This document shows, piece after piece, positions 1 to 64,000 of a stretch of 64,000 nt of DNA (the stretch's first letter is position 1; the number at the start of each line of letters is the position of its first letter). Source of the DNA: Ramlibacter paludis (GTDB lineage Bacteria > Pseudomonadota > Gammaproteobacteria > Burkholderiales > Burkholderiaceae_C); assembly GCF_022012305.1 (NCBI RefSeq), contig NZ_JAKLTM010000001.1, forward strand, positions 310,001 through 374,000, given 5' to 3'. A program made the translations under genes and the position numbers. The notes under the pieces were generated by a model. It worked only from the letters and a program-made list of their open reading frames with translations. It was not told where the DNA came from and made no database searches.

Positions 1-568
1 TCTCGCGTTCGTACAAAGCCGCCGACACGCCGCCGCTCACCAGCGAGGCCGCGTAGTAGTCGACCACCGATCCGTAAAGGATGCCGGGCGGGCCGCCCGC
101 CGGACCCTGCAGCGCCGCCATGCCGGTCATGGTCTGCAGCACCTGGTCGTAGCCGGCCTTCTCGCGCAGCGGCCCGTCCTCGCCATAGCCGGTGACGGCG
201 CAGTAGACGAGGCGCGGATTGACGGCGCGCAGCTGTTCGTAGGCGATGCCCAGGCGCGGCGGCACCTCGGGGCGGAAGTTGTGCACCAGCACGTCGGCGG
301 TGCGCACCAGCGCCAGCAGCCGCCGCATATCGTCGGGCTGCTTCAGGTCCAGCACCATGCCGCGCTTGCTGCGGTTCACGCCGAGGAAGGCGCGGCTTTC
401 CGCTTCCAGCGTCGAGGGGTATTTGCGCAGGTTGTCGCCGGCGGGCGGCTCGATCTTGAGCACCTCGGCGCCCAGGTCGGCCAGCAGCGCGCAGCCGTAG
501 GGGCCGGCGATGTAGGCGCTCAGGTCGAGGACGCGGATGCCGGCCAGCGGCCCTTGGGATGCGTTCAT
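1..568 (-). CDS. CaiB/BaiF (family III) CoA-transferase, N-terminal part, cut by window edge
   Basis: The reading frame starts at an ATG at 568 and runs open to base 1, so only about 189 N-terminal residues are visible. The start 'GPLAGIRVLDLS', the segment 'LADLGAEVLKIEPP' and 'VNRSKRGMVLDLK' are hallmarks of family III CoA-transferases, which move CoA between carboxylic acids through a glutamyl/aspartyl-CoA intermediate. The catalytic Asp of the family corresponds to D141 in 'GYDQVLQ'. It follows the CitE-like lyase by 14 bases on the same strand and is the last visible gene of an operon beginning at 6339. Inference: it activates the acid that the neighbouring lyase cleaves as a CoA ester. 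The true substrate cannot be read from sequence. Confidence 0.93.
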   Translation of the reverse strand, partial: MNASQGPLAGIRVLDLSAYIAGPYGCALLADLGAEVLKIEPPAGDNLRKYPSTLEAESRAFLGVNRSKRGMVLDLKQPDDMRRLLALVRTADVLVHNFRPEVPPRLGIAYEQLRAVNPRLVYCAVTGYGEDGPLREKAGYDQVLQTMTGMAALQGPAGGPPGILYGSVVDYYAASLVSGGVSAALYERE

Positions 569-582
569 GGACGGCTTTCGGT

Positions 583-1452
583 TCAGGCGCCGGGCAACAG
601 TCCCAGCCGGCGCGCGGTGTCGACGATGGCGCGTGCGCGCAGCAGGAAGGGCCGGTCGATCATGCGGCCGTCGACGAGGAAGGCGCCGACGCCGGCGGCC
701 TCGGCCTGCTGCGCCGCCTGCGTCACGCGGTGCGCGTGCGCGATCTCCTCGTCGCTCGGACGGAAAGCGGCGTTGGCCAGCGCGACCTGGCTGGGATGGA
801 TGCAGGTCTTGCCGGCGTAGCCGAGGCGGCGCGCGAGCTGCGCCTCGGCCAGGTAGCCCTCGGTGTCGCGCACGTCGGCAAAGGCGCCGTCGTACGCGGC
901 CACGCCCGCTTCGCCGGCGGCCATGCGCACTGCAAACAGGACTTGCTGCACGGCGACGGTTTCGCGGCGCGCGATGCCCAGCGGCTCGAACAGGTCGCCC
1001 AGCCCCACCTGCAGGCCCATCACCCGCGGGTCGGCGCCGGCCATCGCGGCGGCGGCGCGCAAGGCGCGCGGCGTCTCGATGTTCAACAGCAGTTGCACCG
1101 GCTCGGCGACACCGTTGGCGCGCTCGGCGCGCGCGATGGCCTCGGCGGCGGCGCGCACGTCGGCGGCGGATTCCGGCTTGGGCAGATTCAGCACCTGCAG
1201 GCCGGGCTGCACGACGGCGGCCAGGTCGGCTTCGAAGTGCGGCGTGTCCATCGCGTTGACGCGCACGATGACCAGCTTGCCGTGCGTGTCCGGGCCGGCG
1301 CGCAGCCAGTCGCCGACGGTGACTCGCGCTTCGGCCTTGCGCTCCTCGGCCACCGCGTCTTCCAGGTCGATCGAAATCCCATCGGCTTCGCCGGCCAGCG
1401 CCTTGGCGAACAGTTCCGGCCGCGAGCCGGGCACGAACAGCTTGCTTCTCAT
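583..1452 (-). CDS. HpcH/HpaI aldolase - citrate lyase beta (CitE-like) family lyase
   Basis: 289 residues starting 'MRSKLFVPGSRPELF', a typical CitE-like opening. 'GISIDLEDAV' (about residues 25-34) carries the acidic metal ligands, 'GLQVGLGDL' lies mid-protein, and 'KTCIHPSQV' near the C terminus is the conserved CoA-binding segment. Stand-alone CitE-like enzymes cleave beta-hydroxyacyl-CoAs such as malyl-CoA, citramalyl-CoA or HMG-CoA with Mg2+. The ATG overlaps the stop of the upstream hydroxyacid oxidase by four bases (ATGA), so translation is coupled. Next to a CoA-transferase this fits cleavage of an activated hydroxy-dicarboxylate, for example citramalyl-CoA; that substrate is an inference. 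Confidence 0.92.
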   Translation of the reverse strand: MRSKLFVPGSRPELFAKALAGEADGISIDLEDAVAEERKAEARVTVGDWLRAGPDTHGKLVIVRVNAMDTPHFEADLAAVVQPGLQVLNLPKPESAADVRAAAEAIARAERANGVAEPVQLLLNIETPRALRAAAAMAGADPRVMGLQVGLGDLFEPLGIARRETVAVQQVLFAVRMAAGEAGVAAYDGAFADVRDTEGYLAEAQLARRLGYAGKTCIHPSQVALANAAFRPSDEEIAHAHRVTQAAQQAEAAGVGAFLVDGRMIDRPFLLRARAIVDTARRLGLLPGA

Positions 1453-2675
1453 GCCCCGCAGGATAGCGCCGGCACGACGCGGCCGTCGCGCACCTGCTCC
1501 AGCCGCGTGATGCCCAGCAGCGCCATGTTGCGGTGGATCTCCTGCTGCAGCAGCGCGATGCCGTGGGCCGCGCCGGCTTCGCCGCCGACCGCGGCCGCAT
1601 AGAGGAAGGGCCGGCCGACGAAGACGAAGCGGGCGCCCAGCGCGATCGCTTTCAGCACGTCGCTGCCGCGGCGCACGCCGCTGTCCATCATCACCGGCAG
1701 CCCGGGCACCGCGGCCACCACCGCCGGCAAGGCCTGCAGCGGCGAGATCGCGCCATCGAGCTGGCGGCCGCCGTGGTTGGAAACGATCAGGCCGTCGGCG
1801 CCGCAATCACGCGCGTCGCGGGCGTCCTCCGCGCTCAGGATGCCCTTGACGACCAGGTTGCCTTTCCAGCGGGCGCGGATCAGCCGCAGGTGCTCCCAGC
1901 CCAGGTGGTCGCGCGCGCCGAAGTCGCGCACGGCGTTGCGGGACAGGATGGGTGCGCCGCGCACGGCCTGCGAATTCTCGAAGTGCGGCATGCCGTGCGT
2001 GACCAGCGTGCGCAAGGCCGTGCCGACAAGCCAGCGCGGATGCGTGAGGCCCTGCCAGGCCAGCGACACGCTGGGCCGCAAGGGGCTGGAGAAACCGACG
2101 CGCACATGGTTCTCGCGATTGCCGGACACGGCGGTGTCGGCCGTCACGACCAGCGTGCCGTAGCCGGCGCGGGCCACGCGGTCGACCAGCGCCTCGATGC
2201 GCGCCGGCTCGCCCGGCACGTAGGCCTGGAACCAGGCATCGGCGTTCGCCGCGCGCACGTCTTCCAGCGCGATCAGGCCGGTGCCGCTGCACAGCATGGG
2301 AATGTTGGCCGCGGCGGCGGCACGCGCCAGCGCGATGTCGCCGCGGTAGGCGCTCAGCGCGCACATGCCCATGGGCGCGATGCCGAAGGGCGCGGACCAG
2401 GTGTGGCCGAACAGCGGGGTGGCCTGCGAGCGCTGCGCCACGCCCTGCAGGACGCGCGGCACGAAGCGCCAGGCGTCGAAGGCGCTGCGGTTTTCGTGCA
2501 AGGAGGTGTCGGTCTCGCAGCCGCCCGCCACGTAGCCGAACACCGGCCGCGGCAGCAGGCGGCGCGCGGCCGGCTCGAAGTCCTCCAGCGAGAGGATGCC
2601 GCGCAGGCGCCGCGGCGTGCCGGGCGCCACGGTGCGCGAACCGCCGCTCGCGGCGAGGACGCCCGACGCGCTCAT
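1449..2675 (-). CDS. FMN-dependent alpha-hydroxy acid oxidase/dehydrogenase (LldD family)
   Basis: 408 residues. The FMN-dependent TIM-barrel motifs are present: 'PFGIAPMGM' (97-104), 'FQAYVP' (149-154), the FMN-contacting Lys277 in 'LVVKGIL', the catalytic His301 with Arg304 in 'SNHGGRQLDG', and 'MDSGVRRGSDVLKA' (330-343) binding the FMN phosphate. The family oxidises L-2-hydroxy acids (lactate, glycolate, mandelate) to 2-oxo acids. Both ends overlap neighbours by ATGA (start with the Bug receptor stop, stop with the lyase start), so it is firmly within the operon. No membrane anchor is evident. Whether it acts as an oxidase or passes electrons to the respiratory chain cannot be decided here. 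Confidence 0.9.
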   Translation of the reverse strand: MSASGVLAASGGSRTVAPGTPRRLRGILSLEDFEPAARRLLPRPVFGYVAGGCETDTSLHENRSAFDAWRFVPRVLQGVAQRSQATPLFGHTWSAPFGIAPMGMCALSAYRGDIALARAAAAANIPMLCSGTGLIALEDVRAANADAWFQAYVPGEPARIEALVDRVARAGYGTLVVTADTAVSGNRENHVRVGFSSPLRPSVSLAWQGLTHPRWLVGTALRTLVTHGMPHFENSQAVRGAPILSRNAVRDFGARDHLGWEHLRLIRARWKGNLVVKGILSAEDARDARDCGADGLIVSNHGGRQLDGAISPLQALPAVVAAVPGLPVMMDSGVRRGSDVLKAIALGARFVFVGRPFLYAAAVGGEAGAAHGIALLQQEIHRNMALLGITRLEQVRDGRVVPALSCGA

Positions 2676-3643
2676 TCCGGCTTGATGTCGGCGGCCTTGG
2701 CCACCTGCTTCCAGCGCTCGATCTCCTGCGCGATGAAGGCCTCGAACTCCGCCGGCTTCATCGACGCGGGCTCCGCGCCTTCCTTCAGGAAGAACTCCTT
2801 CATGTCGGCCGACAGGATGATCTTGTTGATCTCGGTGTTGAGGCGGTCCACCACCGGCTGCGGCGTGCCCGCCGGTGCCAGCACGCCCCACCACAGCTCG
2901 CTCGCGCTGCCCTTGTAGCCGGACTGCTCCAGCGAAGGCAGGTCGGGCGCGACCGGCGAACGCGTGGCCGAGGTCACGGCCAGCGCTCGCACGCGGCCGC
3001 CCTTCACCTGGCCGAGGATCGAGGGCGCACTGGCCACCAGCACCTGGATCTGGCCGCCCAGCAGGTCGTTGGTGGCCGGCCCCATGCCCTTGTACGGCAC
3101 GTGCGTCATCCGGATGTTGGCCGCATCGGTGAACAGCTCGGTGGCGAAGTGGTTGATGCTGCCCGCGCCCGAGGTGCCGTAATTCAGCTTGCCCGGATTG
3201 GCCTTGGCCGCCGCGACGAGTTCGCCGATGGTCTTGTACGGCGAGTCGTTCGACACGGTGATCAGCATCGGGCCCTTGCCCAGCATGGCCACCGGCTTGA
3301 AGCTCTTGATCGCGTCGTACTGCAGGTTGGTGCGGATCGCCGCACCGGTGGTGAAGGTGGACGAGAGCACCACCAGGTTGTAGCCATCGGGCGGCGCCTT
3401 GGCGACGAAGGCGTTGGCCAGCACGCCGCCGCCCGCGGGCTTGTTGTCCACCACCACCGGCTGCCCGAGCGCTTCGGACAGCTTCTTGCCGATGGCACGG
3501 GCGAAGGTGTCGTTGGAACCGCCGGGCGCGCTGCCCACCACCAGCGTGATGGGCTTGGCGGGCCAGGCCTGCGCCTGCGCCGCACCGGCAACGGCCAGGG
3601 CGCAGGCGAATGCGAGCGCGCCGCGCACAACCAAAGTCTTCAT
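2672..3643 (-). CDS. Bug/TctC-family periplasmic solute-binding protein
   Basis: 323 residues. A Sec signal peptide (residues 1-24, ending 'GAAQAQA') is followed by 'WPAKPITLVVGSAPGGSNDT' and 'GQPVVVDNKPAGGG', the two beta-strand/loop motifs that bind carboxylates in Bug receptors, and 'HVPYKGMGPA' mid-protein. Bug proteins capture organic acids in the periplasm and normally hand them to TctA/TctB permeases, which are absent nearby. A good Shine-Dalgarno (aaggagac) precedes the ATG at 3643. It is the second of two adjacent Bug genes in this operon and differs clearly from the first, so a very recent duplication is unlikely. Confidence 0.95.
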   Translation of the reverse strand: MKTLVVRGALAFACALAVAGAAQAQAWPAKPITLVVGSAPGGSNDTFARAIGKKLSEALGQPVVVDNKPAGGGVLANAFVAKAPPDGYNLVVLSSTFTTGAAIRTNLQYDAIKSFKPVAMLGKGPMLITVSNDSPYKTIGELVAAAKANPGKLNYGTSGAGSINHFATELFTDAANIRMTHVPYKGMGPATNDLLGGQIQVLVASAPSILGQVKGGRVRALAVTSATRSPVAPDLPSLEQSGYKGSASELWWGVLAPAGTPQPVVDRLNTEINKIILSADMKEFFLKEGAEPASMKPAEFEAFIAQEIERWKQVAKAADIKPE

Positions 3644-3675
3644 GCTTGTCTCCTTGTGTTCTGGACTGCGAGGCT

Positions 3676-4635
3676 TCACTCGATGCGGATGTTGGCCTCG
3701 CGGATCAGCGTACCCCATTTCGCATGCTCGGCGCGGATGTAGGCGGCGAACTGCTGCGCCGTGCCGGGCGTGGGCTCGCTGCCTTCCTGCGCCAGCTTCT
3801 CCTTGACCTCCGGCCGCGCCAGCACCTTCACCGTTTCCGCATTGATGCGCGCGACGATGTCGGCCGGCATGCCCGCCGGGCCTACCAGGCCCAGCCAGGT
3901 GGTGGCGTCGAAACCGGGATAGCCATGTTCGGCAATGGCGGGCACGTTGGGCAGCGCACCGATGCGCTTGGCCGAGCTCACCGCCAGCGCGCGGATCTTG
4001 CCCGCGGTGAGCTGCGGCATCACCGACACCGTGCTGCCGAAGTAGGTTTCCACCGTGCCACCCAGCAGGTCGGTCATGGCCGGCCCGGCGCCCTTGTACG
4101 GCACCTGCAGCACCTGGAGGTTGGCGCGCCGCTCCAGCATCTCGCCGGCCAGGTGGCCCACGGTGCCGTTGCCGGCCTGGGCCACGCCGATCTTGCGCGT
4201 CTTGGCGGCCGCCACGAAATCGGCAAAGGTCTTGAAGGGCGAGTCGGGGCGCACCACCAGCACCACCGGCTGTTCCGACACCGACACGATGGGCGTCAGG
4301 TCCTTGAGCGGATCGAAAGGCATCTTCGCGTACAGCGCCGGATTGATGGCGAGGTTGGCTGCCTGCCCCATGCCGATGGTGTAGCCGTCGGGCGCGGCCT
4401 TGGCCACCGCGTCCAGGCCGATGTTGCCGCCGGCGCCGGGCTTGTTGTCGATGACGATGGTCCAGCCCAGCGCCGTGGTGAGCTTCTCCGCGATCAGCCG
4501 GGAGGTGGCGTCGGTGCCGCCGCCGGGCGGGAAAGGCACCACCAGGCGGATGGGCCGCGCCGGATAGCCGCCCTGCGCGAAGGCCGGGGCCAGGGTGGCG
4601 GCGGCTGCGCCGGCGAGGAATTGGCGTCTCTGCAT
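3676..4635 (-). CDS. Bug/TctC-family periplasmic solute-binding protein
   Basis: 319 residues. It starts 'MQRRQFLAGAAAATLAPAFA', a signal peptide with an RR pair that could be Tat-like, then 'YPARPIRLVVPFPPGGGTD' and 'GWTIVIDNKPGAGG', the canonical Bug ligand-loop motifs, and 'QVPYKGAGPA'. It lies 32 bases upstream of the second Bug gene and 23 bases downstream of the RraA-like gene, with its own aaggagac ribosome site. Ligand unknown; by family it is a carboxylic acid, and by context probably the hydroxy acid consumed by this operon. Two receptors for one operon suggests either two related substrates or one receptor serving a sensory role. Confidence 0.95.
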   Translation of the reverse strand: MQRRQFLAGAAAATLAPAFAQGGYPARPIRLVVPFPPGGGTDATSRLIAEKLTTALGWTIVIDNKPGAGGNIGLDAVAKAAPDGYTIGMGQAANLAINPALYAKMPFDPLKDLTPIVSVSEQPVVLVVRPDSPFKTFADFVAAAKTRKIGVAQAGNGTVGHLAGEMLERRANLQVLQVPYKGAGPAMTDLLGGTVETYFGSTVSVMPQLTAGKIRALAVSSAKRIGALPNVPAIAEHGYPGFDATTWLGLVGPAGMPADIVARINAETVKVLARPEVKEKLAQEGSEPTPGTAQQFAAYIRAEHAKWGTLIREANIRIE

Positions 4636-4658
4636 GCTTGTCTCCTTTGTCGTTCGTC

Positions 4659-5351
4659 TCAGACCGGGCAACCCTTCTGGCGCAGCAGGGCGTTGAAGCG
4701 TTCGGGGTCGGGCGCACCGGCCTTGTTGCCGGCGCGGATCTTGTCTTCGCGCGCCGCATGCGCGCGCACCAAGGGCAACAGGGTAGCAACTTGCGAGGCC
4801 GGCACGGCCAGTACGCCGTCGGCGTCGCCCAGGACCAGGTCGCCGGGCGCCACGCTCATGCCGGCGCAGGCGACGGGCACGTTCACCTCGCCGGGGCCGT
4901 CCTTGCTGGGGCCGCGGTGGGTGTGGCCGCGCGCGTAGACCGCGATGCCGCCTTCGGCCCACTCGGCCAGGTCGCGCACGGCGCCGTCGACCACGAAGCC
5001 GGCGATGCCGCGGGCGATGGCGGTGGTGCGCATCAGGCCGCCGATGAGGGCCTGCGTGAGGTCGCCGGCGCCGTCGATCACGATCACGTCGCCGGGCTGC
5101 GCCATCTGCAGCGCCACGTGGATCATCAGGTTGTCGCCGGGGCGCACGCGCACCGTGAGGGCCGGGCCGCACAGGTGCAGCTTGAGGTCGGCGTGGTAGG
5201 CCGTGAGGCCCAGCGCGCCGACGCTGCGGCCCAGGCTGTCGCTGGCGTGCGCGACGGGGACGCCGCGGAAGGCGGCGAGGAGTTCGAGGTCCACGGACTC
5301 GACGCGGGGGTGGACTGCGTAGCCGGGAGGCCAGGCGGCTGTGTTGCTCAT
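4659..5351 (-). CDS. RraA/HMG-CHA aldolase-like protein
   Basis: 230 residues of the RraA-like superfamily, often labelled demethylmenaquinone methyltransferase. Conserved stretches: 'HASDSLGR' (residues 35-42), 'GPALTVRVRPGDN', 'VIVIDGAGDLTQALIGGL', 'GFVVDGAVRDL' and 'VLGDADGVLAVP'. The Gly-rich segment and the R-D pair in 'GAVRD' match metal- and pyruvate-binding residues of 4-hydroxy-4-methyl-2-oxoglutarate/4-carboxy-4-hydroxy-2-oxoadipate aldolases. In catabolic operons such members act as class II pyruvate aldolases or oxaloacetate decarboxylases; true RraA is an RNase E inhibitor. The metabolic context here favours an aldolase or decarboxylase (inference). The stop of the upstream dehydrogenase lies one base beyond this start. 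Confidence 0.85.
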   Translation of the reverse strand: MSNTAAWPPGYAVHPRVESVDLELLAAFRGVPVAHASDSLGRSVGALGLTAYHADLKLHLCGPALTVRVRPGDNLMIHVALQMAQPGDVIVIDGAGDLTQALIGGLMRTTAIARGIAGFVVDGAVRDLAEWAEGGIAVYARGHTHRGPSKDGPGEVNVPVACAGMSVAPGDLVLGDADGVLAVPASQVATLLPLVRAHAAREDKIRAGNKAGAPDPERFNALLRQKGCPV

Positions 5352-5352
5352 G

Positions 5353-6339
5353 TCAGGCGATGGTGGTGGTCTGGAGGGTGGCGGGATTGACGCAGCTGCG
5401 CGCGTCCGGCGGGTTACCTTGCAGGAAGGAGAGCACGTTGCGCGCGGCGCCTTCCGCCATGGCGGCAAGCGCCGCGGCGGTGGAGCCGCCCACGTGCGGC
5501 GTGAGCACCACGTTGTTCAGGTGGGTCAGCGGATGGTCGGCGGGCAACGGTTCGGTGGCCATGGTGTCGAGGCCGACGCCGGTGACGCGGCCATCGCCCA
5601 GCCGCTCGATGAGGGCCGCTTCGTCGACGACTTCGCCGCGCGCGGTGTTCACCAGCAGCGCGCCACGCGGCAGGCGGTCGAGCGCGGCGGCGTCGAGCAA
5701 GTTGCGGGTCGCGCGGGTCAGCGGCACGTGCAGGCTCAGCACGTCGCTCACCGGCAGCAGCGATTCGAGGCTCGCATGGAGCTGCACGCCGGCCACCGGC
5801 GACGGGCCGGCGAGCATCGGGTCGTGCGCATGCACCTCCATGCCCAGCGCCTGCGCCACGCGCGCGACGCGCTGGCCGACCTGGCCGAAGCCCAGCAGGC
5901 CCAGGCGGCGGCCGCCCAGCTGCAGGCCGTCCTGCGCGCGGGTCCAGCGGCCTTCGCGCAGTTCGTGGTCCAGGTGCGCGATGCGGCGGGCCACGGCGAG
6001 CATCAGGCCGATGGTGAGTTCGGCCACCGACTGCGCGTTGGCGCCCGGCGTCACGTACACCGGGATGCCGCGCTGCGTGGCGGCGTCGACGGCGATGTTG
6101 CTCACGCCGACGCCGTGCTTGGAGATCACCTTCAGGCTGGGGCAGGCCGCGATGGCGGCGGCGGAGAGATCGACCGTGCGCGAGATCACGGCGTCGAAGG
6201 GCTGGGCGGCGAGTTGCGCCTCGACTTCGGCGGCGCCGTCGCCATCGCGCAGGAAGGCGACGTCGCAGCCGTGCTGCTGCAGCAGGGCCAGCCCCGCCGG
6301 CGCCAGCCTGGCCGCGGTCACGAAAACCTTGAACGTCAT
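5353..6339 (-). CDS. D-isomer-specific 2-hydroxyacid dehydrogenase
   Basis: 328 residues and first gene of the operon. Rossmann NAD-binding motif 'LLGFGQVG' (148-155), substrate-binding Arg234 in 'VNTARGEVVDE', acid Glu263 in 'MATEP' and catalytic His282 in 'LTPHVGGST' form the family's Arg-Glu-His triad. The family interconverts 2-oxo and D-2-hydroxy acids with NAD(P)H (phosphoglycerate, glyoxylate and hydroxypyruvate reductases). The C terminus is short, so the serine-binding ACT domain of biosynthetic SerA is missing. This supports a catabolic enzyme. It is transcribed divergently from the LysR gene at 6415 across a 75-base gap. Confidence 0.92.
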   Translation of the reverse strand: MTFKVFVTAARLAPAGLALLQQHGCDVAFLRDGDGAAEVEAQLAAQPFDAVISRTVDLSAAAIAACPSLKVISKHGVGVSNIAVDAATQRGIPVYVTPGANAQSVAELTIGLMLAVARRIAHLDHELREGRWTRAQDGLQLGGRRLGLLGFGQVGQRVARVAQALGMEVHAHDPMLAGPSPVAGVQLHASLESLLPVSDVLSLHVPLTRATRNLLDAAALDRLPRGALLVNTARGEVVDEAALIERLGDGRVTGVGLDTMATEPLPADHPLTHLNNVVLTPHVGGSTAAALAAMAEGAARNVLSFLQGNPPDARSCVNPATLQTTTIA

Positions 6340-6414
6340 GGCGGCGGATTCTGGAAGGCGGGATTCATTCCGTCCATTCGATAATGCTCATGGATTCATG
6401 ACCCGAAGCAATCG
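6340..6414. promoter_or_regulatory. Divergent control region, candidate LysR site
   Basis: The 75-base gap separates the divergent hydroxyacid dehydrogenase operon and its LysR-type regulator. It is AT-richer than the flanks. A direct repeat ggattcat occurs at 6361-6368 and 6392-6399, the second copy lying in the near-palindrome catggattcatg (6389-6400); both could form recognition and activation half-sites of a LysR dimer pair. Placement is typical for LysR control, but the exact site is a guess. Confidence 0.4.
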
Positions 6415-7320
6415 ATGGACCTGCACCTGCGCGACCTGCGCTTCTTCGAGACCGTGGCCGACCTGGGCCACCTGGGCCAGGCGGCGGAACAGGTGGGCCG
6501 CTCGCAGCCGGCGCTGACCAAGTGCATCCAGCGGCTGGAGCTGCAGATCGGCAGCCCGCTGTTCGAGCGCGCCGGCCGCGGCATCCGCCTCACGCCGGTC
6601 GGCGAGGTGCTGCTGGCGCGCTGCCGCCTGCTGCGCGCGGCCAGCGACGAAGTGCTGCGCGAGGTGCGCGACTTCGCGCAGGGCTCGGCCGGCCAGGTCG
6701 CGCTGGGCAGCGGCCCGATCGCGGCCGAACACCTGGTGCCCGAGCTGTGCCGCGCGGTGCTGGCCGACATGCCGCGGGTGAAGATGGACGTGATGGTGGG
6801 CCCGAGCTTCGAGCTGCGTTCGCTGCTGCGCCAGGGCAAGCTCGACCTGCTGGTGGGCCTGGCGGTCGACAGCGACCCGGAGCTGGTGTCGCATCCGCTG
6901 GTGGAAGACGTGGTGGTGGTCGCGGCCGACCGCAAGCACCCGGTGTTCGAGCGCGCGCGGGTGACCATGCCCGCCTTGCTCGACTACGGCTGGGCGCTGC
7001 CCAGCGCGCACATCCCCAGCCGCCAGTGGCTGGACCTGGCCTTCAGCGGCCGCGGCTTGCCGGCACCCGACGTCAAGGTCGAAAGCGGCTCGATCGCCCT
7101 GCTGCCGCGCATGGTGGAGCGCACGCAGTTGCTCACCTTCGTCTCGCGCCACACCCTGTCTCTGGAGCGCGGCGCCGCGCTGCGCGAGGTGAAGCTGCAG
7201 GCGACGACGCTGCGCCGCAGCCTGGGCGTGACGCACCGGCGCGCGGGTTACCTGTCGCCGGCGACGCAGCGGGTGCTGAAGCTGTTGAAGCAGAAGGGCA
7301 AGAGCTTTTTCTCGCCTTGA
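6415..7320 (+). CDS. LysR-type transcriptional regulator
   Basis: 301 residues. The N-terminal winged HTH (residues 1-65) reads 'LRFFETVADLGHLGQAAEQV' then 'SQPALTKCIQRLE' and 'LFERAGRGIRLTPVGE', the standard LysR pattern. The remaining about 230 residues form the periplasmic-binding-protein-like effector domain. It is divergent from the hydroxyacid dehydrogenase operon, the usual arrangement for a local activator responding to a pathway acid. The stop lies 34 bases before the next same-strand gene, which seems functionally unrelated. Confidence 0.93.
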   Translation: MDLHLRDLRFFETVADLGHLGQAAEQVGRSQPALTKCIQRLELQIGSPLFERAGRGIRLTPVGEVLLARCRLLRAASDEVLREVRDFAQGSAGQVALGSGPIAAEHLVPELCRAVLADMPRVKMDVMVGPSFELRSLLRQGKLDLLVGLAVDSDPELVSHPLVEDVVVVAADRKHPVFERARVTMPALLDYGWALPSAHIPSRQWLDLAFSGRGLPAPDVKVESGSIALLPRMVERTQLLTFVSRHTLSLERGAALREVKLQATTLRRSLGVTHRRAGYLSPATQRVLKLLKQKGKSFFSP

Positions 7321-7354
7321 CGCTATGCTGTCGGCTCCAACGCGGAGGCCTCCC

Positions 7355-8443
7355 ATGAAACGCTTCGCCTGCGGCTGCCTGCTGCCGCTCTTCAGCGCGC
7401 TGCTGCCCACCGACGCGAGCGCCGAGGGCTGCGACCCGCGCTACCTGAAGTCGCCGCAGTTCGGCGCCGAGGACTGCCGCTTCCAGAACCCGCCCAATCC
7501 CGATGCCAAGCCACAGCGATCGAGCTGGGACATCTGGAAGCGCTTCGTGCTGGAGTCCAAGCAGGGCACGGTGCCGGTCGACCCGATTCCCGTGCGCATG
7601 CTCGATCGCGCCGCGCTGGCCGCGCTCGACGTCACTGCCAACCACATCATCCGCCTCGGCCACTCGTCGCACCTGCTCAAGCTGCGCGGCAAGTACTGGC
7701 TGATCGACCCCGTGTTCGGGCCGCGCGCATCCCCGGTCACCTGGGCCGGGCCGCTGCGCTTCCACGCGCCGCCGCTGGCGCTCGCCGACGTGCCACCCAT
7801 CGAGGCGCTGGTGCTCTCGCACGACCACTACGACCATCTCGACGTGCCGACCATCGAGGCGCTGAAGGACCGTGTGCAGCGCTACCTGGTGCCGCTGGGC
7901 GTGGGTGCGCGGCTGCGCGACTGGGGCATCGCCGCCGACAAGATCGAGGAATACGACTGGTGGCAGGAAGGCAAGTGGGGCGAAGTCACCGTGACGGCCG
8001 CGCCGGCGCAGCACTTCTCGGGCCGCACGCTGTGGGACCGCAACAAGACGCTGTGGGCCTCATGGTCGCTGCGCAGCGGCAACGACCACATCTTCTACAG
8101 CGGCGACTCGGGCTACTTCGCCGGTTTCGCGGAGATCGGCAAGCGGCTGCCGAAGATCGACGTCGCCCTGATGGAAAACGGCGCCTACGACAGCTACTGG
8201 CCGCAGGTGCACATGGCGCCCGAGGAAACCGTGCGCGCCTTCCAGGACCTGGGCGCGCGCACGCTCTACCTGGTGCACAACAGCACCTTCGACCTCGCCT
8301 TCCACGGCTGGCGCGAGCCGCTGGAGCGCGTGTCGGCGCTGGCGCAGCAGCGCGGCATCGACCTCGCCACGCCGGAGATCGGGGAGGTGTTGACGATGGG
8401 GAAGGCGCGCGTCAACAAGCGCTGGTGGGAAGGCTTGCGCTAG
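7355..8443 (+). CDS. Exported metallo-beta-lactamase-fold hydrolase (NAPE-PLD/RomA-like)
   Basis: 362 residues from the ATG at 7355, preferred over the in-frame ATG at 7325 because gcggagg lies 7 bases upstream of it and a signal peptide (residues 1-23) then starts the protein. The zinc-hydrolase motif HxHxDH is H156-D-H158-Y-D160-H161. 'RLGHSSHLLKL', 'YWLIDPVF', 'APAQHFSGR' and 'YSGDSGYF' match the NAPE-PLD/UlaG-like branch, whose known members hydrolyse phosphodiesters of N-acyl-ethanolamine phospholipids. Likely periplasmic. It is immediately convergent with a glycerophosphodiester phosphodiesterase. A shared phospholipid-turnover role is inference. Confidence 0.88.
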   Translation: MKRFACGCLLPLFSALLPTDASAEGCDPRYLKSPQFGAEDCRFQNPPNPDAKPQRSSWDIWKRFVLESKQGTVPVDPIPVRMLDRAALAALDVTANHIIRLGHSSHLLKLRGKYWLIDPVFGPRASPVTWAGPLRFHAPPLALADVPPIEALVLSHDHYDHLDVPTIEALKDRVQRYLVPLGVGARLRDWGIAADKIEEYDWWQEGKWGEVTVTAAPAQHFSGRTLWDRNKTLWASWSLRSGNDHIFYSGDSGYFAGFAEIGKRLPKIDVALMENGAYDSYWPQVHMAPEETVRAFQDLGARTLYLVHNSTFDLAFHGWREPLERVSALAQQRGIDLATPEIGEVLTMGKARVNKRWWEGLR

Positions 8444-8455
8444 TCGCCCCGCCCT

Positions 8456-9601
8456 TCACCGCAGGATGGCGTTCCGCGCCGCCACGCCCGTGCCCGGGAA
8501 ATCGGTGAACAGCCCGTCCACCCCCAGCCGCATGTAGTACTCCATCTCCGCCTGCGGGTCCTGGAAGCCATAGCCGCTGGCGTCGTTGCGGAAGGTCCAG
8601 GTGTGCACCAGCAAACCGCGCGCATGCGCCGCTTCGATCACGCCGGTGCTGCCGTCCACGCGCCGGTCGTTGATGGTCAGCTTGCCGTCGCCGGTGCGGT
8701 CGATGCCGTCGTTCACCGTCTTCACCAGGTAGGGCTTCCAGGGACCGACCGCGTCGGCATAGGTCTTGACGAAGTCCAGGCCCGTGCCGGTCAGCAGGTC
8801 GGCGAAAGTGCGCGCATCGCCGCTCACGACGAAGTCGTACGGCTGCCGGTAGGGCGCCACCAGCGACATGCTGCCGTCGTCGTTCACGTCGTCCGCGTCG
8901 ACCAGCTGCACGAGGCGGATGTTGGTCTTCGTGTTCAGGTACTGCAGGTTGGCGACCTCGAAGGACTGGATGAACACCGGCGCGTCCATCGCGTTGCCGT
9001 AGGCCGCGTGCAGGGTCGCGACCAGCTTGTCCTCGAACACGTTGGCGCCGAAGATGCCCGCGTGGAAGGTGGAGTGCTTGATCTCCGGATAGATGCCCAC
9101 CGTGCGGCCGCGGCTCGCCCCCTCGCTCTTCACGAAGGCGATGACCTCGTCGAGCGTCGGGATCGGATAGAGGCCGTCGAACTCCTTGGACCGGCCCGCC
9201 GTGGCCTGCACGGCGCGCAGCGTCTTCAGTTCGGCCAGCGTGAAGTCGCTGGCGAAGTACGCCGTCGTGGCCACGCCATCCAGGTTCTTCGTGCTGCGGC
9301 GCGAGGCGGGGAACTTGGTCGCCACGTCGGTCGTCGCATCGAGCACCGGCTCGTGCCGCGCCACCATCACGCCGTCCTTCGTCAACACCAGGTCCGGCTC
9401 GACGAAATCGGCGCCCAGTTCGATGGCCCGCCGGTACGACTCCAGCGTGTGCTCCGGCCGCTCGCCGGCCGCGCCGCGGTGGCCGATCACCAGCGGCGGG
9501 CTGCCCTGCAAGGTCTTGAAGATGGGATCGCCGGCGCCGCCGCCGCACGCTGCGGCCAGCAGGGGAAGCGCCAGCGCGATGAACAAAGACCGGATCTGCA
9601 T
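8456..9601 (-). CDS. Lipoprotein glycerophosphodiester phosphodiesterase (GlpQ-like)
   Basis: 381 residues. A lipoprotein signal ends in the lipobox 'LAAAC' with Cys19. The GDPD catalytic set is visible: H41-R42 in 'VIGHRGAAGERPEHTLESY', E68 and D70 in 'FVEPDLV', and H83 in 'VARHEPVL'. It hydrolyses glycerophosphodiesters to glycerol-3-phosphate and an alcohol in the periplasm, using Ca2+ in GlpQ enzymes. Two calcium-loop-like inserts stand out, 'DADDVNDDGSMSL' (235-247) and 'DRTGDGKLTIND' (301-312); the latter closely resembles an EF-hand/dockerin loop. The family usually lacks these loops, so extra Ca2+ sites are plausible. The gene is convergent with the metallo-hydrolase, with 12 bases between stops. 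Confidence 0.93.
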   Translation of the reverse strand: MQIRSLFIALALPLLAAACGGGAGDPIFKTLQGSPPLVIGHRGAAGERPEHTLESYRRAIELGADFVEPDLVLTKDGVMVARHEPVLDATTDVATKFPASRRSTKNLDGVATTAYFASDFTLAELKTLRAVQATAGRSKEFDGLYPIPTLDEVIAFVKSEGASRGRTVGIYPEIKHSTFHAGIFGANVFEDKLVATLHAAYGNAMDAPVFIQSFEVANLQYLNTKTNIRLVQLVDADDVNDDGSMSLVAPYRQPYDFVVSGDARTFADLLTGTGLDFVKTYADAVGPWKPYLVKTVNDGIDRTGDGKLTINDRRVDGSTGVIEAAHARGLLVHTWTFRNDASGYGFQDPQAEMEYYMRLGVDGLFTDFPGTGVAARNAILR

Positions 9602-9710
9602 GCCTTGTCTCCTCGTCTCACGAAAAACCCGCACTGTCGGGGCGGCGCATGACCGTCGTGTGACAGGGCCCGTCGGGTAGAGTGCGCTCTTTCGATCCCC
9701 GGTGCAATAG

Positions 9711-10460
9711 ATGTTCCTTGCCCGCCGCACGCATCCTGCCCTCATGGGCATGGCCTGCGCCCTCGCGCAGTTCCTCCTCACCCTTTCGATCCTGCTGGCC
9801 GGCAAGGCGCTGGCGCCGCCCGAGGCCTTCGGCAAGGTCAAGCTGCTGGCCTTCGCTTCCACCATCGTGCTGCCGCTGCTGCTGGTGCAGGCCTTCGGGT
9901 TGTGGAAGGAAGTGGGCCTGCGGCTGCGCCCAGGCTGGCCGCCCGCGGTCTTCCTGGCTTCGCTGCTGCTGGTGGTGCTGAACCTGTCCAATGGCTTGCA
10001 CGCGCGCGAAGGCAGCAGCCTCGTGGGCGACCTGCTGATCCAGCTGCCCAACGCCTTCGGCGAGGAGCTGCTGTTCCGCGGCGTGATCTTCGTGCTGCTG
10101 CTGCGGCTTCCGGTGTGGCAGGCCATCGTGCTGAACGGCGTGCTGTTCGGGTCCATGCACCTGCTGCAAGGCTTCATGGGCGCCGACTGGGCGGCAGCCG
10201 GGCGCCAGGCGGCGATCACCGCTGTCAGCGGGATGCTGTTCGCGGCCGTGCGCTATCGCAGCGCCAGCCTGTGGCCGGTGGTGGCGCTGCACATGCTGAA
10301 GAACCTGAGCGTGCTGTACTCGAACTGGCAGGACACGACGGTGGTGCAGACGGTCGCGATCGTGTTCGAGCTGGCGGTGATCGCGTGGGTGATCGTGAAG
10401 ACGCCACAGGAGAAAGCCGGGATCGCCCCCGGCGAACCCAGCCTACAGGTCCGTGCCTAG
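9711..10460 (+). CDS. CPBP family intramembrane protease
   Basis: 249 residues with about seven hydrophobic segments. The CPBP (Abi/CAAX-protease-like) motif 1 is E118-E119-L-L-F-R123, motif 2 'LFGSMHLLQGF' contains H150, and 'VALHMLKNLSVLY' near the C terminus supplies the last conserved His/Asn. Members are glutamate-dependent intramembrane endopeptidases, and some protect against bacteriocins or process prenylated or lipidated peptides. Substrate unknown. It is divergent from the phosphodiesterase (109-base gap) and its 3' end overlaps the IclR gene on the other strand by 18 bases. Confidence 0.9.
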   Translation: MFLARRTHPALMGMACALAQFLLTLSILLAGKALAPPEAFGKVKLLAFASTIVLPLLLVQAFGLWKEVGLRLRPGWPPAVFLASLLLVVLNLSNGLHAREGSSLVGDLLIQLPNAFGEELLFRGVIFVLLLRLPVWQAIVLNGVLFGSMHLLQGFMGADWAAAGRQAAITAVSGMLFAAVRYRSASLWPVVALHMLKNLSVLYSNWQDTTVVQTVAIVFELAVIAWVIVKTPQEKAGIAPGEPSLQVRA

Positions 10461-11237
10461 CGCAGGGGTTTCCGCGAGGCGCTCGGAGATCGCGGCACAG
10501 GCCTGCAGCAGCGGCTGCACGTAGGACTGTTCCGGGTTCTCCTTCTGCCGGTAAAGCAGCGTGCTCACGCTGATGGCGGCCACGGGCAGGCCGCGCTGGC
10601 CGAGGATCACGCCGCCGAAGCAATAGATGCCGGCCTCGTTTTCCTCGTTGTCCACCGACCAGCCGCGCTCGCGCGTGAGATCGAGCTCCCGCCGCAGCGC
10701 CGTGCGGTCCATCAAGGTGTGTTCCGTGTAGCGCTTGAACTGCAGGCCCTTCAGCAGCGGGTCGACCTGCTCGCGCGGCAAGGCCGCCATGTAGGCCTTG
10801 CCCACCGCCGTCGAATGCAGGCTCACGCTGGTGCCTATGCGCGACGCCATGCGCACCGCGCTCGGGCTTTCGAGCTTCTCGATGTAGACCATGCTGCTGC
10901 CGTTGGGCACGGCCAGGTGCACGGTCTCGCCGGTCAGATCGCGCAGGCGCTTCAGTTCGTCCACCGCCAGCAGGCGCATGTCCGAGCGGCCCCAGCTGCG
11001 GCTGGCCAGCTGCATCAGGCGCGGGCCCAGGGCGAGGCCGCCGCCCTGCGCTTCCACCAGCAGCCGCTCGGCGACCAGGGCCGCGACGATGCGGTGCACC
11101 GTCGGCCGCGGGTAGCCGCTGGCGTGCATCAGTGCGGTGACGTTGGGCACCTCGCTGCCCTCGGGCCAGTCCGCCACGAGCTGCAGCACGTGCATGAATT
11201 TGGAGAAGGAGGCGGTGCCGGCGACCTGGGGGAGCAT
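10443..11237 (-). CDS. IclR-family transcriptional regulator
   Basis: 264 residues. The N-terminal winged HTH (about 8-70) contains 'SGYPRPTVHRIVAALVAERLL'; the C-terminal IclR effector domain contains 'TGETVHLAVPNGSSMVYIEK', 'LHSTAVGKAYMAAL' and 'GGVILGQRGLPVAAISVS'. IclR proteins bind short palindromes and respond to small acids. It is the last gene of a minus-strand operon (cupin, SDR, Bug, SDR, IclR), starting 23 bases after the preceding stop, so it probably senses this pathway's substrate and autoregulates through the site at 14232-14269. Confidence 0.92.
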   Translation of the reverse strand: MLPQVAGTASFSKFMHVLQLVADWPEGSEVPNVTALMHASGYPRPTVHRIVAALVAERLLVEAQGGGLALGPRLMQLASRSWGRSDMRLLAVDELKRLRDLTGETVHLAVPNGSSMVYIEKLESPSAVRMASRIGTSVSLHSTAVGKAYMAALPREQVDPLLKGLQFKRYTEHTLMDRTALRRELDLTRERGWSVDNEENEAGIYCFGGVILGQRGLPVAAISVSTLLYRQKENPEQSYVQPLLQACAAISERLAETPALGTDL

Positions 11238-11260
11238 TGCGCGATTATCGGGGGCCGCCG

Positions 11261-11980
11261 TCAGGCGACCATGTACCCGCCGTCCACCGGCAGGATCACC
11301 CCCGTCATGAACGCCGCCGCCGGCGTGCACAGGAACACCGCCGCCCGTGCGACATCGTCCGGCGTGCCCCAGCGACCCAGCGGCGTGCGCGCCAGGATGG
11401 GTCCGCTGCGCGCCGGGTCGTCCTGCAAGGCCTGCGTGAGCGGCGTTGCGATCCATCCCGGCGCCACCGCGTTCACGCGGATGCCGTCCGGCGCATAGGC
11501 GATCGCGAGCGACTTGGTGAGTTGCCCCACGCCGCCCTTGCTGGCCGAATAGCCCGGCACCAGGCCGCCGCCGAAGAAGGTCAGCATCGATGCGGTGTTG
11601 ACGATGCAGCCGCGGCGCGCCTTGAGCTTCTCGCGCGTCGCCGTGCAGACGCGCATGGTGCCGGTGAGGTTGACCGCCAGCACCTGCTCGAAGACGGCCA
11701 GGTCGTGCTCGGCGCCGCGCTTGATGATGCCGGCGCAGTTGAAGACGATGTCGAGGTCGCCGATGCCGGCCAGCGCTTCGTCCACGCTGGACTGCACGCT
11801 GACGTCGGCCTGCTTCACGCGCACGGCCGCATCCAGCGTGCCGTCGCCCGCGCCCAGGCCGAGCGCCGTCACTTCCGCGCCGAGCGCGGCGAGGTGGTTG
11901 GCGATGACGGCGCCTATGCCTTGCGTGGCGCCCGCCACCAGCGCGCGCTTGCCCGCGAACAGTCCGGCCTGGTAGGTCAT
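11261..11980 (-). CDS. Short-chain dehydrogenase/reductase (SDR)
   Basis: 239 residues of the classical SDR fold. The cofactor motif 'GATQGIG' (17-23), 'NCAG' (81-84), and the catalytic Ser131, Tyr144 and Lys148 ('YSASK') are intact, and 'VNAVAPGWIATPL' is the usual post-catalytic segment. Classical SDRs oxidise secondary alcohols or reduce ketones with NAD(P). It lies seven bases downstream of the Bug receptor gene and 23 upstream of IclR in the operon. The second SDR (12976-13689) shares the fold but not close sequence, so two distinct hydroxyl/keto steps are likely. Confidence 0.92.
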   Translation of the reverse strand: MTYQAGLFAGKRALVAGATQGIGAVIANHLAALGAEVTALGLGAGDGTLDAAVRVKQADVSVQSSVDEALAGIGDLDIVFNCAGIIKRGAEHDLAVFEQVLAVNLTGTMRVCTATREKLKARRGCIVNTASMLTFFGGGLVPGYSASKGGVGQLTKSLAIAYAPDGIRVNAVAPGWIATPLTQALQDDPARSGPILARTPLGRWGTPDDVARAAVFLCTPAAAFMTGVILPVDGGYMVA

Positions 11981-11987
11981 GGCGTCC

Positions 11988-12956
11988 TCAGTTCTTGATG
12001 CCGAGCTTGCCGATCAGCGACTTGAAGTAGGCGTTGTCGCGCGCGATGACCTGCTTGAAGGCCACGTCGTCGGCATACACGAAGCCCAGGTTCTGCTTGT
12101 CCAGCGTCTCGCGGAAGGCCGGCTCGCTCGACGCGGCCAGCGCCAGCTTCTTCAGGTAGGCCACGGTCTCGGGCGGCGTGTTCTTCGGCGCCGCGATGCC
12201 GCGCCAGGTGCCGATGCTCAGGTCGATCTTGCGCTCCTTCAGGGTCGGCACTTTCTCGAAGCCCTTGACGCGCTGGTCGGCCATCACGGCCAGCGTCTTC
12301 AGCTTGCCGGCCTGCACGTAGGTCGTGACTTCGGCCGGGCTCACGGCGACGGCATCGATGTGTCCGCCCAGCAGCGCCAGCACGGCGGGGCCGGCGCCCT
12401 GGAAAGGCACGTGGTTGAACTTGACGCCGGCCTTGTCTTCCAGCGCGCTCGCGGCCAGGTGCCAGATCGAGCCGTTGCCGGCGTTGCCCATGCCCAGCTT
12501 GGCCGGGTCCTTCTTCGCCGCGGCGAGGAAGTCCTCGATGGTGTTCCAGGGCGCATCGGCGCGCACGGTGATGGCGGCCGGGTCGGCGTTCAGCTGCGCG
12601 ATCGGCTGCAGGTCGTCGGCTGAGATCTTGCCGATGCCCATGTGCGACAGCGTCGCGAGTTCGACGGTGATCACGGCCAGGCGGTAGCCGTCCGGCTTGG
12701 CGGCGGCAACGTCCTGCCAGCCGATGGAGCCGCTCGCGCCCGGCTTGTTCACGATGACGATGCTTTGCGGCATGTGCTTGCGGCTGGCATCGGCGAACGA
12801 GCGCGCCAGCGCGTCGGTGCCGCCGCCCGGCTGGAAGGGCACCACCAGCTCGATCGGGCGGTTCGGGAAGTCGGACTGGGCATGCACGCCGTTGGCGCCC
12901 AGCGCCAGCAGGCCGGCGAAGGCCGCGAGGACGCGGCGGGTGGTAGCGATCTTCAT
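11988..12956 (-). CDS. Bug/TctC-family periplasmic solute-binding protein
   Basis: 322 residues with a signal peptide ending 'GVHAQ'. 'FPNRPIELVVPFQPGGGTDA' and 'PQSIVIVNKPGASGS' are the Bug ligand loops, with 'HVPFQGAGPA' later. It lies between the two SDR genes of the IclR-linked operon, implying a periplasmic receptor for that operon's substrate. A gtctcctt stretch just beyond the ATG on the plus strand is the complement of an aaggagac ribosome site. No TctAB pair is present, as for every Bug gene in this window. Confidence 0.95.
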   Translation of the reverse strand: MKIATTRRVLAAFAGLLALGANGVHAQSDFPNRPIELVVPFQPGGGTDALARSFADASRKHMPQSIVIVNKPGASGSIGWQDVAAAKPDGYRLAVITVELATLSHMGIGKISADDLQPIAQLNADPAAITVRADAPWNTIEDFLAAAKKDPAKLGMGNAGNGSIWHLAASALEDKAGVKFNHVPFQGAGPAVLALLGGHIDAVAVSPAEVTTYVQAGKLKTLAVMADQRVKGFEKVPTLKERKIDLSIGTWRGIAAPKNTPPETVAYLKKLALAASSEPAFRETLDKQNLGFVYADDVAFKQVIARDNAYFKSLIGKLGIKN

Positions 12957-12975
12957 GGTGTCTCCTTGGGTAGGT

Positions 12976-13689
12976 TCAGTAGGTGGCGCGCCCGCCCGAC
13001 AGGTCGAACACGGCGCCGGTGTTGAAGGTGCAGGAACCGGAGCAGAGCCAGGCCACCATCTCGGCGACTTCTTCCGGCTCGCCCAGGCGCTGCATGGGAC
13101 TCTTGGCAATCATGGTCTGCACGTGCTGCGGCGACATCTGGTCGAGGATCGCGGTGCGCACCGCGGCCGGCGCGATCGCGTTGACGAGGATGCCGGTGGT
13201 GGCGAGCTCCTTGCCGAGCGACTTGGTTAGCGCCAGCACGCCGGCCTTCGCTGCGCTGTACGCCGACGCATTGGGCGTGCCTTCCTTGCCGGCCAGCGAT
13301 GCGATGTTGACGATGCGGCCCTGGCCCGCGCGGCGCATCAGCGGCACCACGGCGCGGCAGGTGTTGTAGACGCCGACGAGGTTCACTTCGACGATGCGCT
13401 GCCACTGCGCGGGATCGTATTCGTCCAGCGGCACGGTGGGGCCCGCGAAGCCGGCGCTGTTGACCAGGAAGTCGATGCGGCCGAAGCGCTGCGCGGCGCG
13501 GTCGGCCGCGCGTTCGACCGCGCTGCGGTCCGTCACGTCGACCGCGTCGTCCCCCTGCAGGTCCCACGCGACCACGGTCGCATCCGCCGCGCGCAGTTGC
13601 CGCGCCACTTCGGCGCCTATGCCGCTGGCGCCGCCGGTGACGACCGCGACCTGCCCCGCGAAGCCGTACTTCGCCTTGCCGTAAGCCAT
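12976..13689 (-). CDS. Short-chain dehydrogenase/reductase (FabG-like)
   Basis: 237 residues. Cofactor motif 'TGGASGIG' (18-25), acidic Asp43 after beta2 ('VAWDLQ') pointing to NAD rather than NADP preference, 'NSAG' (77-80), catalytic Ser131, Tyr144 and Lys148 ('YSAAK'), and C-terminal 'NTGAVFDLSGGRATY'. A cytosolic dehydrogenase of a hydroxyl intermediate is likely. It starts five bases after the cupin gene's stop, so the two are co-translated. Annotation as a 3-oxoacyl-ACP reductase would be too specific for this catabolic setting. Confidence 0.92.
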   Translation of the reverse strand: MAYGKAKYGFAGQVAVVTGGASGIGAEVARQLRAADATVVAWDLQGDDAVDVTDRSAVERAADRAAQRFGRIDFLVNSAGFAGPTVPLDEYDPAQWQRIVEVNLVGVYNTCRAVVPLMRRAGQGRIVNIASLAGKEGTPNASAYSAAKAGVLALTKSLGKELATTGILVNAIAPAAVRTAILDQMSPQHVQTMIAKSPMQRLGEPEEVAEMVAWLCSGSCTFNTGAVFDLSGGRATY

Positions 13690-13694
13690 GGCGC

Positions 13695-14237
13695 TCAGCG
13701 GATGAACTGCTGCGTGTAGTCGGCGCCCAGGCCCACCGCTTCGTAGTGCTTGCGGCACATGTCGATCTTGGTGAAGACGTCTTCGTAGCCCATGCCCTTG
13801 CCCCAGGGGTCGGTGTAGTACATGACACCGTTCACCTGGAAGTAGGTGATCATTTCCTCGACGTCTTCCGGCACGTACAGCGTGTGCGTCTCGCCCGGCG
13901 GCTCGAACACGTAGCTGCCTTCGGTGGCTTCCCAGTCGTGTTCCAGGTACTTCCAGCGGCCCTTGAGCACGAAGCCGTGCACGGCCTGCGGATGGCGATG
14001 CCGGCTCAGCACGCCCGACTTGCGCACGCGCAGCAGGTTCATCCAGTAGCCCTGGCTGGCGTTCAGGCACAGGGGCCGGAACCAGACGTTCTCCGCCTGC
14101 GGCACCCAGACCCGCTCGTCCTCGGGAATGGCGTACGGCACCACGATCTCCGGCAGCGCGTCCTTCGGGTTCGGGTACTGGTAGGGAGTCAGCGGCTCGG
14201 GGTCCTTGCGGTCAACTGGCATGCTTGGAACGTCCAT
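13695..14237 (-). CDS. Cupin protein of the 2,4'-dihydroxyacetophenone dioxygenase type
   Basis: 180 residues from the ATG at 14237; an in-frame ATG at 14222 is an alternative, and neither has a clear Shine-Dalgarno. The single cupin domain carries H80, H82 and H87 in 'SRHRHPQAVHGFVLKG' and a second motif around E116-H118 in 'PPGETHTLYVPED', giving a plausible three-His/one-Glu iron site. Related proteins cleave 2,4'-dihydroxyacetophenone or act as acetylacetone-type dioxygenases. As first gene of the operon it probably performs an oxidative C-C cleavage of a ketone or hydroxyketone (inference). The repeated operator candidate overlaps its start. Confidence 0.85.
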   Translation of the reverse strand: MDVPSMPVDRKDPEPLTPYQYPNPKDALPEIVVPYAIPEDERVWVPQAENVWFRPLCLNASQGYWMNLLRVRKSGVLSRHRHPQAVHGFVLKGRWKYLEHDWEATEGSYVFEPPGETHTLYVPEDVEEMITYFQVNGVMYYTDPWGKGMGYEDVFTKIDMCRKHYEAVGLGADYTQQFIR

Positions 14238-14269
14238 ATTGTGGAGGGTTGTCCATATTGTAGATATGG
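14232..14269. promoter_or_regulatory. Candidate IclR operator: tandem repeat plus inverted repeat
   Basis: gtccatattgt occurs twice, at 14232-14242 and 14251-14261, 19 bases apart, so the copies lie on nearly the same DNA face. The second copy is part of a perfect inverted repeat ccatat-N5-atatgg (14253-14269); the first forms gtcca-N5-tggag. The tract is strikingly AT-rich for this genome and lies at the head of the cupin-SDR-Bug-SDR-IclR operon. On the minus strand tacaat (14262-14257) could be a -10 box. Binding by the operon's own IclR protein is inferred. Confidence 0.6.
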
Positions 14270-14307
14270 CACTGCACAACGACGTGGGGGTTAACCCTGA
14301 GATCGGC

Positions 14308-15696
14308 TCAATGCCAATCAACCGTCCCGAAGCGGTCCTGCCCCAGCAGCGTGTAGAAGATGCCGAAGGTGCTGCGGGTCTGGCCGCGGTTGCCGATGTC
14401 CGGGTAGTGCGCATCGCGCCGGTTCCACAGGTACTTGAGCGTCACGGCGTGCTGCTTCTCGATGCGCCAGGTGTAGGCGATGTCGGCGCGTGCGATGTTG
14501 TCGTGGCCGCCGCGGTTGCCGACGTCGGACACGAAGTACTCGCGCAGCGTCAGGTCGAGCGAGGAGCGGTCGCCGAAGATCGCGCGCGCGGCCACCAGCG
14601 CCTGCGGCGCGACGCCATAGTGGTAGTCGCGGTCGACCGCGGGGTCCGCGCTGTTGATGGTGCCGACCGCCGCATAGCCCAGGCCCGCCATCGCGGTGCC
14701 TTGCACCACCCAGGGATCGTGCCGCCACTGGCCGGTGGTGCCCAGCGACAAGGCGGTGCTCGAGATGCGGAAGGTCTGCGGCGAGATGTAGTCGTAGCTG
14801 CCGTACAGGCCCCAGATGCCGCGGTAGTCCTTGCCCTCCTTGTAGTCGCGTCCCGCGAGCAGGCCGCGCGTCATCACGTTTTCGAAGAAGTTGGCGGTGG
14901 TGGCGGTGGCCTGGAAGGCGAAGTAGTCGAAAGGCCGGCGGTAGGCATAGCCGTCCTTGCCCGGCATGCCGTAGTCGAGCGCGAAGTCGGCCTGCACCTC
15001 GTTGCGTACCGAGGCCGTGGAATTGCCGGAGGTGTTGTGCACATTGCCCATCACGCCCAGCTGCAGGCGGCTGTAGTACTCGGCGCCGCGGCTGCTGAAC
15101 ACCGTGTCCGGCCCGCGGCCCTGCAGGTGGCGGTTGAAGGCGGTGGCGGGCGACACCAGGGCGGCCGTCGTCTCGCGCCAGAAGGGGTTCATGCCGCCGC
15201 CCTTCTCCAGCACGAGGCTGGCCATGCGGTACAGCGATTCACCGAGGAAGGTTCCGCCGATGCCGGTGGACACCATGTCGTTGCGCGAAGGCTTGGTGGT
15301 CTCGCCCGCGATCTCCCACAGCGCGCTGCCGCCGATCGCATAGCCCATCGACTCCCAGAAGTTGAAGCCGGCCGAGCGGGCGAAGCCGTAGTACATCGAG
15401 CCCTGGTAAGGATGTCCGAGCTGGTTGGTCTTGAAGGGATCGGAGTCGACCGTCCAGCTGCTGTGCAGGTTGCGGCGGATCGAGTCCATCGTCACCGCGT
15501 AGTCCGCCTTGTCGCTCTCCGCGCCGCAGCAGTAGTTGATGCGGTTCACGAGGATGTCGAAGCCGATGATTTCCAGCGCCGGCAGCCACAAGTTGCGCTC
15601 GGGGGCCGGCGATGAAGCTTCGGACGATTGCGCGAACGTCGCTGTGGCCGCGGACAGCAGGAGCGAGGCGGCAAGGAGGCGGGCGGCTTGGCTCAT
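14308..15696 (-). CDS. DUF3943 outer-membrane-like protein
   Basis: 462 residues with a signal peptide ending 'ATATFAQ'. 'HPYQGSMYYGFARSAGF' (about 94-110) with the following 'WESMGYAIGGSALWE' is the DUF3943 signature; the second half alternates polar and hydrophobic residues and is rich in Tyr/Trp/Phe, as in beta-barrel proteins ('TWRIEKQHAVTLKYLWNRRD'). Function of the family is unknown. The protein probably sits in the outer membrane. It is divergent from the LuxR/MalT regulator (71-base gap) and upstream of the cupin operon on the same strand. No link between them is evident. Confidence 0.82.
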   Translation of the reverse strand: MSQAARLLAASLLLSAATATFAQSSEASSPAPERNLWLPALEIIGFDILVNRINYCCGAESDKADYAVTMDSIRRNLHSSWTVDSDPFKTNQLGHPYQGSMYYGFARSAGFNFWESMGYAIGGSALWEIAGETTKPSRNDMVSTGIGGTFLGESLYRMASLVLEKGGGMNPFWRETTAALVSPATAFNRHLQGRGPDTVFSSRGAEYYSRLQLGVMGNVHNTSGNSTASVRNEVQADFALDYGMPGKDGYAYRRPFDYFAFQATATTANFFENVMTRGLLAGRDYKEGKDYRGIWGLYGSYDYISPQTFRISSTALSLGTTGQWRHDPWVVQGTAMAGLGYAAVGTINSADPAVDRDYHYGVAPQALVAARAIFGDRSSLDLTLREYFVSDVGNRGGHDNIARADIAYTWRIEKQHAVTLKYLWNRRDAHYPDIGNRGQTRSTFGIFYTLLGQDRFGTVDWH

Positions 15697-15767
15697 GCGG
15701 AATGCTAGGAAGGGCGCGGGCCCAACCCTGTAGGACGGGGGGCCGTCGCGCCGGGTAACATGAAAGT

Positions 15768-18425
15768 GTGCACGCCGATGCCAGCCCCGTTCCCGCCAGC
15801 GACCTGCTGCTGAAGGTCACGCCGCCGCGCGTGCCGCGCAACCTCGTTGCGCGGCCGGCGCTGGCCGCACGCCACCCGAGCCTGCGCGACCGGCCGGTGG
15901 TGCTGGTGCAGGCGCCGGCCGGCTTCGGCAAGACTTCGCTGCTGGCGCAATGGCGGCTGGAGCACCTGGCCGAGGGCGCCGCGGTGGCCTGGCTGCAGGC
16001 ACAACGCCAGGACGAGATTCCGCGCTTCGTGCAGGCGCTGGCACTTGCCGTCCGCAGCGGCGCGGGCCGCCCGACCTTCGGCCACGTGCTACTGGAAAGC
16101 CTGCCCGGCCCCAACCTCGAAGGCGTGACCGCGTGGCTGGCCGAGCTCGCGCAAAGCGCGCTGCAGGTGGTGCTGGTGGTCGACGAGGCCGATCGCCTGC
16201 CCGACGCCAGCCGCGAAGCGCTCGCCTACGTGCTGCGCAACGCGCCGCCCAACCTGCGCTGCATCGTCGCGGCGCGCTCCGACTGCAACCTTGGGCTCGA
16301 GGACATGGTGGCCTATGGCCATGCCGTGCTGGTCGACGCGCCGCAGCTGCGCTTCTCGCTGGCGGAAACCATCGAGCTGATGCGGCAGCGTTTCGGCGAC
16401 GCCGCCCAGCCCGACGCCGCCGCGCGCCTGCACGAAGTGACCGAAGGCTGGCCGCTCGGATTGCAGCTGGCGCTGTCGCTGCGCACCACGCCCGCCGACT
16501 TCAGCGGCATGGACCGCGGCGAGCCGCACGACGGCGCGATGCGCGAGCGCTTCGTCGCCCACCTGCTGGGAAACCTCGATCCGGCCGACGCGGCTTTCCT
16601 GGCACTGGTCTCGGTGGCCGACCCGCTGCATCCCGACCTGTGCGCCGCGCTCACGCAGGACGCGCAGGCGCCGCAGCGCCTCGCGCGCCTGCAGCGCGAC
16701 ACGCCGATCTTCACTGCCAGCCACGAAGGCGAGTGGGTGCGCATGCACGCGCTCGCGCGCACGGCCATGCGCGAACGCTTCGACGCGCTGCCGGCGGATG
16801 AACAGCATGCGGTGCGGCAACGTGCCGCGGCCTGGCTGGCCGATCACGCCATGCTGGAGGAGGCCGCGTCGCAGTTGCTGAGCGCCGGCGACACGCAGCA
16901 GGCCTACGCGCTCGCCGAGCGCAGCCTCTACGACTCGCTGATGCAGCAAGGCCGCCAGGGTGCGGTGCTCGAGTGGCTGGCACTGCTGCCGCCGCAGGAG
17001 CTGGAGCACCGGCCGCGCCTGCTTCTGGCCGCGGCCTGGTCGCTCGCCTTGAGCGAGCGCAACGAAGAGGCCCAGCAGCTCGTGCAGCGCCTGCTGGCGC
17101 AGCGCAACGTGGACGAGAGCCTGCGCCGCGAGTGCGACCTGATCCTGGGCGGCGCCGCGTTGTTTGCCGACGAGCCGGACCGCTTCGCCGAACTGCACCG
17201 TCCTTGGCTCTCTTCACCGCCGCTCGGCAGCCCGCTGCTGCAGCAGGTGCACGCGAACCGCTGCGCCTTCCTCGCGCTGCTGGAGGGCGAGCCGGCGCTG
17301 GCGCGCCTGCAGCAGCAGAAGGGGCCGAGCCCCGCGCTCAGCGCGGAACAGGGCTACCTGCAGCGCTGGAGCGTCTTCATCATCGCCCTCAGCTACCTGT
17401 GGGAAGGCCAGGTGCTGCTGGCCGACCAGTTGCTGCGGCCGGTGCTCGCCCTCGCCGAAGCCGACCTCGGCCGCCGCAGCCCGTTTGCCTGCGCGCTGGC
17501 GGCGCTGCATGCCTCGGCCTTGTGGGAACGCGACCTGCCCGAAGAGGCCGTCGCGGTGCTGGCCAATCGTCTCGACGTGGTGGAGCGCAGCGGGCCGCCC
17601 GAATGTGTGCTGCTCGCCTACCGCACGCTGGCCCGCGTTGCCGCGGCAAGTGGCGCCGAACACCGCACGCTGGAGCTGCTGGGCGCGCTCGACGCGGTCG
17701 GCATCGCCCGCAAGCTGCCGCGCCTGCGCGTGGCGAGCCTGGCCGAACAGGTGCGCGTGCATGCGCGCAGCGGCCGCGGCGAGACCTGCAAGGCGCTGAC
17801 GAAACAGTTGGCCGAGTTCCTGGAAACGCCGGGCCTGCCGCAAGGACCGCTGTGGCAGCGCGGCGTGCACATGCTGCAGGCCGCCACGCAAGGCTACGCG
17901 GCGATCGCCGCCGGCGAATGGCGCGCGGCGCTGGAGCCGCTGGCGCGCGCCGACGCCGCTGCGCTGGCGATGAAGCAGGGCCGCATGCGCATCGAGCTGC
18001 TGGGCCTGCGCGCCTATGCCTTGAACCGCTGCGGCGAGCGGGCCGAGCCGCTGTTGCGCGAGGCACTGGAACTGGCGAATTCGTATGGCCTGCAGCGGGT
18101 GTTTGCCGACGCCCACCCGGCGCTGGGCGCCTGGGTGCGCGAACTGGCGGGCAGCGGTGAACGCACCGCCGCACCGGCCCCGCGCGCGGCGCCGGCAGCC
18201 GCGCCCGCCGCGCTCCCATTGCCCAGCATGGCGCTCACGCCCAAGGAGCGCGAGGTGCTGGCGCTGCTGGCCAAGGGCCTGTCGAACAAGGAAATCGGCC
18301 GCGCCCTGCAAGTGGGCGAAGAGACCGTGAAGTGGCACCTGAAGAACCTGTTCGCCAAGCTGGACGCCGGCACGCGCAAGCAGGTGGTCGCCCGGGCCCG
18401 GATCTTCGGCCTGCTGGCCGAGTAG
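15768..18425 (+). CDS. Large ATP-binding LuxR/MalT-type regulator
   Basis: 885 residues starting at a GTG. Walker A 'APAGFGKTSLLAQW' (49-62) and Walker-B-like 'VVLVVDEADRLP' place an AAA/STAND NTPase at the N terminus; the centre is helical and TPR-like ('LLLAAAWSLALSERNEEAQQ'), and the last 65 residues are a LuxR HTH, 'LTPKEREVLALLAKGLSNKEIG' split by 'EETVKWHLKNLF'. MalT-type (LAL) proteins bind an inducer in the TPR region, multimerise with ATP and activate sigma70 promoters. It lies 84 bases upstream of the eight-gene TauD/BKACE operon on the same strand, so it is the obvious candidate activator. Confidence 0.92.
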   Translation: MHADASPVPASDLLLKVTPPRVPRNLVARPALAARHPSLRDRPVVLVQAPAGFGKTSLLAQWRLEHLAEGAAVAWLQAQRQDEIPRFVQALALAVRSGAGRPTFGHVLLESLPGPNLEGVTAWLAELAQSALQVVLVVDEADRLPDASREALAYVLRNAPPNLRCIVAARSDCNLGLEDMVAYGHAVLVDAPQLRFSLAETIELMRQRFGDAAQPDAAARLHEVTEGWPLGLQLALSLRTTPADFSGMDRGEPHDGAMRERFVAHLLGNLDPADAAFLALVSVADPLHPDLCAALTQDAQAPQRLARLQRDTPIFTASHEGEWVRMHALARTAMRERFDALPADEQHAVRQRAAAWLADHAMLEEAASQLLSAGDTQQAYALAERSLYDSLMQQGRQGAVLEWLALLPPQELEHRPRLLLAAAWSLALSERNEEAQQLVQRLLAQRNVDESLRRECDLILGGAALFADEPDRFAELHRPWLSSPPLGSPLLQQVHANRCAFLALLEGEPALARLQQQKGPSPALSAEQGYLQRWSVFIIALSYLWEGQVLLADQLLRPVLALAEADLGRRSPFACALAALHASALWERDLPEEAVAVLANRLDVVERSGPPECVLLAYRTLARVAAASGAEHRTLELLGALDAVGIARKLPRLRVASLAEQVRVHARSGRGETCKALTKQLAEFLETPGLPQGPLWQRGVHMLQAATQGYAAIAAGEWRAALEPLARADAAALAMKQGRMRIELLGLRAYALNRCGERAEPLLREALELANSYGLQRVFADAHPALGAWVRELAGSGERTAAPAPRAAPAAAPAALPLPSMALTPKEREVLALLAKGLSNKEIGRALQVGEETVKWHLKNLFAKLDAGTRKQVVARARIFGLLAE

Positions 18426-18440
18426 CGGCCGCGCCGCCCA

Positions 18441-18471
18441 CCCCCCTGCCAAGGGGGGGTCTTCTCCCCCC
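18441..18471 (+). promoter_or_regulatory. C6-G7-C6 tract: alternative hairpins between regulator and operon
   Basis: Six C (18441-18446), seven G (18453-18459) and six C (18466-18471) are separated by 6-base spacers. The G tract can pair with either C tract, giving two mutually exclusive hairpins. There is no U tract, so it is not a classic intrinsic terminator. It lies between the LuxR/MalT gene stop (18425) and the TTG start of the dioxygenase (18510). It may be a weak terminator or a slippage-prone tract. Confidence 0.4.
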
Positions 18472-18509
18472 TCCCCTGACTACTCTTCGGGCCATACCGA
18501 GGAGACATC

Positions 18510-19364
18510 TTGGACATCCGTGTAGAGCCCATGACCTGCGCCATCGGCGCCCGCCTGGAAGGCGTCAGCCTGGCGGAGGCTTCCCGCAACCCGGCGCTGG
18601 CCGACGCGATCCGCGCCCAGCTGGTGAAGCACAAAGTGCTGTTCTTTCGCGGCCAGGAACTGACCCGCGCCGAGCACGTCGCCTTTGCCCGCCACTTCGG
18701 CGAGCTCGAGACCCATCCGGTGGCCGGCAGCGACCCCGACCATCCCGGCCTGGTGCGCATCTACAAGTCGCCCGACACGCCCAACGACCGCTACGAAAAC
18801 GCCTGGCACACCGACGCCACCTGGCGCGAGAAGCCGCCCTTCGGCTGCGTGCTGCGCTGCGTGGAATGCCCGCCGGTGGGTGGCGACACCATGTGGGCAA
18901 ACATGGCGCTGGCCTACGAGCGGCTGCCCGAGCAGGTCAAGCAGCAGATCGCCGGCCTGCGCGCGCGCCACAGCATCGAAGCGAGCTTCGGCGCGGCGAT
19001 GCCGATCGAGAAGCGCCTGGCGCTGCGGGCGCAGTTCCCGGACGCCGAGCACCCGGTGGTGCGCACGCACCCCGACACCGGCGAAAAGATCCTGTTCGTG
19101 AACGCGTTCACCACGCACTTCACCAACTTCCACACGCCCGCCAACGTGCGCGTGGGCCAGGACTACAGCCTGGGCGCCCCGGCGCTCCTGAACTACCTGG
19201 TCACGCAGGCCTACATCCCCGAATACCAGGTGCGCTGGCGCTGGCAGCCGGGCGACGTGGTCATGTGGGACAACCGGTCCACGCAGCACTACGCGGTGAT
19301 GGACTACCCGCCCTGCCACCGCAAGATGGAACGCGCCGGAATCGTCGGCGAAGCCACCTACTGA
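18510..19364 (+). CDS. TauD/TfdA-family Fe(II)/2-oxoglutarate dioxygenase
   Basis: 284 residues. The start is a TTG preceded by gaggagac, chosen because no in-frame ATG gives the conserved N terminus 'IRVEPMTCAIGARLEGVSLA'. The facial triad is H100-T-D102 in 'NAWHTDATW' and H260 in 'RSTQHYAV'; Arg275 in 'CHRKMERAGIVG' should bind 2-oxoglutarate. The family hydroxylates taurine, phenoxyacetates, carnitine-like or sulfate-ester substrates, often cleaving a C-X bond. First gene of an eight-gene operon. Together with the next gene it suggests oxidative attack on a substituted acid followed by keto-acid cleavage (inference). Confidence 0.92.
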   Translation: MDIRVEPMTCAIGARLEGVSLAEASRNPALADAIRAQLVKHKVLFFRGQELTRAEHVAFARHFGELETHPVAGSDPDHPGLVRIYKSPDTPNDRYENAWHTDATWREKPPFGCVLRCVECPPVGGDTMWANMALAYERLPEQVKQQIAGLRARHSIEASFGAAMPIEKRLALRAQFPDAEHPVVRTHPDTGEKILFVNAFTTHFTNFHTPANVRVGQDYSLGAPALLNYLVTQAYIPEYQVRWRWQPGDVVMWDNRSTQHYAVMDYPPCHRKMERAGIVGEATY

Positions 19365-19384
19365 TTTCCACCCTAGGACAAGCC

Positions 19385-20443
19385 ATGAATTTCCTCGACG
19401 GTTCGCTGTTTCCCGAAAACCAGGACAAGCTGGTCATCACCGCCGCGCCCTACGGCCCCGAGTGGCAGCCTTCCGACTTCCCGGAAGACATCCCGGTGAC
19501 GATGGAAGCGCAGGTGCAGAAGGCGGTGGATTGCTACAACGCCGGCGCCACGGTGCTGCACCTGCACGTGCGCGAACTCGATGGCAAGGGCTCCAAGAAG
19601 CTGTCGAAGTTCAACGAGCTGATCGCCGGCGTGCGCAAGGCCGTGCCCGACATGATCATCCAGGTGGGCGGTTCGATCTCCTTCGCGCCGGAGAGCGACG
19701 GCGCCGCCGCCAAGTGGCTGTCCGACGACACGCGCCACATGCTGGCCGACCTGGACCCGAAGCCGGACCAGGTGACGGTGACGGTCAACACCTCGCAGAT
19801 GAACGTGCTGGAGCAGATGGACCTCGAGGACATCGCCGGCACCTCGCTCGCGCAGCCGGACTACAACCGTGCCTACACCGAGATGATCGTGCCCTCGACG
19901 CCGAGCTTCTTCGAGGAGCACGTGCGCCGCCTGTCCAGGGCCGGCATCCAGAGCGCCTTCCAGTTCTACAACATCAACAGCTACGAGACCGTCGAGCGCC
20001 TGATCCGCCGCGGCATCTACAAGGGCCCGCTGGTCTGCAACTGGGTGGCGATCGGCGGCGGCATGGACCAGCCCACCATCTACAGCCTGGCCAACTTCCT
20101 GCGCGCGATTCCCGACGGCACCATGCTGACGGTGGAAAGCAGCATGCGCAACGTGCTGCCGGTCAACATGATGGGCATCGCCATGGGCCTGCACGTGCGC
20201 TGTGGCATCGAGGACAACCTGTGGAACCAGTCGCGCACCGCGAAGATGACCACGGTGCAGCAGGTCGAGCAACTGGTGCGCATGTCGCGCGAGTTCGGCC
20301 GCGAGGTCGCCACCGGCAAGGAAGCGCGCAAGATCTGCAAGATCGGCGTGTTCTACGAGACCGTGGAAGAGACGCTGGCTGCCAACGGCTTCGCGCCGAA
20401 CGCCAAGGGCCGGCAGCAAGGCTTCCTGCGCAAGGCGGCGTGA
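19385..20443 (+). CDS. BKACE (DUF849) beta-keto acid cleavage enzyme
   Basis: 352 residues. 'LVITAAPYGP' near the N terminus and the zinc ligands H59 and H61 in 'TVLHLHVRELDGKGSKK' define the BKACE family, which condenses a beta-keto acid with acetyl-CoA to give acetoacetate plus a new CoA thioester. 'IQVGGS', 'NTSQMN', 'FQFYNINS' and the metal-binding Glu in 'LTVESSMRNVLP' follow. It is longer than the usual 270-310 residues because of an extended C terminus ('VEETLAANGFAPNAKGRQQG'). A known member cleaves dehydrocarnitine. The partner dioxygenase suggests a related substrate class, but the exact acid is unknown. The stop overlaps the next start (TGATG). Confidence 0.92.
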   Translation: MNFLDGSLFPENQDKLVITAAPYGPEWQPSDFPEDIPVTMEAQVQKAVDCYNAGATVLHLHVRELDGKGSKKLSKFNELIAGVRKAVPDMIIQVGGSISFAPESDGAAAKWLSDDTRHMLADLDPKPDQVTVTVNTSQMNVLEQMDLEDIAGTSLAQPDYNRAYTEMIVPSTPSFFEEHVRRLSRAGIQSAFQFYNINSYETVERLIRRGIYKGPLVCNWVAIGGGMDQPTIYSLANFLRAIPDGTMLTVESSMRNVLPVNMMGIAMGLHVRCGIEDNLWNQSRTAKMTTVQQVEQLVRMSREFGREVATGKEARKICKIGVFYETVEETLAANGFAPNAKGRQQGFLRKAA

Positions 20444-21033
20444 TGGCTGCCGCCGAAGCCGCGACCGTCCTGATCGTCCCCGGCCTGCGCGACCACGTCG
20501 AGCAGCACTGGCAGACGATGCTGGCCGCGCGCCTGCCGCGCGTGCGTTCGGTGCCGCCGATGGGCCGCACGGACCTGGATTGCCTCACGCGCGTCGACGC
20601 GCTCGAGCGCGAAGCCCAGGCCATCGACGGGCCGATCGTGCTGGTGGCGCACAGCGGCGGCGTGAAGACCGTCGTGCAGTGGGCACGCCGCACCACCCGC
20701 GCCGTGTCGGGTGCGCTGCTGGCCACGCCGCCCGACTTCGAGGAGCCCATGCCCGACGGCTATCCGACGGTGGCCGAACTGCGCGCCAACGGCTGGCTGC
20801 CCGCGCCGCGCGGGCCGCTTCCTTTCCCCGCCATCGTCGCGGCCAGCCGCAACGACCCGCTGGCTCGCTTCGAGCGGGTGGAAGAGATGGCCTTCGACTG
20901 GGGCGCCAAGCTGGTGGATCTGGGCGACGTCGGCCACCTGAACCCCGCTTCCGGCTACGGCCCCTGGCCGCAGGCCGAGGACTTCATCACCGCATTGATC
21001 CTGGCCGCCCGCGTTCCCGCGCGCGCCGCCTGA
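20443..21033 (+). CDS. RBBP9/YdeN-like alpha/beta hydrolase
   Basis: 196 residues. It starts 'TVLIVPGLRDHVEQHWQTM', the RBBP9/YdeN opening that places an oxyanion-hole loop early. The nucleophile is Ser71 in 'VLVAHSGGV' (an AHSGG variant of GxSxG), with the acid in 'AASRNDPLA' and the base in 'DVGHLNPASG'. Members are small serine hydrolases of mostly unknown substrate. It is translationally coupled to the BKACE gene and probably hydrolyses an ester or thioester made in this pathway (inference). Confidence 0.88.
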   Translation: MAAAEAATVLIVPGLRDHVEQHWQTMLAARLPRVRSVPPMGRTDLDCLTRVDALEREAQAIDGPIVLVAHSGGVKTVVQWARRTTRAVSGALLATPPDFEEPMPDGYPTVAELRANGWLPAPRGPLPFPAIVAASRNDPLARFERVEEMAFDWGAKLVDLGDVGHLNPASGYGPWPQAEDFITALILAARVPARAA

Positions 21034-21046
21034 AGGAGGACACCCC

Positions 21047-22018
21047 ATGGCCAACGCCATTCGCCTGTACGAAACCGGCGGCCCGGAAGTGCTGCGCCAC
21101 GAGCAAGTGGAAGTCGGGGCGCCCGGCCCCGGGCAGGTGCGCGTGCGCCACGCCTACGTGGCCGTCAACTTCATCGACATCTACTTCCGCACCGGCCGCT
21201 ATCCGCTGCCGCTGCCCAACGGCATCGGCTCCGACGCCGTCGGCGTGGTGGAAGCGGTGGGCGAAGGCGTCACCGAATTCGCGCCGGGCGACCGCGTCGG
21301 CTACCTGCTGGGGCCGCAAGGCGCCTATGCGGACGTGCGCCTGGTGCCGGCCGAGGTGCTGATCCCGCTGCCGGAAGGCGTGAGCGACAGCACCGCGGCC
21401 ACGCTGATGATGAAGGGCATGACGGCGCAGTACCTGTTCCGCCAGGTCTATCCGCTGCAAGGCGGCGAGACCATCCTGTACCACGCGGCCGCAGGCGGCG
21501 TCGGCCTGGTGGCGTGCCAGTGGGCCAAGGCGCTGGGCGTGCGCATGATCGGCACCGTCAGCACCGACGAGAAGGCCGAAGTCGCCAAGGCGCACGGCTG
21601 CGCCGAAGTGATCGTGACTTCGCGCGAGGACATCGCCAAGCGCGTGCGCGAACTCACCGACGGCAAGGGCGTGCCGGTGGTCTACGACTCCGTCGGCAAG
21701 GACACGCTGATGGCGTCGCTCGACAGCCTGCAGCCGCGCGGCCACCTCGTGAGCAACGGCACCAGCTCCGGCCCGGTGGTGATCGACACGACGCTGCTCG
21801 CGGTGAAGGGCTCGATCTGGGTGACGCGCCCGGCGATGATCCATTACGCGACCCCGCGTGCGCACATGCTGAAGATGGCCGAGGAACTCTTCGGCCTGGT
21901 GCAGGCCGGCAAGATCCGCAGCGAGCCGAGCCGCAGCTTCGCGCTGCGCGATGCCGCCGAGGCGCACCGCGCATTGGAATCGCGCCAGACCACGGGCGCC
22001 ACGGTGCTTGTGCCATGA
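21047..22018 (+). CDS. Quinone oxidoreductase-like zinc-free MDR protein
   Basis: 323 residues of the medium-chain dehydrogenase fold. 'ETGGPEVLRHEQVEV' at the start, 'VNFIDIYFRTGRYP' (residues about 37-50) and NADPH-binding 'YHAAAGGVGLVACQWAKALG' (about 145-164) match Qor/zeta-crystallin proteins; structural zinc cysteines are lacking. The usual reaction is NADPH-dependent one-electron quinone or enone reduction. In this operon it may reduce an alpha,beta-unsaturated or keto intermediate. A strong aaggagg precedes the ATG, and the stop overlaps the following MFS start (ATGA). Confidence 0.92.
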   Translation: MANAIRLYETGGPEVLRHEQVEVGAPGPGQVRVRHAYVAVNFIDIYFRTGRYPLPLPNGIGSDAVGVVEAVGEGVTEFAPGDRVGYLLGPQGAYADVRLVPAEVLIPLPEGVSDSTAATLMMKGMTAQYLFRQVYPLQGGETILYHAAAGGVGLVACQWAKALGVRMIGTVSTDEKAEVAKAHGCAEVIVTSREDIAKRVRELTDGKGVPVVYDSVGKDTLMASLDSLQPRGHLVSNGTSSGPVVIDTTLLAVKGSIWVTRPAMIHYATPRAHMLKMAEELFGLVQAGKIRSEPSRSFALRDAAEAHRALESRQTTGATVLVP

Positions 22019-23373
22019 GCGTGCAGATCAGCTCGCTGGAGTCGCGGCCCGCGACGCTGGGCGGCGCCGACGGCTACCTGTTCGGCCGCCGCGCCGCCTG
22101 GTTCGCCTTCGCGATGACCATCGCCCTGATGATCGTCGACTACGTCGACCGCCAGGTCATCGTGTCCCTGTTCCCGCACATGAAGGCGGACTGGGGCTGG
22201 TCCGACGCGCAGCTGGGCAGCCTGGTCTCCATCGTCTCGGTGACCGTGGCCCTGGGCGCGCTGCCGGTGGCGCTGTTCGCCGACCGCGCGAGCCGCGTGC
22301 GCAGCATCGCCGCGATGGCCGGCCTGTGGAGCCTGGCCACGATCTCCTGCATGTTCACCCGCAACTACGGCCAGCTGCTGGCTGCACGCGCGATGGTCGG
22401 GCTCGGCGAAGCGGGCTACGGCTCGGTCGGCGCCGCGCTGATCGCCAGCCACTTTCCCGCGCGGCTGCGCGGCGCGCTGCTGGCGGGCTTCTTCGCCTGC
22501 GCGTCGGTGGGCTCGGTGCTGGGCGTGATGCTCGGCGGATTCATCGCGGCCCGCTGGGGCTGGCAGGCTGCTTTCGGCGTGGTCGGCGTCCCCGGCCTGG
22601 TGCTGGCAGTGCTGTACCTGAAGGTGCGCGACTACCGCACGGTGGAACTCACGCCGCAGCTCGATCGCACCACCCGCAGCCTGCGCGACACCGTGCGGCA
22701 CGTCGTGCGCGTCCTGACGCGTTCGCGCACCATGCTGTGGGTGTGCGTGGGCGGCGCGGCCCAACTGGTGGTGGTCTCGGCCGTGTGGTCGTGGCTGCCC
22801 AGCTTCTTCAACCGCCTGCACGGCATGGCCCCCGAGCGCGCTTCGGTGTTTGCCGGTGCCGTGGTGCTGGCGGGCGCCGCGGGCAGCGTGGTGTGGGGCG
22901 CCGTGGTCGACCGCGCCGGCCTGCGCCAGCCGCGCCGCAAGCTGCTCGCGATGGCCGTGCTGTGCCTGCTGTCGCTGCTGCTGCTGGTCGCCGCCTTCGG
23001 CCTGGCCACGGATGCGACGCTGCAACTGGCGCTGATCGTCGCCGGCGGCTTCGTCATGACCTGCACGGTCGGCCCGGTGTCGGCGATCGTGATCGACGTC
23101 GTGCACCCTGGCGTGCGCGCCACCGGCTCCTCGGTGCTCGCGCTGTTCCAGAACCTGTTCGGCCTGGCCGCCGGCCCCGTCGTCGCCGGCCTGCTGTCCG
23201 ACAGCTGGGGCCTGCAGGCGGCGCTGTCCGCCACGCCGCTGTTCGCCCTGCCCGCGGCGGCCGCCTTCCTGCTGGCCGCTCGCACCTATGAATCGGACGC
23301 CGCGAGCGCGGCCGACCACCCTCCAGCCACCGCGCCGGCGCCGCTCGCCGCGAGCCCCGCCGCCAGCGCCTGA
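22015..23373 (+). CDS. MFS transporter
   Basis: 452 residues with 12 predicted helices. The first-loop signature 'ALFADRASRVRS' between helices 2 and 3 and 'GEAGYGSVGAALIASHFPARLRG' (helices 4-5) are typical of the spinster/ACS-like MFS branch, which exchanges organic acids with protons. 'VDYVDRQVI' in helix 1 carries the D-Y-x-D-R pattern seen in anion and carboxylate carriers. The C-terminal about 30 residues are Ala/Pro-rich and cytosolic. As the only permease besides the Bug receptor in this operon, it probably imports the pathway substrate. Confidence 0.92.
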   Translation: MSVQISSLESRPATLGGADGYLFGRRAAWFAFAMTIALMIVDYVDRQVIVSLFPHMKADWGWSDAQLGSLVSIVSVTVALGALPVALFADRASRVRSIAAMAGLWSLATISCMFTRNYGQLLAARAMVGLGEAGYGSVGAALIASHFPARLRGALLAGFFACASVGSVLGVMLGGFIAARWGWQAAFGVVGVPGLVLAVLYLKVRDYRTVELTPQLDRTTRSLRDTVRHVVRVLTRSRTMLWVCVGGAAQLVVVSAVWSWLPSFFNRLHGMAPERASVFAGAVVLAGAAGSVVWGAVVDRAGLRQPRRKLLAMAVLCLLSLLLLVAAFGLATDATLQLALIVAGGFVMTCTVGPVSAIVIDVVHPGVRATGSSVLALFQNLFGLAAGPVVAGLLSDSWGLQAALSATPLFALPAAAAFLLAARTYESDAASAADHPPATAPAPLAASPAASA

Positions 23374-23392
23374 ACCAGAAAGACAGAGAGCC

Positions 23393-25021
23393 ATGAACGG
23401 ATCCATGATGCAGCAGCCGCTGCTGATCTCCTCGCTGCTGCGGCACGCCGAGCGCCACCATCCCGAGCAGCAGATCGTGTCGCGCCGCGTGGAAGGCGAC
23501 ATCCACCGCTACACCTTCCGCGACATGGCCGGCCGCGTGCGCCAGCTGGCCAACGCGCTCAACGTGCTGGGCATCCACCACGGCGACCGCGTCGCCACGC
23601 TGGCCTGGAACGGCTACCGTCACATGGAGCTGTACTACGCGGTGTCGGGTTCCGGCGCCGTGCTGCACACGCTGAACCCGCGCCTGCATCCCGACCAGGT
23701 GGTCTGGATCGCCGACCACGCCGAAGACGAAGTGCTGTTCTTCGACCTGACTTTCCTGCCGCTGATCGAGGCGATCGCGCCGCGCGTGAAGACCATCAAG
23801 GCCTTCGTCGCCCTGACCGACCGCTCGCGCATGCCCGCTTCCAGCGCCGTGCCCAACCTGCTTTGCTACGAGGACTTGCTGGACCGCCAGCCCGACCACT
23901 TCGACTGGCCGACCTTCGACGAGAACACCGCCAGCTCGCTTTGCTACACCTCGGGCACCACCGGCCATCCCAAGGGCGCGCTGTACAGCCACCGCTCGAC
24001 GATGCTGCACACCTATGCGGTGGCGCTGCCCGACGCCATGAACGTCTCGGCCCGCGACGTGATCCTGCCCGTGGTGCCCATGTTCCACGTCAACGCCTGG
24101 GGCCTGCCGTACGCGGCCTGCATGACGGGCGCGCGGCTGGTGTTCCCCGGCCCCTTCCTGGACGGCAAGAACCTGCACGAGCTGTTCGAGGCCGAAGGCG
24201 TGACCATGTCGGCCGGCGTGCCCACCGTGTGGCAGGGCCTGCTGGCGCACGTGGAGGCCAACAACCTGAAGTTCTCGACGATGCGGCGCACGGTGATCGG
24301 CGGCTCCGCCTGCCCGCCCGCGATGATGGCCACCTTCCAGGACCGCTACGACGTGGCCGTGCTGCACGCCTGGGGCATGACCGAGATCAGCCCCCTGGGC
24401 ACGGTGTGCACGCTCAAGCCGCAGCAGCAAGGACTGCCGGCGGCGCAGCGGCTCGCCATCCAGGCCAAGCAGGGCCGCGCCGTGTACGGCGTGGACCTGA
24501 AGATCGTCGACGACGAGGGCCGCGAGCTGCCGCACGACGGCAAGGCCGCCGGCGAACTGATGGTGCGCGGGCCCTGGATCATCAGCCAGTACTTCAAGGG
24601 TGACGGCGGCCAGGTGCTTGTGGACGGCTGGTTTCCCACCGGCGACGTCGCCACCATCGACCCCGAGGGCTTCATGCAGATCACCGACCGCAGCAAGGAC
24701 GTGATCAAGTCCGGCGGCGAGTGGATCGGCTCGATCGACCTGGAGAACATCGCGATGGCGCATCCCGCCGTGGCGATGGCGGCCTGCATCGCGGCGCCGC
24801 ACCCCAAGTGGGACGAGCGGCCGCTGCTGGTGGTGGTGAAGAAGCCGGGGGCGCAAGTCTCGCGCACCGACCTGATCTCCTTCTACGAGGGCCGCATCGC
24901 CAAGTGGTGGACGCCCGACGACGTGGTGTTCGTCGACGCGATCCCGCTGGGCGCCACCGGCAAGATGCAGAAGAACAAGCTGCGCGAGCAGTTCCGCGAG
25001 CACCGCCTGCCCGGGATCTGA
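23393..25021 (+). CDS. Medium/long-chain fatty-acyl-CoA ligase-like (AMP-forming)
   Basis: 542 residues of the ANL superfamily. AMP-binding motif '[12 protein letters not shown]' (about 185-196), '[12 protein letters not shown]', the A5 motif '[12 protein letters not shown]', '[12 protein letters not shown]' and the adenylate-forming Lys in '[13 protein letters not shown]' near the C terminus. It converts a carboxylic acid, ATP and CoA to acyl-CoA. The FadD-like form suggests an aliphatic acid. It starts 19 bases after the MFS gene. Together with BKACE, which consumes acyl-CoA donors, it fits CoA-dependent breakdown of a carboxylic acid in the cytosol. Confidence 0.92.
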
Positions 25022-25025
25022 AGCG

Positions 25026-26036
25026 ATGTTGCTGGCCCTGCGTGCCCACCCCTGGGCCGACCGCTTTCGCCTGCTCGCTCCCGGCGTGCTGGCTTGCGGC
25101 GTGGTCGGCGCCGCCGCCGGCTTCCTGTCGGAGCACTACGGCGCGCCGGTGATGCTGTTCGCCCTGCTGCTGGGCATGGCGATGAACTTCCTGTCGGCGG
25201 AAGGCGCCTGCAAGCCCGGCATCGAGTTCACCGCGCGGCAGCTGCTGCGGGTGGGCATCGCGCTGCTCGGGTTGCGCATCACGCTGGGACAGGTGGCGGC
25301 GTTGGGTTGGGGGCCGCTGGGGCTGGTGGTGCTGTCGGTGGCATTGACGATCGGCGTCTCGATCGTGGCTGCGCGCTTGCTCGGCTTCAAGGGGCAGTTC
25401 GGCCTGCTGACCGGCGGCGCCACTGCGATCTGCGGCGCGTCCGCGGCGCTGGCGCTTTCGGCAGCCCTGCCCGCGCATCCGCTCAAGGACCGCGCGACCT
25501 TGTTCACCGTGATCGGCGTGTCGGCGCTGTCGACCCTGGCCATGGTGCTGTATCCGATGCTGGTGCAGTGGCTCGGCCTCGCGCAGGTGCCGGCGGGGAT
25601 CTTCCTGGGTGCGACCATCCACGACGTGGCGCAGGTGGTCGGCGCGGGCTACAGCCTGTCCCCGCAGACCGGCGATGTCGCCACGCTGGTGAAGCTGCTG
25701 CGGGTGGCGATGCTGCTGCCCGTGATCCTGCTGGCTTCGCTGGCCACGCGCGCGCAGCATGCGCCGGGTACGCAGCGGCCGCCGCTGCTGCCGTGGTTCG
25801 CAGTGGCGTTCGCTGTGCTGGTCGCGGTCAATAGCACCGGATTCGTTCCGGCCGCGCTGCAGAAGTCGGGCAGCGACGTCTCGCGCTGGCTGCTGGTGGC
25901 CGCGATTGCGGGCATCGGCATGAAGACGCATTTGAAAGAACTCGTCGCCGTGGGCTTTAAGCCCGTGGCGCTCATGGTCGGAGAGACCCTGTTCCTCGCG
26001 GCCCTCGCGCTGGCGCTGTTGCGTTGGCTTGCCTAA
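25026..26036 (+). CDS. YeiH/UPF0324 family putative sulfate (anion) exporter
   Basis: 336 residues with about ten hydrophobic helices. 'LFALLLGMAMNFL', 'GIEFTARQLLRVGIALLGLRIT', 'GGATAICGASAALALS' and 'GATIHDVAQVVGAGYSLS' are the family's conserved blocks. UPF0324/YeiH members are linked to export of sulfate or sulfite during sulfonate use, although direct evidence is thin. With a TauD/TfdA dioxygenase in the same operon, a sulfonated or sulfated substrate releasing sulfite is a reasonable hypothesis. It starts four bases after the ligase stop. Confidence 0.85.
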   Translation: MLLALRAHPWADRFRLLAPGVLACGVVGAAAGFLSEHYGAPVMLFALLLGMAMNFLSAEGACKPGIEFTARQLLRVGIALLGLRITLGQVAALGWGPLGLVVLSVALTIGVSIVAARLLGFKGQFGLLTGGATAICGASAALALSAALPAHPLKDRATLFTVIGVSALSTLAMVLYPMLVQWLGLAQVPAGIFLGATIHDVAQVVGAGYSLSPQTGDVATLVKLLRVAMLLPVILLASLATRAQHAPGTQRPPLLPWFAVAFAVLVAVNSTGFVPAALQKSGSDVSRWLLVAAIAGIGMKTHLKELVAVGFKPVALMVGETLFLAALALALLRWLA

Positions 26037-26060
26037 ACTGAACCCGGAAGGGGATTCCCC

Positions 26061-27035
26061 ATGAAGTCATTCATCTCCCGGCGCGCGGTCATCGCCGCCG
26101 CCGTCCTGTCCACCTTCGGCCTCGCCGTGCACGCCCAGGCCTGGCCGGCCAAGCCGATCCGCCTGGTCGTCGCCGGTCCCGCCGGCGGCAGCGCCGACAT
26201 CCTTGCGCGCCTGGTGTCCGAGCCCATGGCCAAGGAACTGGGCCAGCCGGTGGTGGTCGACAACAAGGTCGGCGCCGGCGGCGCGATCGCGGTGCAGGAC
26301 ATCATCCAGTCGCCGCACGACGGCTACACCCTGCTGGTGGGCGTGAGCTCGCTGGTCAGCGAAGTGCCGCACATCGTCAAGCTCAAGTTCGACATGGCCA
26401 AGGAACTGCGTCCGCTCGCCGAGCTCGGTCGCGGCGGGCTGGTGCTGGTGGCCAATCCCACCGTTCCGGCGGCGAACCTGAAGGACCTGGTGGCTTACGC
26501 GAAGAAGAATCCGCGCCTGGTGTACGCCTCGTACAGCCCGGGTTCGCTGTCGCACGTGATGGGCCAGCAGCTGGCGCAGGCCGCCGGCATCGAGCTGGTG
26601 CATGCGGGCTACAAGGGCTCCACGACGGCGCTGACCGACGTGATGGGCAACCACGTGCCGCTGATGTTCGACGGCGTGCCGACTTCGCTGCCGCTGATCA
26701 AGGGCGGCAAGATCAAGGCGCTGGCCGTCAGCACGCCGGCGCGCCTGCCGCAGTTGCCCGACGTGCCGACCTTCCGCGAAGCCGGTTACCCGCAGCTCGA
26801 AGCGCTCGCCTGGATGGGCCTGTGGAGCGCGCCCGACGTGCCGGCCGCCGTGCAGCAACGCGTCCGCGCCGCGGCGCTGAAGGCGCTGGCCGATCCGGCG
26901 CTGCGCGCCAAGGTGCAGGAGACCGGCTTCGACGTCGGCCAGCCGCGCACCAGCGACGAGATGCAGAAGGGCCTGGCCGTCGACTACGAACGCATCGGCG
27001 GCGTCCTGAACGCGATCGGCTTCAAGCCGGAGTAA
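26061..27035 (+). CDS. Bug/TctC-family periplasmic solute-binding protein
   Basis: 324 residues with a signal peptide ending 'FGLAVHAQA'. 'WPAKPIRLVVAGPAGGSADI' and 'GQPVVVDNKVGAGG' are the Bug ligand loops, and 'HAGYKGSTTALTDVMG' replaces the usual VPYKG motif. It is the last gene of the plus-strand operon, 24 bases after the YeiH-like gene, and is followed by an intrinsic terminator at 27074-27110. It probably supplies the periplasmic capture step for the TauD/BKACE pathway or acts in sensing. There is no TctAB. Confidence 0.95.
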   Translation: MKSFISRRAVIAAAVLSTFGLAVHAQAWPAKPIRLVVAGPAGGSADILARLVSEPMAKELGQPVVVDNKVGAGGAIAVQDIIQSPHDGYTLLVGVSSLVSEVPHIVKLKFDMAKELRPLAELGRGGLVLVANPTVPAANLKDLVAYAKKNPRLVYASYSPGSLSHVMGQQLAQAAGIELVHAGYKGSTTALTDVMGNHVPLMFDGVPTSLPLIKGGKIKALAVSTPARLPQLPDVPTFREAGYPQLEALAWMGLWSAPDVPAAVQQRVRAAALKALADPALRAKVQETGFDVGQPRTSDEMQKGLAVDYERIGGVLNAIGFKPE

Positions 27036-27073
27036 GCGCGACAACCCTCTTTTTCATGGCTCCAAGCCCTTGG

Positions 27074-27110
27074 GCCGGATTGCTGGAAGGCGATCCGGCT
27101 TCTTTTTTTT
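27074..27110 (+). terminator. Intrinsic terminator of the TauD-BKACE-Bug operon
   Basis: Stem gccggat (27074-27080) pairs with atccggc (27093-27099), followed by a run ending in eight T (27103-27110). It lies 38 bases past the Bug stop. Confidence 0.85.
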
Positions 27111-27122
27111 GCTTCCGGGGCG

Positions 27123-27409
27123 CGTCGCGGCGGGCGGTGCGCGGTGCAGGCCCGCTGGGGCGTCGGTCGGCGGCTTCGCGCGCCGACTCCCCTGAAAGGC
27201 CGGTCCCGCCGGCGTCGCAAGGCACAACTCGTTGAGTTTTTGTCCGCTGCGCGGCCAAAAACTCCACTCAAACAGGTGCCTTGTCAGCATGAAACATACG
27301 CGCGGCTCGATTCGCTGGCGCTCTCGTAGCCGCGCTCCGCCGGCGGGACCGGCCTTTCAGGCGACTGCCCCTTCATGCGGGCCTGCACCGCACACCGCCC
27401 GCCGCGACG
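27123..27409. repeat. Four-tier nested palindrome between convergent operons
   Basis: Outer arms 27123-27155 and 27377-27409 match over 33 bases with one mismatch (C27140 opposite A27392). Inside are 24-base perfect arms (27191-27214 / 27338-27361), then caaggcac/gtgccttg (27218-27225 / 27276-27283), then gagtttttg/caaaaactc (27234-27242 / 27256-27264). The left spacer has its own hairpin, gtcggcg/cgccgac. The whole lies between the two facing terminators at 27074-27110 and 27434-27458. No credible gene is present. The remaining bases of the 443-base gap hold nothing I recognise. Confidence 0.85.
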
Positions 27410-27433
27410 TTAGGCAGTCGGTCGAATCCCGGC

Positions 27434-27458
27434 AAAAAAAAGCCCCGCCGAAGCGGGG
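27434..27458 (-). terminator. Intrinsic terminator of the RND cassette
   Basis: On the minus strand, ccccgc and gcgggg (27458-27453 and 27448-27443) form a GC stem with a ttcg tetraloop, followed by eight consecutive T (complement of the A run ending at 27441). It lies 20 bases after the RND gene stop at 27479. Confidence 0.85.
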
Positions 27459-27478
27459 TTCAAGAGGGAATCAATACT

Positions 27479-29866
27479 TCAACTTCTGGCATCCCTCAGC
27501 AGGTAATGCGACAAGGCCGGAATCAGCACCACGGCACCCACCATGTTCCACAGGAACATGAAGGCCAGCAGGATCCCCATGTCCCCCTGGAACTTGATCG
27601 GCGAGAACGCCCAGGTCGCGACGCCGGCCGCGAGCGTGATGCCCACCAGCACCACCACCTTGCCCGTGAAGCGCAAGGCGCTCGCGTAAGCCTGCGCCAG
27701 CGAGGCGCCGGCGCGCTGCTGCGCCAGCTGCACCGACAGCAGGTACAGCGCATAGTCGACGCCGATCCCCACCCCCAGCGCCACCACCGGCAGGGTCGCG
27801 ACCTTCACGCCGATGCCCAGCGCCACCATCAGCGCTTCGCACAGCAGGGAAGTCACGATCAGCGGCACGATCGCGACCACCACGGCGCGCCAGCTGCGGA
27901 AGGTGATGAAGCACAGCACCGCCACCGCGGCATACACCAGCAGCAGCATCTGCAGCCAGGCCTTGCGCACCACGATGTTGGTGGCCGCCTCGATGCCGGC
28001 GCTGCCGGCGGCCAGCAGGAACTGCCGGTCCTTGCCGCTGCGCTCCGTCGCGAAGGACTGCGCCACCGCGACCACGCGGTCCAGCGTCTCGGCGCGATGG
28101 TCCGACAGGTAGGCGATGACCGGCATCACCGAGCAATCGTTGTTGAACAGCTCCGGGTTGTTCACGCTGGCCTGCTGCGCCGCGTAGTTCAGCACGTCCT
28201 GGTTGCGCGCGATGGTCAGCCACTTGGGGCTGCCCTCGTTGCTGCCGGCCGTGATGCGCTGCACCGCGTTGGTCAGCGCCGTGGTGGCCTGCACGCCCGG
28301 CACCTGCTGCAGCGCCCAGGCCAGGCGGTCGGCTTCGACCAGCGTGCCGTACTTCAGGCAGCCTTCCTTGTCGGTCTTCACGATGACGGCGAAGGTGTCG
28401 CTGGAAAGCGTGTAGTGGCCCGTGATGTAGGCGTTGTCCAGGTTGTAGCGCGAGCCGGGCCGCAGCTCCGGCGCGCCGGCGTCGAGGTCACCGATCTTCA
28501 GGTGCCGGCTGGCCGCATAGCCACCCGCCGCGAGGACGACCGCCAGCAGCACGGCCACGCGCGCGCCACGCGGCGTGACGAACCACTGCAGGCCGGCAAA
28601 CAGCCGCGCGAGCGGCCCGGACGCATGTTCCGAATCCGCGGCCAGCGCACGCCGCGCCGCCGCCGGGCTCACGCCCAAATACGACAGCAGCACCGGCAGC
28701 AGGATCAGGTTGGTGACGATCAGCACCGCCACGCCGATGCTGGCCGACAGCGCCAGCTCCTGGATCACCGGGATGTCGATCACCATCAGCACGCCGAAGC
28801 CCACGGCGTCGGCCAGCAGCGCCGTGAGGCCCGCGAGGAACAGGCGGCGGAAGGTGAGCCGCGCGGCCACCAGCTGGTGCGCGCCGCGGCCGATGTCCTG
28901 CATGATGCCGTTCATCTTCTGCGCGCCGTGGCTCACGCCGATGGCGAACACGAGGAAAGGCACCAGGATCGAATACGGATCGAGCTGCAGCCCGAGCGCC
29001 GCCACGATCCCCAGCTGCCAGGCTACGGCCACCAGCGAGCAGCCCAGCACCAGCGCGGTGCTGCGCACGCAGCGCGTGTAGAGCCAGATGATCGCGGCGG
29101 CCGTGAGCGCAGCCAGCGCGAAGTACAGCGCGACCTGCATCAGGCCGTCCATCAGGTCGCCGGCCAGCTTGGCGAAGCCGATCGCGCGGATGCGCACCGG
29201 CGCCTGCTCGCCCATGGCGTCGTAGCGGTCACGCAGCTTGTCGATGGCGTGCGAGAGCGCACGGTAGTCCACCGGCTTGCCGGACGCGTCCTGCTCCAGC
29301 AGCGGCACCACCACCATGCTCGACTTGAAGTCGTTGCCGACCAGGCTGCCGACCAGGCCCGAGCGCGCGATGTTGGCCTTGAGCTGCTCGGTGGCGCGTC
29401 GCGAGCCGTCGAAGTTGTCCGGCATCACCGGGCCGCCGCGGAAGCCCTCCTCCGTCACCTCGGTCCAGCGCACGCCGGGCGCCCACAGCGACTTCTGCCA
29501 GGCACGGTCGACGCCCGGGGTGAGGAACAGCTCGTCGTGCACCTTGCGCAGCGCGTCGAGGTAGGCCTTGTCGTAGATGTCGCCGCGCGGGTTCTCGACC
29601 ACGATGCGCAGCGAGTCGCCCAGGCCGCGCAGCTCGAGGCGGTTGGCCAGGTAGTTCTGGATGAACGGATGGCCGCGCGGGATCATCTTGTCGAAGCTGG
29701 CGTTCAGCGACAGTCGCCAGCCGGCCAGGGCGACGAAGGCCAGCGTGAGCAGCGCGCACAGCACCAGCACGGCGCGGCGGTTGTTGAAGATCAGGCGCTC
29801 GATCAGCGCGCCCGATTCCGGAGCGGCATCGCCCGCCAGGTTGGCGGGCACGGTGGCAGCATGCAT
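27479..29866 (-). CDS. RND/MMPL-family transporter
   Basis: 795 residues with two repeats, each one helix, a large periplasmic loop (about 55-230 and 425-600) and five to six helices. The helix bundle includes 'LVFAIGVSHGAQKMNGIMQ' in the first half and 'VALGVGIGVDYALYLLSVQL' in the second; the latter GxGxDY motif carries the proton-relay Asp of MMPL/HAE3 transporters. Such proteins move hydrophobic lipids such as hopanoids, mycolates or terpenoids. It is the last gene of a cassette with YCF48/BNR, DUF1329 and DUF1302 proteins separated by 11-14 bases, a set that recurs in lipid- and steroid-using proteobacteria. An envelope lipid-transfer machine is inferred. Confidence 0.92.
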   Translation of the reverse strand: MHAATVPANLAGDAAPESGALIERLIFNNRRAVLVLCALLTLAFVALAGWRLSLNASFDKMIPRGHPFIQNYLANRLELRGLGDSLRIVVENPRGDIYDKAYLDALRKVHDELFLTPGVDRAWQKSLWAPGVRWTEVTEEGFRGGPVMPDNFDGSRRATEQLKANIARSGLVGSLVGNDFKSSMVVVPLLEQDASGKPVDYRALSHAIDKLRDRYDAMGEQAPVRIRAIGFAKLAGDLMDGLMQVALYFALAALTAAAIIWLYTRCVRSTALVLGCSLVAVAWQLGIVAALGLQLDPYSILVPFLVFAIGVSHGAQKMNGIMQDIGRGAHQLVAARLTFRRLFLAGLTALLADAVGFGVLMVIDIPVIQELALSASIGVAVLIVTNLILLPVLLSYLGVSPAAARRALAADSEHASGPLARLFAGLQWFVTPRGARVAVLLAVVLAAGGYAASRHLKIGDLDAGAPELRPGSRYNLDNAYITGHYTLSSDTFAVIVKTDKEGCLKYGTLVEADRLAWALQQVPGVQATTALTNAVQRITAGSNEGSPKWLTIARNQDVLNYAAQQASVNNPELFNNDCSVMPVIAYLSDHRAETLDRVVAVAQSFATERSGKDRQFLLAAGSAGIEAATNIVVRKAWLQMLLLVYAAVAVLCFITFRSWRAVVVAIVPLIVTSLLCEALMVALGIGVKVATLPVVALGVGIGVDYALYLLSVQLAQQRAGASLAQAYASALRFTGKVVVLVGITLAAGVATWAFSPIKFQGDMGILLAFMFLWNMVGAVVLIPALSHYLLRDARS

Positions 29867-29880
29867 GGGAGGGTTCCGAA

Positions 29881-30855
29881 TCAGGGCAGCGGCTGCAGTT
29901 GCACGCCGCGGGGGCCGGCCACGAGAACGGCGGCGGGTCCGGCAGGGAGAAGGGCCGCGGCGGGCAAGGCGCGTTGCAGCGCGATCGCCTGGAAGGTGGC
30001 ACCGTCGTCGCTGCTGGCGAGCAGCTGCCCGGCCTGGCCTGCGAGCAGGAAGCGGCCTTGCGCGTCGACCGTTCCGGCGGTGAGGCCAGACGGGATTCCG
30101 GTCGCAATCGCCTGCCAGCTCGCGCCGGAGTCGGCGCTGCGCACCGCGTTGCCGCGCAGGCCGAAGGCCACCACGGCCTTGTCGTTGCCGGTCACGCCGA
30201 ACAGCGTGCCCGCGTAGGGCGTCACCTGTCGCACGAAACGTCCGCTGGCCGCATCGAGCTTCAGCAGCAGGCCTTGCTCGCCCGCCATGTAGACGGTGCC
30301 GGCGATGCCGCGCACCGCATACACGTGCAGGCCCTTCGGGTTGTCGACGCTGTCCTTCAGCGTTTCCCAGTGCACGCCGCCGTCGGCGGTGCGCAGCACG
30401 AGCCCGAAGGCGCCGACGGCGTAGCCGCTGAGCGGATCGGCGAACCACACGTCGAGCAGCGGGACGTCGGCCGCATCGGGACGGCCGTCGCGCTGCTTGG
30501 CCCACTTCTTCCCGCCGTCGAGCGTGTGCAGGATCACGCCGTCGTGCCCCACGGCCCAACCGAGCTGCGCGGTGGGGAAGTGCAGCGCCACGAGATCGGA
30601 GCTCACCGGCACTTCGGCCTGCTGCCAGCTGCGGCCGCCGTCGTCCGACAGCAGGATGTGGCCGCGCTGGCCGGCGGCGACGATGCGCGTGCCGGCGCGG
30701 GCCAATGCATTGAGCAAGCCGCGGTCGGCCAGGCGCGTCGCCACCGCAGGCGTGTCCAGCACGTCGCGCGAAGGCGCGGGAACGGCGGTCTGGGCCAGGG
30801 CGGCGGCGGCGAGGCCGGCCGCCAGCAGCAGCCCCAACGGACGGCGGCGCAGCAT
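29881..30855 (-). CDS. YCF48/BNR-repeat (sialidase-fold) exported protein
   Basis: 324 residues with a signal peptide ending 'AAAALAQ'. At least four beta-propeller blades show the Asp-box-like pattern, for example 'LLSDDGGRSWQQ', 'LHTLDGGKKWAK', 'LRTADGGVHWETL', 'VRSADSGASWQAI' and 'LASSDDGATFQAI'. The fold matches the YCF48/photosystem II stability factor family; in nonphotosynthetic bacteria it accompanies RND and DUF1329 genes. Probably a periplasmic scaffold linking the RND pump to the outer-membrane partner (inference). It sits between DUF1329 and the RND gene. Confidence 0.9.
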   Translation of the reverse strand: MLRRRPLGLLLAAGLAAAALAQTAVPAPSRDVLDTPAVATRLADRGLLNALARAGTRIVAAGQRGHILLSDDGGRSWQQAEVPVSSDLVALHFPTAQLGWAVGHDGVILHTLDGGKKWAKQRDGRPDAADVPLLDVWFADPLSGYAVGAFGLVLRTADGGVHWETLKDSVDNPKGLHVYAVRGIAGTVYMAGEQGLLLKLDAASGRFVRQVTPYAGTLFGVTGNDKAVVAFGLRGNAVRSADSGASWQAIATGIPSGLTAGTVDAQGRFLLAGQAGQLLASSDDGATFQAIALQRALPAAALLPAGPAAVLVAGPRGVQLQPLP

Positions 30856-30866
30856 GGTCGCGTCCC

Positions 30867-32204
30867 TCAGCGGATGCCGGAGCCGGCCAGCGCGTCGGGC
30901 GTCCATTCGCGGTCGCCCAGCGGCTTGGTCTGCTTGAGGCCGCCGGTCTCGGCGATGAAGCCGGTGACGGAGTAGATGCGCGAGACCAGGTCGTAGTGGC
31001 CGAACATGTCGGTGTAGGGCGCGGGCACGTCGTAGCTGGGCGCCATGTAGGCGAAGCCGGCGCGATAGAGCTGGCCGCGCGCGTCGTAGCCGTCGGAGGC
31101 CAGCGCCGCCCAGGAGTCTTCGTCCAGGTAGAAGGTGCGCTTGCCGTACACGTGGCGCTTGTCGGCCTTCAGCGTGGCGTCGACCACCCACACGCGGTGC
31201 AGCTCCCAGCGCACCAGGTCCGGGTTCAGGTGGTTGGGCTTGAGCAGGTCGTCCTGCTTGGCCTGGTACACCGCCTGGTAGGCGTTGTAAGGCACGTACA
31301 TCTCCTTCTTGCCCACCAGCTTGAAGTCGAAGCGGTCCATGGCGCCGTTGAAGATGAAGGTGTCGTCGAAGGTCGTCGAGCCGGCGGTGCCGGGGTTCGG
31401 CGTGTCGTGCGCCAGGTCCGGCGCCACCTTCACGCGGCGCTGGCCGGGCAGGTAGGTCCAGGCACGGCGTTCCTTGCTGCCGATGTCCAGCGGATCGACC
31501 AGCATCAGGGCTTCACCGGCGCGGCGGGCCGGGCCGCTGTACTGCAGCTTCAGCTTCCAGAAGATGTCGGCATCGGGCTTGTTTACGTCCCAGAACGGAT
31601 ACTCCTGCGTGCTCTGGCCTTCCACGGCCAGCGTCACGCGGCCGTTCGCATCCATGGTGAGGTTGCGGTACTTGGACTCGTAGGCCACGCCGTTGAAGCG
31701 CACGAGGTGGTTCCACATCGCCTCGTAGCCGGTCTTCGGGATGGGGAAGGGGAAGCCCGCGTGCGCGCCTTCCATCGAGCGGCCGTCGTTGAGCGTCTTC
31801 GCCTTGAGCGCGCTCTTCGCGGTGTTGTCGGTGACGTACTTCGGGAAGGCCACTGTGCGGTGCGTCTTGTAGACGTCCATGCGGAACGTGGGGTAACGCT
31901 GGATCAGCGCCTTGGCGCCTTCCGTCAGCTTGTCGGCATGCTGCGCCGCGTTCTTGGCATCGATCACCAGCAGTGGCTTCTCGCCGGCAAAAGGATTCGG
32001 GCGGATGCCGTCGCCGGCCTTGTAGCCCGCGGGCGGCGTCGTCATGCCGCCGGTGTAGGCGGGAATGCTGCCGTCCTTGTTGCCGGCCTTTTCGGCGCCG
32101 ATCGGCGTGAGCGTGGTGCCGAGGGCCTTGGCTTCGTCGGCAGTGATGGTGGCGCCGGCGCACAGGGGCAGCGCGGCGGCGATGAGCGTGAGCATGAATC
32201 GCAT
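30867..32204 (-). CDS. DUF1329 periplasmic protein (LolA/LolB-like fold family)
   Basis: 445 residues with a short signal peptide ending 'LCAGA'. 'ITADEAKALGTTLTPIGAEKAGN' is the DUF1329 opening and 'IPAYTGGMTTPPAGY' follows; 'YLPGQRRVKVAPDLAHDTPNP' and 'MYVPYNAYQAVYQAK' are other conserved blocks. The family has a lipoprotein-carrier-like half-barrel and is assumed to carry hydrophobic ligands through the periplasm. It lies eleven bases from both the DUF1302 and YCF48-like genes, so it is the middle of the cassette. Confidence 0.92.
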   Translation of the reverse strand: MRFMLTLIAAALPLCAGATITADEAKALGTTLTPIGAEKAGNKDGSIPAYTGGMTTPPAGYKAGDGIRPNPFAGEKPLLVIDAKNAAQHADKLTEGAKALIQRYPTFRMDVYKTHRTVAFPKYVTDNTAKSALKAKTLNDGRSMEGAHAGFPFPIPKTGYEAMWNHLVRFNGVAYESKYRNLTMDANGRVTLAVEGQSTQEYPFWDVNKPDADIFWKLKLQYSGPARRAGEALMLVDPLDIGSKERRAWTYLPGQRRVKVAPDLAHDTPNPGTAGSTTFDDTFIFNGAMDRFDFKLVGKKEMYVPYNAYQAVYQAKQDDLLKPNHLNPDLVRWELHRVWVVDATLKADKRHVYGKRTFYLDEDSWAALASDGYDARGQLYRAGFAYMAPSYDVPAPYTDMFGHYDLVSRIYSVTGFIAETGGLKQTKPLGDREWTPDALAGSGIR

Positions 32205-32215
32205 GGCGACTCTCC

Positions 32216-33877
32216 TTAGAACGTGGTCTTGAAGGTCAGGCTGACCATGCCGCGATCGCGCAGGAAGGTGGTCAGGCCGTTGGTGGAGGTGACCGCGGTG
32301 CCGTTGTGCTTGTAGCGGCCGACGTAGTCGATGTACTTCAGGTCGAAGCGGTACTTCTGGTAGAGGTCGGCGCCGAGGCCGACGGCGTAGTTGCCCAACG
32401 ATTCGTTGCCGCCGAACACCGTGGCGGCGTTGCCGCGCAGGCCGACGGAATAGGACATCGGCGCCGACAGGTCCAGGCCCGGCAACACCTGGTACCAGGT
32501 GGGCGTGAAGGCGAAGGCCGCGCCGACGTAGCTGTGCGTGGCGCAGCCGTCCATCTTGTCCTTGCCGGCGCAGGGCGCATAGCCGATCGCGTTGAACAGG
32601 TTCGCGCCGCTGCGCACCTTGGAGTAGTTGGACCAGGCCAGTTCCGCGGCCCAGGTGGCGGCGTCGAACATGCCGGTCTTTGACACGGTGCCGACCGCGT
32701 TGACCAGCGCGTGCCAGGTGTCGCCGCGCGGGCCCTTGGTCTCGCCCTGCTCCGGCAGGCCGGGGGCGATGCCCAGCACCTGCGCGTTCAGCGGCGTGTT
32801 GCGGCGCTGCGAGAGTTCGGCGCCGATGCTCACGCCGCCCACGTTCTTGGCCAGGCTCACGCCGTACAGGTCGATGTTGTCGGCGTAGACCAGGTTGTAG
32901 CGGCTGGCGCTGGCCGGGCCCACGGTGGTGAGCAGCGTCTGCGGCAGCTTGTCGGCGAAGCGGCGGTAGTAGAAGCCCAGGGAGCCATCGAGCCAGGCCG
33001 GGCTCCAGCGCGCGGACAGGCCGAACTCGCCGTGCTGGCTGGGTTCGGCGGCGGGGCCGCGGTAGGCAAAGCCGAGGCCGGCGCTGATGAACTGGCGGTC
33101 GGGACCGTTGAACACGAAGTCCACGGGGCCGAGGTAGGTGCCGCCTTCGGGATAGCGCGCCGCTTCCCACTCCAGCAGGTACTGCGCGGAGAGCGACAGC
33201 GTGTCGGTCACTTGCGCCTGGGCGGAAAGCTGGTTCAGCGGACGGAACAGTTCCTTGGCTTCGGTGCCCGGCGTGGCAAAGCCCTTTTGCAAGTCCAGCG
33301 GGTTCTGCGCGTAGGCCACGCTGTGCATGTGGCCGGTGAGGAACAGCGACTCGCCCCAGTACAGGGTGTGGCGGCCGGCCTTGGCGCGCACCGGCACGCC
33401 GGCTACGTCGCCGCCGCCGAAGACGAAGGCGTCGAGCACCTCACCGGACGGGCCCGCGTAGAAGCGCTTGACGGTGTTGCTGTACTGGTTGTTGACGTAG
33501 CTGGGGATGCCCACCAGCGGCGCGTTCGGGTTGCTGCGGCTGGTGTCGCCATAGGCGGCGTCGTACCAGCCGGCGGCGCTGACGCGCGCGCCGAAGTTCT
33601 TGCGGTAGACCAGGTCCAGCTCGGACAGCACGTCCAGGCGCTTGGCGACGGCATCGCCGCGGTCGAAGCTGTAGTCGCCTTCGTCGGCCAGGGCGGAGTT
33701 GCCGATCTTCTGGTCGCGGCTTTCGGCACGCACCCCGTAGTTCAGGCGCAGCGTGTTGTCCCAGCGCACCGTCAGGTCGGGATTGCCGGTGTCGATCTCG
33801 AACGCCTGGGCGGCGGTGGCGCACAGCAGGGCGGCCGCCAGGGCAATGGCGCGTCGGGGCGACGGGAATGCGTTCAA
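32216..33877 (-). CDS. DUF1302 outer-membrane beta-barrel protein
   Basis: 553 residues with a signal peptide ending 'CATAAQA'. 'FEIDTGNPDLTVRWDNTLRLNYGVR' (split across residues about 26-50) opens the mature part, then alternating amphipathic strands such as 'DLVYRKNFGARVSAAGWYD' and a C terminus ending in aromatic 'VSLTFKTTF', typical of BAM-assembled barrels. DUF1302 proteins always travel with DUF1329 and probably form the outer-membrane pore or receptor of the RND system. First gene of the cassette. Upstream 33878-34028 contains only G- and C-rich runs. Confidence 0.92.
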   Translation of the reverse strand: MNAFPSPRRAIALAAALLCATAAQAFEIDTGNPDLTVRWDNTLRLNYGVRAESRDQKIGNSALADEGDYSFDRGDAVAKRLDVLSELDLVYRKNFGARVSAAGWYDAAYGDTSRSNPNAPLVGIPSYVNNQYSNTVKRFYAGPSGEVLDAFVFGGGDVAGVPVRAKAGRHTLYWGESLFLTGHMHSVAYAQNPLDLQKGFATPGTEAKELFRPLNQLSAQAQVTDTLSLSAQYLLEWEAARYPEGGTYLGPVDFVFNGPDRQFISAGLGFAYRGPAAEPSQHGEFGLSARWSPAWLDGSLGFYYRRFADKLPQTLLTTVGPASASRYNLVYADNIDLYGVSLAKNVGGVSIGAELSQRRNTPLNAQVLGIAPGLPEQGETKGPRGDTWHALVNAVGTVSKTGMFDAATWAAELAWSNYSKVRSGANLFNAIGYAPCAGKDKMDGCATHSYVGAAFAFTPTWYQVLPGLDLSAPMSYSVGLRGNAATVFGGNESLGNYAVGLGADLYQKYRFDLKYIDYVGRYKHNGTAVTSTNGLTTFLRDRGMVSLTFKTTF

Positions 33878-34028
33878 GGGAGCTCCTCTTTGTTGTCCGT
33901 GGATGCGTGCGCGCGGCGTGGCGCGACGTGGGCGAATTCTGGGCAGGGGGGTGGTCCCGCTGCCCCCTCCTGCCGGGGGGGCTGGGGGGAACCCTAGGCC
34001 GTGCGGCGGCCCCCGCTAAACTGCTCGC

Positions 34029-35261
34029 TTGAAAATCTTCTACGGCTGGCGCATCGTGGCAGCGAGCGTCGGCATCCAGACACTGCATGCCTGCCTGCTG
34101 CTGCAGGCTTTCGGCGCCTACGTCGCCGTGCTATCGGAGGAACAGGGCTGGAGCAAGACCGCCTTGTCCGGCGCCGCCGCGCTGCTGTCGGTCGAAGGCG
34201 CCTTGCTCGGTCCGCTGCTCGGCTACCTGTCCGATCGCGTGGGACCGCGGGCGATGGTGCGCACCGGCGTCGTGCTCGTGTCCCTCGGTTTCGTCGCCCT
34301 GAGCCAGACGCGGACCATCACCCATTTCTACGGCGCGGTGCTGCTGCTGGCGGTCGCGGGCAGTTTCTGCGGCTACTTCCCCTTGTCGGTGGCCGTGGTG
34401 CACTGGTTCCGCAAACGCCGCGCCCGGGCCCTGTCGCTCACGAGCCTGGGACTCGCTTTCGGCGGGCTGCTGGTGCCGGCGGTGAGCTGGGTGATGCAGA
34501 CCTACGGCTGGCGGACGATGGCGCTGATCTCCGCGGGAATGTGGCTGGTGCTGGGGTCCTTGCTGGCGTCGGTGGTGCGCGGCAAACCGGCGGACATCGG
34601 CGAGACGGTGGATGGGGAGCCGATCGCGCCGCCGGAAGTCGTGGGTGCCACTGCAGGAGCCACCGTTTCCGCCGCGGCGCCCGAACGCGCCTTCACTGCG
34701 GCGCAGGCGCTGCGCACGCGCGCGTTCTGGTTCCTGGGCCTGGGCCACGCGATCGCACTGCTCGCGGTGACCGCGGTCAACGTGCATGCGATCTCGCACA
34801 TCAAGGAAGGCCTGGGCTACTCACTGGCGCAGGCGGCCTTCGTCATCACGCTGATGACGGTGTCGCAAGGCTGCGGCGTGTTGCTGGGCGCGGCGGTCGG
34901 CGACCGCTGGGACAAGCGCCGGGTGGCGGCCGGCTGCATGCTGTCGCACGCGTTGGGACTGTTGATGCTGACCTATGCGTCGCACCCGGCGATGCTGGGC
35001 GCGTTCGCCGTGCTGCACGGCGTGGCCTGGGGCGTGCGCGGGCCCTTCATGCAGGCGCTGCGGGCCGATTACTTCGGGCTGCAGGCGATCGGGATGATCC
35101 TGGGGCTGTCGGCGATCCTGATTTCGCTGGGGCAGGTCGGGGGGCCGTTGATTGCTGGGTCCTTGGCCGACCTGACGGGGGACTATCGGGTTGGATTCAC
35201 CCTGCTCGCATTGATCGTGGGGTCCGGGTCTCTGTTATTCCTGATGGCGCGCAAGCCCTGA
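34029..35261 (+). CDS. MFS transporter, OFA/monocarboxylate-type
   Basis: 410 residues from a TTG; an in-frame stop at 34017-34019 and no ATG before the conserved 'FYGWRIVAASVGIQTLHACL' force this start. Twelve helices are evident. 'YGWRIV' at the N terminus, 'GYLSDRVGPRAMVRTG' in loop 2-3 and 'YFPLSVAVVHWFRKRRARALSLTSLG' in helices 4-5 are typical of the OFA/MCT branch, which imports oxalate, monocarboxylates or related acids. It stands alone, followed after 22 bases by the first copy of the covarying hairpin family. Confidence 0.9.
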   Translation: MKIFYGWRIVAASVGIQTLHACLLLQAFGAYVAVLSEEQGWSKTALSGAAALLSVEGALLGPLLGYLSDRVGPRAMVRTGVVLVSLGFVALSQTRTITHFYGAVLLLAVAGSFCGYFPLSVAVVHWFRKRRARALSLTSLGLAFGGLLVPAVSWVMQTYGWRTMALISAGMWLVLGSLLASVVRGKPADIGETVDGEPIAPPEVVGATAGATVSAAAPERAFTAAQALRTRAFWFLGLGHAIALLAVTAVNVHAISHIKEGLGYSLAQAAFVITLMTVSQGCGVLLGAAVGDRWDKRRVAAGCMLSHALGLLMLTYASHPAMLGAFAVLHGVAWGVRGPFMQALRADYFGLQAIGMILGLSAILISLGQVGGPLIAGSLADLTGDYRVGFTLLALIVGSGSLLFLMARKP

Positions 35262-35282
35262 TTCTTTGCTCCCCACCCGCGC

Positions 35283-35388
35283 CAGGACGGGGCAGCCCTC
35301 CTTGGCGAATGTCCCCCGCGCGGGCCTCGCCTCCGGCTGCGACCCGCTCCTCCTCCTTAACTTCGCCAAGGAGGACTGCCCCGCCCTG
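35283..35388. repeat. Covarying hairpin element, copy A
   Basis: Arms 35283-35309 and 35362-35388 pair over 27 positions with two mismatches (A87.C384 and C96.A375, numbering within 35283-35388); on the minus strand both become G.U, giving full pairing. The 52-base interval holds an inner stem gcggg/cccgc and the tract gctcctcctccttaac. About 45 further bases (to about 35432) resemble the flank of copy C. It lies between convergent genes, 22 bases after the MFS stop. Copies B and C are at 58753-58865 and 58941-59052. Confidence 0.85.
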
Positions 35389-35456
35389 ACGCTGCTCCCC
35401 TGCGGGATCGCAGCGCCGTTCCCTCCCGTGCCCACCCTGGGCCCGACCGGAGGGCG

Positions 35457-36767
35457 TTACCTGGGAGGCACCCGCGCAGACAAAGGCTGCGGCACGTAAT
35501 CCGTACGGAACCGACACCCCTTCCCGTACGTCACCTCCAACTCGGCACACCGCGCCGCCACCAACGAAGGCGTGGGCTTCGAACCCCCGCGCGCCCACTC
35601 GGACAACACCGCCAGCAGCGCCGGATACACCGGCTCGCTCAAGTAGCTGTGCGTGTTGTCGGACGTGAAGGTCTGCACGAGATGCCCCGCCGTCCCCGCC
35701 CGCTCCATCGTGCGGCGGAAGCTGTCGTCCATCTCGACGAAGGCCGTCGGGTCGTCGATGCCGTGCACGGTCAGCACGGGGACGGGAATCCGCCCGTTCG
35801 GATCCGTGTCGGCGGCAAAGGCCGCAACAGCCTGCGGGTCGGCCGCATAGCGTTGCACGGCCCGGTCGAGCGCGACGTCGGCGTACTGCACGCCGACATT
35901 GCCGAATACATTGCGGCCGCCGGTGCGCAGTTGCGCGATGTCCTGGAAGTGAAAAGTCGCCCAGTTCAAATGGCCGGCGATCGAACTCGCCGGGATCTTC
36001 ACCAGGTCCACGATCGTCTGCACCTTGCGCTGCTGTTCCGCCGTCCGTTGCTTGTCCGTCCCCAGGCAAGATTCGAAGCGCTGGCGCAAATCCGCCGCCG
36101 TCATCCTGGCGCCGGCCGGCAATCCCATCCACAGCGGGTACTGCGTTTCGTCGGGACGCGGATGGTTGCCGCACAGCGCCTGGTAGATCACGCGCAGGTC
36201 CAGCCGGAAGTCGTAGGCCTTGCTGCCGCCCGCGAGCACGCCGCTCGTGAGCAGCACGGCGTCGTAAGGCTTGCCCTCGGTGTACGTCGACGCGCCCACC
36301 GCCGCGACGCTCGCGCCCCACGATTGGCCGTGCAGGATCGTCATCTTCGGCTTGGCGACCTGCGCCACGAAGATGCGGCGCAGGCGCTCGGTGTCCTCCG
36401 CGGCCGCATGCACGGCCACCCCACCCTGGCGGAAGCTGGAGCCGGCCCAGGCATAGCCGGCCTTCACCACCACCGCCCAGCGCTGCAGGTCTTCGACCGT
36501 GCGCTCCAGCTTCGGTGCGCCGAGCGTGGGCCCGCCGTGCGCGTGCAGCACCAGCGTGCCGTTCCACTGCGGCGGGATCGCCACCAGGTAGAACGCGCCG
36601 GCGGAGTCCTGGCCGTGCAGGCAGCGGGCGGCGGCGGGCAGTTCCGCCGGACAAGCCATCGCCCGGGGGGCGGCTTCAGTGACGACGGGAGTGGATGCGG
36701 AAATGGGGGCGCGACCGGCGCAGGCGGACAAGGCCAACGCGGCAAGGAGGGCAAACGGGCGGATCAT
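35457..36767 (-). CDS. Lipoprotein alpha/beta hydrolase
   Basis: 436 residues from the ATG at 36767; an in-frame GTG at 36782 would only lengthen the signal peptide. The lipobox 'LALSACAG' puts the acylated Cys near residue 16. The fold is alpha/beta hydrolase: oxyanion region 'LVLHAHGGPTLG', nucleophile Ser in 'ILHGQSWGASVAAVG' (GQSWG), acid in 'VLTVHGIDDPTAF' and base His in 'SDNTHSYL'. Catalytic residues look intact. The substrate is unknown; long insertions around the cap resemble secreted tannase/feruloyl-esterase-like enzymes. Location is periplasmic membrane surface. It is convergent with the MFS gene. Confidence 0.82.
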   Translation of the reverse strand: MIRPFALLAALALSACAGRAPISASTPVVTEAAPRAMACPAELPAAARCLHGQDSAGAFYLVAIPPQWNGTLVLHAHGGPTLGAPKLERTVEDLQRWAVVVKAGYAWAGSSFRQGGVAVHAAAEDTERLRRIFVAQVAKPKMTILHGQSWGASVAAVGASTYTEGKPYDAVLLTSGVLAGGSKAYDFRLDLRVIYQALCGNHPRPDETQYPLWMGLPAGARMTAADLRQRFESCLGTDKQRTAEQQRKVQTIVDLVKIPASSIAGHLNWATFHFQDIAQLRTGGRNVFGNVGVQYADVALDRAVQRYAADPQAVAAFAADTDPNGRIPVPVLTVHGIDDPTAFVEMDDSFRRTMERAGTAGHLVQTFTSDNTHSYLSEPVYPALLAVLSEWARGGSKPTPSLVAARCAELEVTYGKGCRFRTDYVPQPLSARVPPR

Positions 36768-36856
36768 CGTTGGTTCATGCACGGAAAAAACAGCAAGGGG
36801 CGAACGATAAGGACGCGGCGCCCCCAGGTCAATCCCAGGCGGTCGCCGCTAGGGCC

Positions 36857-37312
36857 CTACTGCTGAAGTTCCGTCTCCGGCGCAACGCGCCGGTAGGCGA
36901 TGCGGTTGCCGTGGATGTGGTCGACGCCATCGAACTCGTTGCGCGACGCGAAGGCGATCTCGAAGGTGGCGAAGGGCGGGCCGTTCAGGCGCGAAGGCGG
37001 CGCGCCGTTCACCAGGGTGTATCTGCGCTTGAGGTTGGTGCCGTCGTAGAGCCAGGTGCCCGCATGGGTGAAGAGCGTGGCGACGCCGCGGCCATCGACC
37101 ACCCGTACCGTCTCGTGGAAAAGCCCGCCCGGCTCCAGCACCAGCAGGTGGCGCGCAGTGACACCCTGCTCCCGCGTTTCGCGCAGCCAGGTCCCCTGCA
37201 GCTTTCCCTGCGCGTCCGTGGGCGGGCCGTCGCCGGCGGACAGCAGCACGGCCAGCGCAAGCAAGGCCAGTGCGAGCGGCATCCAGGGCTTGAGCCAGGC
37301 GGGGCGGGACAT
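36857..37312 (-). CDS. Hypothetical membrane-anchored protein
   Basis: 151 residues from the ATG at 37312, chosen because a transmembrane or signal anchor 'PLALALLALAVLLSAG' (residues about 12-27) follows directly. The remaining part, 'KLQGTWLRETREQGV', 'LEPGGLFHETVRVVDG', 'AGTWLYDGTNLKRRYTLVNG', looks like a small lipocalin/DUF-type beta barrel in which 'GTW' strands repeat. No family is recognised with confidence. It is divergent from the DoxX-like gene with 59 bases between them. Confidence 0.7.
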   Translation of the reverse strand: MSRPAWLKPWMPLALALLALAVLLSAGDGPPTDAQGKLQGTWLRETREQGVTARHLLVLEPGGLFHETVRVVDGRGVATLFTHAGTWLYDGTNLKRRYTLVNGAPPSRLNGPPFATFEIAFASRNEFDGVDHIHGNRIAYRRVAPETELQQ

Positions 37313-37371
37313 GAGGCCACTATCCCAGAAACGAATGGCAGGGTCGCGGCCAGGGCTGCCTAGAATGCGCG

Positions 37372-37743
37372 ATGCGCAAACCCGCACCCGGCCTGGCTTT
37401 CGTCTTCCTGTGGTTCCTGGTCGGCGGCATCGCGCACTTCGCCTTCACGGAAACCGAGATGCGCATCGTCCCGCCCTGGCTGCCATGGCCGCCGCTCGCC
37501 ATCGTGCTGGTGACGGGCGTTTTCGAACTGGCAGGTGCGGCCGGACTGCTGCTTCCGCGCACGCGCCGCTGGGCGGCCTGGGGGCTGTTCGCGCTGACGG
37601 TCGCGGTCACGCCGGCCAATGTCTACATGCTGCAGCATGCCGAACGGTTCCCCGGCGTCCCGTACTGGGCGCTGGTGGCGCGCCTGCCTTTGCAGGTGCT
37701 GCTGCTGGTGCTGATCGCGCGCGTCGCGCTGCGGGCCCGCTGA
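37372..37743 (+). CDS. DoxX-like small membrane protein
   Basis: 123 residues with four hydrophobic helices. 'FLWFLVGGIAHFAFTETEMRIVP' then 'FELAGAAGLLLPRTRRWAAWGL' and 'ALTVAVTPANVYML' match the DoxX/DUF4345-like family, whose members are linked to quinol, thiosulfate or redox metabolism, mostly without proof. The stop overlaps the start of the OpuF-like gene (TGATG), so the two are translationally coupled. Why a DoxX-like protein should join an osmolyte transporter is unclear. Confidence 0.85.
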   Translation: MRKPAPGLAFVFLWFLVGGIAHFAFTETEMRIVPPWLPWPPLAIVLVTGVFELAGAAGLLLPRTRRWAAWGLFALTVAVTPANVYMLQHAERFPGVPYWALVARLPLQVLLLVLIARVALRAR

Positions 37744-39284
37744 TGCCCAGGATCCTTCGCCCCGGCCTGATTCGCGCGCTCCTTGCCGCCGCCCTTGCAG
37801 TTGCGGCCCTCGCCTCGCACGCCGCGAACGACGTCGTCGTCGGCTCCAAGCGCTTCACCGAGAGCTACATCCTCGGCGAGATTGCGCGCCAGACCCTGCT
37901 GGAGGCGGGCGTGGCGGCGACGCACCGCCAGGGGCTGGGCAACACCGCGGTGATGGAACAGGCGCTCGCCACCGGCGGCATCGCGCTCTACCCGGAATAC
38001 ACCGGCACCATCGCGCGCGAACTGCTGAAGAAGGATGCGCCCCATCCCAGCCTGGAGCAGTTGAACGAGTGGCTGAAGCCGCGCGGCTTGAAGGCCGCGG
38101 TGCCGCTCGGCTTCAACAACACCTATGCGCTGGCGATGCGCGAGGACGACGCCGCGCGCCTGGGCATCGCCACGCTGTCCGACCTGGCGCGCAGCAAGGA
38201 GCCGCTGCGCTTCGGCCTGTCGCACGAATTCCTGGTGCGCGCCGACGGCTGGAACGCGCTGAAGCAGGCCTACGCCCTGCCCTTCACGCCGGGCAGCGGG
38301 CTCGATCACGGCCTGGCCTACCAGGCGCTGGCCGGCAAGCAGGTGGACGTGGTCGACGCCTACAGCACCGATGCACAGATCGCGCGCCTCCAGCTGCGCG
38401 TGCTGAAGGACGACCGCAACTTCTTCCCGCGCTACGACGCGGTGCTGCTGATGCGCGCCGAGGTCGACCCGCAGCCGCTGCAGCGCCTGGCCGGCCGCAT
38501 CGACGACGACACCATGCGCGCCTTGAACGCCGAGGTGGAGATCGACGGCAAGACCTTCGAGCAGGCCGCGCGCGGATTCCTGGCGCGAGCGAAATCCGCG
38601 CCGGCGGCCAAGGCGTCGCAGCCGCAGTCCTTCCTCGATCGCCTGTTCGCGCCGGACCTGCCGCGGCTGCTGCGCGAGCACCTCACCCTCGTCTTCGCCT
38701 CGCTCGCCATCGCCGTTGCCATCGGCATCCCGCTGGGCGTGCTGGCGCACCGCATGCCGCGGCTGGAAGGCACGCTGATGGGCGTGGTCGGCATCGTGCA
38801 GACCGTGCCCTCGCTGGCACTGCTCGCCTTCCTGATCGTGCTGGTTGGGCGCATCGGCTTCTTCCCCGCGCTGCTGGCGCTGGCGGTCTATGCGCTGCTG
38901 CCCATCGTGCGCAACACGCATGCCGGCCTCGCTTCCTTGTCCGGCGGCATGCGGCAGGCGGGGCTGGCGCTGGGCATGCGCGACGGCCAGGTGCTGCGCA
39001 GCGTCGAGCTGCCGCTGGCCGCGCCCACCATCTTTGCCGGCATCAAGACCGCCGCCGTGCTCAACGTTGGCGTGGCGACGGTTGCCACTTTCATCGGCGC
39101 GGGCGGCCTCGGCGAGCGCATCGTCGCCGGGCTGGCCGTCAACGACACCACGCTGATGCTGGCCGGCGCCGTGCCGGCGGCGGTGCTGGCGCTCCTGACG
39201 CAGTGGGTGTTCGATGGCCTGGAGCACTGGCTGCTGAAGCGCCGCCCGGGCACCGAAACCCCGCGCGGCCGGGTTCAGGCATAA
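37743..39284 (+). CDS. Glycine betaine/choline-type ABC receptor-permease fusion (OpuF/YehYZ-like)
   Basis: 513 residues. A signal peptide (1-28) leads into a substrate-binding domain, 'VVVGSKRFTESYILGEIARQ' (about 31-50), 'YPEYTGTIARELL' and 'GFNNTYALAMR', as in OpuAC/ProX-like choline and betaine receptors. From about 315 an integral permease begins, with the EAA-type loop 'GMRQAGLALGMRDGQVLRSVELP' (cytosolic contact for an ATPase) and 'FIGAGGLGERIVAGL'. Receptor and permease in one chain is the OpuF arrangement. No ATP-binding subunit lies nearby in the window, so it must be supplied elsewhere. Substrates are probably quaternary amines. Confidence 0.9.
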   Translation: MPRILRPGLIRALLAAALAVAALASHAANDVVVGSKRFTESYILGEIARQTLLEAGVAATHRQGLGNTAVMEQALATGGIALYPEYTGTIARELLKKDAPHPSLEQLNEWLKPRGLKAAVPLGFNNTYALAMREDDAARLGIATLSDLARSKEPLRFGLSHEFLVRADGWNALKQAYALPFTPGSGLDHGLAYQALAGKQVDVVDAYSTDAQIARLQLRVLKDDRNFFPRYDAVLLMRAEVDPQPLQRLAGRIDDDTMRALNAEVEIDGKTFEQAARGFLARAKSAPAAKASQPQSFLDRLFAPDLPRLLREHLTLVFASLAIAVAIGIPLGVLAHRMPRLEGTLMGVVGIVQTVPSLALLAFLIVLVGRIGFFPALLALAVYALLPIVRNTHAGLASLSGGMRQAGLALGMRDGQVLRSVELPLAAPTIFAGIKTAAVLNVGVATVATFIGAGGLGERIVAGLAVNDTTLMLAGAVPAAVLALLTQWVFDGLEHWLLKRRPGTETPRGRVQA

Positions 39285-39323
39285 GATGCCCGCGGGCGTC
39301 CTGCCCGGCCATCGGAGCGAGCC

Positions 39324-39536
39324 ATGACCCTGGAAGAGTACCAAGACGCCGTCAAGAAGATCCTGGCGGAGCAGCAGAAGATCGCCACTTCTACAGCGCA
39401 GCTGGCGATGTCGGGCCAGGCCAATCCCACCAGCCCCGAGTTCACCAAGATCATGACCAGCCAGTGGGCGCTGATGCAGCAGATGGCCAAGCTGAACACC
39501 GACCTGATGATGGGCATCATGGTGCCGAAGAAGTAG
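39324..39536 (+). CDS. Small conserved-looking hypothetical protein
   Basis: 70 residues, highly helical and without a signal peptide or membrane segment: 'LEEYQDAVKKILAEQQKIAT' then 'EFTKIMTSQWALMQQMAKL' and the Met-rich tail 'DLMMGIMVPKK'. A ggagcgagcc ribosome site precedes the ATG. It does not match a family I know. Codon use is normal for the genome, supporting a real gene. Its 3' end overlaps the HTH gene on the other strand by 20 bases. Confidence 0.7.
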   Translation: MTLEEYQDAVKKILAEQQKIATSTAQLAMSGQANPTSPEFTKIMTSQWALMQQMAKLNTDLMMGIMVPKK

Positions 39537-39912
39537 GCGGCAGCGCCTGCCTGAGGGTGTGCGCGAGTTCGCGCTTGCCCTTGGCATTGGCGGCGCGCCA
39601 GGCGCGCCGCGCCAGTTCCACGAATCGCTCCTCGGCGGCGTCGGGCGCCTGCGTCGCTTCGCGGCTTTCGTCGAGCCAGCCGGCCGGCTTGCCCGCATGC
39701 TGCTCGATCTGCCGCGCGAGGCGGTCGCCGATGGGCCGCGAACCCTTGATCTGCGACCAGGTGCTGGGCGAGATCTCGAGGGTGGCGGCGAAGGTCTGCT
39801 CCAGGCCCTTGGCGCTTTCGCCGCGCGCCAGGTGCTCGCGCGCGTAGTCCTGGTAGAGCGCCAGCATGTTGCGCCGGCGCGTGAGGGTCACGTTGTCTGT
39901 CACGGTGTTCAC
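39517..39912 (-). CDS. Small helix-turn-helix protein
   Basis: 131 residues if translation starts at the GTG at 39912 ('NTVTDNVTLTRRRN'); an ATG at 39867 ('MLALYQDYAREHL') is an alternative. The middle, 'GLEQTFAATLEISPSTWSQI' and 'KGSRPIGDRLARQIEQHAG', resembles a lambda-repressor/XRE-like HTH, with 'SPSTWSQIKGSR' as recognition helix region. There is no Shine-Dalgarno before either start, so leaderless translation is possible. It is divergent from a strong promoter (39942) driving the small transcript, with an inverted repeat between. A role as its regulator is inferred. Confidence 0.75.
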   Translation of the reverse strand: MNTVTDNVTLTRRRNMLALYQDYAREHLARGESAKGLEQTFAATLEISPSTWSQIKGSRPIGDRLARQIEQHAGKPAGWLDESREATQAPDAAEERFVELARRAWRAANAKGKRELAHTLRQALPPTSSAP

Positions 39913-39921
39913 TATCTACAA

Positions 39922-39940
39922 CGCCCGTATTGTGCGGGCG
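39922..39940. promoter_or_regulatory. Inverted repeat between HTH gene and strong promoter
   Basis: cgcccg (39922-39927) and cgggcg (39935-39940) flank tattgtg. The repeat abuts the -35 box at 39942 and lies nine bases upstream of the HTH gene's start. It is well placed as an operator for the HTH protein. Confidence 0.45.
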
Positions 39941-39941
39941 C

Positions 39942-39971
39942 TTGACAACGTTTGTGAAGATTCTTTATAGT
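39942..39971 (+). promoter_or_regulatory. Strong sigma70-type promoter
   Basis: A perfect TTGACA (39942-39947) is followed after 18 bases by TATAGT (39966-39971). The predicted start of transcription is about 39978. It is among the closest matches to consensus in the window and drives the unit ending at the terminator at 40160-40191. Confidence 0.75.
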
Positions 39972-40024
39972 CCGCTCCCTGCCTCGCAAGAGGCCAACGA
40001 ACATCGAAAGGAAGCAACGTGCGA

Positions 40025-40132
40025 ATGACCTGCCCCGTCCAGACGAACCTGACCCGCTTTGCGGGCCGTGGTGCGCTTGCGCTTGGCGGTGTCGAAGGTC
40101 CGTCGTTGAATCCGGGAGTGCGCGTCGTGTAG
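40025..40132 (+). CDS. 35-residue small ORF in a strongly promoted transcript
   Basis: Starts ATG at 40025, or GTG at 40019 for 37 residues. An aaggaag sequence (about 40007-40013) is suitably placed for the GTG. The peptide begins 'MTCPVQTNLTRFAGRGALAL' and continues 'GGVEGPSLNPGVRVV'; it is Gly/Val/Arg-rich without a hydrophobic helix. It does not match a leader peptide that I know (no runs of a regulatory amino acid). The transcript also ends soon after, so it could be a small protein, a leader or a dual-function RNA. Whether it is translated needs evidence beyond sequence. Confidence 0.5.
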   Translation: MTCPVQTNLTRFAGRGALALGGVEGPSLNPGVRVV

Positions 40133-40159
40133 CCACGGCACGCTCCACCTCTTCGCAGG

Positions 40160-40191
40160 GGCCCGGATTCCGCAAGGATCCGGGCCTTTTT
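40160..40191 (+). terminator. Intrinsic terminator of the small transcript
   Basis: Nine-base stem ggcccggat (40160-40168) with atccgggcc (40178-40186), a 9-base loop, then TTTTT (40187-40191) and a second T run at 40194-40198. Confidence 0.88.
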
Positions 40192-40201
40192 GGTTTTTGG
40201 T

Positions 40202-40346
40202 TCCGCTTCGGGTGTGTCCTTGCGACACCGCCGGCGCGTGCCGTACGACCGGCACGGCGGGATGTGCCTGGGGGTCGCTCCCCCACTGTGCAGCGAGAGT
40301 CCCTGGCCGCTTGCGGCCACTCGCGCAAGGACATAGCCGAAGTGGA
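40202..40346. repeat. Branched palindrome, 145 bases
   Basis: Outer arms 40202-40224 and 40324-40346 pair at 22 of 23 positions on the plus strand when two G.U are allowed. Inside are three separate hairpins: cgtgccg/cggcacg (40237-40243 / 40250-40256), tggggg/ccccca (40269-40274 / 40280-40285) and tggccg/cggcca (40304-40309 / 40314-40319). The result is a four-way junction. It follows directly after the small-transcript terminator and contains no gene. Confidence 0.7.
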
Positions 40347-40423
40347 ATCGCTTTCAAAACCGGCCGCGAAGATTGGGCGGCTCCGGAACTCGTAACCGGA
40401 AACCATCTGGCCGGGGAAGCTGG

Positions 40424-40651
40424 GGTGCGCTGCGCTTACCGGCGCCGGCGCGCGCGCCGGCCCAGCCTACGGGCGTGGCGCACATGCCGCGGTTCGCTGC
40501 GCTCACCACGGCCTACGGGGAGAGCCGCCGTGACAGGTCGCGCCTGCTCGTAGGCTGGCGGTGAGCGCCGCAGGCCGAACCCCAGCGATGCGCGCAGCGC
40601 GGATCGCGATGCCCGCCATCGTAGGCCGTGGTGAGCGGCGCAGCCCGAACC
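40424..40651. repeat. Cluster of four REP-like units
   Basis: Related units share gtaggc, then ggtgagcg or a variant, then cgcag, then cgaacc. Two are on the minus strand (40424-40470 and 40491-40516) and two on the plus strand (40550-40581 and 40621-40651), forming a head-to-head array like a BIME. The last unit ends 27 bases before the MFS start at 40679. No REP-associated transposase is in the window. Confidence 0.75.
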
Positions 40652-40678
40652 GCGGCTGCCTGCGCTTACAGTGCTTCC

Positions 40679-41860
40679 ATGCAAGAAGAACCCCAAGGCG
40701 GCTGGGTCCCGCTGGCCATCACGCTGGCGATCCAGGCCATGGTGGCGATGGCGATGCTGACCCTGCCGGCGATGGCGCCCAAGGTGGCGGCCGAGGTCGG
40801 CATCTCCGCCACCTACATCGGCCTCTACATCGCCGTCGCCTACGCCGGCGCGATGTCGGCCAGCCTCGCTTCGGGCGCCGCGGTCGCGCGCTACGGCCCG
40901 ATCCGCGTCAGCCAGATCAGCCTGGTGCTCTGCGCGGCAGGACTCGCGTTGTGCGCCGTCCCCTTCGTTCCCGTGATCGCGCTCGGCGCGCTGCTGGTCG
41001 GCATCGGCTACGGGCCGGTGACGCCGGCCAGCTCGCACCTGCTCGCGCGCACCACGCCCGCGCACCGCATGTCGCTCGTGTTCTCGGTCAAGCAGACCGG
41101 CGTGCCGCTGGGCGGCGCCCTCGCCGGCGCCATCGTTCCCGGCCTGCAGCTCTTGACCGGATGGCAGCTCGCCCTGCTGGCCGTCGCCGCCGCCAACATC
41201 GCGTGCGCCGTGGTGGCCCAGAGCCTGCGCGCCGAATTCGACGCCGACCGCGACCCGGCGCGCCGCCTCACCCTGGGCAACATCTTCGAGCCGGTCAAGC
41301 TGGTGCTGTCCGATGCGAAGCTGCGCATGCTGGCCGGCTGCTCCTTCGTCTTCTCGATCGCGCAGCTGTCGCTCACCACCTACCTCGTCACCTATCTCAC
41401 CGACAGCCTGGCCTACGGCCTGGTCGCGGCCGGCTTCGTGCTGGCGCTGTCGCAGGTGGGCGCCGTCATCGGGCGGGTGCTGTGGGGTTACGTGGCCGAC
41501 CGCTGGTTCGGCGCGCGGCGCATGCTGGCGTCGCTGGCCGGCGTGATGGCGCTGTCGGCCATCGCCACCGCGCTGCTGCAGCCCGCGATGCCGGCAGTCA
41601 TCGTGATCGCCGTGCTGCTGGTGTTCGGCGCGTCGGCGATCGGGTGGAACGGCGTCTACCTCGCCGAGGTCGCGCGGCAGGCGCCGGCCGGGATGGCGGG
41701 GCTCGCGACCGGCGGGACGCTGGCAATCACCTTCCTCGGCGTGGTGCTGGGGCCGCCTTTGTTCGGCGCGGTGTCGGCGATTTCGGGCAGCTACCGCATC
41801 GGGTATGCGGTGCTGGCGGTGCCGTTGCTGGCGTGTGCGTGGGTGTTGGCGCGGAGGTGA
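40679..41860 (+). CDS. MFS transporter, cyanate/YcaD-like
   Basis: 393 residues from the ATG at 40679, with 12 helices. 'AIQAMVAMAMLTLPAMAPKVAAEVG' opens helix 1; 'GYGPVTPASSHLLARTTPAHR' and 'VFSVKQTGVPLGGALAGAIVP' are the helix 4-5 signatures seen in the CynX/NarK-like cluster. Substrate unknown. The start lies just downstream of the REP-like array, with no obvious Shine-Dalgarno of its own (nearby aagaagaa is inside the gene). It is convergent with the DapA-like gene, from which it is separated by a perfect 14-base hairpin. Confidence 0.88.
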   Translation: MQEEPQGGWVPLAITLAIQAMVAMAMLTLPAMAPKVAAEVGISATYIGLYIAVAYAGAMSASLASGAAVARYGPIRVSQISLVLCAAGLALCAVPFVPVIALGALLVGIGYGPVTPASSHLLARTTPAHRMSLVFSVKQTGVPLGGALAGAIVPGLQLLTGWQLALLAVAAANIACAVVAQSLRAEFDADRDPARRLTLGNIFEPVKLVLSDAKLRMLAGCSFVFSIAQLSLTTYLVTYLTDSLAYGLVAAGFVLALSQVGAVIGRVLWGYVADRWFGARRMLASLAGVMALSAIATALLQPAMPAVIVIAVLLVFGASAIGWNGVYLAEVARQAPAGMAGLATGGTLAITFLGVVLGPPLFGAVSAISGSYRIGYAVLAVPLLACAWVLARR

Positions 41861-41866
41861 AGGAAG

Positions 41867-41898
41867 CCCGTCATTCCCGCCTGCGCGGGAATGACGGG
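41867..41898. terminator. Perfect 14-base hairpin between convergent genes
   Basis: cccgtcattcccgc (41867-41880) and gcgggaatgacggg (41885-41898) flank the loop ctgc. The core cgtcattcccgc is a common dispersed repeat in proteobacteria. Its position seven bases after the MFS stop and directly before the DapA-like stop suggests use as a bidirectional terminator. Confidence 0.7.
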
Positions 41899-41899
41899 T

Positions 41900-42820
41900 T
41901 TACCTGCCCCAGCGCAGCACCATCGCATCCAGCCGCTTCGCCGTCTCGATCAGGAGCTTGCGGCTGTCCGGATGGATCTCCGGGAAGGGATGCCTCGGGG
42001 CTTCGCAGGCGATCACGCCGCCTTCCTTCATCAGCGCCTTGGCGGCCATCGGCCCGCACTGGCGGTTCTCGATGTTGATCAGCGGCAGCCAGCGTTCGTA
42101 GGCGGCGATCGCCTCGTCGCGCCGGCCTGCGGCATAAGCCTGCAGGATGGGCTGGATGCCGTCCGGGAAGCCGCCGCCCGTCATCGCGCCCGTGCAGCCG
42201 GCATCGAGGTCCGGCAGCAGCGTGATCGCTTCCTCGCCGTCCCACGGTCCTTCGATCGCGTCGCCGCCCAGGCGGATCAGCTCGCGCAGCTTCGCCGCCG
42301 CCTGAGCCGTCTCGATCTTGAAATAGGCGACGTGCTCGATCTCCTTCGCCATGCGCGCGAGGAAGGCCGCCGACAGCGGCGTGCCGGCCGCCGGCGCGTC
42401 CTGGATCATGATCGGGATGTCGACCGCGTCCGAGAGCCGCGCATAGAACTCGTGGATCTTGGGCTCGCCCACGCGGAAGGTGGCGCCGTGATAAGGCGGC
42501 ATCACCATCAGCATCGCGGCGCCCATGGCCTGCGCGCGCCGGCTGCGCTCGGCGCAGACCTTGGTGCTGAAGTGCGTGGTGGTGACGATCACCGGCACGC
42601 GGCCCTGCACGTGCTCCAGGATGGTCCGCGTGAGCACCTCGCGCTCGTCGTCGGCCAGCAGGAACTGCTCGGAGAAGTTGGCCAGGATGCACAGGCCATC
42701 GGAGCCGGCCTCGATCATGAAGTCGACCGCCCGCTTCTGGCTCGCCAGGTCGAGTTCGCCCGCCTCCGTGAACGTGGTGGGAACGACGGGGAACAAGCCC
42801 CGGTAGCGCGCGTTGGCCAT
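41900..42820 (-). CDS. DapA-family (dihydrodipicolinate synthase-like) aldolase/dehydratase
   Basis: 306 residues of the class I DapA/NAL superfamily. The Schiff-base Lys is K168 in 'VAYFKIET'. 'GLFPVVPTTFTEAGELDL' opens the barrel, and 'GAAMLMVMPPYHG' and 'DGLCILANFSEQFLL' follow. The catalytic Tyr that normally occurs in a YNxP motif is absent, because the segment reads 'IMIQDAPAAG'. This points to a dehydratase or aldolase for a sugar-acid derivative rather than lysine biosynthesis. It is the last gene of the operon with L-rhamnonate dehydratase, six bases after it, so a 2-keto-3-deoxy-sugar acid is a likely substrate. Confidence 0.9.
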   Translation of the reverse strand: MANARYRGLFPVVPTTFTEAGELDLASQKRAVDFMIEAGSDGLCILANFSEQFLLADDEREVLTRTILEHVQGRVPVIVTTTHFSTKVCAERSRRAQAMGAAMLMVMPPYHGATFRVGEPKIHEFYARLSDAVDIPIMIQDAPAAGTPLSAAFLARMAKEIEHVAYFKIETAQAAAKLRELIRLGGDAIEGPWDGEEAITLLPDLDAGCTGAMTGGGFPDGIQPILQAYAAGRRDEAIAAYERWLPLINIENRQCGPMAAKALMKEGGVIACEAPRHPFPEIHPDSRKLLIETAKRLDAMVLRWGR

Positions 42821-42825
42821 GGCCG

Positions 42826-43998
42826 TCACCCGATGATGTCGAAGTCTTTCAGGAACTCGGTCTTGAGCGTGAGGCCCAGGCCGGGCTTGTTGTCGTCCAG
42901 CTGCAGGAAGCCATTGTCCGCCACCGGCTCGCCGTCGAAGATGTAATAGAACAGCTCGTTGCCCACTTCCACGTCGAACATCGGGAAGTACTCCGCCATC
43001 GGCGAGGCGATGCTGCTCATGGTGAGATGGTAGTTGTGCATCTGCCCGGCGTGGGGGACGACCGGCACGCTGTAGGCCTCGCACAGCGCGTTGACCTTCT
43101 TCGCCGCGGTGATGCCGCCCACGCGGTTGGTGTCGTACTGCACCACCGACACCGCGTTGCGCTCCAGCAGCTGCTTGAAGCCGTAGTGCGAGAACTCGTG
43201 TTCGCCGCCCGAGATCGGAATGATGTTCATGTTGTTCAGCTCGGCGTAGCCGTCGATGTCGTCGGCGATCACCGGCTCCTCCAGCCAGCGCGGCTGGAAC
43301 TTCGCCAGCTTGGGGAGCATGCGCTTGGCGTACTCCACGTTCCAGCCCATGTAGCACTCGAGCATCAGGTCGTTGTCGTAGCCGATCACTTCGCGCAGCG
43401 CTTCCACCGCCTTCAGGTTCTCGCTCACGCCCTTGGTGCCGTGCGCCGGGCCGTAGCCGAAGCGCGTCTTGAACATCGTGAAGCCCTGGTCCAGGTACTT
43501 CTGCGCCTCGTCCTGCATCTCCTTGATGTCGGTGCGATAGAGCTTCGAGTAGTAGCAGGGGATCTTTTCCTTGGTGCGGCCGCCCAGCAGCTTGAACACC
43601 GGCTTGTTGACCGACTTGCCCAGGATGTCCCAGATGGCGAGGTCGACCGCCGAGATCGCCGCCATGGTGATGCCCTTGCGGCCCCAGGCGTGGGTGGCGC
43701 GGTACATGCGCTGCCACAGGTACTCGTAGTCCCACGGGTCCTGGCCCACCACCAGCGGCGTGAGGTACTCGTCGATGATCGCCTTGGCGATCGCCGGCGC
43801 CAGCGCCACGTTGCCCAGGCCGACGATGCCGTCGTCGGTCTCGATCTCCACCACCGTCCACGAATGGAAGCGGAAGGTGCTCATGGTCTCGGCCGGCGAG
43901 TACAGCAGGTCCATGGCGTTGGAGCAGAAATTGCCCTGCGGCGGGACGGTCTTGCCCTTCCACTGGAAGACGCGGGCGCGGACGGATTTGATCTTCAT
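42826..43998 (-). CDS. L-rhamnonate dehydratase-like (enolase superfamily)
   Basis: 390 residues. Magnesium ligands fall in '[10 protein letters not shown]', '[11 protein letters not shown]' and '[12 protein letters not shown]', and the catalytic His in '[19 protein letters not shown]'. The C-terminal block '[16 protein letters not shown]' is diagnostic of the RhmD branch. It dehydrates L-rhamnonate or L-mannonate-like acids to 2-keto-3-deoxy acids. It follows the PdxA2-like gene by 22 bases. With the DapA-like gene it forms a dehydration plus aldol-cleavage route for sugar acids (inference). Confidence 0.9.
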
Positions 43999-44020
43999 GC
44001 GATGTCTCTCGAGGAAAAAT

Positions 44021-45067
44021 TCAGGAAGCGACCAGGGCGTTCTTGCGATGCGCGGCGCCCATGCGGGCGGCGATGCGGAAGGCCTGCCAGGTCGCGTCGA
44101 CGTTGGCCTTGCCCTGGCCCGCGATGTCGTAGGCGGTGCCGTGGGCCGGGGTGGTGATGGGGATCGGCAGGCCGCCCTGCACGGTGACGCCGCGGCTGAA
44201 GCCCATCAGCTTGATCGCGATCTGGCCCTGGTCGTGGTACATGGTGACCACGGCCTGGTAGTCGCCGGCCTGCGCCTTCAGGAAGATGGTGTCGGCGGGG
44301 AAGGGGCCGTGGAAGGGCGACTCGGTGGGCCACTCGCGCGCCTGCAGGCGCTTGACCGCCGGCTCGATGATGTCGATCTCTTCGCGCCCGCACTGGCCGC
44401 CGTCGCCGCCGTGCGGGTTGAAGGCGGCGATCGCCACCTTGGGCGCCGCCATGCCGCCGGCCAGCAGCGAGCGGTAGATCAGCTCCGCGGCCTGCTCGAT
44501 GCGCTCCACGCTCAGGTACTTCGCCACGTCCTTGGTCGGCACGTGCGAGGAGATGCGCGAGGTCCACAGTTCGCCCAGCGTGTTGAACTCGCAGAAGTAG
44601 CCGGTGACGCCCAGGTATTCGGCGAAGTGGTGCAGCTCGTCCTCGTGCCGCATGCCGCCGATCTTCATGGCCTGCTTGTTCAGCGGCGCGAAGCAGATCG
44701 CGTCGATGGCGCCGCCGATGGCCGCGTCCATGCACAGGTCCAGCACCTTCAGCACCGCGCGGCCGCAGGCGGGCTGCGCCACGCTGCGCTGGACTTCGCC
44801 CTGCGCGATGGTCTGCGTTTCCAGGAAGGCGGGGCGCGCGGTCGAGGCGCGCCCGCGAATCTCGGCCAGCGAACGCACCGCTTCGGTGGCGACCTCGACG
44901 CCGGCGATGCGCTGGCCTTCCTCCCACAGCCAGCGGTCGCCCACCAGCACGATGTTGGCCAGCGTCGCCGCTGCGGGCTTGGCCAGCAGCCGGGCGATCA
45001 GCTCGGCGCCGATGCCGGCCGGGTCGCCCAGCGTGAGCGCGACGACGGGGAGCGTGGAGGCGGTCAT
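44021..45067 (-). CDS. PdxA2-like 4-phospho-acid dehydrogenase
   Basis: 348 residues. '[18 protein letters not shown]' starts the fold, '[13 protein letters not shown]' binds the substrate phosphate, and metal-binding His residues occur in 'HEDELHHF' and '[16 protein letters not shown]'; '[18 protein letters not shown]' follows. PdxA oxidises 4-phosphohydroxy-threonine in B6 synthesis; PdxA2 paralogs next to sugar-acid genes act on D-erythronate- or D-threonate-4-phosphate. No kinase (DUF1537) is adjacent here, which is unusual for the PdxA2 pathway. The start is one base from the Bug gene's stop. Confidence 0.88.
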
Positions 45068-45068
45068 G

Positions 45069-46031
45069 TCAGTCCAGGTGGATGTTGTTCTTCTTGATGA
45101 TGTCACCGAAACGCTTGTACTCGCTGGCCTGGAAGGCCGCGAATTGCGCCTGGGTCATCGGCGTGATGTCGGCGCCGATGGCCTCCAGCCGCGTCTTCGT
45201 TTCGGGCATCGCCAGCACCTTGCTCACCGACTCGTACACCTTGTCCTGCACCGCCTTGGGCGTGGACGCCGGCATGTAGATGCCGTACCAGGCGCTCATC
45301 TCCAGGCCGGGGATGCCGGCTTCGGCCAGCGTCGGCACGTTGGGCAGCTGCGGATTGCGTTTGGCGGTGGTGACGGCCAGCGCGCGGATCTTGCCGTTCC
45401 TGACCTGCCCGATCACCGAAGGCATGGTGTCGAAGCTCATTTGCACCTGGCCGCCGATCAGGTCGACCAGCGCCGGGCCACTGCCCTTGTAAGGCACGTG
45501 GGCGATGTCGACGCCGGCCGCGTCCTTGAACATCTCGGCGGCGATGTGCTGGGTACTGCCGGCGCCGCTGGTGGCGTAGTTCAGCTTGCCCGGCTCCTTC
45601 TTCGCCAGCTTGACCAGCGACTGCACCGAGTCCGCCGCCACGCCGTTGCCGACGACCAGCACGTTGGGCACGGCGCCGACGAAGACCACCGGCACCAGGT
45701 CCTTGTTGTTGTCGTAAGGCAGCTTGAGCAGGTGCGGCGCGATCGCATGCGCGGTCACCACGCCCATCACCATGGTGTGGCCGTCGGTGGCCTTGGCGGT
45801 GGCGTCGGCGGCCAGCGTGTTCGACGCGCCGGGGCGGTTGTCGACCACCACCGGCTGGTTCAGCAGCGGGCCGAGGCGGTCGGCCACGGCGCGGGCCATG
45901 GCGTCGGTGCCGCCGCCGGGCGCGGAGCCGACCAGCATGCGCACGGTCTTGGTGGGCCACGCGGCGGTCTGGGCCGAAGCGGCGGCGCAGGCAGCGAGCA
46001 GCGCGCAGGTGATGGCAATGCGTCTTTTCAC
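45069..46031 (-). CDS. Bug/TctC-family periplasmic solute-binding protein
   Basis: 320 residues with a signal peptide ending 'ACAAASAQT'. 'WPTKTVRMLVGSAPGGGTDA' and 'NQPVVVDNRPGAS' are the ligand loops, and 'HVPYKGSGPA' follows. It is the first gene of the sugar-acid operon and divergent from a LysR gene. Bug family known function is capture of carboxylates; by context it probably binds a sugar acid such as an aldonate. As elsewhere here, no TctAB follows. Confidence 0.95.
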   Translation of the reverse strand: MKRRIAITCALLAACAAASAQTAAWPTKTVRMLVGSAPGGGTDAMARAVADRLGPLLNQPVVVDNRPGASNTLAADATAKATDGHTMVMGVVTAHAIAPHLLKLPYDNNKDLVPVVFVGAVPNVLVVGNGVAADSVQSLVKLAKKEPGKLNYATSGAGSTQHIAAEMFKDAAGVDIAHVPYKGSGPALVDLIGGQVQMSFDTMPSVIGQVRNGKIRALAVTTAKRNPQLPNVPTLAEAGIPGLEMSAWYGIYMPASTPKAVQDKVYESVSKVLAMPETKTRLEAIGADITPMTQAQFAAFQASEYKRFGDIIKKNNIHLD

Positions 46032-46132
46032 GGGGTTTGTCTCCTTCGAAGGCTGGAGGCGATTCTGGAGGGCCTGCTTATTCCCGTAAACTAAAAACTC
46101 TTGATCGATTGATAACGACAGGTGATTGGTTC
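46032..46132. promoter_or_regulatory. Divergent control region with candidate LysR site
   Basis: The 101 bases between the sugar-acid operon and its LysR gene include an AT-rich tract at 46082-46115. ttgatcgattgat (46101-46113) holds ttgat twice around cgat, and ttgatcgattgataa fits a T-N11-A LysR core. The placement is typical but the precise half-sites are uncertain. Confidence 0.4.
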
Positions 46133-47080
46133 ATGGGCTCGATCGACCGCCAGGATTCCACCCCGCAGCTGCTGAATCGGCTGCGGATGCGGCAGATCGC
46201 GTTGATCCTGGCCGTGGACGCGCACAAGACCTTGCGCGCCGCCGCCGGCGAGCTGGGCCTCACGCAGCCGGCGGCCACCAAGATGCTGCAGGAGCTGGAA
46301 GGAGCGCTCGGACAGCCGCTGTTCGAACGCGTGGGCCGCGGGCTGCGCTTGAACGCGGCGGGCGAACGGGTCACCGGCTACTTCCGCAGCATCCGCGGCA
46401 GCATGGAAGCGCTGAACCGCGAGCTCGGCGAGCTGAAGCAAGGCGGCGCCGGCAAGTTCTCGGTGGGCAGCATCATGGCCGCCTCGCCCGGCCGGCTCAC
46501 CGACGCGCTGCTCGGGCTCAAGCAGGACTACCCGATGCTGGCCATCGAGATCGCGGTGGACACCAGCGACCGCCTGCTGGCGCAGCTGCGCGAAGGCGTG
46601 CTGGAGCTGGTGGTGGGGCGCAACACCGCGCTGGACGGCATCGCCTGCACCTTCACGCCCATCGAGGACGAGGCTCTCGCGGTGATCGCCGCCGTCGACC
46701 ATCCGCTGGCGCGCAAGCGCAAGCTGGAGTTCGAGGACCTGCTGGCCTATCCGTGGATCCTGCAGCCGCAAGGCAGCCCGATGCGGGAAGTGATCGAGCG
46801 TGAATTCCGCAGCCACCATGCGGCGCTGCCGCGCGGGCTGATCGAGACCGGCTCCATCCTCACGACCATCAACCTGGCACGCGGTTCGCAGTTGCTGGGG
46901 GTGATCCCGGAGGCGGTGGCGCGCAGCGACCCCGGACAGGGCGCGGTGCGCATCCTGCCCTGGCAGTTCACCCACAAGCTGGAGTCGTACGGCAGCCTGG
47001 TACCGCGCGACCGGCCGCTGAGCGGCCCCGGCGCCCGCTTCCTCGAATTGCTGCACGCCCGCCGGCCCCGGCGCCGCTGA
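46133..47080 (+). CDS. LysR-type transcriptional regulator
   Basis: 315 residues from the ATG at 46133; earlier in-frame ATGs would run through the promoter region. The HTH (about 15-75) reads 'LRMRQIALILAVDAHKTLRA' then 'LTQPAATKMLQELEGALGQ' and 'LFERVGRGLRLNAAGE', a GbpR/CbbR-like variant in which Met/Leu replaces the usual phenylalanines. The effector domain follows, with 'FSVGSIMAASPGRL'. GbpR-type LysR proteins bind sugars or aldonates, consistent with the divergent rhamnonate-type operon. Confidence 0.92.
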   Translation: MGSIDRQDSTPQLLNRLRMRQIALILAVDAHKTLRAAAGELGLTQPAATKMLQELEGALGQPLFERVGRGLRLNAAGERVTGYFRSIRGSMEALNRELGELKQGGAGKFSVGSIMAASPGRLTDALLGLKQDYPMLAIEIAVDTSDRLLAQLREGVLELVVGRNTALDGIACTFTPIEDEALAVIAAVDHPLARKRKLEFEDLLAYPWILQPQGSPMREVIEREFRSHHAALPRGLIETGSILTTINLARGSQLLGVIPEAVARSDPGQGAVRILPWQFTHKLESYGSLVPRDRPLSGPGARFLELLHARRPRRR

Positions 47081-47083
47081 GGC

Positions 47084-47185
47084 TCAGCAGCAGGCCGCCG
47101 CGGCGAGGATCAGCAGCGCGCAGGTGAGCAGCACCGAGCCGACCAGCTGCGCCAGGAACAAGAGGGTGGAATTGCCAGCCTTCAT
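47084..47185 (-). CDS. 33-residue single-helix membrane protein
   Basis: A small ORF beginning 'MKAGNSTLLFLAQLVGSVLL' and ending 'TCALLILAAAACC'. It is one uninterrupted hydrophobic helix of about 24 residues with a Cys-Cys C terminus. Codon choice at third positions is GC-rich as in neighbours. Supports: length, hydrophobicity, start codon. Against: no clear Shine-Dalgarno. It is convergent with the LysR gene, three bases past its stop. Likely inner-membrane, function unknown. Confidence 0.55.
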   Translation of the reverse strand: MKAGNSTLLFLAQLVGSVLLTCALLILAAAACC

Positions 47186-47266
47186 GTCGCCAGTGTGAAG
47201 TGCTGTTCATGAACGCATCCTGAACGGCGGCAGGCGTGCCGCACGAGCCGGTAGGATTGGGCATCC

Positions 47267-48562
47267 ATGCACGTTTCGCGAACACTTTCCAACGGGGTGC
47301 GGCTGCTTGCCCTCCCCCTGCCCCATGTCCAGAGCGCCAGCGTCGGCGTGTTCCTCCGCGTGGGCTCGCGCGACGAGACGCCGGCCAGCAATGGCGTCAG
47401 CCACGTGCTGGAACACATGGCCTTCAAGGGCACGGCCACGCGCACCGTGCAGCAGATCAACCTGGACGCGGAACGCCTGGGCGCCGACGTCAACGCCTTC
47501 ACCAGCAAGGACACGACTGCTTACTTCATGACCGGCCTGGGCCGGCATGCAAGCCGCTTCCTTGCGATGACCGCCGACATCGTCCTGAACAGCACCTTCC
47601 CGCAGGCCGAACTGCAGCGCGAGCTGGAGGTGATCCGGCAGGAGGCGATCGAGTATGACGAGGACCCGCAGGAGAGTTCCAGCGAATTGCTGGACCGCGC
47701 GCTGTGGGGCGAGCATCCCATGGGCATGCCGGTGATCGGCACCGTGAAGAACATCGAGCGCTTCACCCGGCAGGACCTGGTCGACCACGTGCAGAAGCAC
47801 TACGTCGCCGAGAAAACGGTCGTCGTCGCGGCGGGCAACTTCGAGGTCGATGCCTTCCTGGCGGAGGCGGAAGGCCTGTTCGCGCAGATGCCGCGCGCCG
47901 GCGCCGTTGCGCGCTCGCTCGACTTCCAGCCGGCGCCGCCCTACGTGGGCAGCGCGGTCGGCCGGCGCTTCAGCCAGGTGTCGCAGGTCTTCGTCAACCT
48001 GGCCTGGCCGGTCGCACCGGCGCAGGCCGATGAAGTCGGGCAGCAGCGCTGGCGCATCGCCGCCTCCATGGCCGCCATGCTGTTCGGCGGCGGCATGTCC
48101 GCGCCTTTCACCGACACCATCCGCGAGCGCCTGGGCCTGGCCTACACCGCCGACGCCAGCACCGAGCATGGCGACAGCTGGTTCACCTTCATCGTCCATG
48201 CGATCACCACGCCGGACAAGCTCGACCTGCTGGTGGACGCGACGCGCGGGCTGCTGCGCGAGCATGCGGAGCGCATCGACGACGTGCACCTCGAGCGCGC
48301 CCGCAACCAGATGGCCGTGGCGCGCGTGCGCACCGCGGAGCGCACCTACGCCACCATGGAGCGCGCGGTCGAAGAACTGTTCGTGCACGGGGCCGTGATC
48401 CCGGCCGAGGCGACGGTCGAGATGATCGAATCGATCACCGCGGAGGAAGTGCGCGCCGTGTTCCAGCGGATGCTGGCGCACCAGCCGGCCCTGTCCATCA
48501 CCGGCAAGGGCGCCAGCGCGGCCGCGGCGCGGCAGCTCGCGGCGAAGATCGGCCTCGCCTAA
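47267..48562 (+). CDS. M16-family zinc metallopeptidase
   Basis: 431 residues. The inverted zincin motif HxxEH is H46-V-L-E49-H50 in 'NGVSHVLEHMAFKGTATR'; the distal Glu ligand lies in 'VIRQEAIEYDEDPQESSS' some 75 residues later. The second half-domain ends with 'ARNQMAVARVRTAERTYATME', the R-Y region found in active mitochondrial-processing-peptidase-like enzymes. It degrades short peptides; location is uncertain as no signal peptide is seen. It is followed nine bases later by a small ORF and then nucleotide enzymes, all on the plus strand. Confidence 0.92.
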   Translation: MHVSRTLSNGVRLLALPLPHVQSASVGVFLRVGSRDETPASNGVSHVLEHMAFKGTATRTVQQINLDAERLGADVNAFTSKDTTAYFMTGLGRHASRFLAMTADIVLNSTFPQAELQRELEVIRQEAIEYDEDPQESSSELLDRALWGEHPMGMPVIGTVKNIERFTRQDLVDHVQKHYVAEKTVVVAAGNFEVDAFLAEAEGLFAQMPRAGAVARSLDFQPAPPYVGSAVGRRFSQVSQVFVNLAWPVAPAQADEVGQQRWRIAASMAAMLFGGGMSAPFTDTIRERLGLAYTADASTEHGDSWFTFIVHAITTPDKLDLLVDATRGLLREHAERIDDVHLERARNQMAVARVRTAERTYATMERAVEELFVHGAVIPAEATVEMIESITAEEVRAVFQRMLAHQPALSITGKGASAAAARQLAAKIGLA

Positions 48563-48571
48563 AGTGCAGCC

Positions 48572-48826
48572 ATGTCCGAAGCCGCCATCACCACCGCCGT
48601 CTACAAGCTGTTTCCCTCCCCCCGCAACCGCAGCCGCACGATCTATGCCTACGAGGTCTTCGTGCCGCATCCCTATGCGCTGGTCGACCCGCCCAGCTAC
48701 GGACCGCAGGGCCAGTGGACCTTGTTTGCCGCGCATCGCCTGGCCGACGGCAAGAACGGCCAGCTGGTGACCTTCGAGCTGGAGGCCGACGCCAACCGCT
48801 TCAACGCGCGCTTCGTGCCGGACTGA
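48572..48826 (+). CDS. Small hypothetical protein
   Basis: 84 residues with no signal or membrane segment. 'YKLFPSPRNRSRTIYAYEVF' and 'LVTFELEADANRFNARFVPD' suggest a compact alpha/beta fold. There is no family I recognise. It lies between the M16 peptidase (nine-base gap) and the deoxyribosyltransferase-like gene (five-base gap), so it is probably cotranscribed with both. Confidence 0.72.
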   Translation: MSEAAITTAVYKLFPSPRNRSRTIYAYEVFVPHPYALVDPPSYGPQGQWTLFAAHRLADGKNGQLVTFELEADANRFNARFVPD

Positions 48827-48831
48827 ACGCC

Positions 48832-49338
48832 TTGCCGATCCGCCGCATCTACCTGGCCGGGCCCGACGTCTTCCGGCCCGACGCCGTCGCCTACGGCCGC
48901 GAGCTGGTCGCGCAGTGCGCGCAGGCCGGCTTCACCGGGGTGTTTCCGCTCGACGCGTCGCTGACCGGCGAGCCCGCCGACCTGGCGCGCCGCATCTACC
49001 AGGCGAACATCGCGCACATCGAAACCTGCGACGTGGTGCTGGCCAATTTGCAGTTCTTCCGCGGCCCCGAGCCCGACAGCGGCACCTGCTTCGAAGTGGG
49101 CTACGCGGTCGCGCGCGGCAAGCCGGTGATCGGCTACCTGCCGGAGACCGGCAGCTTTGCCGAGCGCATCCGCGCCCGCTATCCGCAGGCCGTGGGGCAG
49201 GGCCTGGTCGACGCCAGCGGCTGGCACCTGGAGGAATTCGGGCTGCCGCTCAACCTGATGCTGGCCGTGCCTTGCCGCATCGTGGTCGGCGACTTCGCTG
49301 CCGCTTTGTCGGCGCTGCGCGAACTGGGGACGGCTTGA
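48832..49338 (+). CDS. Nucleoside 2-deoxyribosyltransferase-like protein
   Basis: 168 residues from a TTG at 48832, chosen because the conserved strand 'IRRIYLAGPDVFRPDA' begins there and no ATG is nearer. 'CDVVLANLQFFRGPEPDSGT' and 'CFEVGYAVARGKPVIGYLP' match the family; the nucleophilic Glu is E88 in 'TCFEVG'. These enzymes swap bases between deoxyribonucleosides or hydrolyse damaged nucleotides. It is followed by a NUDIX gene, which fits a nucleotide-pool cleanup pair (inference). Confidence 0.88.
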   Translation: MPIRRIYLAGPDVFRPDAVAYGRELVAQCAQAGFTGVFPLDASLTGEPADLARRIYQANIAHIETCDVVLANLQFFRGPEPDSGTCFEVGYAVARGKPVIGYLPETGSFAERIRARYPQAVGQGLVDASGWHLEEFGLPLNLMLAVPCRIVVGDFAAALSALRELGTA

Positions 49339-49381
49339 GCGAGCAGCGCATCCGCCCGCTGGAGTTGCTGCGCGAGGCCGC

Positions 49382-49816
49382 GTGACGGCAGCGAAGACCG
49401 GCAAGGTGTGCCCGGTCGTCCTGCGCGGGGCCGGCGCGGCGCTGGAGATGCTCGCCTTCGCGCATCCGCTGGCCGGCCTGCAACTGGTGAAGGGAACGAT
49501 AGAACCGGGCGAAACGGTCGAAGCGGCGGCGCTGCGCGAACTGCGCGAGGAATCGGGCATCACGCAGGCGCGGATCGTACAAGACCTGGGCAGCTGGGAC
49601 CCGGACCCAGGTTCCCCGCGCTGGCACTTCGTCGTCTGCGCGGTGGATGAGGCGCTTGCCGACCATTGGACCCACCAGGCGGCGGACGATGGCGGCCACG
49701 CATTCCGCTTCTTCTGGCATCCGCTGGCGGCGGACCCGGCGCCAGAGCAGTGGCATGCCGTTTACCTTGATGCATTGAAGTTCCTCCGCGACCGGATTAA
49801 ATTCCCCGCGTGCTGA
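49382..49816 (+). CDS. NUDIX hydrolase
   Basis: 144 residues starting at a GTG. A perfect NUDIX box G-x5-E-x7-R-E-L-x-E-E-x-G-I spans residues 38-60 ('GTIEPGETVEAAALREL' continued by 'REESGI'). It hydrolyses nucleoside diphosphates linked to another group and binds Mg2+ through the box glutamates. The next gene begins in its last codons (GTG at 49810). Probably acts in the cytosol on damaged or signalling nucleotides; substrate unknown. Confidence 0.93.
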   Translation: MTAAKTGKVCPVVLRGAGAALEMLAFAHPLAGLQLVKGTIEPGETVEAAALRELREESGITQARIVQDLGSWDPDPGSPRWHFVVCAVDEALADHWTHQAADDGGHAFRFFWHPLAADPAPEQWHAVYLDALKFLRDRIKFPAC

Positions 49817-50580
49817 ACGAACCGTTCCCCATCTCGCGCCGCAGCTTCACCGCCGGTACGCTGCACGCGCTCTTCCTCTCCAGCCTGTTCCAGCAAGCGA
49901 CGCGCGCCGATGCGCTCGAAGGCTCGCTGAAGTGGAGTGCGCGGCTTTGGCTGCGCGAGCTGGACGAAGCGTCCTCGGCACTCGCTGCCGGTGGCCTGGC
50001 GCCGCGCGAATGGCAACGCGCCATCGAAGACACGCTGGGTCGCGTCGTGCTGCGCGATTTCCTGCGCTCGCTCGACTTCGAAACCCTGGCGCGCAGCGCC
50101 CGCTTTCCGGCGCAGGCCGAAGGCATGCAGCGCCTGTACTTCCCGCAGGAGGACGGACGCCTGCAGCCTCTGGCCTTCCGGCCCTACCTGTTCACGCTGG
50201 AGAAGGGCGTCGCCGTGGTCCCGCACGGCCACCACAACATGGCGACCATGCACATGGTGCTTCAAGGCGAAGCGCGGGTGCGGCACTTCGACAAGCTCGA
50301 AGCCGACGCCAGCCACATGCTCATTCGTCCCGCCGGCGATGTAACCGCCCACGCGGGCGACGTGTCGTCGATCTCGGACGACCACCACAACATCCACTGG
50401 TTCCAGGCGCTCTCCGGCCGCGTGCTGATGTTCAACATCGGCGTGTACCAGGTGAGGCCGGGCCCGTTCGGCGAGCGGGATTACATCGATCCGCTCGCAG
50501 CCGCTCAGGACACCGGCGGCCTGCTGCGGGCCGCGCGCCTAGCGCGTGACGAGGCTTACGCGAAGTACGGCCACGGCTGA
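49810..50580 (+). CDS. Cupin-like exported protein with Tat-like signal
   Basis: 256 residues starting at a GTG that overlaps the NUDIX stop by seven bases. 'ISRRSFTAGTLHALFLSSLF' (8-27) resembles a twin-arginine signal with a weak h-region. The metal site is probably H139, H141 and H142 plus H148 in 'VVPHGHHNMATMHMVLQGEA', a cupin motif, with 'DDHHNIHWF' as the second motif. It resembles cysteine-dioxygenase-like cupins, but no product can be named. A folded metalloprotein export by Tat would be consistent. Confidence 0.75.
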   Translation: MLNEPFPISRRSFTAGTLHALFLSSLFQQATRADALEGSLKWSARLWLRELDEASSALAAGGLAPREWQRAIEDTLGRVVLRDFLRSLDFETLARSARFPAQAEGMQRLYFPQEDGRLQPLAFRPYLFTLEKGVAVVPHGHHNMATMHMVLQGEARVRHFDKLEADASHMLIRPAGDVTAHAGDVSSISDDHHNIHWFQALSGRVLMFNIGVYQVRPGPFGERDYIDPLAAAQDTGGLLRAARLARDEAYAKYGHG

Positions 50581-50584
50581 TTTC

Positions 50585-51178
50585 TCACCGCCCCGCCGTG
50601 GTCACCGCCTCCCCGCGCACCAGCGCGTCATACGGATTGAGTGCTTCGCCGCCCCACCAGCGGCCCTTCTGCTCCAGCACCAGCACGGCGAAGTGCAGGT
50701 GCGGCGCCGTCTCGGGCGCGTTGCCGGTGGTGCCCACGTAGCCGATCACGTCGCCCCGGCGCAGCGGCTGGCCGTCGCGCAAGTTGTCGGCGTAGCGATC
50801 GAGGTGGGCGTAGTAATAGACGATGGCGCCGGACGGGTCGACCTGGTAGACCGACAGGCCGCCGCCCTTGTTGCTGGAGATCTTGGCCACCTTGCCGTCG
50901 TCGGCGGCCAGCACCGGCGTGCCGCGCGGCGCCATGATGTCCAGTGCCTTGTGCTTGCGCCCGCGGCTGCGCGTGTCGCTGAAGTTGTCGTGCAGCTGCG
51001 CGGCGCGGATCCCTTGCACGGGCACCCCTAGCGTTCGCGCGGAAAGAGGATCGGCGGCCGGCGTGGAGCGCTTGGCGACGGGAGCGACCGGCAGGACGAG
51101 GGGCACCGGCGGGCGCACGCCGCTGCTCGCATGCAGCAACACTGCAAGCGCACCAGGGAGCAGCCAGCGACGGTCCAT
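50585..51178 (-). CDS. M23-family (LytM-type) peptidoglycan endopeptidase
   Basis: 197 residues with a signal-like N terminus 'WLLPGALAVLLHASSG'. Zinc ligands H76-x3-D80 in 'GRKHKALDIMAPRGTPVLA' and H in 'APHLHFAVLVL' complete the LytM active site; 'YYYAHLDRYADNLRDGQPL' holds the accessory His. It cleaves peptide crosslinks of peptidoglycan in the periplasm. There is no coiled coil, so it is not an EnvC/NlpD type. It is convergent with the cupin gene, four bases between stops. Confidence 0.92.
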   Translation of the reverse strand: MDRRWLLPGALAVLLHASSGVRPPVPLVLPVAPVAKRSTPAADPLSARTLGVPVQGIRAAQLHDNFSDTRSRGRKHKALDIMAPRGTPVLAADDGKVAKISSNKGGGLSVYQVDPSGAIVYYYAHLDRYADNLRDGQPLRRGDVIGYVGTTGNAPETAPHLHFAVLVLEQKGRWWGGEALNPYDALVRGEAVTTAGR

Positions 51179-51307
51179 GCTCCAAGGTAGCCCGAAGCGC
51201 CAGCCCGGCCGGTCGGAGGGCGGGACGCGCTGGCGTCAGCTTCCGCCTGAGCCACGGTCAGGAATCTCCTGCTGGGTCGGCGCGGCGGATCCCGGTAACT
51301 TCGTGCC

Positions 51308-51472
51308 ATGACGCAAGATGACTTCGCGCTGATGGCGGCGGTGCTCGCCGCCACCCTGTTCTTCGCGGCCTACCTGGGCGTGCGCAGCGGCAACGCCAAG
51401 GCCGACACCCGCCTGATGGGCGGCTCCGGCGTGGTCTTCGCCACGGTGGCCGGCGTGCTGTTTGCTACCTGA
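51308..51472 (+). CDS. 54-residue two-helix membrane protein
   Basis: Small ORF from the ATG at 51308. It begins 'MTQDDFALMAAVLAATLFFA', has a polar turn 'RSGNAKADTR' and ends in a second helix 'VVFATVAGVLFAT', giving a helical hairpin. Codon use is GC-rich at third positions as in real genes nearby. Promoter and ribosome site are not obvious. It is convergent with the oxidoreductase gene, 18 bases between ends. Function unknown. Confidence 0.6.
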   Translation: MTQDDFALMAAVLAATLFFAAYLGVRSGNAKADTRLMGGSGVVFATVAGVLFAT

Positions 51473-51490
51473 GCAGGGCGGCGCCCGAGG

Positions 51491-52453
51491 TCAGCGGGCC
51501 GAGGCGAAAGCCGCGTCCATCATCGCCTGGGTCCCGCGCGAGAACTCCAGCGGGCACGGGTAGCCGGCCCCGCCCTCGTTCACCGCGCGGTTGAACGCCG
51601 CCGCCTGCAGCTCATAGTGGTTCAGGGACGGCCAGCGCTCGGTGACGGTTTCGGTGCCGCGGTGCAGCTCCAGCCGGGCCTCGCCGAACACGCGCGCGTT
51701 GAACGGCACCGGCAGCCGCAGCACCCCGGCCTCGCCATGGAAGGTCATCTCCTGGCGCGGATGCATGCGGGTGGAGGTGAACGCCGCATAGTCCGCGTCG
51801 CCGAACTTGGCCGAGAGCGTGGCATAGACGTCGACGCCGTTCTCCCACTGGATGCTGGCGCGCACCGCGGTGGCCTCCAGGCCGGCGGCGAAGCGGGCGC
51901 TGCCCATCACGTAGACGCCGATGTCGCGCAGCCCGCCGCCCCCCGTGCTCGCCTGGTTGCGGATGTTGGCGGCGTCGCGGTTGTTGTACGCGAAGGTGCC
52001 GTCGATGCGCCACAGCTTGCCGATCGCGCCCTCCGCGATCAGCTGGCGCGCGCGCTGCCACTGCGGGTGGTGCACGATCATGAAGGCCTCTGCGGCGAAC
52101 ACGCCGGCCGCATCGCGCGCCGCGATCAGGGCGTCGAAGTCGCCGGCCTGCATCGCCATCGGCTTCTCGCACAGCACGTGCTTGCCGGCCTGCATGGCCT
52201 TGACGCTCCACTCCACATGCAGCGTGTTCGGCAGCGGGATGTAGACCGCGTCGATGTCCGGATCGGCGAGCAGCGCTTCATAGCTGCCGTGGAGGCGCAG
52301 GCCGGGCGCGAAGTGGCGAAAGGGCGCGGCCTTGGCCGGATCCGAGGTGGCCAGCGCAGCGACGTGGCCGCCGGGCGCCAGCGTCAGCGCCGGGCCCATG
52401 TGCTGGCGCGCGAAATTCGCCGCTCCGAGAATGCCCCAACGCACATCCGCCAT
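51491..52453 (-). CDS. Gfo/Idh/MocA-family oxidoreductase
   Basis: 320 residues. NAD(P)-binding 'WGILGAANFARQHMGPAL' (6-23), 'DAVYIPLPNTLHVEWSVKAM' and the catalytic Lys in 'HVLCEKPMAM' (EKP motif) identify the family; 'GGGLRDIGVYVMGSARF' carries the second conserved acid. The family oxidises or reduces sugars and dihydrodiols. The frame stays open far upstream but the conserved protein starts at 52453. It stands alone, 38 bases downstream of the histidine kinase gene on the same strand. Confidence 0.92.
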   Translation of the reverse strand: MADVRWGILGAANFARQHMGPALTLAPGGHVAALATSDPAKAAPFRHFAPGLRLHGSYEALLADPDIDAVYIPLPNTLHVEWSVKAMQAGKHVLCEKPMAMQAGDFDALIAARDAAGVFAAEAFMIVHHPQWQRARQLIAEGAIGKLWRIDGTFAYNNRDAANIRNQASTGGGGLRDIGVYVMGSARFAAGLEATAVRASIQWENGVDVYATLSAKFGDADYAAFTSTRMHPRQEMTFHGEAGVLRLPVPFNARVFGEARLELHRGTETVTERWPSLNHYELQAAAFNRAVNEGGAGYPCPLEFSRGTQAMMDAAFASAR

Positions 52454-52491
52454 GACTCGCCTCCGCCAATGCAACGGCGACGAGCATACCT

Positions 52492-55296
52492 TCAATGACG
52501 TTGCGCGGCGCCCGTATCGCGCACGGCCGCGCCGGTTCGCAGGCTCACGGCCAGCAGGGCCTCGACCTCGGTGCGGGCGACCGGCTTGGTGAGGTGGAAA
52601 TCGAAGCCGGCTTCGCTGGTCTGCTCGCGGTCCTGCGCCTGGCCCCAGCCGGTGACCGCGATCAGGCGCACCGCGGACCCCATGCGCCGGCGCAGCTCGC
52701 GCGCCACCTCCAGGCCGCTCATGCCGGGCATGCCGATGTCCAGCAGCACCGCCTCGGGCTCGAATTCGAAGGCCAGCGCCAGCGCCTCCTCGCCGCTGTG
52801 CGCCACGCGCACCTCGTGGCCCTCGTGCGTCATCAGCGCCGCCAGGGTGTTGGCGGCATCCTCGTTGTCGTCGACGACCAGCACGCGGTGCAGCATCGCC
52901 GGCCGCGCGGCGTCGCGCCGCGGCTCGGCCACCGGCGCATCGGATTGCAGCAGCGGCAGCCGCACGATGAACCGGCTGCCTTGCCCGACGCCCGCGCTCG
53001 AGGCCTCCACGGTGCCGCCATGCAACTCGACGAAGCCGCGCACGAGCGCCAGGCCGATGCCCAGGCCGCCGTGGCTGCGCTCGCGCGCGCTCGTCACCTG
53101 CGAGAACATGCCGAAGATGCTGCGCAGGTGCTCCGGCGCGATGCCGATGCCGTTGTCGGCCACGCAGATGCAGGCCAGGCCGTCTTCGCGCCAGGACGAG
53201 ACCACGATGCGGCCGCCGCGCGGCGTGAACTTGGAGGCGTTGTTCAACAGGTTCACCAGCGCCTGCGTGATGCGCGTCGCATCCGCGTTGGCCCGCAGCG
53301 GCTCGGAACTGGGCTGCTCGACCAGCTCGTGGCCCGCGGCCTCCAGCGCCGGCCGCGCGGCATGCACCGCGTCGTGCACGCATTCCGACAGCGACACCGG
53401 CGTCCGCTGCAGCAGGAGCTTGCCTTGCGTGATGCGCGACACCTCCAGCAGGTCGTCGACCAGGCGCGTGAGATGCTTCGACTGGCGATCCAGGATGCCC
53501 GTCATGCGCTGCACCACCGGCGGCAGGGGGCCGGCGCGCGAAAGCAGGTCCACCGCCGTGCGGATCGGCGCCAGCGGGTTGCGCAGTTCGTGCGCCAGCG
53601 TCGCGATGAATTCGTCCTTGCGGCGGTCGGCGATGCGCAGCGCGTCTTCCTCGGCGCGCTGCTGCGTGATGTCGGTGTTGGTGCCGAACCAGGCCAGCAC
53701 GCGGCCCTCGCCGTCCGTCAGCGGCATCATGCGCGTGAGGAAGGGCCGGAAGCGCCCGTCCGCGCCGCGCAGCGGAAACACCATCTCGAAGGCCTCGCCG
53801 GTCTCGAAGCTGCGGCGGATGCGGACCAGCACCGAGGGCAGCACGTCCGGGTCGTGCACGCTCTGCCAGCTCCAGCCTTCCACGTCGTGCAAGGTGGTGC
53901 CCGTGTATTCGTACCAGCGGCGGTTGTACCAGTAGACCCAGCCGTCCGGACGCGCCATCCAGGCCAGCTGCGGCATGCCGTCGGCCAGCGCGCGGAAGCG
54001 TGCTTCGAGTTCGGCGGTGGCCTGCTCGCCCTGCTTCTGCGGCGTGATGTCCGCGGCCACGCCGAACAGGCGGATCGGCCCGTCCTCCTCGTCGTGCACC
54101 GCGCGCCCGCGCACGTCGAGCCAGCGCCAGCCGCCGTCCGCGTGGCGGAAGCGGAATTCCACCGCCAGCTCCTCGTCGGGCTGGATCTCCGCGTCCATGA
54201 GGCCGCGCACGGCCACGCGGTCGTCCGGATGGACGCGGTCGAAGAAGAAGCGGTCGGAGGCGGCCAGCGCCGCGGCCGGCCAGCCGGTCAGCTCCTCGAC
54301 CTCCGGGCTCCACCAGGTGGTCTTGTTCGCCAGGTCGCGCGTCCAGGCGGCCATGCGGCCGCCGTGCATCGCCAGGCGCAAGACCTCGCGGCTTTCGCGC
54401 AGGTCGGCTTCGGAGCGCGCCGTTTCGCGCGCCTCGGCCAGTTCGCGGTAGATCTTGGCGTGCTCGGCGAGCAGCATCACCAGCACCACGCACGACGCGA
54501 ACATCGCGTAGACCCGGCCGGCGTAGAACCCGACGTCGTAGCGGCCGGCGTTGAAGATCGACACGAGCGCGATCTCGAAGAAGCTGTCGCACAGCATGAC
54601 CAGCAGCCACAGGTCCAGCACCGAGCGGATGCGGCGCGCCCACAGCACGACGATCGCCAGCCCGGTCATCGACCATTGCCCGTAACGGCCGACGTTGAAG
54701 GCGGACGAGTAATGGCTGTCGATCAGCATCGGCGGCAGCAGGTCGTTGCCCAGCGTGGCGAGGACGGCCAGGGCCGCGGCCAGCAGTGCCACCACGAGGA
54801 GCGCGCGCACCATGGCCCTCGGCACCGTGGTGCCGAGCTTGTCCTTGCTCTGCCGCAGCGCGGTGTAGGCGAGCACGGCGGACGGGATGCCCAGGTGCCA
54901 GAACACGTGGAGGTAGCCGGTGGTCTGCGCGCCTCCTCCCAGCACGCCTCCCGGCGCGAACACGCCGGGGAAGCTCAGCAGGTGCAGCGTCGCCATGATG
55001 GCGGCGAAGACGTATCCGGCGGCCAGCACGAGCCCGGCGCGTTGCCGGCTGAAGCGCAACTGGCCGAACAGCAGCGCGGCCGTGATCAGGTCGTTGACGA
55101 TCAGGGTCGACTGGAACAGCGGGATGAACCACGGTCCTTGCGGCAGCTGCACCTTGGCCAGCGGCGCCAGCACGAGGAACAGCCCGGCCGAGAGCGCAAC
55201 CACCCACAGCGCCGCGCGCCGCGAACTCGCGTCGGCCGGGCGGTCGGAGAGGGTCACCGGCAGGAAGTCGGGACCGGGCGCTCGAATGGGACTCAC
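52492..55296 (-). CDS. MASE4-PAS-PAS hybrid histidine kinase with receiver
   Basis: 934 residues. An N-terminal MASE4 membrane sensor (about 30-280; seven or eight helices, 'LPQGPWFIPLFQSTLIVND'), two PAS domains (about 305-425 and 430-550), HisKA with phospho-acceptor His569 in 'IATLAHELRNPLAP', a HATPase with 'DNGIGIAPEHL' and 'GGLGIGLALVRGF', and a C-terminal receiver with phospho-Asp853 in 'AVLLDIGMPGMSG' and acidic 'VVDDNED'. MASE4 is usually found in kinases and GGDEF proteins; ligand unknown. No separate response regulator gene is adjacent, so phosphate may pass to the fused receiver and then to a distant partner. Confidence 0.92.
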   Translation of the reverse strand: MSPIRAPGPDFLPVTLSDRPADASSRRAALWVVALSAGLFLVLAPLAKVQLPQGPWFIPLFQSTLIVNDLITAALLFGQLRFSRQRAGLVLAAGYVFAAIMATLHLLSFPGVFAPGGVLGGGAQTTGYLHVFWHLGIPSAVLAYTALRQSKDKLGTTVPRAMVRALLVVALLAAALAVLATLGNDLLPPMLIDSHYSSAFNVGRYGQWSMTGLAIVVLWARRIRSVLDLWLLVMLCDSFFEIALVSIFNAGRYDVGFYAGRVYAMFASCVVLVMLLAEHAKIYRELAEARETARSEADLRESREVLRLAMHGGRMAAWTRDLANKTTWWSPEVEELTGWPAAALAASDRFFFDRVHPDDRVAVRGLMDAEIQPDEELAVEFRFRHADGGWRWLDVRGRAVHDEEDGPIRLFGVAADITPQKQGEQATAELEARFRALADGMPQLAWMARPDGWVYWYNRRWYEYTGTTLHDVEGWSWQSVHDPDVLPSVLVRIRRSFETGEAFEMVFPLRGADGRFRPFLTRMMPLTDGEGRVLAWFGTNTDITQQRAEEDALRIADRRKDEFIATLAHELRNPLAPIRTAVDLLSRAGPLPPVVQRMTGILDRQSKHLTRLVDDLLEVSRITQGKLLLQRTPVSLSECVHDAVHAARPALEAAGHELVEQPSSEPLRANADATRITQALVNLLNNASKFTPRGGRIVVSSWREDGLACICVADNGIGIAPEHLRSIFGMFSQVTSARERSHGGLGIGLALVRGFVELHGGTVEASSAGVGQGSRFIVRLPLLQSDAPVAEPRRDAARPAMLHRVLVVDDNEDAANTLAALMTHEGHEVRVAHSGEEALALAFEFEPEAVLLDIGMPGMSGLEVARELRRRMGSAVRLIAVTGWGQAQDREQTSEAGFDFHLTKPVARTEVEALLAVSLRTGAAVRDTGAAQRH

Positions 55297-55329
55297 CGCA
55301 GGAAATTAACGCAGCCGCACCGCCGAGCT

Positions 55330-55359
55330 TTGTGGGCGCGGACGAACTGCTTCTATAGT
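55330..55359 (+). promoter_or_regulatory. Candidate promoter of the DSD1-like/RidA pair
   Basis: ttgtgg (55330-55335) and tatagt (55354-55359) are 18 bases apart, about 27 bases before the start codon. The -35 is imperfect. A clear aaggag ribosome site (55375-55380) follows. Confidence 0.5.
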
Positions 55360-55385
55360 CCTCGGCAGACAGACAAGGAGAGCAC

Positions 55386-56519
55386 ATGAGCAGCTTGGGC
55401 GGGCTGGACACACCGGCAGCCGTGGTCGATGCGCGCCGGATGCAGGCCAACATCGAGAGGATGCAGGAGCGCATGGACGCGCTGGGCGTGAAATTCCGGC
55501 CGCACGTGAAGACGTCCAAGTGCCTGCCGGTGGTGCAGGCGCAGCTGGCCGCGGGCGCCCGGGGCATCACGGTTTCCACGCTGAAGGAGGCCGCGCAGTT
55601 CTTCGCCGCCGGCATCACGGACATCCTCTATGCGGTGAGCATGGCGCCGGGGAAGCTGGCCCAGGTGGCGACCCTGCGGCGCCAGGGCTGCGACCTGAAG
55701 ATCATCACCGACAGCGTCGCCGGCGCGCAGGCCATCGTGGACTACGGCAAGGAACACGGCGAGACCTTCGAAGCCTGGATCGAGATCGACGTCGACGGCC
55801 ACCGCTCCGGCATTCCGCCCGAGGGCGAGTCCCTGCTGGCGGTGGGACGCGTGCTGCACGAAGGCGGCATGCGCCTGGGCGGCGTGATGGCGCATGCGGG
55901 CTCGAGCTACGACGTCGACACGCCCGAAGCCCTGCGCCGCGTCGCCGAGCAGGAGCGCGCCGGCACCGTGCGCGCCGCCGAGCGCCTGCGGCAAGCCGGC
56001 CTGCCTTGCCCGGCGGTCAGCGTGGGCTCGACGCCGACCGCGCTGTCCGCCGAGCACCTGCGCGGCGTGACCGAGGTGCGCGCGGGCGTCTACGTCTTCT
56101 TCGACCTGGTGATGCACAACGTGGGGGTCTGCGCAGTGGACGACATCGCCCTGTCGGTGCTCACCACCGTGATCGGGCACCAGGAGGACAAGGGCTGGGC
56201 GATCGTCGACGCCGGCTGGATGGCGATGAGCCGCGACCGCGGCACGCAGAAGCAGAAACACGACTTCGGCTACGGCCTGGTCTGCACGGAAGACGGCCGG
56301 CCCCTGGAAGGCTATGTGCTGAGCGGCGCCAACCAGGAACACGGCATCCTGAGCCGCGCCGAAGGCGTGGACCCCGGGATCGCGGCGCGCTTCCCGGTGG
56401 GCACGCGGCTGCGCATCCTGCCGAACCACGCCTGCGCCACCGGTGCGCAGTTTCCCGATTACCACGCGCTGCAGGCGGACGGCACGGTCGCCGACTGGCC
56501 GCGTTTCTATGGATGGTGA
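55386..56519 (+). CDS. DSD1/D-threonine-aldolase-like PLP enzyme
   Basis: 377 residues of the alanine-racemase-like fold III. PLP Lys42 lies in 'FRPHVKTSKC'; 'SVGSTPTAL' binds PLP phosphate; the C-terminal metal site is H348-x-C350 in 'NHACATGAQF', the His/Cys pair used by yeast-type D-serine dehydratase rather than the His/Asp of D-threonine aldolase. It should therefore dehydrate or deaminate D-serine-like amino acids (D-threonine, 3-hydroxyaspartate possible). The next gene, a RidA homolog, removes enamine/imine products of exactly such enzymes, which supports this. Confidence 0.9.
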   Translation: MSSLGGLDTPAAVVDARRMQANIERMQERMDALGVKFRPHVKTSKCLPVVQAQLAAGARGITVSTLKEAAQFFAAGITDILYAVSMAPGKLAQVATLRRQGCDLKIITDSVAGAQAIVDYGKEHGETFEAWIEIDVDGHRSGIPPEGESLLAVGRVLHEGGMRLGGVMAHAGSSYDVDTPEALRRVAEQERAGTVRAAERLRQAGLPCPAVSVGSTPTALSAEHLRGVTEVRAGVYVFFDLVMHNVGVCAVDDIALSVLTTVIGHQEDKGWAIVDAGWMAMSRDRGTQKQKHDFGYGLVCTEDGRPLEGYVLSGANQEHGILSRAEGVDPGIAARFPVGTRLRILPNHACATGAQFPDYHALQADGTVADWPRFYGW

Positions 56520-56523
56520 ACCC

Positions 56524-56901
56524 ATGATCACGCCCATCAACCCGCCCGGCAACGCAGCGCCCGGCGGCCACTATTCGCACGGCACGGTCGCCAACGGCTT
56601 CGTGTTCGTCTCGGGCCAGTTGCCCATCACCGCCGCCGGCGAGAAGCTCACGCAGGCCAGCTTCGCTGACCAGACGCGGCAGGTGCTGGCGAACGTCGCG
56701 AACATCTTGCAGGCCAGCGGCAGCGGCATCGACCGGCTGGTGCAGGTGCGCGTCTACGTCGACAGCAGCGACAACTGGCCGGAGTTCAACGCCATCTACT
56801 CGCAGTGGGCCGGCGCCAGCCGCCCGAGCCGCGCCGTGGTGCCCGTCGGGGCGCTGCACTACGGGCTGAAGGTGGAAGTGGAAGCCGTCGCCGTCGTGTA
56901 G
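56524..56901 (+). CDS. RidA-family enamine/imine deaminase
   Basis: 125 residues from the ATG at 56524; an in-frame ATG at 56509 overlaps the upstream stop and is less likely. 'INPPGNAAPGGHYSHGTVAN' then 'FVFVSGQLPI', 'VRVYVDSSDNWPEFNAIY', and catalytic Arg103 in 'PSRAVVPVGAL' match the family. It hydrolyses reactive 2-aminoacrylate/2-aminocrotonate to keto acids. It lies four bases after the PLP enzyme and probably detoxifies its intermediate. Confidence 0.92.
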   Translation: MITPINPPGNAAPGGHYSHGTVANGFVFVSGQLPITAAGEKLTQASFADQTRQVLANVANILQASGSGIDRLVQVRVYVDSSDNWPEFNAIYSQWAGASRPSRAVVPVGALHYGLKVEVEAVAVV

Positions 56902-56921
56902 GCCGGGGTGGCAACCCCGGC
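56902..56921. terminator. Hairpin between convergent genes
   Basis: gccggggt (56902-56909) pairs with accccggc (56914-56921) around ggca. There is no T run. It directly follows the RidA stop and precedes the stop of the 55-residue ORF on the other strand, so it may act as a rho-assisted or bidirectional barrier. Confidence 0.5.
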
Positions 56922-56925
56922 GCGC

Positions 56926-57093
56926 TTACTCCTGCTGCTTGCGGTTGTCCTCGGTCTGGTCGCCCTGGTCGCGCGCCTCGCCGCCGGAGTCTTCCTTCTC
57001 CGGAGTCGGCGGCTCGACGCGCTGGTCGGTCGGGCGCTGGGGGCTGCCGGGGATCGTGGCGTCGTTGCGATCGTCGTTGGCGGGGCGGGGCAT
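56926..57093 (-). CDS. 55-residue hydrophilic, probably disordered protein
   Basis: Begins 'MPRPANDDRNDATIPGSPQR' and ends 'DQGDQTEDNRKQQE'; rich in Asp, Glu, Arg, Pro and Gln without hydrophobic clusters. A good cggagaacc ribosome site precedes the ATG. Length, start context and codon usage support a real gene. The composition is similar to stress-type disordered proteins, but no family is recognised. It is convergent with RidA and precedes nothing on its strand until the MFS gene upstream (57166). Confidence 0.68.
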   Translation of the reverse strand: MPRPANDDRNDATIPGSPQRPTDQRVEPPTPEKEDSGGEARDQGDQTEDNRKQQE

Positions 57094-57165
57094 CGTGGTT
57101 CTCCGGTGGGGGGACCAGTTTGCGGCCCGGCCGGCGCGCGCGGGCCTCGCTGTGTCAAGACGTGA

Positions 57166-58377
57166 TCAGGCCGCCGGACTGAGCCCCGCGCGCCTCGGTG
57201 CGGGCGTGGCGGGCAGCTGGCTCACGACCAGCAGCGACACGATGGCCGTCGCCGTCATCACGCCGAGCAGCGTCGCGAATCCGGCCTGCTTGACCACCGG
57301 CCCGATCAGCCACACCGCCAGCGAGCTCGCGCCGAGCGACACCGCCAGCCGCATCCCCGACACCCGCGAGCGCATGCTGTCGTCGACGAAGCGCACGATC
57401 ATCGCGTCGGTGAAGGGAATGGCGCCGAAGATGGTGACCATGAACAGGAACTGCAGCAGGTAGAAGGTCCAGCCCTGGGCCACCGCCGCCAGCCCCAGCA
57501 TCACCACCTGCGTGCCGACGATGCCCAGGTACAGCCCCTTCAGCGGCATCTTGTCGATCAGGTTGCCGACGATCAGCTGCGCGAAGGAAGCGCCCGCGTA
57601 GACCAGCGCCAGCAGCGTGCCGATCTGCGCCGGGTCCTGCAGGATGCCGCGCAGGCGGTCGGTGAGCAGCTCGTAGTTGCTGTTGGTGGAAAAGTTGAAC
57701 AGCAGGCTGCCGCTGGTGGCGGCGACCGTCATCACGAGCAGCAGCCGCGGGATCGAGACGCCCGCCGGCAGCACCGCGCCACCGGCCTTCTTCTTCGCGG
57801 GCGCCCCTTGCTCGCGGGTGGCGAACACCGCGAACGCCAGGCCGAACAGCAGGCACAGCACGCCGGGCACGGCGAACGCCATGCGCCAGCCCAGGAACTT
57901 GACGAGGAAGCCGGTGGTCACGGCCGCCACCGCGACGCCGAGGTTGCCGACCAGGCCATTGATGCCGATGGTCCATCCGGGCCGCACGGCGTTCTGCACC
58001 AGCATCGGGATGCCCACCGGGTGGTAGATGGAAGCGAAGCATCCGAGCAGCGCCAGGGCCAGCGCCAGCTGCAGGGGCGACTGCGTCACGCTCACCAGCA
58101 AGGCGGCGGCGCCCATGCCGAAGAAAAACACGGTCATCATCTTGCGCCGGCCCCAGTGGTCACCCAGCCGGCCGGAGGGCAGCGAGCCGATGCCGAAGAA
58201 GAAGAACGCGGCCACGCCATAGGGCATGAGGTCTTCCCAGCGCGCGAAGCCGAAGTCCGCCGCGATGCTGGTCACCGCCGTCGCGAAGATCAGCAGGAAC
58301 ATGTGGTCGATGGCATGGCCGATGTTCAGCAGCCACTGGGTGGCCATCGAGTTGCCGGGGCGGTGGGTGGATTCCAT
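57166..58377 (-). CDS. MFS transporter, FSR-like
   Basis: 403 residues from the ATG at 58377, with 12 helices. '[23 protein letters not shown]' opens the first helix, '[17 protein letters not shown]' is loop 2-3, and '[21 protein letters not shown]' (helix 4-5, YHPVG) is the fosmidomycin-resistance-type signature. Such transporters export small drugs or organic anions. It is divergent from the dodecin gene across 125 bases. Substrate unknown. Confidence 0.9.
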
Positions 58378-58502
58378 GGCGCGATTCTCCCCAAGGCCGC
58401 GCTGGACGGCCATGCGCAGGCCTGCCGGAAATCCCCGAATTCCAGCCAATCTGCGGGCGCCGGCGCGATACTGCGACGACACCCCACACCCCAGGAGCAG
58501 CC

Positions 58503-58709
58503 ATGTCGAACCACGTCTACAAGACCCTCGAACTCACCGGCTCGTCGAGCACGGGCATCGAAGACGCCGTCAACACCGCCGTCGCCAAGGCCGCCGAGAC
58601 CGTGCGCAACATGCAGTGGTTCAAGGTGTCGGAAACGCGCGGCCACATCCGCGACGGCAAGGTCGCGTACTGGCAGGTGACGATCCAGGTGGGGTTCACG
58701 TTGGAATGA
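58503..58709 (+). CDS. Dodecin, flavin-storage protein
   Basis: 68 residues, the full usual length. '[20 protein letters not shown]' begins the strand, then '[20 protein letters not shown]' and '[12 protein letters not shown]'. Trp39-like aromatic residues in 'MQWFKV' stack on flavins in the dodecameric hollow sphere, which stores and protects FMN/FAD. An aggagcagcc ribosome site precedes the ATG. It is a monocistronic unit by spacing; followed after 43 bases by hairpin copy B. Confidence 0.93.
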
Positions 58710-58752
58710 AGGTAATCAACATTTGAGCCGCTGAAACGGTGGCCCCCAACCC

Positions 58753-58865
58753 GGCCCAGGATGGGGCAGCCCGTTTCAGCGAATGTCCCCCGCGCGGACG
58801 ACGCCTCCGGCTTAGTCCGCTCCTCCTCCTTAACTTCGCTGAAACGGGCTACCCCACCCTGGGCC
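58753..58865. repeat. Covarying hairpin element, copy B
   Basis: Arms 58753-58783 and 58835-58865 (31 bases) pair except for A61.C857 and C67.A851 (numbered by last three digits within 58753-58865); on the minus strand both are G.U. Loop 58784-58834 keeps tgtcccccgcgcgg and gctcctcctccttaac, with inner stem gcgga/tccgc where copy A has gcggg/cccgc. The outer stem near the loop differs from copies A and C at five or more pairs, each compensated. Confidence 0.85.
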
Positions 58866-58940
58866 TGCAGCGCGCGGGACCGGGCTTCGCGTCCTTCGGT
58901 AGCCAACGGGGAACGGCTCCGCGACTCCGCAGGGGAGCAG

Positions 58941-59052
58941 CGCCAGGGCGAGGCAGTCCTCCCTGGCGAAGTTAAGGGGGAGGAGCGGGTCGCAGCCGGA
59001 GGCGAGGCCCGCGCGGGGGACATTCGCCAGGGAGGGCTGCCTCGTCCTGGCG
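58941..59052. repeat. Covarying hairpin element, copy C (inverted)
   Basis: Arms 58941-58970 and 59023-59052 pair at all 30 positions on the plus strand with two G.U. The loop is the reverse complement of copy A's with one change. It lies 25 bases after the DUF1697 stop in that gene's reading direction. The 75 bases between B and C hold remnants of the outer flank (ccttcggtagccaac) and no gene. Confidence 0.85.
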
Positions 59053-59077
59053 CGGGTGGAGAGCAGCGATCAACGAG

Positions 59078-59590
59078 TCAGACATTCGCCGCCTTCCGCA
59101 CCGTGTCCCACGTCCGCGTCGTCACGTCCTTGCCGAACGTTTTCTCGATCAACGCCATGAACACCGGCCCCTTGGGACCAGGTACATAAGCGCTGAACAA
59201 CTCGCGCCCCTGCAGGGCAAGAATGCGCGCGCCATCGAGTTCCACCGGCAGCTTCGGCGGATCGTCGGGCTCCGCCTGCAGGAAGGTCACCACGCGTTTC
59301 GCGTCCGCCGCAAGCTTGAAGCGCGCAAACGGATCGGCGGCGAGCAGTGCCAGCAGTTCCTCCTGCGGCCGGACGAACGCGACGAAGCCCTGGTCCAGGT
59401 GCTGCTCCATCGCCGCTTCGGCCTTCTTGCGCACCGTGCGCTCCGCGCCGCTGGCATCGAAGGCGACGTTGCCGCTGGAGAGCAGCGTCTTCACCTCCGT
59501 GAAGCACGCGGCTTCGAAAGCCCGCTTCAACTCGGGCATCTTGCAGTTCATGGGGCTCACGCCCCGCAGGAAGGCGACAAAGCGTTTCAT
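59078..59590 (-). CDS. DUF1697 protein
   Basis: 170 residues. 'RFVAFLRGVSPMNCKMPELK' opens the family, then 'TLLSSGNVAFDAS', 'RKKAEAAMEQHLDQGFVAFV', and 'YVPGPKGPVFMALIEKTFGKDVTTRTWDT' split in the middle of the last block. The family has two ferredoxin-like alpha/beta domains and unknown function. Full length for the family. The gene is single; downstream on its strand is hairpin copy C. Confidence 0.9.
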   Translation of the reverse strand: MKRFVAFLRGVSPMNCKMPELKRAFEAACFTEVKTLLSSGNVAFDASGAERTVRKKAEAAMEQHLDQGFVAFVRPQEELLALLAADPFARFKLAADAKRVVTFLQAEPDDPPKLPVELDGARILALQGRELFSAYVPGPKGPVFMALIEKTFGKDVTTRTWDTVRKAANV

Positions 59591-59697
59591 GGCGCGGCAC
59601 TCTAGCAGGCGCGGCCTGTCCTACCGCGCAGTAGCCGCTTCTCCGACGGCGCGCCGCAGTCGCGTGGCTCAAGAATGAGCCAACTCAAGGAGACACG

Positions 59698-60075
59698 ATG
59701 AAGAAGCGGTTCCTCGCCCTGCCCGCCCTGGCCCTGGCGCTCGCCTGCGGGATGGCCCAGGCGCAAACCTTTCGCTGCGGCGGCATCGGCACGGCGGAGC
59801 AGGACCAGTTCAAGGCCGAAGCATCGCAGCACGATGCGCTGCTGACTTTCGCGCTGTCCACGGGGGCCTACGTGAGCGATGTCGACGTGACCGTCACCGA
59901 CGGCCGCGGCAAGACGGTGGTGCAAGGCCGCTGCGGCGGGCCGCTGATGCTGCTCGACCTGCCGGGCAAGGGCACGTACCGCGTGAACGCGTCTTACGAA
60001 GGCAAGGCGCAGAGCAAGAGCCTGTCCCTGGGCGCCAAACCGGCGCGCGCGGTCTTCACCTGGCCCGCGGGCTAA
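59698..60075 (+). CDS. Hypothetical periplasmic protein
   Basis: 125 residues with a signal peptide ending 'GMAQAQT'. The mature part 'FRCGGIGTAEQDQFKAEASQ' and 'VVQGRCGGPLMLLDLPGKGT' have two Cys that could form a disulfide; the rest resembles an immunoglobulin-like fold ('YRVNASYEGKAQSKSLSLG'). Homologs are common in this order as carboxypeptidase-regulatory-like proteins, but I cannot name a family. An aaggagac ribosome site lies directly upstream. Its end overlaps the next convergent gene by four bases. Confidence 0.75.
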   Translation: MKKRFLALPALALALACGMAQAQTFRCGGIGTAEQDQFKAEASQHDALLTFALSTGAYVSDVDVTVTDGRGKTVVQGRCGGPLMLLDLPGKGTYRVNASYEGKAQSKSLSLGAKPARAVFTWPAG

Positions 60076-60431
60076 GCCAGGCCGAACTCCTGGCGCAAGG
60101 CCGCGCAGAAGCCGGGCGTGCCGCCGACGGTCAGGCTCAAGGTGACGCGCGGCGTGCCGGCGGCACCGGCTTCGACCTGCAGCCGTCCGCGCGAATGCGC
60201 CACCCGCAAGGGTGTGGCAACCTCCTGCACGCCTTGCAACTCGTAATGCCACTCGCCGCCCTCGTCGGGTGGCATCGGTTCGCCGAAGTGCGCGTGCGCC
60301 CAATCGAGCACCTGGGCAATCTCGCCCTGCAAGTCCTGCAGCTGCGCGGGTGAAGCCGCGGCCATCGCGTCGAAGCTTCCGTTGCCCTCGGCGTCTTCGC
60401 TGTAGTCGAACTCCAGCCAGGCCAGCGTCAT
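60072..60431 (-). CDS. Hypothetical protein
   Basis: 119 residues, acidic, without a signal or membrane helix. 'LAWLEFDYSEDAEGNGSFDA' then 'EIAQVLDWAHAHFGEP' and 'EWHYELQGVQEVATPLRV' suggest a small alpha/beta domain. It starts four bases after the zinc-transporter stop on the same strand and is probably cotranscribed. No family recognised. Confidence 0.72.
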   Translation of the reverse strand: MTLAWLEFDYSEDAEGNGSFDAMAAASPAQLQDLQGEIAQVLDWAHAHFGEPMPPDEGGEWHYELQGVQEVATPLRVAHSRGRLQVEAGAAGTPRVTLSLTVGGTPGFCAALRQEFGLA

Positions 60432-60435
60432 CGCG

Positions 60436-61413
60436 TCACACCACGTGCTCGGGCGCCAGCGCGCAGGCCGCGCCGGTTTCGGAGACCTCGATCTGCACCG
60501 TGCAGTGGTGGATCTCGAACTCCTCGTGCAACTCGTGCCCCAGGTGCTGCAGGAACGCATCACCCGGATGGCCGGCCGGCATCACCAGGTGCGCGGTGAG
60601 CGCGTTCTCCGTCGTGCTCATGGCCCAGATGTGCAGGTCGTGCACCTCGCGCACGCCCGGCAATGCGGCGAGCTTGGCGCGCACGGCCGCCGCATCGATG
60701 CCGGCCGGTACGCCTTGCAGCGCCAGGCGCATCGATTGCGCCAGCAGGTCCCAGCTGCTCCAGACGATCACGGCCGACACCACCAGGGTCGCCAGCGGAT
60801 CGAGCCAGTTCCAGCCGGTCACCAGCACGATGCTGCCGGCGATGGCCACCGCCAGCGAGACGGCCGCATCCGCCGCCATGTGCAGGTAGGCGCCGCGCAC
60901 GTTCAGGTCGCTCTTGGCGCCATGCATGAAGAGCCAGGCCGTGAAGCCGTTGATGGCCACGCCGACCAGCGACACCACGATGACGATGCCGCCCGCCACC
61001 GGTTCCGGATCGGAAAGGCGCCGCACCGCCTCCCAGGCCAGGCCGCCGGTCACCAGCATCAGCGCCAGTCCGTTGAGCAACGCCGCCAGGATCGAGCTGC
61101 CACGCAGGCCGTAGGTGAAGCGGCCGCTCGGCTGGCGCCGCGCCAGCCAGGTCGCGCCCCAGGCCAGCAGCAGGCTCAGCACGTCGCCGAGGTTGTGCGC
61201 CGCGTCGGCCAGCAAGGCCAGCGAATGGGCGGCGATGCCGAAGATCCACTCGACCAGCACGAAGCCGGCATTCAGCGTGATGCCGATGGCGAAGGCGCGG
61301 CCGAAGCTCGCCGGCGCATGGACGTGGCCGTGCGCATGGGCGTGCCCGTGGCCATGGTCATGCCCATGGTCGTGGTGATCGTGACCGGGGTGGTCGTGCT
61401 GGTGTTCCGCCAT
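60436..61413 (-). CDS. Cation diffusion facilitator (zinc/cobalt exporter)
   Basis: 325 residues. The first 32 are a His-rich cytosolic tail ('HDHGHDHGHGHAHAHGHVH'), then six helices with the transport sites H73-x3-D77 in 'ADAAHNLGDVL' and H178-x3-D182 in 'LHMAADAAVSLAV', typical of ZitB/CzcD-like Zn2+/H+ antiporters. A C-terminal domain with 'HDLHIWAMSTTENALTAHLV' follows. It is divergent from the MarR/EmrB pair with a 62-base gap. Expected control by zinc or cobalt, but no metal regulator lies nearby. Confidence 0.94.
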   Translation of the reverse strand: MAEHQHDHPGHDHHDHGHDHGHGHAHAHGHVHAPASFGRAFAIGITLNAGFVLVEWIFGIAAHSLALLADAAHNLGDVLSLLLAWGATWLARRQPSGRFTYGLRGSSILAALLNGLALMLVTGGLAWEAVRRLSDPEPVAGGIVIVVSLVGVAINGFTAWLFMHGAKSDLNVRGAYLHMAADAAVSLAVAIAGSIVLVTGWNWLDPLATLVVSAVIVWSSWDLLAQSMRLALQGVPAGIDAAAVRAKLAALPGVREVHDLHIWAMSTTENALTAHLVMPAGHPGDAFLQHLGHELHEEFEIHHCTVQIEVSETGAACALAPEHVV

Positions 61414-61444
61414 GCCGCCATGGTACGGCGGCGGCGGGCAGGGA

Positions 61445-61481
61445 TTTCATAAACCCATTTATAATCTGCCAGCTTATGAAA
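61445..61481 (+). promoter_or_regulatory. MarR autoregulatory promoter, near-leaderless
   Basis: tttcataa (61445-61452) and ttatgaaa (61474-61481) are perfect 8-base arms, with a second repeat ataaa-N4-tttat (61449-61453 / 61458-61462) inside. A perfect TATAAT -10 (61460-61465) lies between. The MarR ATG is 61476, so the transcript would have only about four leader bases. MarR binding would cover the promoter. Confidence 0.6.
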
Positions 61482-61946
61482 ACCAGCTTCGACCGCCGCT
61501 TCGGCTTCCTGGTGACCGACGTGGCGCGGCAGTACGGCCAGCAGTTCGACCGGGCGGCCCGCGAAAAGCTGGGGTTGTCGCAGGCGCAGGTCCGCCTGCT
61601 CGCCGTGCTGGCGGCGCACGAGGACGACCAGGCCTTGTCGCAGGCCGAGCTGGCGCTGCGCCTGGGCCTCACGCCCATGGGCGTGGCGAGCCTGTGCGAC
61701 CGCATGGCCACCGCCGGCTGGATCGAGCGCCGTCCGCGCGCCGACGACAGGCGCATCAACGAACTGCACATGCTGCCCAGCGCGCGCAAGGCCATGGACA
61801 AGGCGCTGGCCATCGGTGACGAGCTGACCACCGCCTCGCTCGCGGGCCTGAGCGCCGCGGAACGTACGCAACTGCTGGCCCTGCTGGGCAAAGCGCGCGA
61901 GGGACTGCTCAAGCTCGCGGGCGGCGAGGCACCGGAAGAAGAATGA
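61476..61946 (+). CDS. MarR-family transcriptional regulator
   Basis: 156 residues. The winged HTH includes 'LSQAELALRLGLTPMGVASLCDRM' and the wing 'GWIERRPRADDRRINELHML' (DxRxxxL-like motif). MarR proteins repress drug efflux genes until phenolic or hydrophobic ligands bind. It overlaps the EmrB-like transporter by four bases (ATGA) and shares its promoter. Ligand unknown; probably the exporter's substrates. Confidence 0.93.
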   Translation: MKTSFDRRFGFLVTDVARQYGQQFDRAAREKLGLSQAQVRLLAVLAAHEDDQALSQAELALRLGLTPMGVASLCDRMATAGWIERRPRADDRRINELHMLPSARKAMDKALAIGDELTTASLAGLSAAERTQLLALLGKAREGLLKLAGGEAPEEE

Positions 61947-63472
61947 GCGTTTCGCAGCAGCACGACTTCCCGCACCGCGGGATGATCACGCTTTCCATCA
62001 TGCTGGCCACGATCATGCAGGCGCTGGACACCACCATCGCCAACGTGGCCCTGCCGCACATGCAAGGCAGCCTGCAGGCCTCGCAGGACCAGATCACCTG
62101 GGTGCTCACCTCGTACATCGTCGCCTCGGCCATCGCGCTGCCGCTCACCGGCTGGCTGTGCGCGCAATGGGGCCGGCGCAAGGTCTTCATCGTGTCGGTG
62201 GTGGGCTTCACCATCGCCTCCGCGCTGTGCGGCATGGCCACGTCGCTCAACACCATTGTCATCGCGCGGCTGCTGCAAGGCGTGTTCGGCGCCGCGCTGG
62301 TGCCGCTGTCGCAGGCCGTGCTGCTGGACATCAACCCGCCGCAGAAGGTGGGCCAGGCCATGGCGATCTGGGGCGCCGGCATCATGGTCGGCCCCATCCT
62401 CGGGCCGCTGCTGGGCGGCTGGCTCACCGAGAACTTCGACTGGCGCTGGGTGTTCTTCATCAACCTGCCGGTCGGCCTGTTCGCGCTGTGGGGCATAGCC
62501 CGCTACCTGCCCGAGAACCGGCCTGCGCCGCAGAAGCTGGACCTGTTCGGGCTGGTGTCGCTCTCCGTCGCCATCGGCCTGCTGCAGATGCTGCTGGACC
62601 GCGGCGAACTGCTCGACTGGTTCGACGCGCTGGAGATCCAGGTCGAAGCGGCGGGCGCGCTGGTCGCCTTTGCCTTCTTCGCGGTGCACACCTGGACGGT
62701 GCAAGGCACGTCCTTCTTCGACCGCGACCTGCTCAAGGACCGCAACTACGTCACCGGCCTGCTGTTCGGTTTCATCGTCGGCGTGGTCCTGTACGGGACG
62801 ATGGCGCTGCTGCCTACCTTCCTGCAGACGCTGATGGCCTACCCGGTGGTCTATACCGGCATGGTGACGGCGCCGCGCGGCATCGGCACCATGCTCGCGA
62901 TGATCGTGGTCGGCCGGCTGGTGACCAAGGTGGACCTGCGCATGATCATGGCCACCGGCTTCCTGCTGACGGCCTTCTCGCTGTGGCAGATGACGCACAT
63001 CACGCTGCAGATGGACTCCAGCCTGATCGTGTGGTCCGGCTTCATCCAGGGCCTGGGCATCGGCTTCACCTTCGTGCCGCTGTCGGCCGCCGCCTTCGCG
63101 ACCCTCGCACCGCGGCTGCGCAACGAGGGCACGCCGATCTTCAGCCTGCTGCGCAACATCGGCGGCGCGGTGGGGATCTCGATCGTGCAGGCGCTGCTGA
63201 CGCGCGGCGTGGCGCAGAACCATGCGCAGCTGGCCTCGCTGGTGGGCCCGGGCAACGCGGGCCTGGCGGCGCTGCCACCGCTGATGGACCCGTCCACCGC
63301 GGGCGGCCTGGCGGCGTTGAACATGGAAGTGACACGCCAGGCTTCGCTGCTGGCGTACATCAACGACTTCTGGGTGATGATGGCGGTGACGGTGCTGGCG
63401 ATTCCGCTGCTGGTGCTGATGCGCACGCCCAGGCGGCAGGCGGCCGGCGCGCCGGCGGAAGTGCCGCATTGA
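61943..63472 (+). CDS. DHA2-family MFS multidrug exporter (EmrB-like)
   Basis: 509 residues with 14 helices. 'MQALDTTIANVALPHMQGSL' in helix 1 (LDxTIVNVALP-type motif), 'LPLTGWLCAQWGRRKVFI' (motif A), 'LVPLSQAVLLDINPP' and 'GWLTENFDWRWVFFINLPVG' (motif C region) match EmrB. It uses the proton gradient to export hydrophobic drugs. No EmrA adaptor gene accompanies it in the window, which is unusual for EmrB and suggests it acts alone or with a distant adaptor. It is regulated by the upstream MarR. Confidence 0.92.
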   Translation: MSVSQQHDFPHRGMITLSIMLATIMQALDTTIANVALPHMQGSLQASQDQITWVLTSYIVASAIALPLTGWLCAQWGRRKVFIVSVVGFTIASALCGMATSLNTIVIARLLQGVFGAALVPLSQAVLLDINPPQKVGQAMAIWGAGIMVGPILGPLLGGWLTENFDWRWVFFINLPVGLFALWGIARYLPENRPAPQKLDLFGLVSLSVAIGLLQMLLDRGELLDWFDALEIQVEAAGALVAFAFFAVHTWTVQGTSFFDRDLLKDRNYVTGLLFGFIVGVVLYGTMALLPTFLQTLMAYPVVYTGMVTAPRGIGTMLAMIVVGRLVTKVDLRMIMATGFLLTAFSLWQMTHITLQMDSSLIVWSGFIQGLGIGFTFVPLSAAAFATLAPRLRNEGTPIFSLLRNIGGAVGISIVQALLTRGVAQNHAQLASLVGPGNAGLAALPPLMDPSTAGGLAALNMEVTRQASLLAYINDFWVMMAVTVLAIPLLVLMRTPRRQAAGAPAEVPH

Positions 63473-63487
63473 GGCGGCGCGCCGCGC

Positions 63488-63955
63488 TCACTCCACCGCG
63501 AAGACGCTGATCTCCACCTTGTCCGGCCGCCGCACCCCGGTGCCGACGAAGATCCGCTCCATGATCCACGCCAGCGCCGGCGAGCCCGTCTCGAAGGTGG
63601 GCACGCAGCGGAAGTACACCAGCGCCGGATCGACCGGCTCGCCGCGGATCAGCTTGGCCGTCACCTCCGCGGGCGCCGAGCGCAAGGCCCGGTTCATCAC
63701 GAAGATGCGGTCGCCCGCATCGGTCTCGACCACGTAGCGCGCATCGAGCTGCGCCACCGTGGCGCTGGCGATCAGCTGGAAGTCCGCGCCGCCGGGCAGG
63801 ATGCGGCCGCGCCAGCCGTCGCCGACGACCTCGCCGCCGAGGATGGGAATGACGCGCCGCTGCGCGCCGAAGACCTTGCCGACTTCCTGCGGCTGGTCGA
63901 CCTGGACCGAGAGATCGGCGAAGAACTGGAGACGGGGCGTGGCAAGCGTGCTCAT
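63488..63955 (-). CDS. DUF3237/UPF0311 protein
   Basis: 155 residues. 'LQFFADLSVQVDQPQEVG', 'VIPILGGEVVGDGWRGRILPG', 'YVVETDAGDRIFVMNRALR' and 'YFRCVPTFETGSPALAWI' followed by 'RIFVGTGVR' match the family, a beta-barrel domain of unknown function often seen near catabolic genes. It is full length. Start at 63955 is supported by absence of an earlier in-frame ATG before the edge. It is convergent with the EmrB-like gene, 15 bases between stops. Confidence 0.9.
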   Translation of the reverse strand: MSTLATPRLQFFADLSVQVDQPQEVGKVFGAQRRVIPILGGEVVGDGWRGRILPGGADFQLIASATVAQLDARYVVETDAGDRIFVMNRALRSAPAEVTAKLIRGEPVDPALVYFRCVPTFETGSPALAWIMERIFVGTGVRRPDKVEISVFAVE

Positions 63956-64000
63956 GCCCGCGAGTATCCCCCGGGCCGGGGAAATCCTGTGCCCTGTCCT

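Follow-up and report, generated by a model that had tools for sequence, protein, structure and literature searches.

Paired, strand-defined hairpins in a Ramlibacter genome belong to a large repeat family with features of a miniature mobile element

Do the three long hairpins found in a 64,000-nt stretch of the Ramlibacter paludis genome (the window) represent a transcribed structure, or are they parts of a mobile DNA repeat? The first-pass annotation had argued for selection on a transcript rather than a simple MITE. All three hairpins are located where it had placed them. Hairpin A (35283..35388, minus strand) is single, and hairpins B (58753..58865, minus) and C (58941..59052, plus) are the left and right members of an outward-facing pair. 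The covariance model described below matches A, a C-type member, at 35265-35397 (97 bits), B at 58739-58870 (108 bits) and C at 58935-59067 (91.3 bits); a 64-nt stretch (58871..58934) separates the model matches of B and C. Apart from these scores of 91-108 bits nothing in the window exceeds 50 bits, and the matches at 50, 36 and 35 bits come from the opposite strands of the three hairpins. Six matches at E <= 0.001 were found in the whole 5 Mb genome, and they are read as the three window copies, each on both strands.

The loop of the family consists of AAGGAGGAG, a variable inner hairpin and GGGGGACA; it is purine-rich and nearly fixed. In A this core was found by the loop pattern at 35310..35358 (minus), and in C the internal loop is the variant AAGGGGGAG/GGGGGACA, with G opposite G at its centre where the family norm is A.G. 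The outer and inner stems covary among A, B and C as the annotation had described. A and C are 93% identical across 157 nt in inverted orientation, part of the spacer included, and therefore cannot serve as independent witnesses. RNA folds of the sense strand reach -89.7 (A, minus), -86.0 (B, minus) and -92.9 kcal/mol (C, plus), and those of the opposite strand -68.2, -73.9 and -75.7 kcal/mol, the stem being opened there by A.C mismatches. For each of the six folds none of 200 shuffles was equal (z-scores from -6.8 to -9.8). The fuller pairing proposed for the minus strand of A and B and the plus strand of C is thus borne out, with near-complete stems on these strands and weaker folds opposite. 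The statement that all mismatches are A.C in one orientation holds for those of the transition type (seven wobbles in the stated sense, none in the other); a strand-blind alignment of the arms also gave three transversion-type mismatches, so the claim has to be limited to transitions.

Hairpin A lies between two convergent genes, one to its left on the plus strand (34029..35261), presumably a major-facilitator transporter, and one on the minus strand (35457..36782) which by eye we take to be an alpha/beta hydrolase; both are supported by gene calls and open reading frames. The B/C pair is likewise flanked by convergent genes: a called plus-strand gene on the left (58503..58709), presumably coding for a dodecin, and a minus-strand gene on the right (59078..59590, gene call and open reading frame) whose product we take to resemble DUF1697 by eye. 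The relative G001 lacks the pair, and its two convergent neighbour genes nearly touch. The missing segment comprises B, the spacer, C and the tails and covers approximately 58709..59087, ends not fixed by alignment. Beside A, a putative remnant of a lost B-type partner was seen by eye at 35431..35443; this stretch, cccaccctgggcc, is identical to 13 nt within the foot of B.

A different repeat is located at 27110-27420 of the window. It is a nested inverted repeat of about 300 bp which by eye lies between two terminator-like hairpins and ends near gttaggc, reminiscent of an integron core site. It occurs at four loci of the same genome, this one included, in 20 long matches in G021 and also in G001 and G014, and is present in 9 of the 37 genomes searched.

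With blastn the window hairpins matched 10 of 61 genomes, all of the same genus. The search of related genomes with a covariance model, which the first-pass annotation had suggested, revealed a large family: the model (length 122, built from an alignment of 25 elements) found it in 30 of 60 Ramlibacter genomes, with up to 53 matches per genome spanning about 93-149 nt each. From 213 model matches 158 elements were kept, the other 55 being read as overlapping opposite-strand duplicates of better matches. A second, wider set of 136 matches gave 131 elements after the same removal, all 136 being used in the covariation count; seven duplicate named loci were excluded from the gene-context, strand-by-context, pair and loop-centre counts. 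The loop pattern was found in 29 of 59 Ramlibacter genomes, so that the distribution is patchy within the genus, and in 131 of 299 genomes (75 of 141 genera) of the taxonomic family of the host, where the reversed-pattern control gave no hits. A sample of the class contained four positives among 369 genomes (the host genome itself, a second member of its family, and two genomes that share another family), and the reversed control had one hit in each of four genomes. Exact loop patterns miss variants: in G026 the model gives 33 matches where the pattern gives none.

In a collection of named genomes at least 119 stretches matched the loop pattern. Among the matches listed, the hosts include Ramlibacter, Variovorax, Rhodoferax, Hydrogenophaga, Polaromonas and Pseudorhodoferax; further hosts are Stenotrophomonas, Lysobacter, Luteimonas, Thermomonas and one Xanthomonas MAG, and the outliers are one Stagnimonas MAG (L234) and two contigs (L209, L252) of a record titled Bacillus subtilis SK7B5. 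Since this record carries the hairpin family, its assembly is probably contaminated or misnamed. Hairpin A had no match in plasmid or phage collections, and the loop pattern had none in viral contigs. Rfam 15 gave no match at gathering score anywhere in the window; at seven other loci searched at E <= 1, the matches on the hairpins were eukaryotic microRNA families far below gathering score. A literature search, to which most subscription papers were closed, found no paper containing six core sequences of the family and, among the titles listed, none dealing with it. The hairpins thus appear to be a large, undescribed family of DNA repeats in two bacterial groups.

The stems of the family change in step. 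In the 25 aligned elements both sides change at 28 of 40 pairs, and in the 136 matches of the wider set at 38 of 40, a count equalled in none of 500 shuffles. Significance was judged against shuffles and slid controls. In the 136 matches 93.1% of the pairing cells are filled by pairs; shuffling lowers this to 61.2% and sliding to 44.3% or less. The covariation score is 0.652 against 0.148 (shuffled) and at most 0.089 (slid); this alignment is fitted to the model and includes five opposite-strand matches, and kinship can beat shuffles without structure. A family with many unpaired arms was also looked for: only 2 of 146 scored elements have less than 75% of their stem matched, and the two lowest-matched of 83 elements chosen by the loop pattern overlap re-paired arms. 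Neither search weakened the covariation claimed for the hairpins. A separate idea, that the stem of B acts as a guide, came from CCGTTTCAGCG, which recurs over 11 nt in the flank of B itself; in 60 elements long stem-flank matches derive from the partner hairpin, except for B and L048 (12 nt), and the idea was therefore rejected as a general rule.

In contrast to the stems, the loop hardly varies. Among the 158 elements found by the model, which were not chosen by their loop, GGGGGACA is present near the loop in 142 and AAGGAGGA in 123. When 18 Lysobacteraceae elements were compared with 179 others, the arms were 45-46% identical and the two loop halves 93% and 99%, the latter values being inflated because the loci were found by an exact loop pattern and scored only with a loop expression match. 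The centre of the GGNGG/GGNGG internal loop is A.G in 242 of 276 distinct elements, G.A in 10 and C.G in 10, with 10 more unscored; A.C, G.C, A.A and G.G occur once each, the last being copy C of the window. The G.A centres come from G026 (six), G023 (two), G032 (one) and one Variovorax, and the C.G centres from G035 (nine) and G021 (one). From the sequence, a purine-purine pair or a two-tetrad quadruplex at the loop centre would fit this pattern.

The second property claimed for the hairpins, a strand defined by G.U pairs, is real across the family. Counted on arms aligned without regard to strand, wobbles in the sense orientation outnumber the others 199:25 in 146 scored of the 158 elements, 239:28 in 125 scored of the 131 elements of the second set, and 429:54 over all distinct elements (272 scored of 277). 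By genome, 17 of 19 in the first set agree with the sense bias; G022 is reversed and one genome has no wobbles. A set of 83 elements outside Ramlibacter was chosen by the loop pattern alone to exclude a bias arising from the model, and it gave 187:47, or 60 elements against 8. The bias is shared by both members of a pair (73:8 for left and 60:8 for right members of 44 pairs) though they lie on opposite strands, and a bias imposed on the locus by replication or by transcription from neighbours therefore cannot be its whole cause.

This bias also bears on the possibility that the hairpins are an ordinary MITE in which replicative template switching from arm to arm keeps the palindromes perfect, with no selection on the fold. 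Long palindromes, inverted ends and many copies would all be expected of such an element, C-to-T bias of an exposed sense strand could yield part of the wobble excess, and at a Stenotrophomonas-type locus common to two genomes (L207/L238) the stems were indeed altered on both arms in place. However, arm correction should be blind to the difference between G.T and A.C, which is at odds with the ratio of 429:54. Nor would it explain why the centre of the loop covaries from A.G to G.A, or why the loop is kept across two families despite differing stems, at loci that were found by their loop. We consider this explanation improbable.

Selection on a structured RNA acting from these loci is a rival that we regard as rather unlikely. 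The RNA could take the form of two outward small RNAs originating within the pair, or of 3'-UTR structures binding a protein such as CsrA/RsmA, which is linked to GGA motifs. Repeated GGA motifs are present, and G.U tolerance, compensatory changes, a near-fixed loop and A.G/G.A exchange are typical of RNA. The location behind genes also suits it: according to a home-made gene caller, 74 of 89 pair units lie between two called genes, in a convergent (37), tandem (31) or divergent (6) context, and the 15 unscored units are at an edge or overlap a gene call. Against it, in tandem-gene contexts the wobble bias is as strong in copies oriented against the neighbour genes (82:13) as in co-oriented ones (76:7), so that read-through mRNA provides no explanation, and single hairpins between tandem genes have no preferred orientation (19 co-oriented, 17 counter-oriented). 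The scan for sigma-70-type sites found no such promoter motif around the window copies, and neither A nor B/C has a T-run terminator motif after the stem. Variable spacers between genomes and patchy presence inside one genus also argue against an RNA; a bidirectional internal promoter would still be compatible with one. Taken with the MITE-like traits of the family (many copies, patchiness, inverted ends and an empty site), these observations do not support the preference of the first-pass annotation for a transcribed structure over a MITE. On the explanation favoured below, strong covariation and a G.U-defined strand need not imply a functional transcript.

The arrangement seen in B and C is the rule among adjacent copies of the family. 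After removal of five pairs counted twice, 89 of 91 distinct adjacent pairs are oriented outward (46/46 in the first set, 48/50 in the second), the exceptions being two pairs of same-strand neighbours (L191, L258). Hand counts among the matches listed in the pattern scans agree: 28 of 31 close neighbours are outward at the family level (exceptions in G164 and, twice, in G165) and three of four at the class level (exception in G650). The spacers between pair members measure 8 to 186 nt and differ from genome to genome. Outside any near pair are 66 of the 158 model matches, some of which lie in extracted stretches too short to reveal a partner.

Five wider outward pairs (0.5-1.3 kb; G008, G072, G078) enclose small open frames, which may be cargo; the enclosed genes of four of them share no common family. 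Two of the enclosed frames (L062 1371-2102 and L063 1226-1675) have no family match, a third (L064 1134-1742) partially matches the candidate defence family PDC-S14 and carries a DUF4357 domain, and a further small frame is enclosed at L329 669-1208. Gaps of 3 kb in G003, with ordinary-looking genes, and of 4.2 kb in G026 were not taken as pairs.

Some individual loci are also of note. In L270 the core motif occurs four times in about 0.5 kb, its orientation alternating from one to the next, possibly as a tandem array of pairs. At L200 (3744-4446) a hairpin pair adjoins the RNase P RNA gene (Rfam match at 4093-4446, minus). In L103 (G023) and L147 (G035) a pair with unrelated stems occupies the same gene junction, between genes that we take by eye to be DegP-like and TatC-like, as a result of either deep in-place divergence or repeated insertion.

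The family has the behaviour of a miniature mobile element, as seen in its copy number, its patchiness, its inverted ends and the empty site of a relative. The G023 unit extends by eye past the hairpins as far as GGTTCTTCGCCGAT on one side and its inverted counterpart ATCGGCGAAGAACC on the other, and 12 of the 17 units inspected there abut, by eye, an intrinsic terminator; many units of this genome miss one hairpin through internal deletion, and hairpin A of the window may have lost its partner in the same way. In Variovorax the outward tails on both sides mostly end, by eye, in CCCTGAACA or a near-variant, and in G035 several tails contain TTCTGCCGCCCAG. Terminal inverted repeats were thus read in three lineages, and the window copies are without defined ends. 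Inspection of 15 pairs by eye, and comparison with the empty site of G001, showed no clear target-site duplication.

If the unit moves, an enzyme may be sought either next to the hairpins or among known partners of similar repeats. Among 464 proteins encoded near hairpins no transposase-like gene recurs; only common paralogous families do, presumably ABC transporters and dehydrogenases as named by eye. The known candidate is a Y1 (RAYT-like) transposase serving a REP/REPIN family. The inverted doublets, extragenic location and complementary changes recall REPs as described in PMC2817692 and PMC3116915, and a Y1 gene is present in 58 of 60 Ramlibacter genomes and in 31 of 33 hairpin-rich genomes. 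However, among the Ramlibacter genomes the gene occurs in 30 of 30 with model matches and in 28 of 30 without, and being near-universal either way it does not discriminate between them; of the 60, 54 have exactly one Y1_Tnp match and four have two, which leaves two without any. No Y1 match was obtained in G103 or G331, both of them hairpin-rich. Neither the model nor the loop pattern places a hairpin beside the gene at any of 58 distinct Y1 loci (e.g., L083 1016-1756); these loci are the sum of 32 and 29 with three shared, one 11.7-bit match at E 2.3 being uncounted, and 50 of them lie in genomes carrying the hairpin family. Of 289 model matches, a few of them counted twice, 20 show a GT(A/G)G head between positions -12 and +10 relative to their start. 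Mobilisation by RAYT is not supported, and we judge a Y1-served REPIN family very improbable.

The explanation that we favour, with evenly divided confidence, is that a miniature, non-autonomous mobile element of REPIN-like kind carries the hairpins as its two ends, each recognised as a folded single strand. Its unit would consist of a left-facing hairpin, a short spacer and a right-facing hairpin. Each hairpin would be read 5' to 3' outward, placing the 3' end of the folded sense strand at the outer border. The recognition would be the work of a putative enzyme or binding protein acting in trans, which would read the shape of the folded strand, a long stem with the purine internal loop GGNGG/GGNGG, rather than the sequence of the stem. 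Such recognition would account for stems that drift yet keep pairing, for a near-constant loop in two distant families, and for the tolerance of G.T(U) together with intolerance of A.C. The element would settle behind genes and, in one genome, often beside intrinsic terminators. Against it weigh the lack of a mobilising gene among the neighbours and of a clear target-site duplication, the few same-orientation neighbours, the many single copies, the undefined ends of the window copies, and the absence of matches in plasmids, phages and viral contigs. We infer movement as a unit and the existence of the enzyme from these traits of the pairs, and a folded strand of DNA appears more likely than one of RNA.

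More tentatively, and with a good deal of doubt, we speculate that the family is a distinct class of mobile elements, mainly of Comamonadaceae-type and Lysobacteraceae genomes, with free-stem hairpin ends, a purine core and an enzyme outside the known transposase families. Its ends might be recognised on opposite strands via GGNGG/GGNGG, with the covarying A.G/G.A centre and possibly a two-tetrad quadruplex, a suggestion that we hold equally doubtful. If the favoured explanation is true, well over a hundred of the genomes sampled, from common soil and plant bacteria, contain a repeat system that has gone unrecognised and in which a folded single strand is what is conserved. The many natural variants of one fold, with its covarying non-Watson-Crick core, could then serve to test structure-directed recognition and might lead to a new enzyme.

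Several known systems can be compared with the family. Intrinsic terminators resemble it in being hairpins behind genes, often between convergent genes, whereas the stems of the window hairpins are much longer, enclose a conserved inner loop and are not followed by a T-run. Like a MITE, the element is short, non-coding and present in many copies, with inverted ends in three lineages and an empty site; it differs in having a large strand-defined hairpin at each end, and neither a parent transposon, among the genes near the hairpins, nor a clear target duplication was found. REPs, as described in PMC2817692, PMC3116915 and PMC3733652, are characterised by a GT(A/G)G head, by a position flanking the RAYT genes that belong to them and by inverted doublets, and a published abstract gives their palindromes as 20-40 bp. 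The hairpins share with REPINs and BIMEs the extragenic location, many copies, inverted palindrome doublets and complementary mutations, but their matches span about 93-149 nt, they have a purine internal loop instead of the GT(A/G)G head, none lies beside the gene at the 58 Y1 loci and the stem sequence is not conserved. Since the doublet is present, while the head is rare and no hairpin flanks these RAYT-like genes, we consider the family REPIN-like in its working rather than a member of the REPIN family. Recognition of integron attC sites depends on the shape into which one strand folds, the stem sequence being variable. By resemblance, the recognition proposed for the hairpins is of the same kind, with the difference that in the hairpins the conserved part is the internal loop and the sites come in outward pairs.
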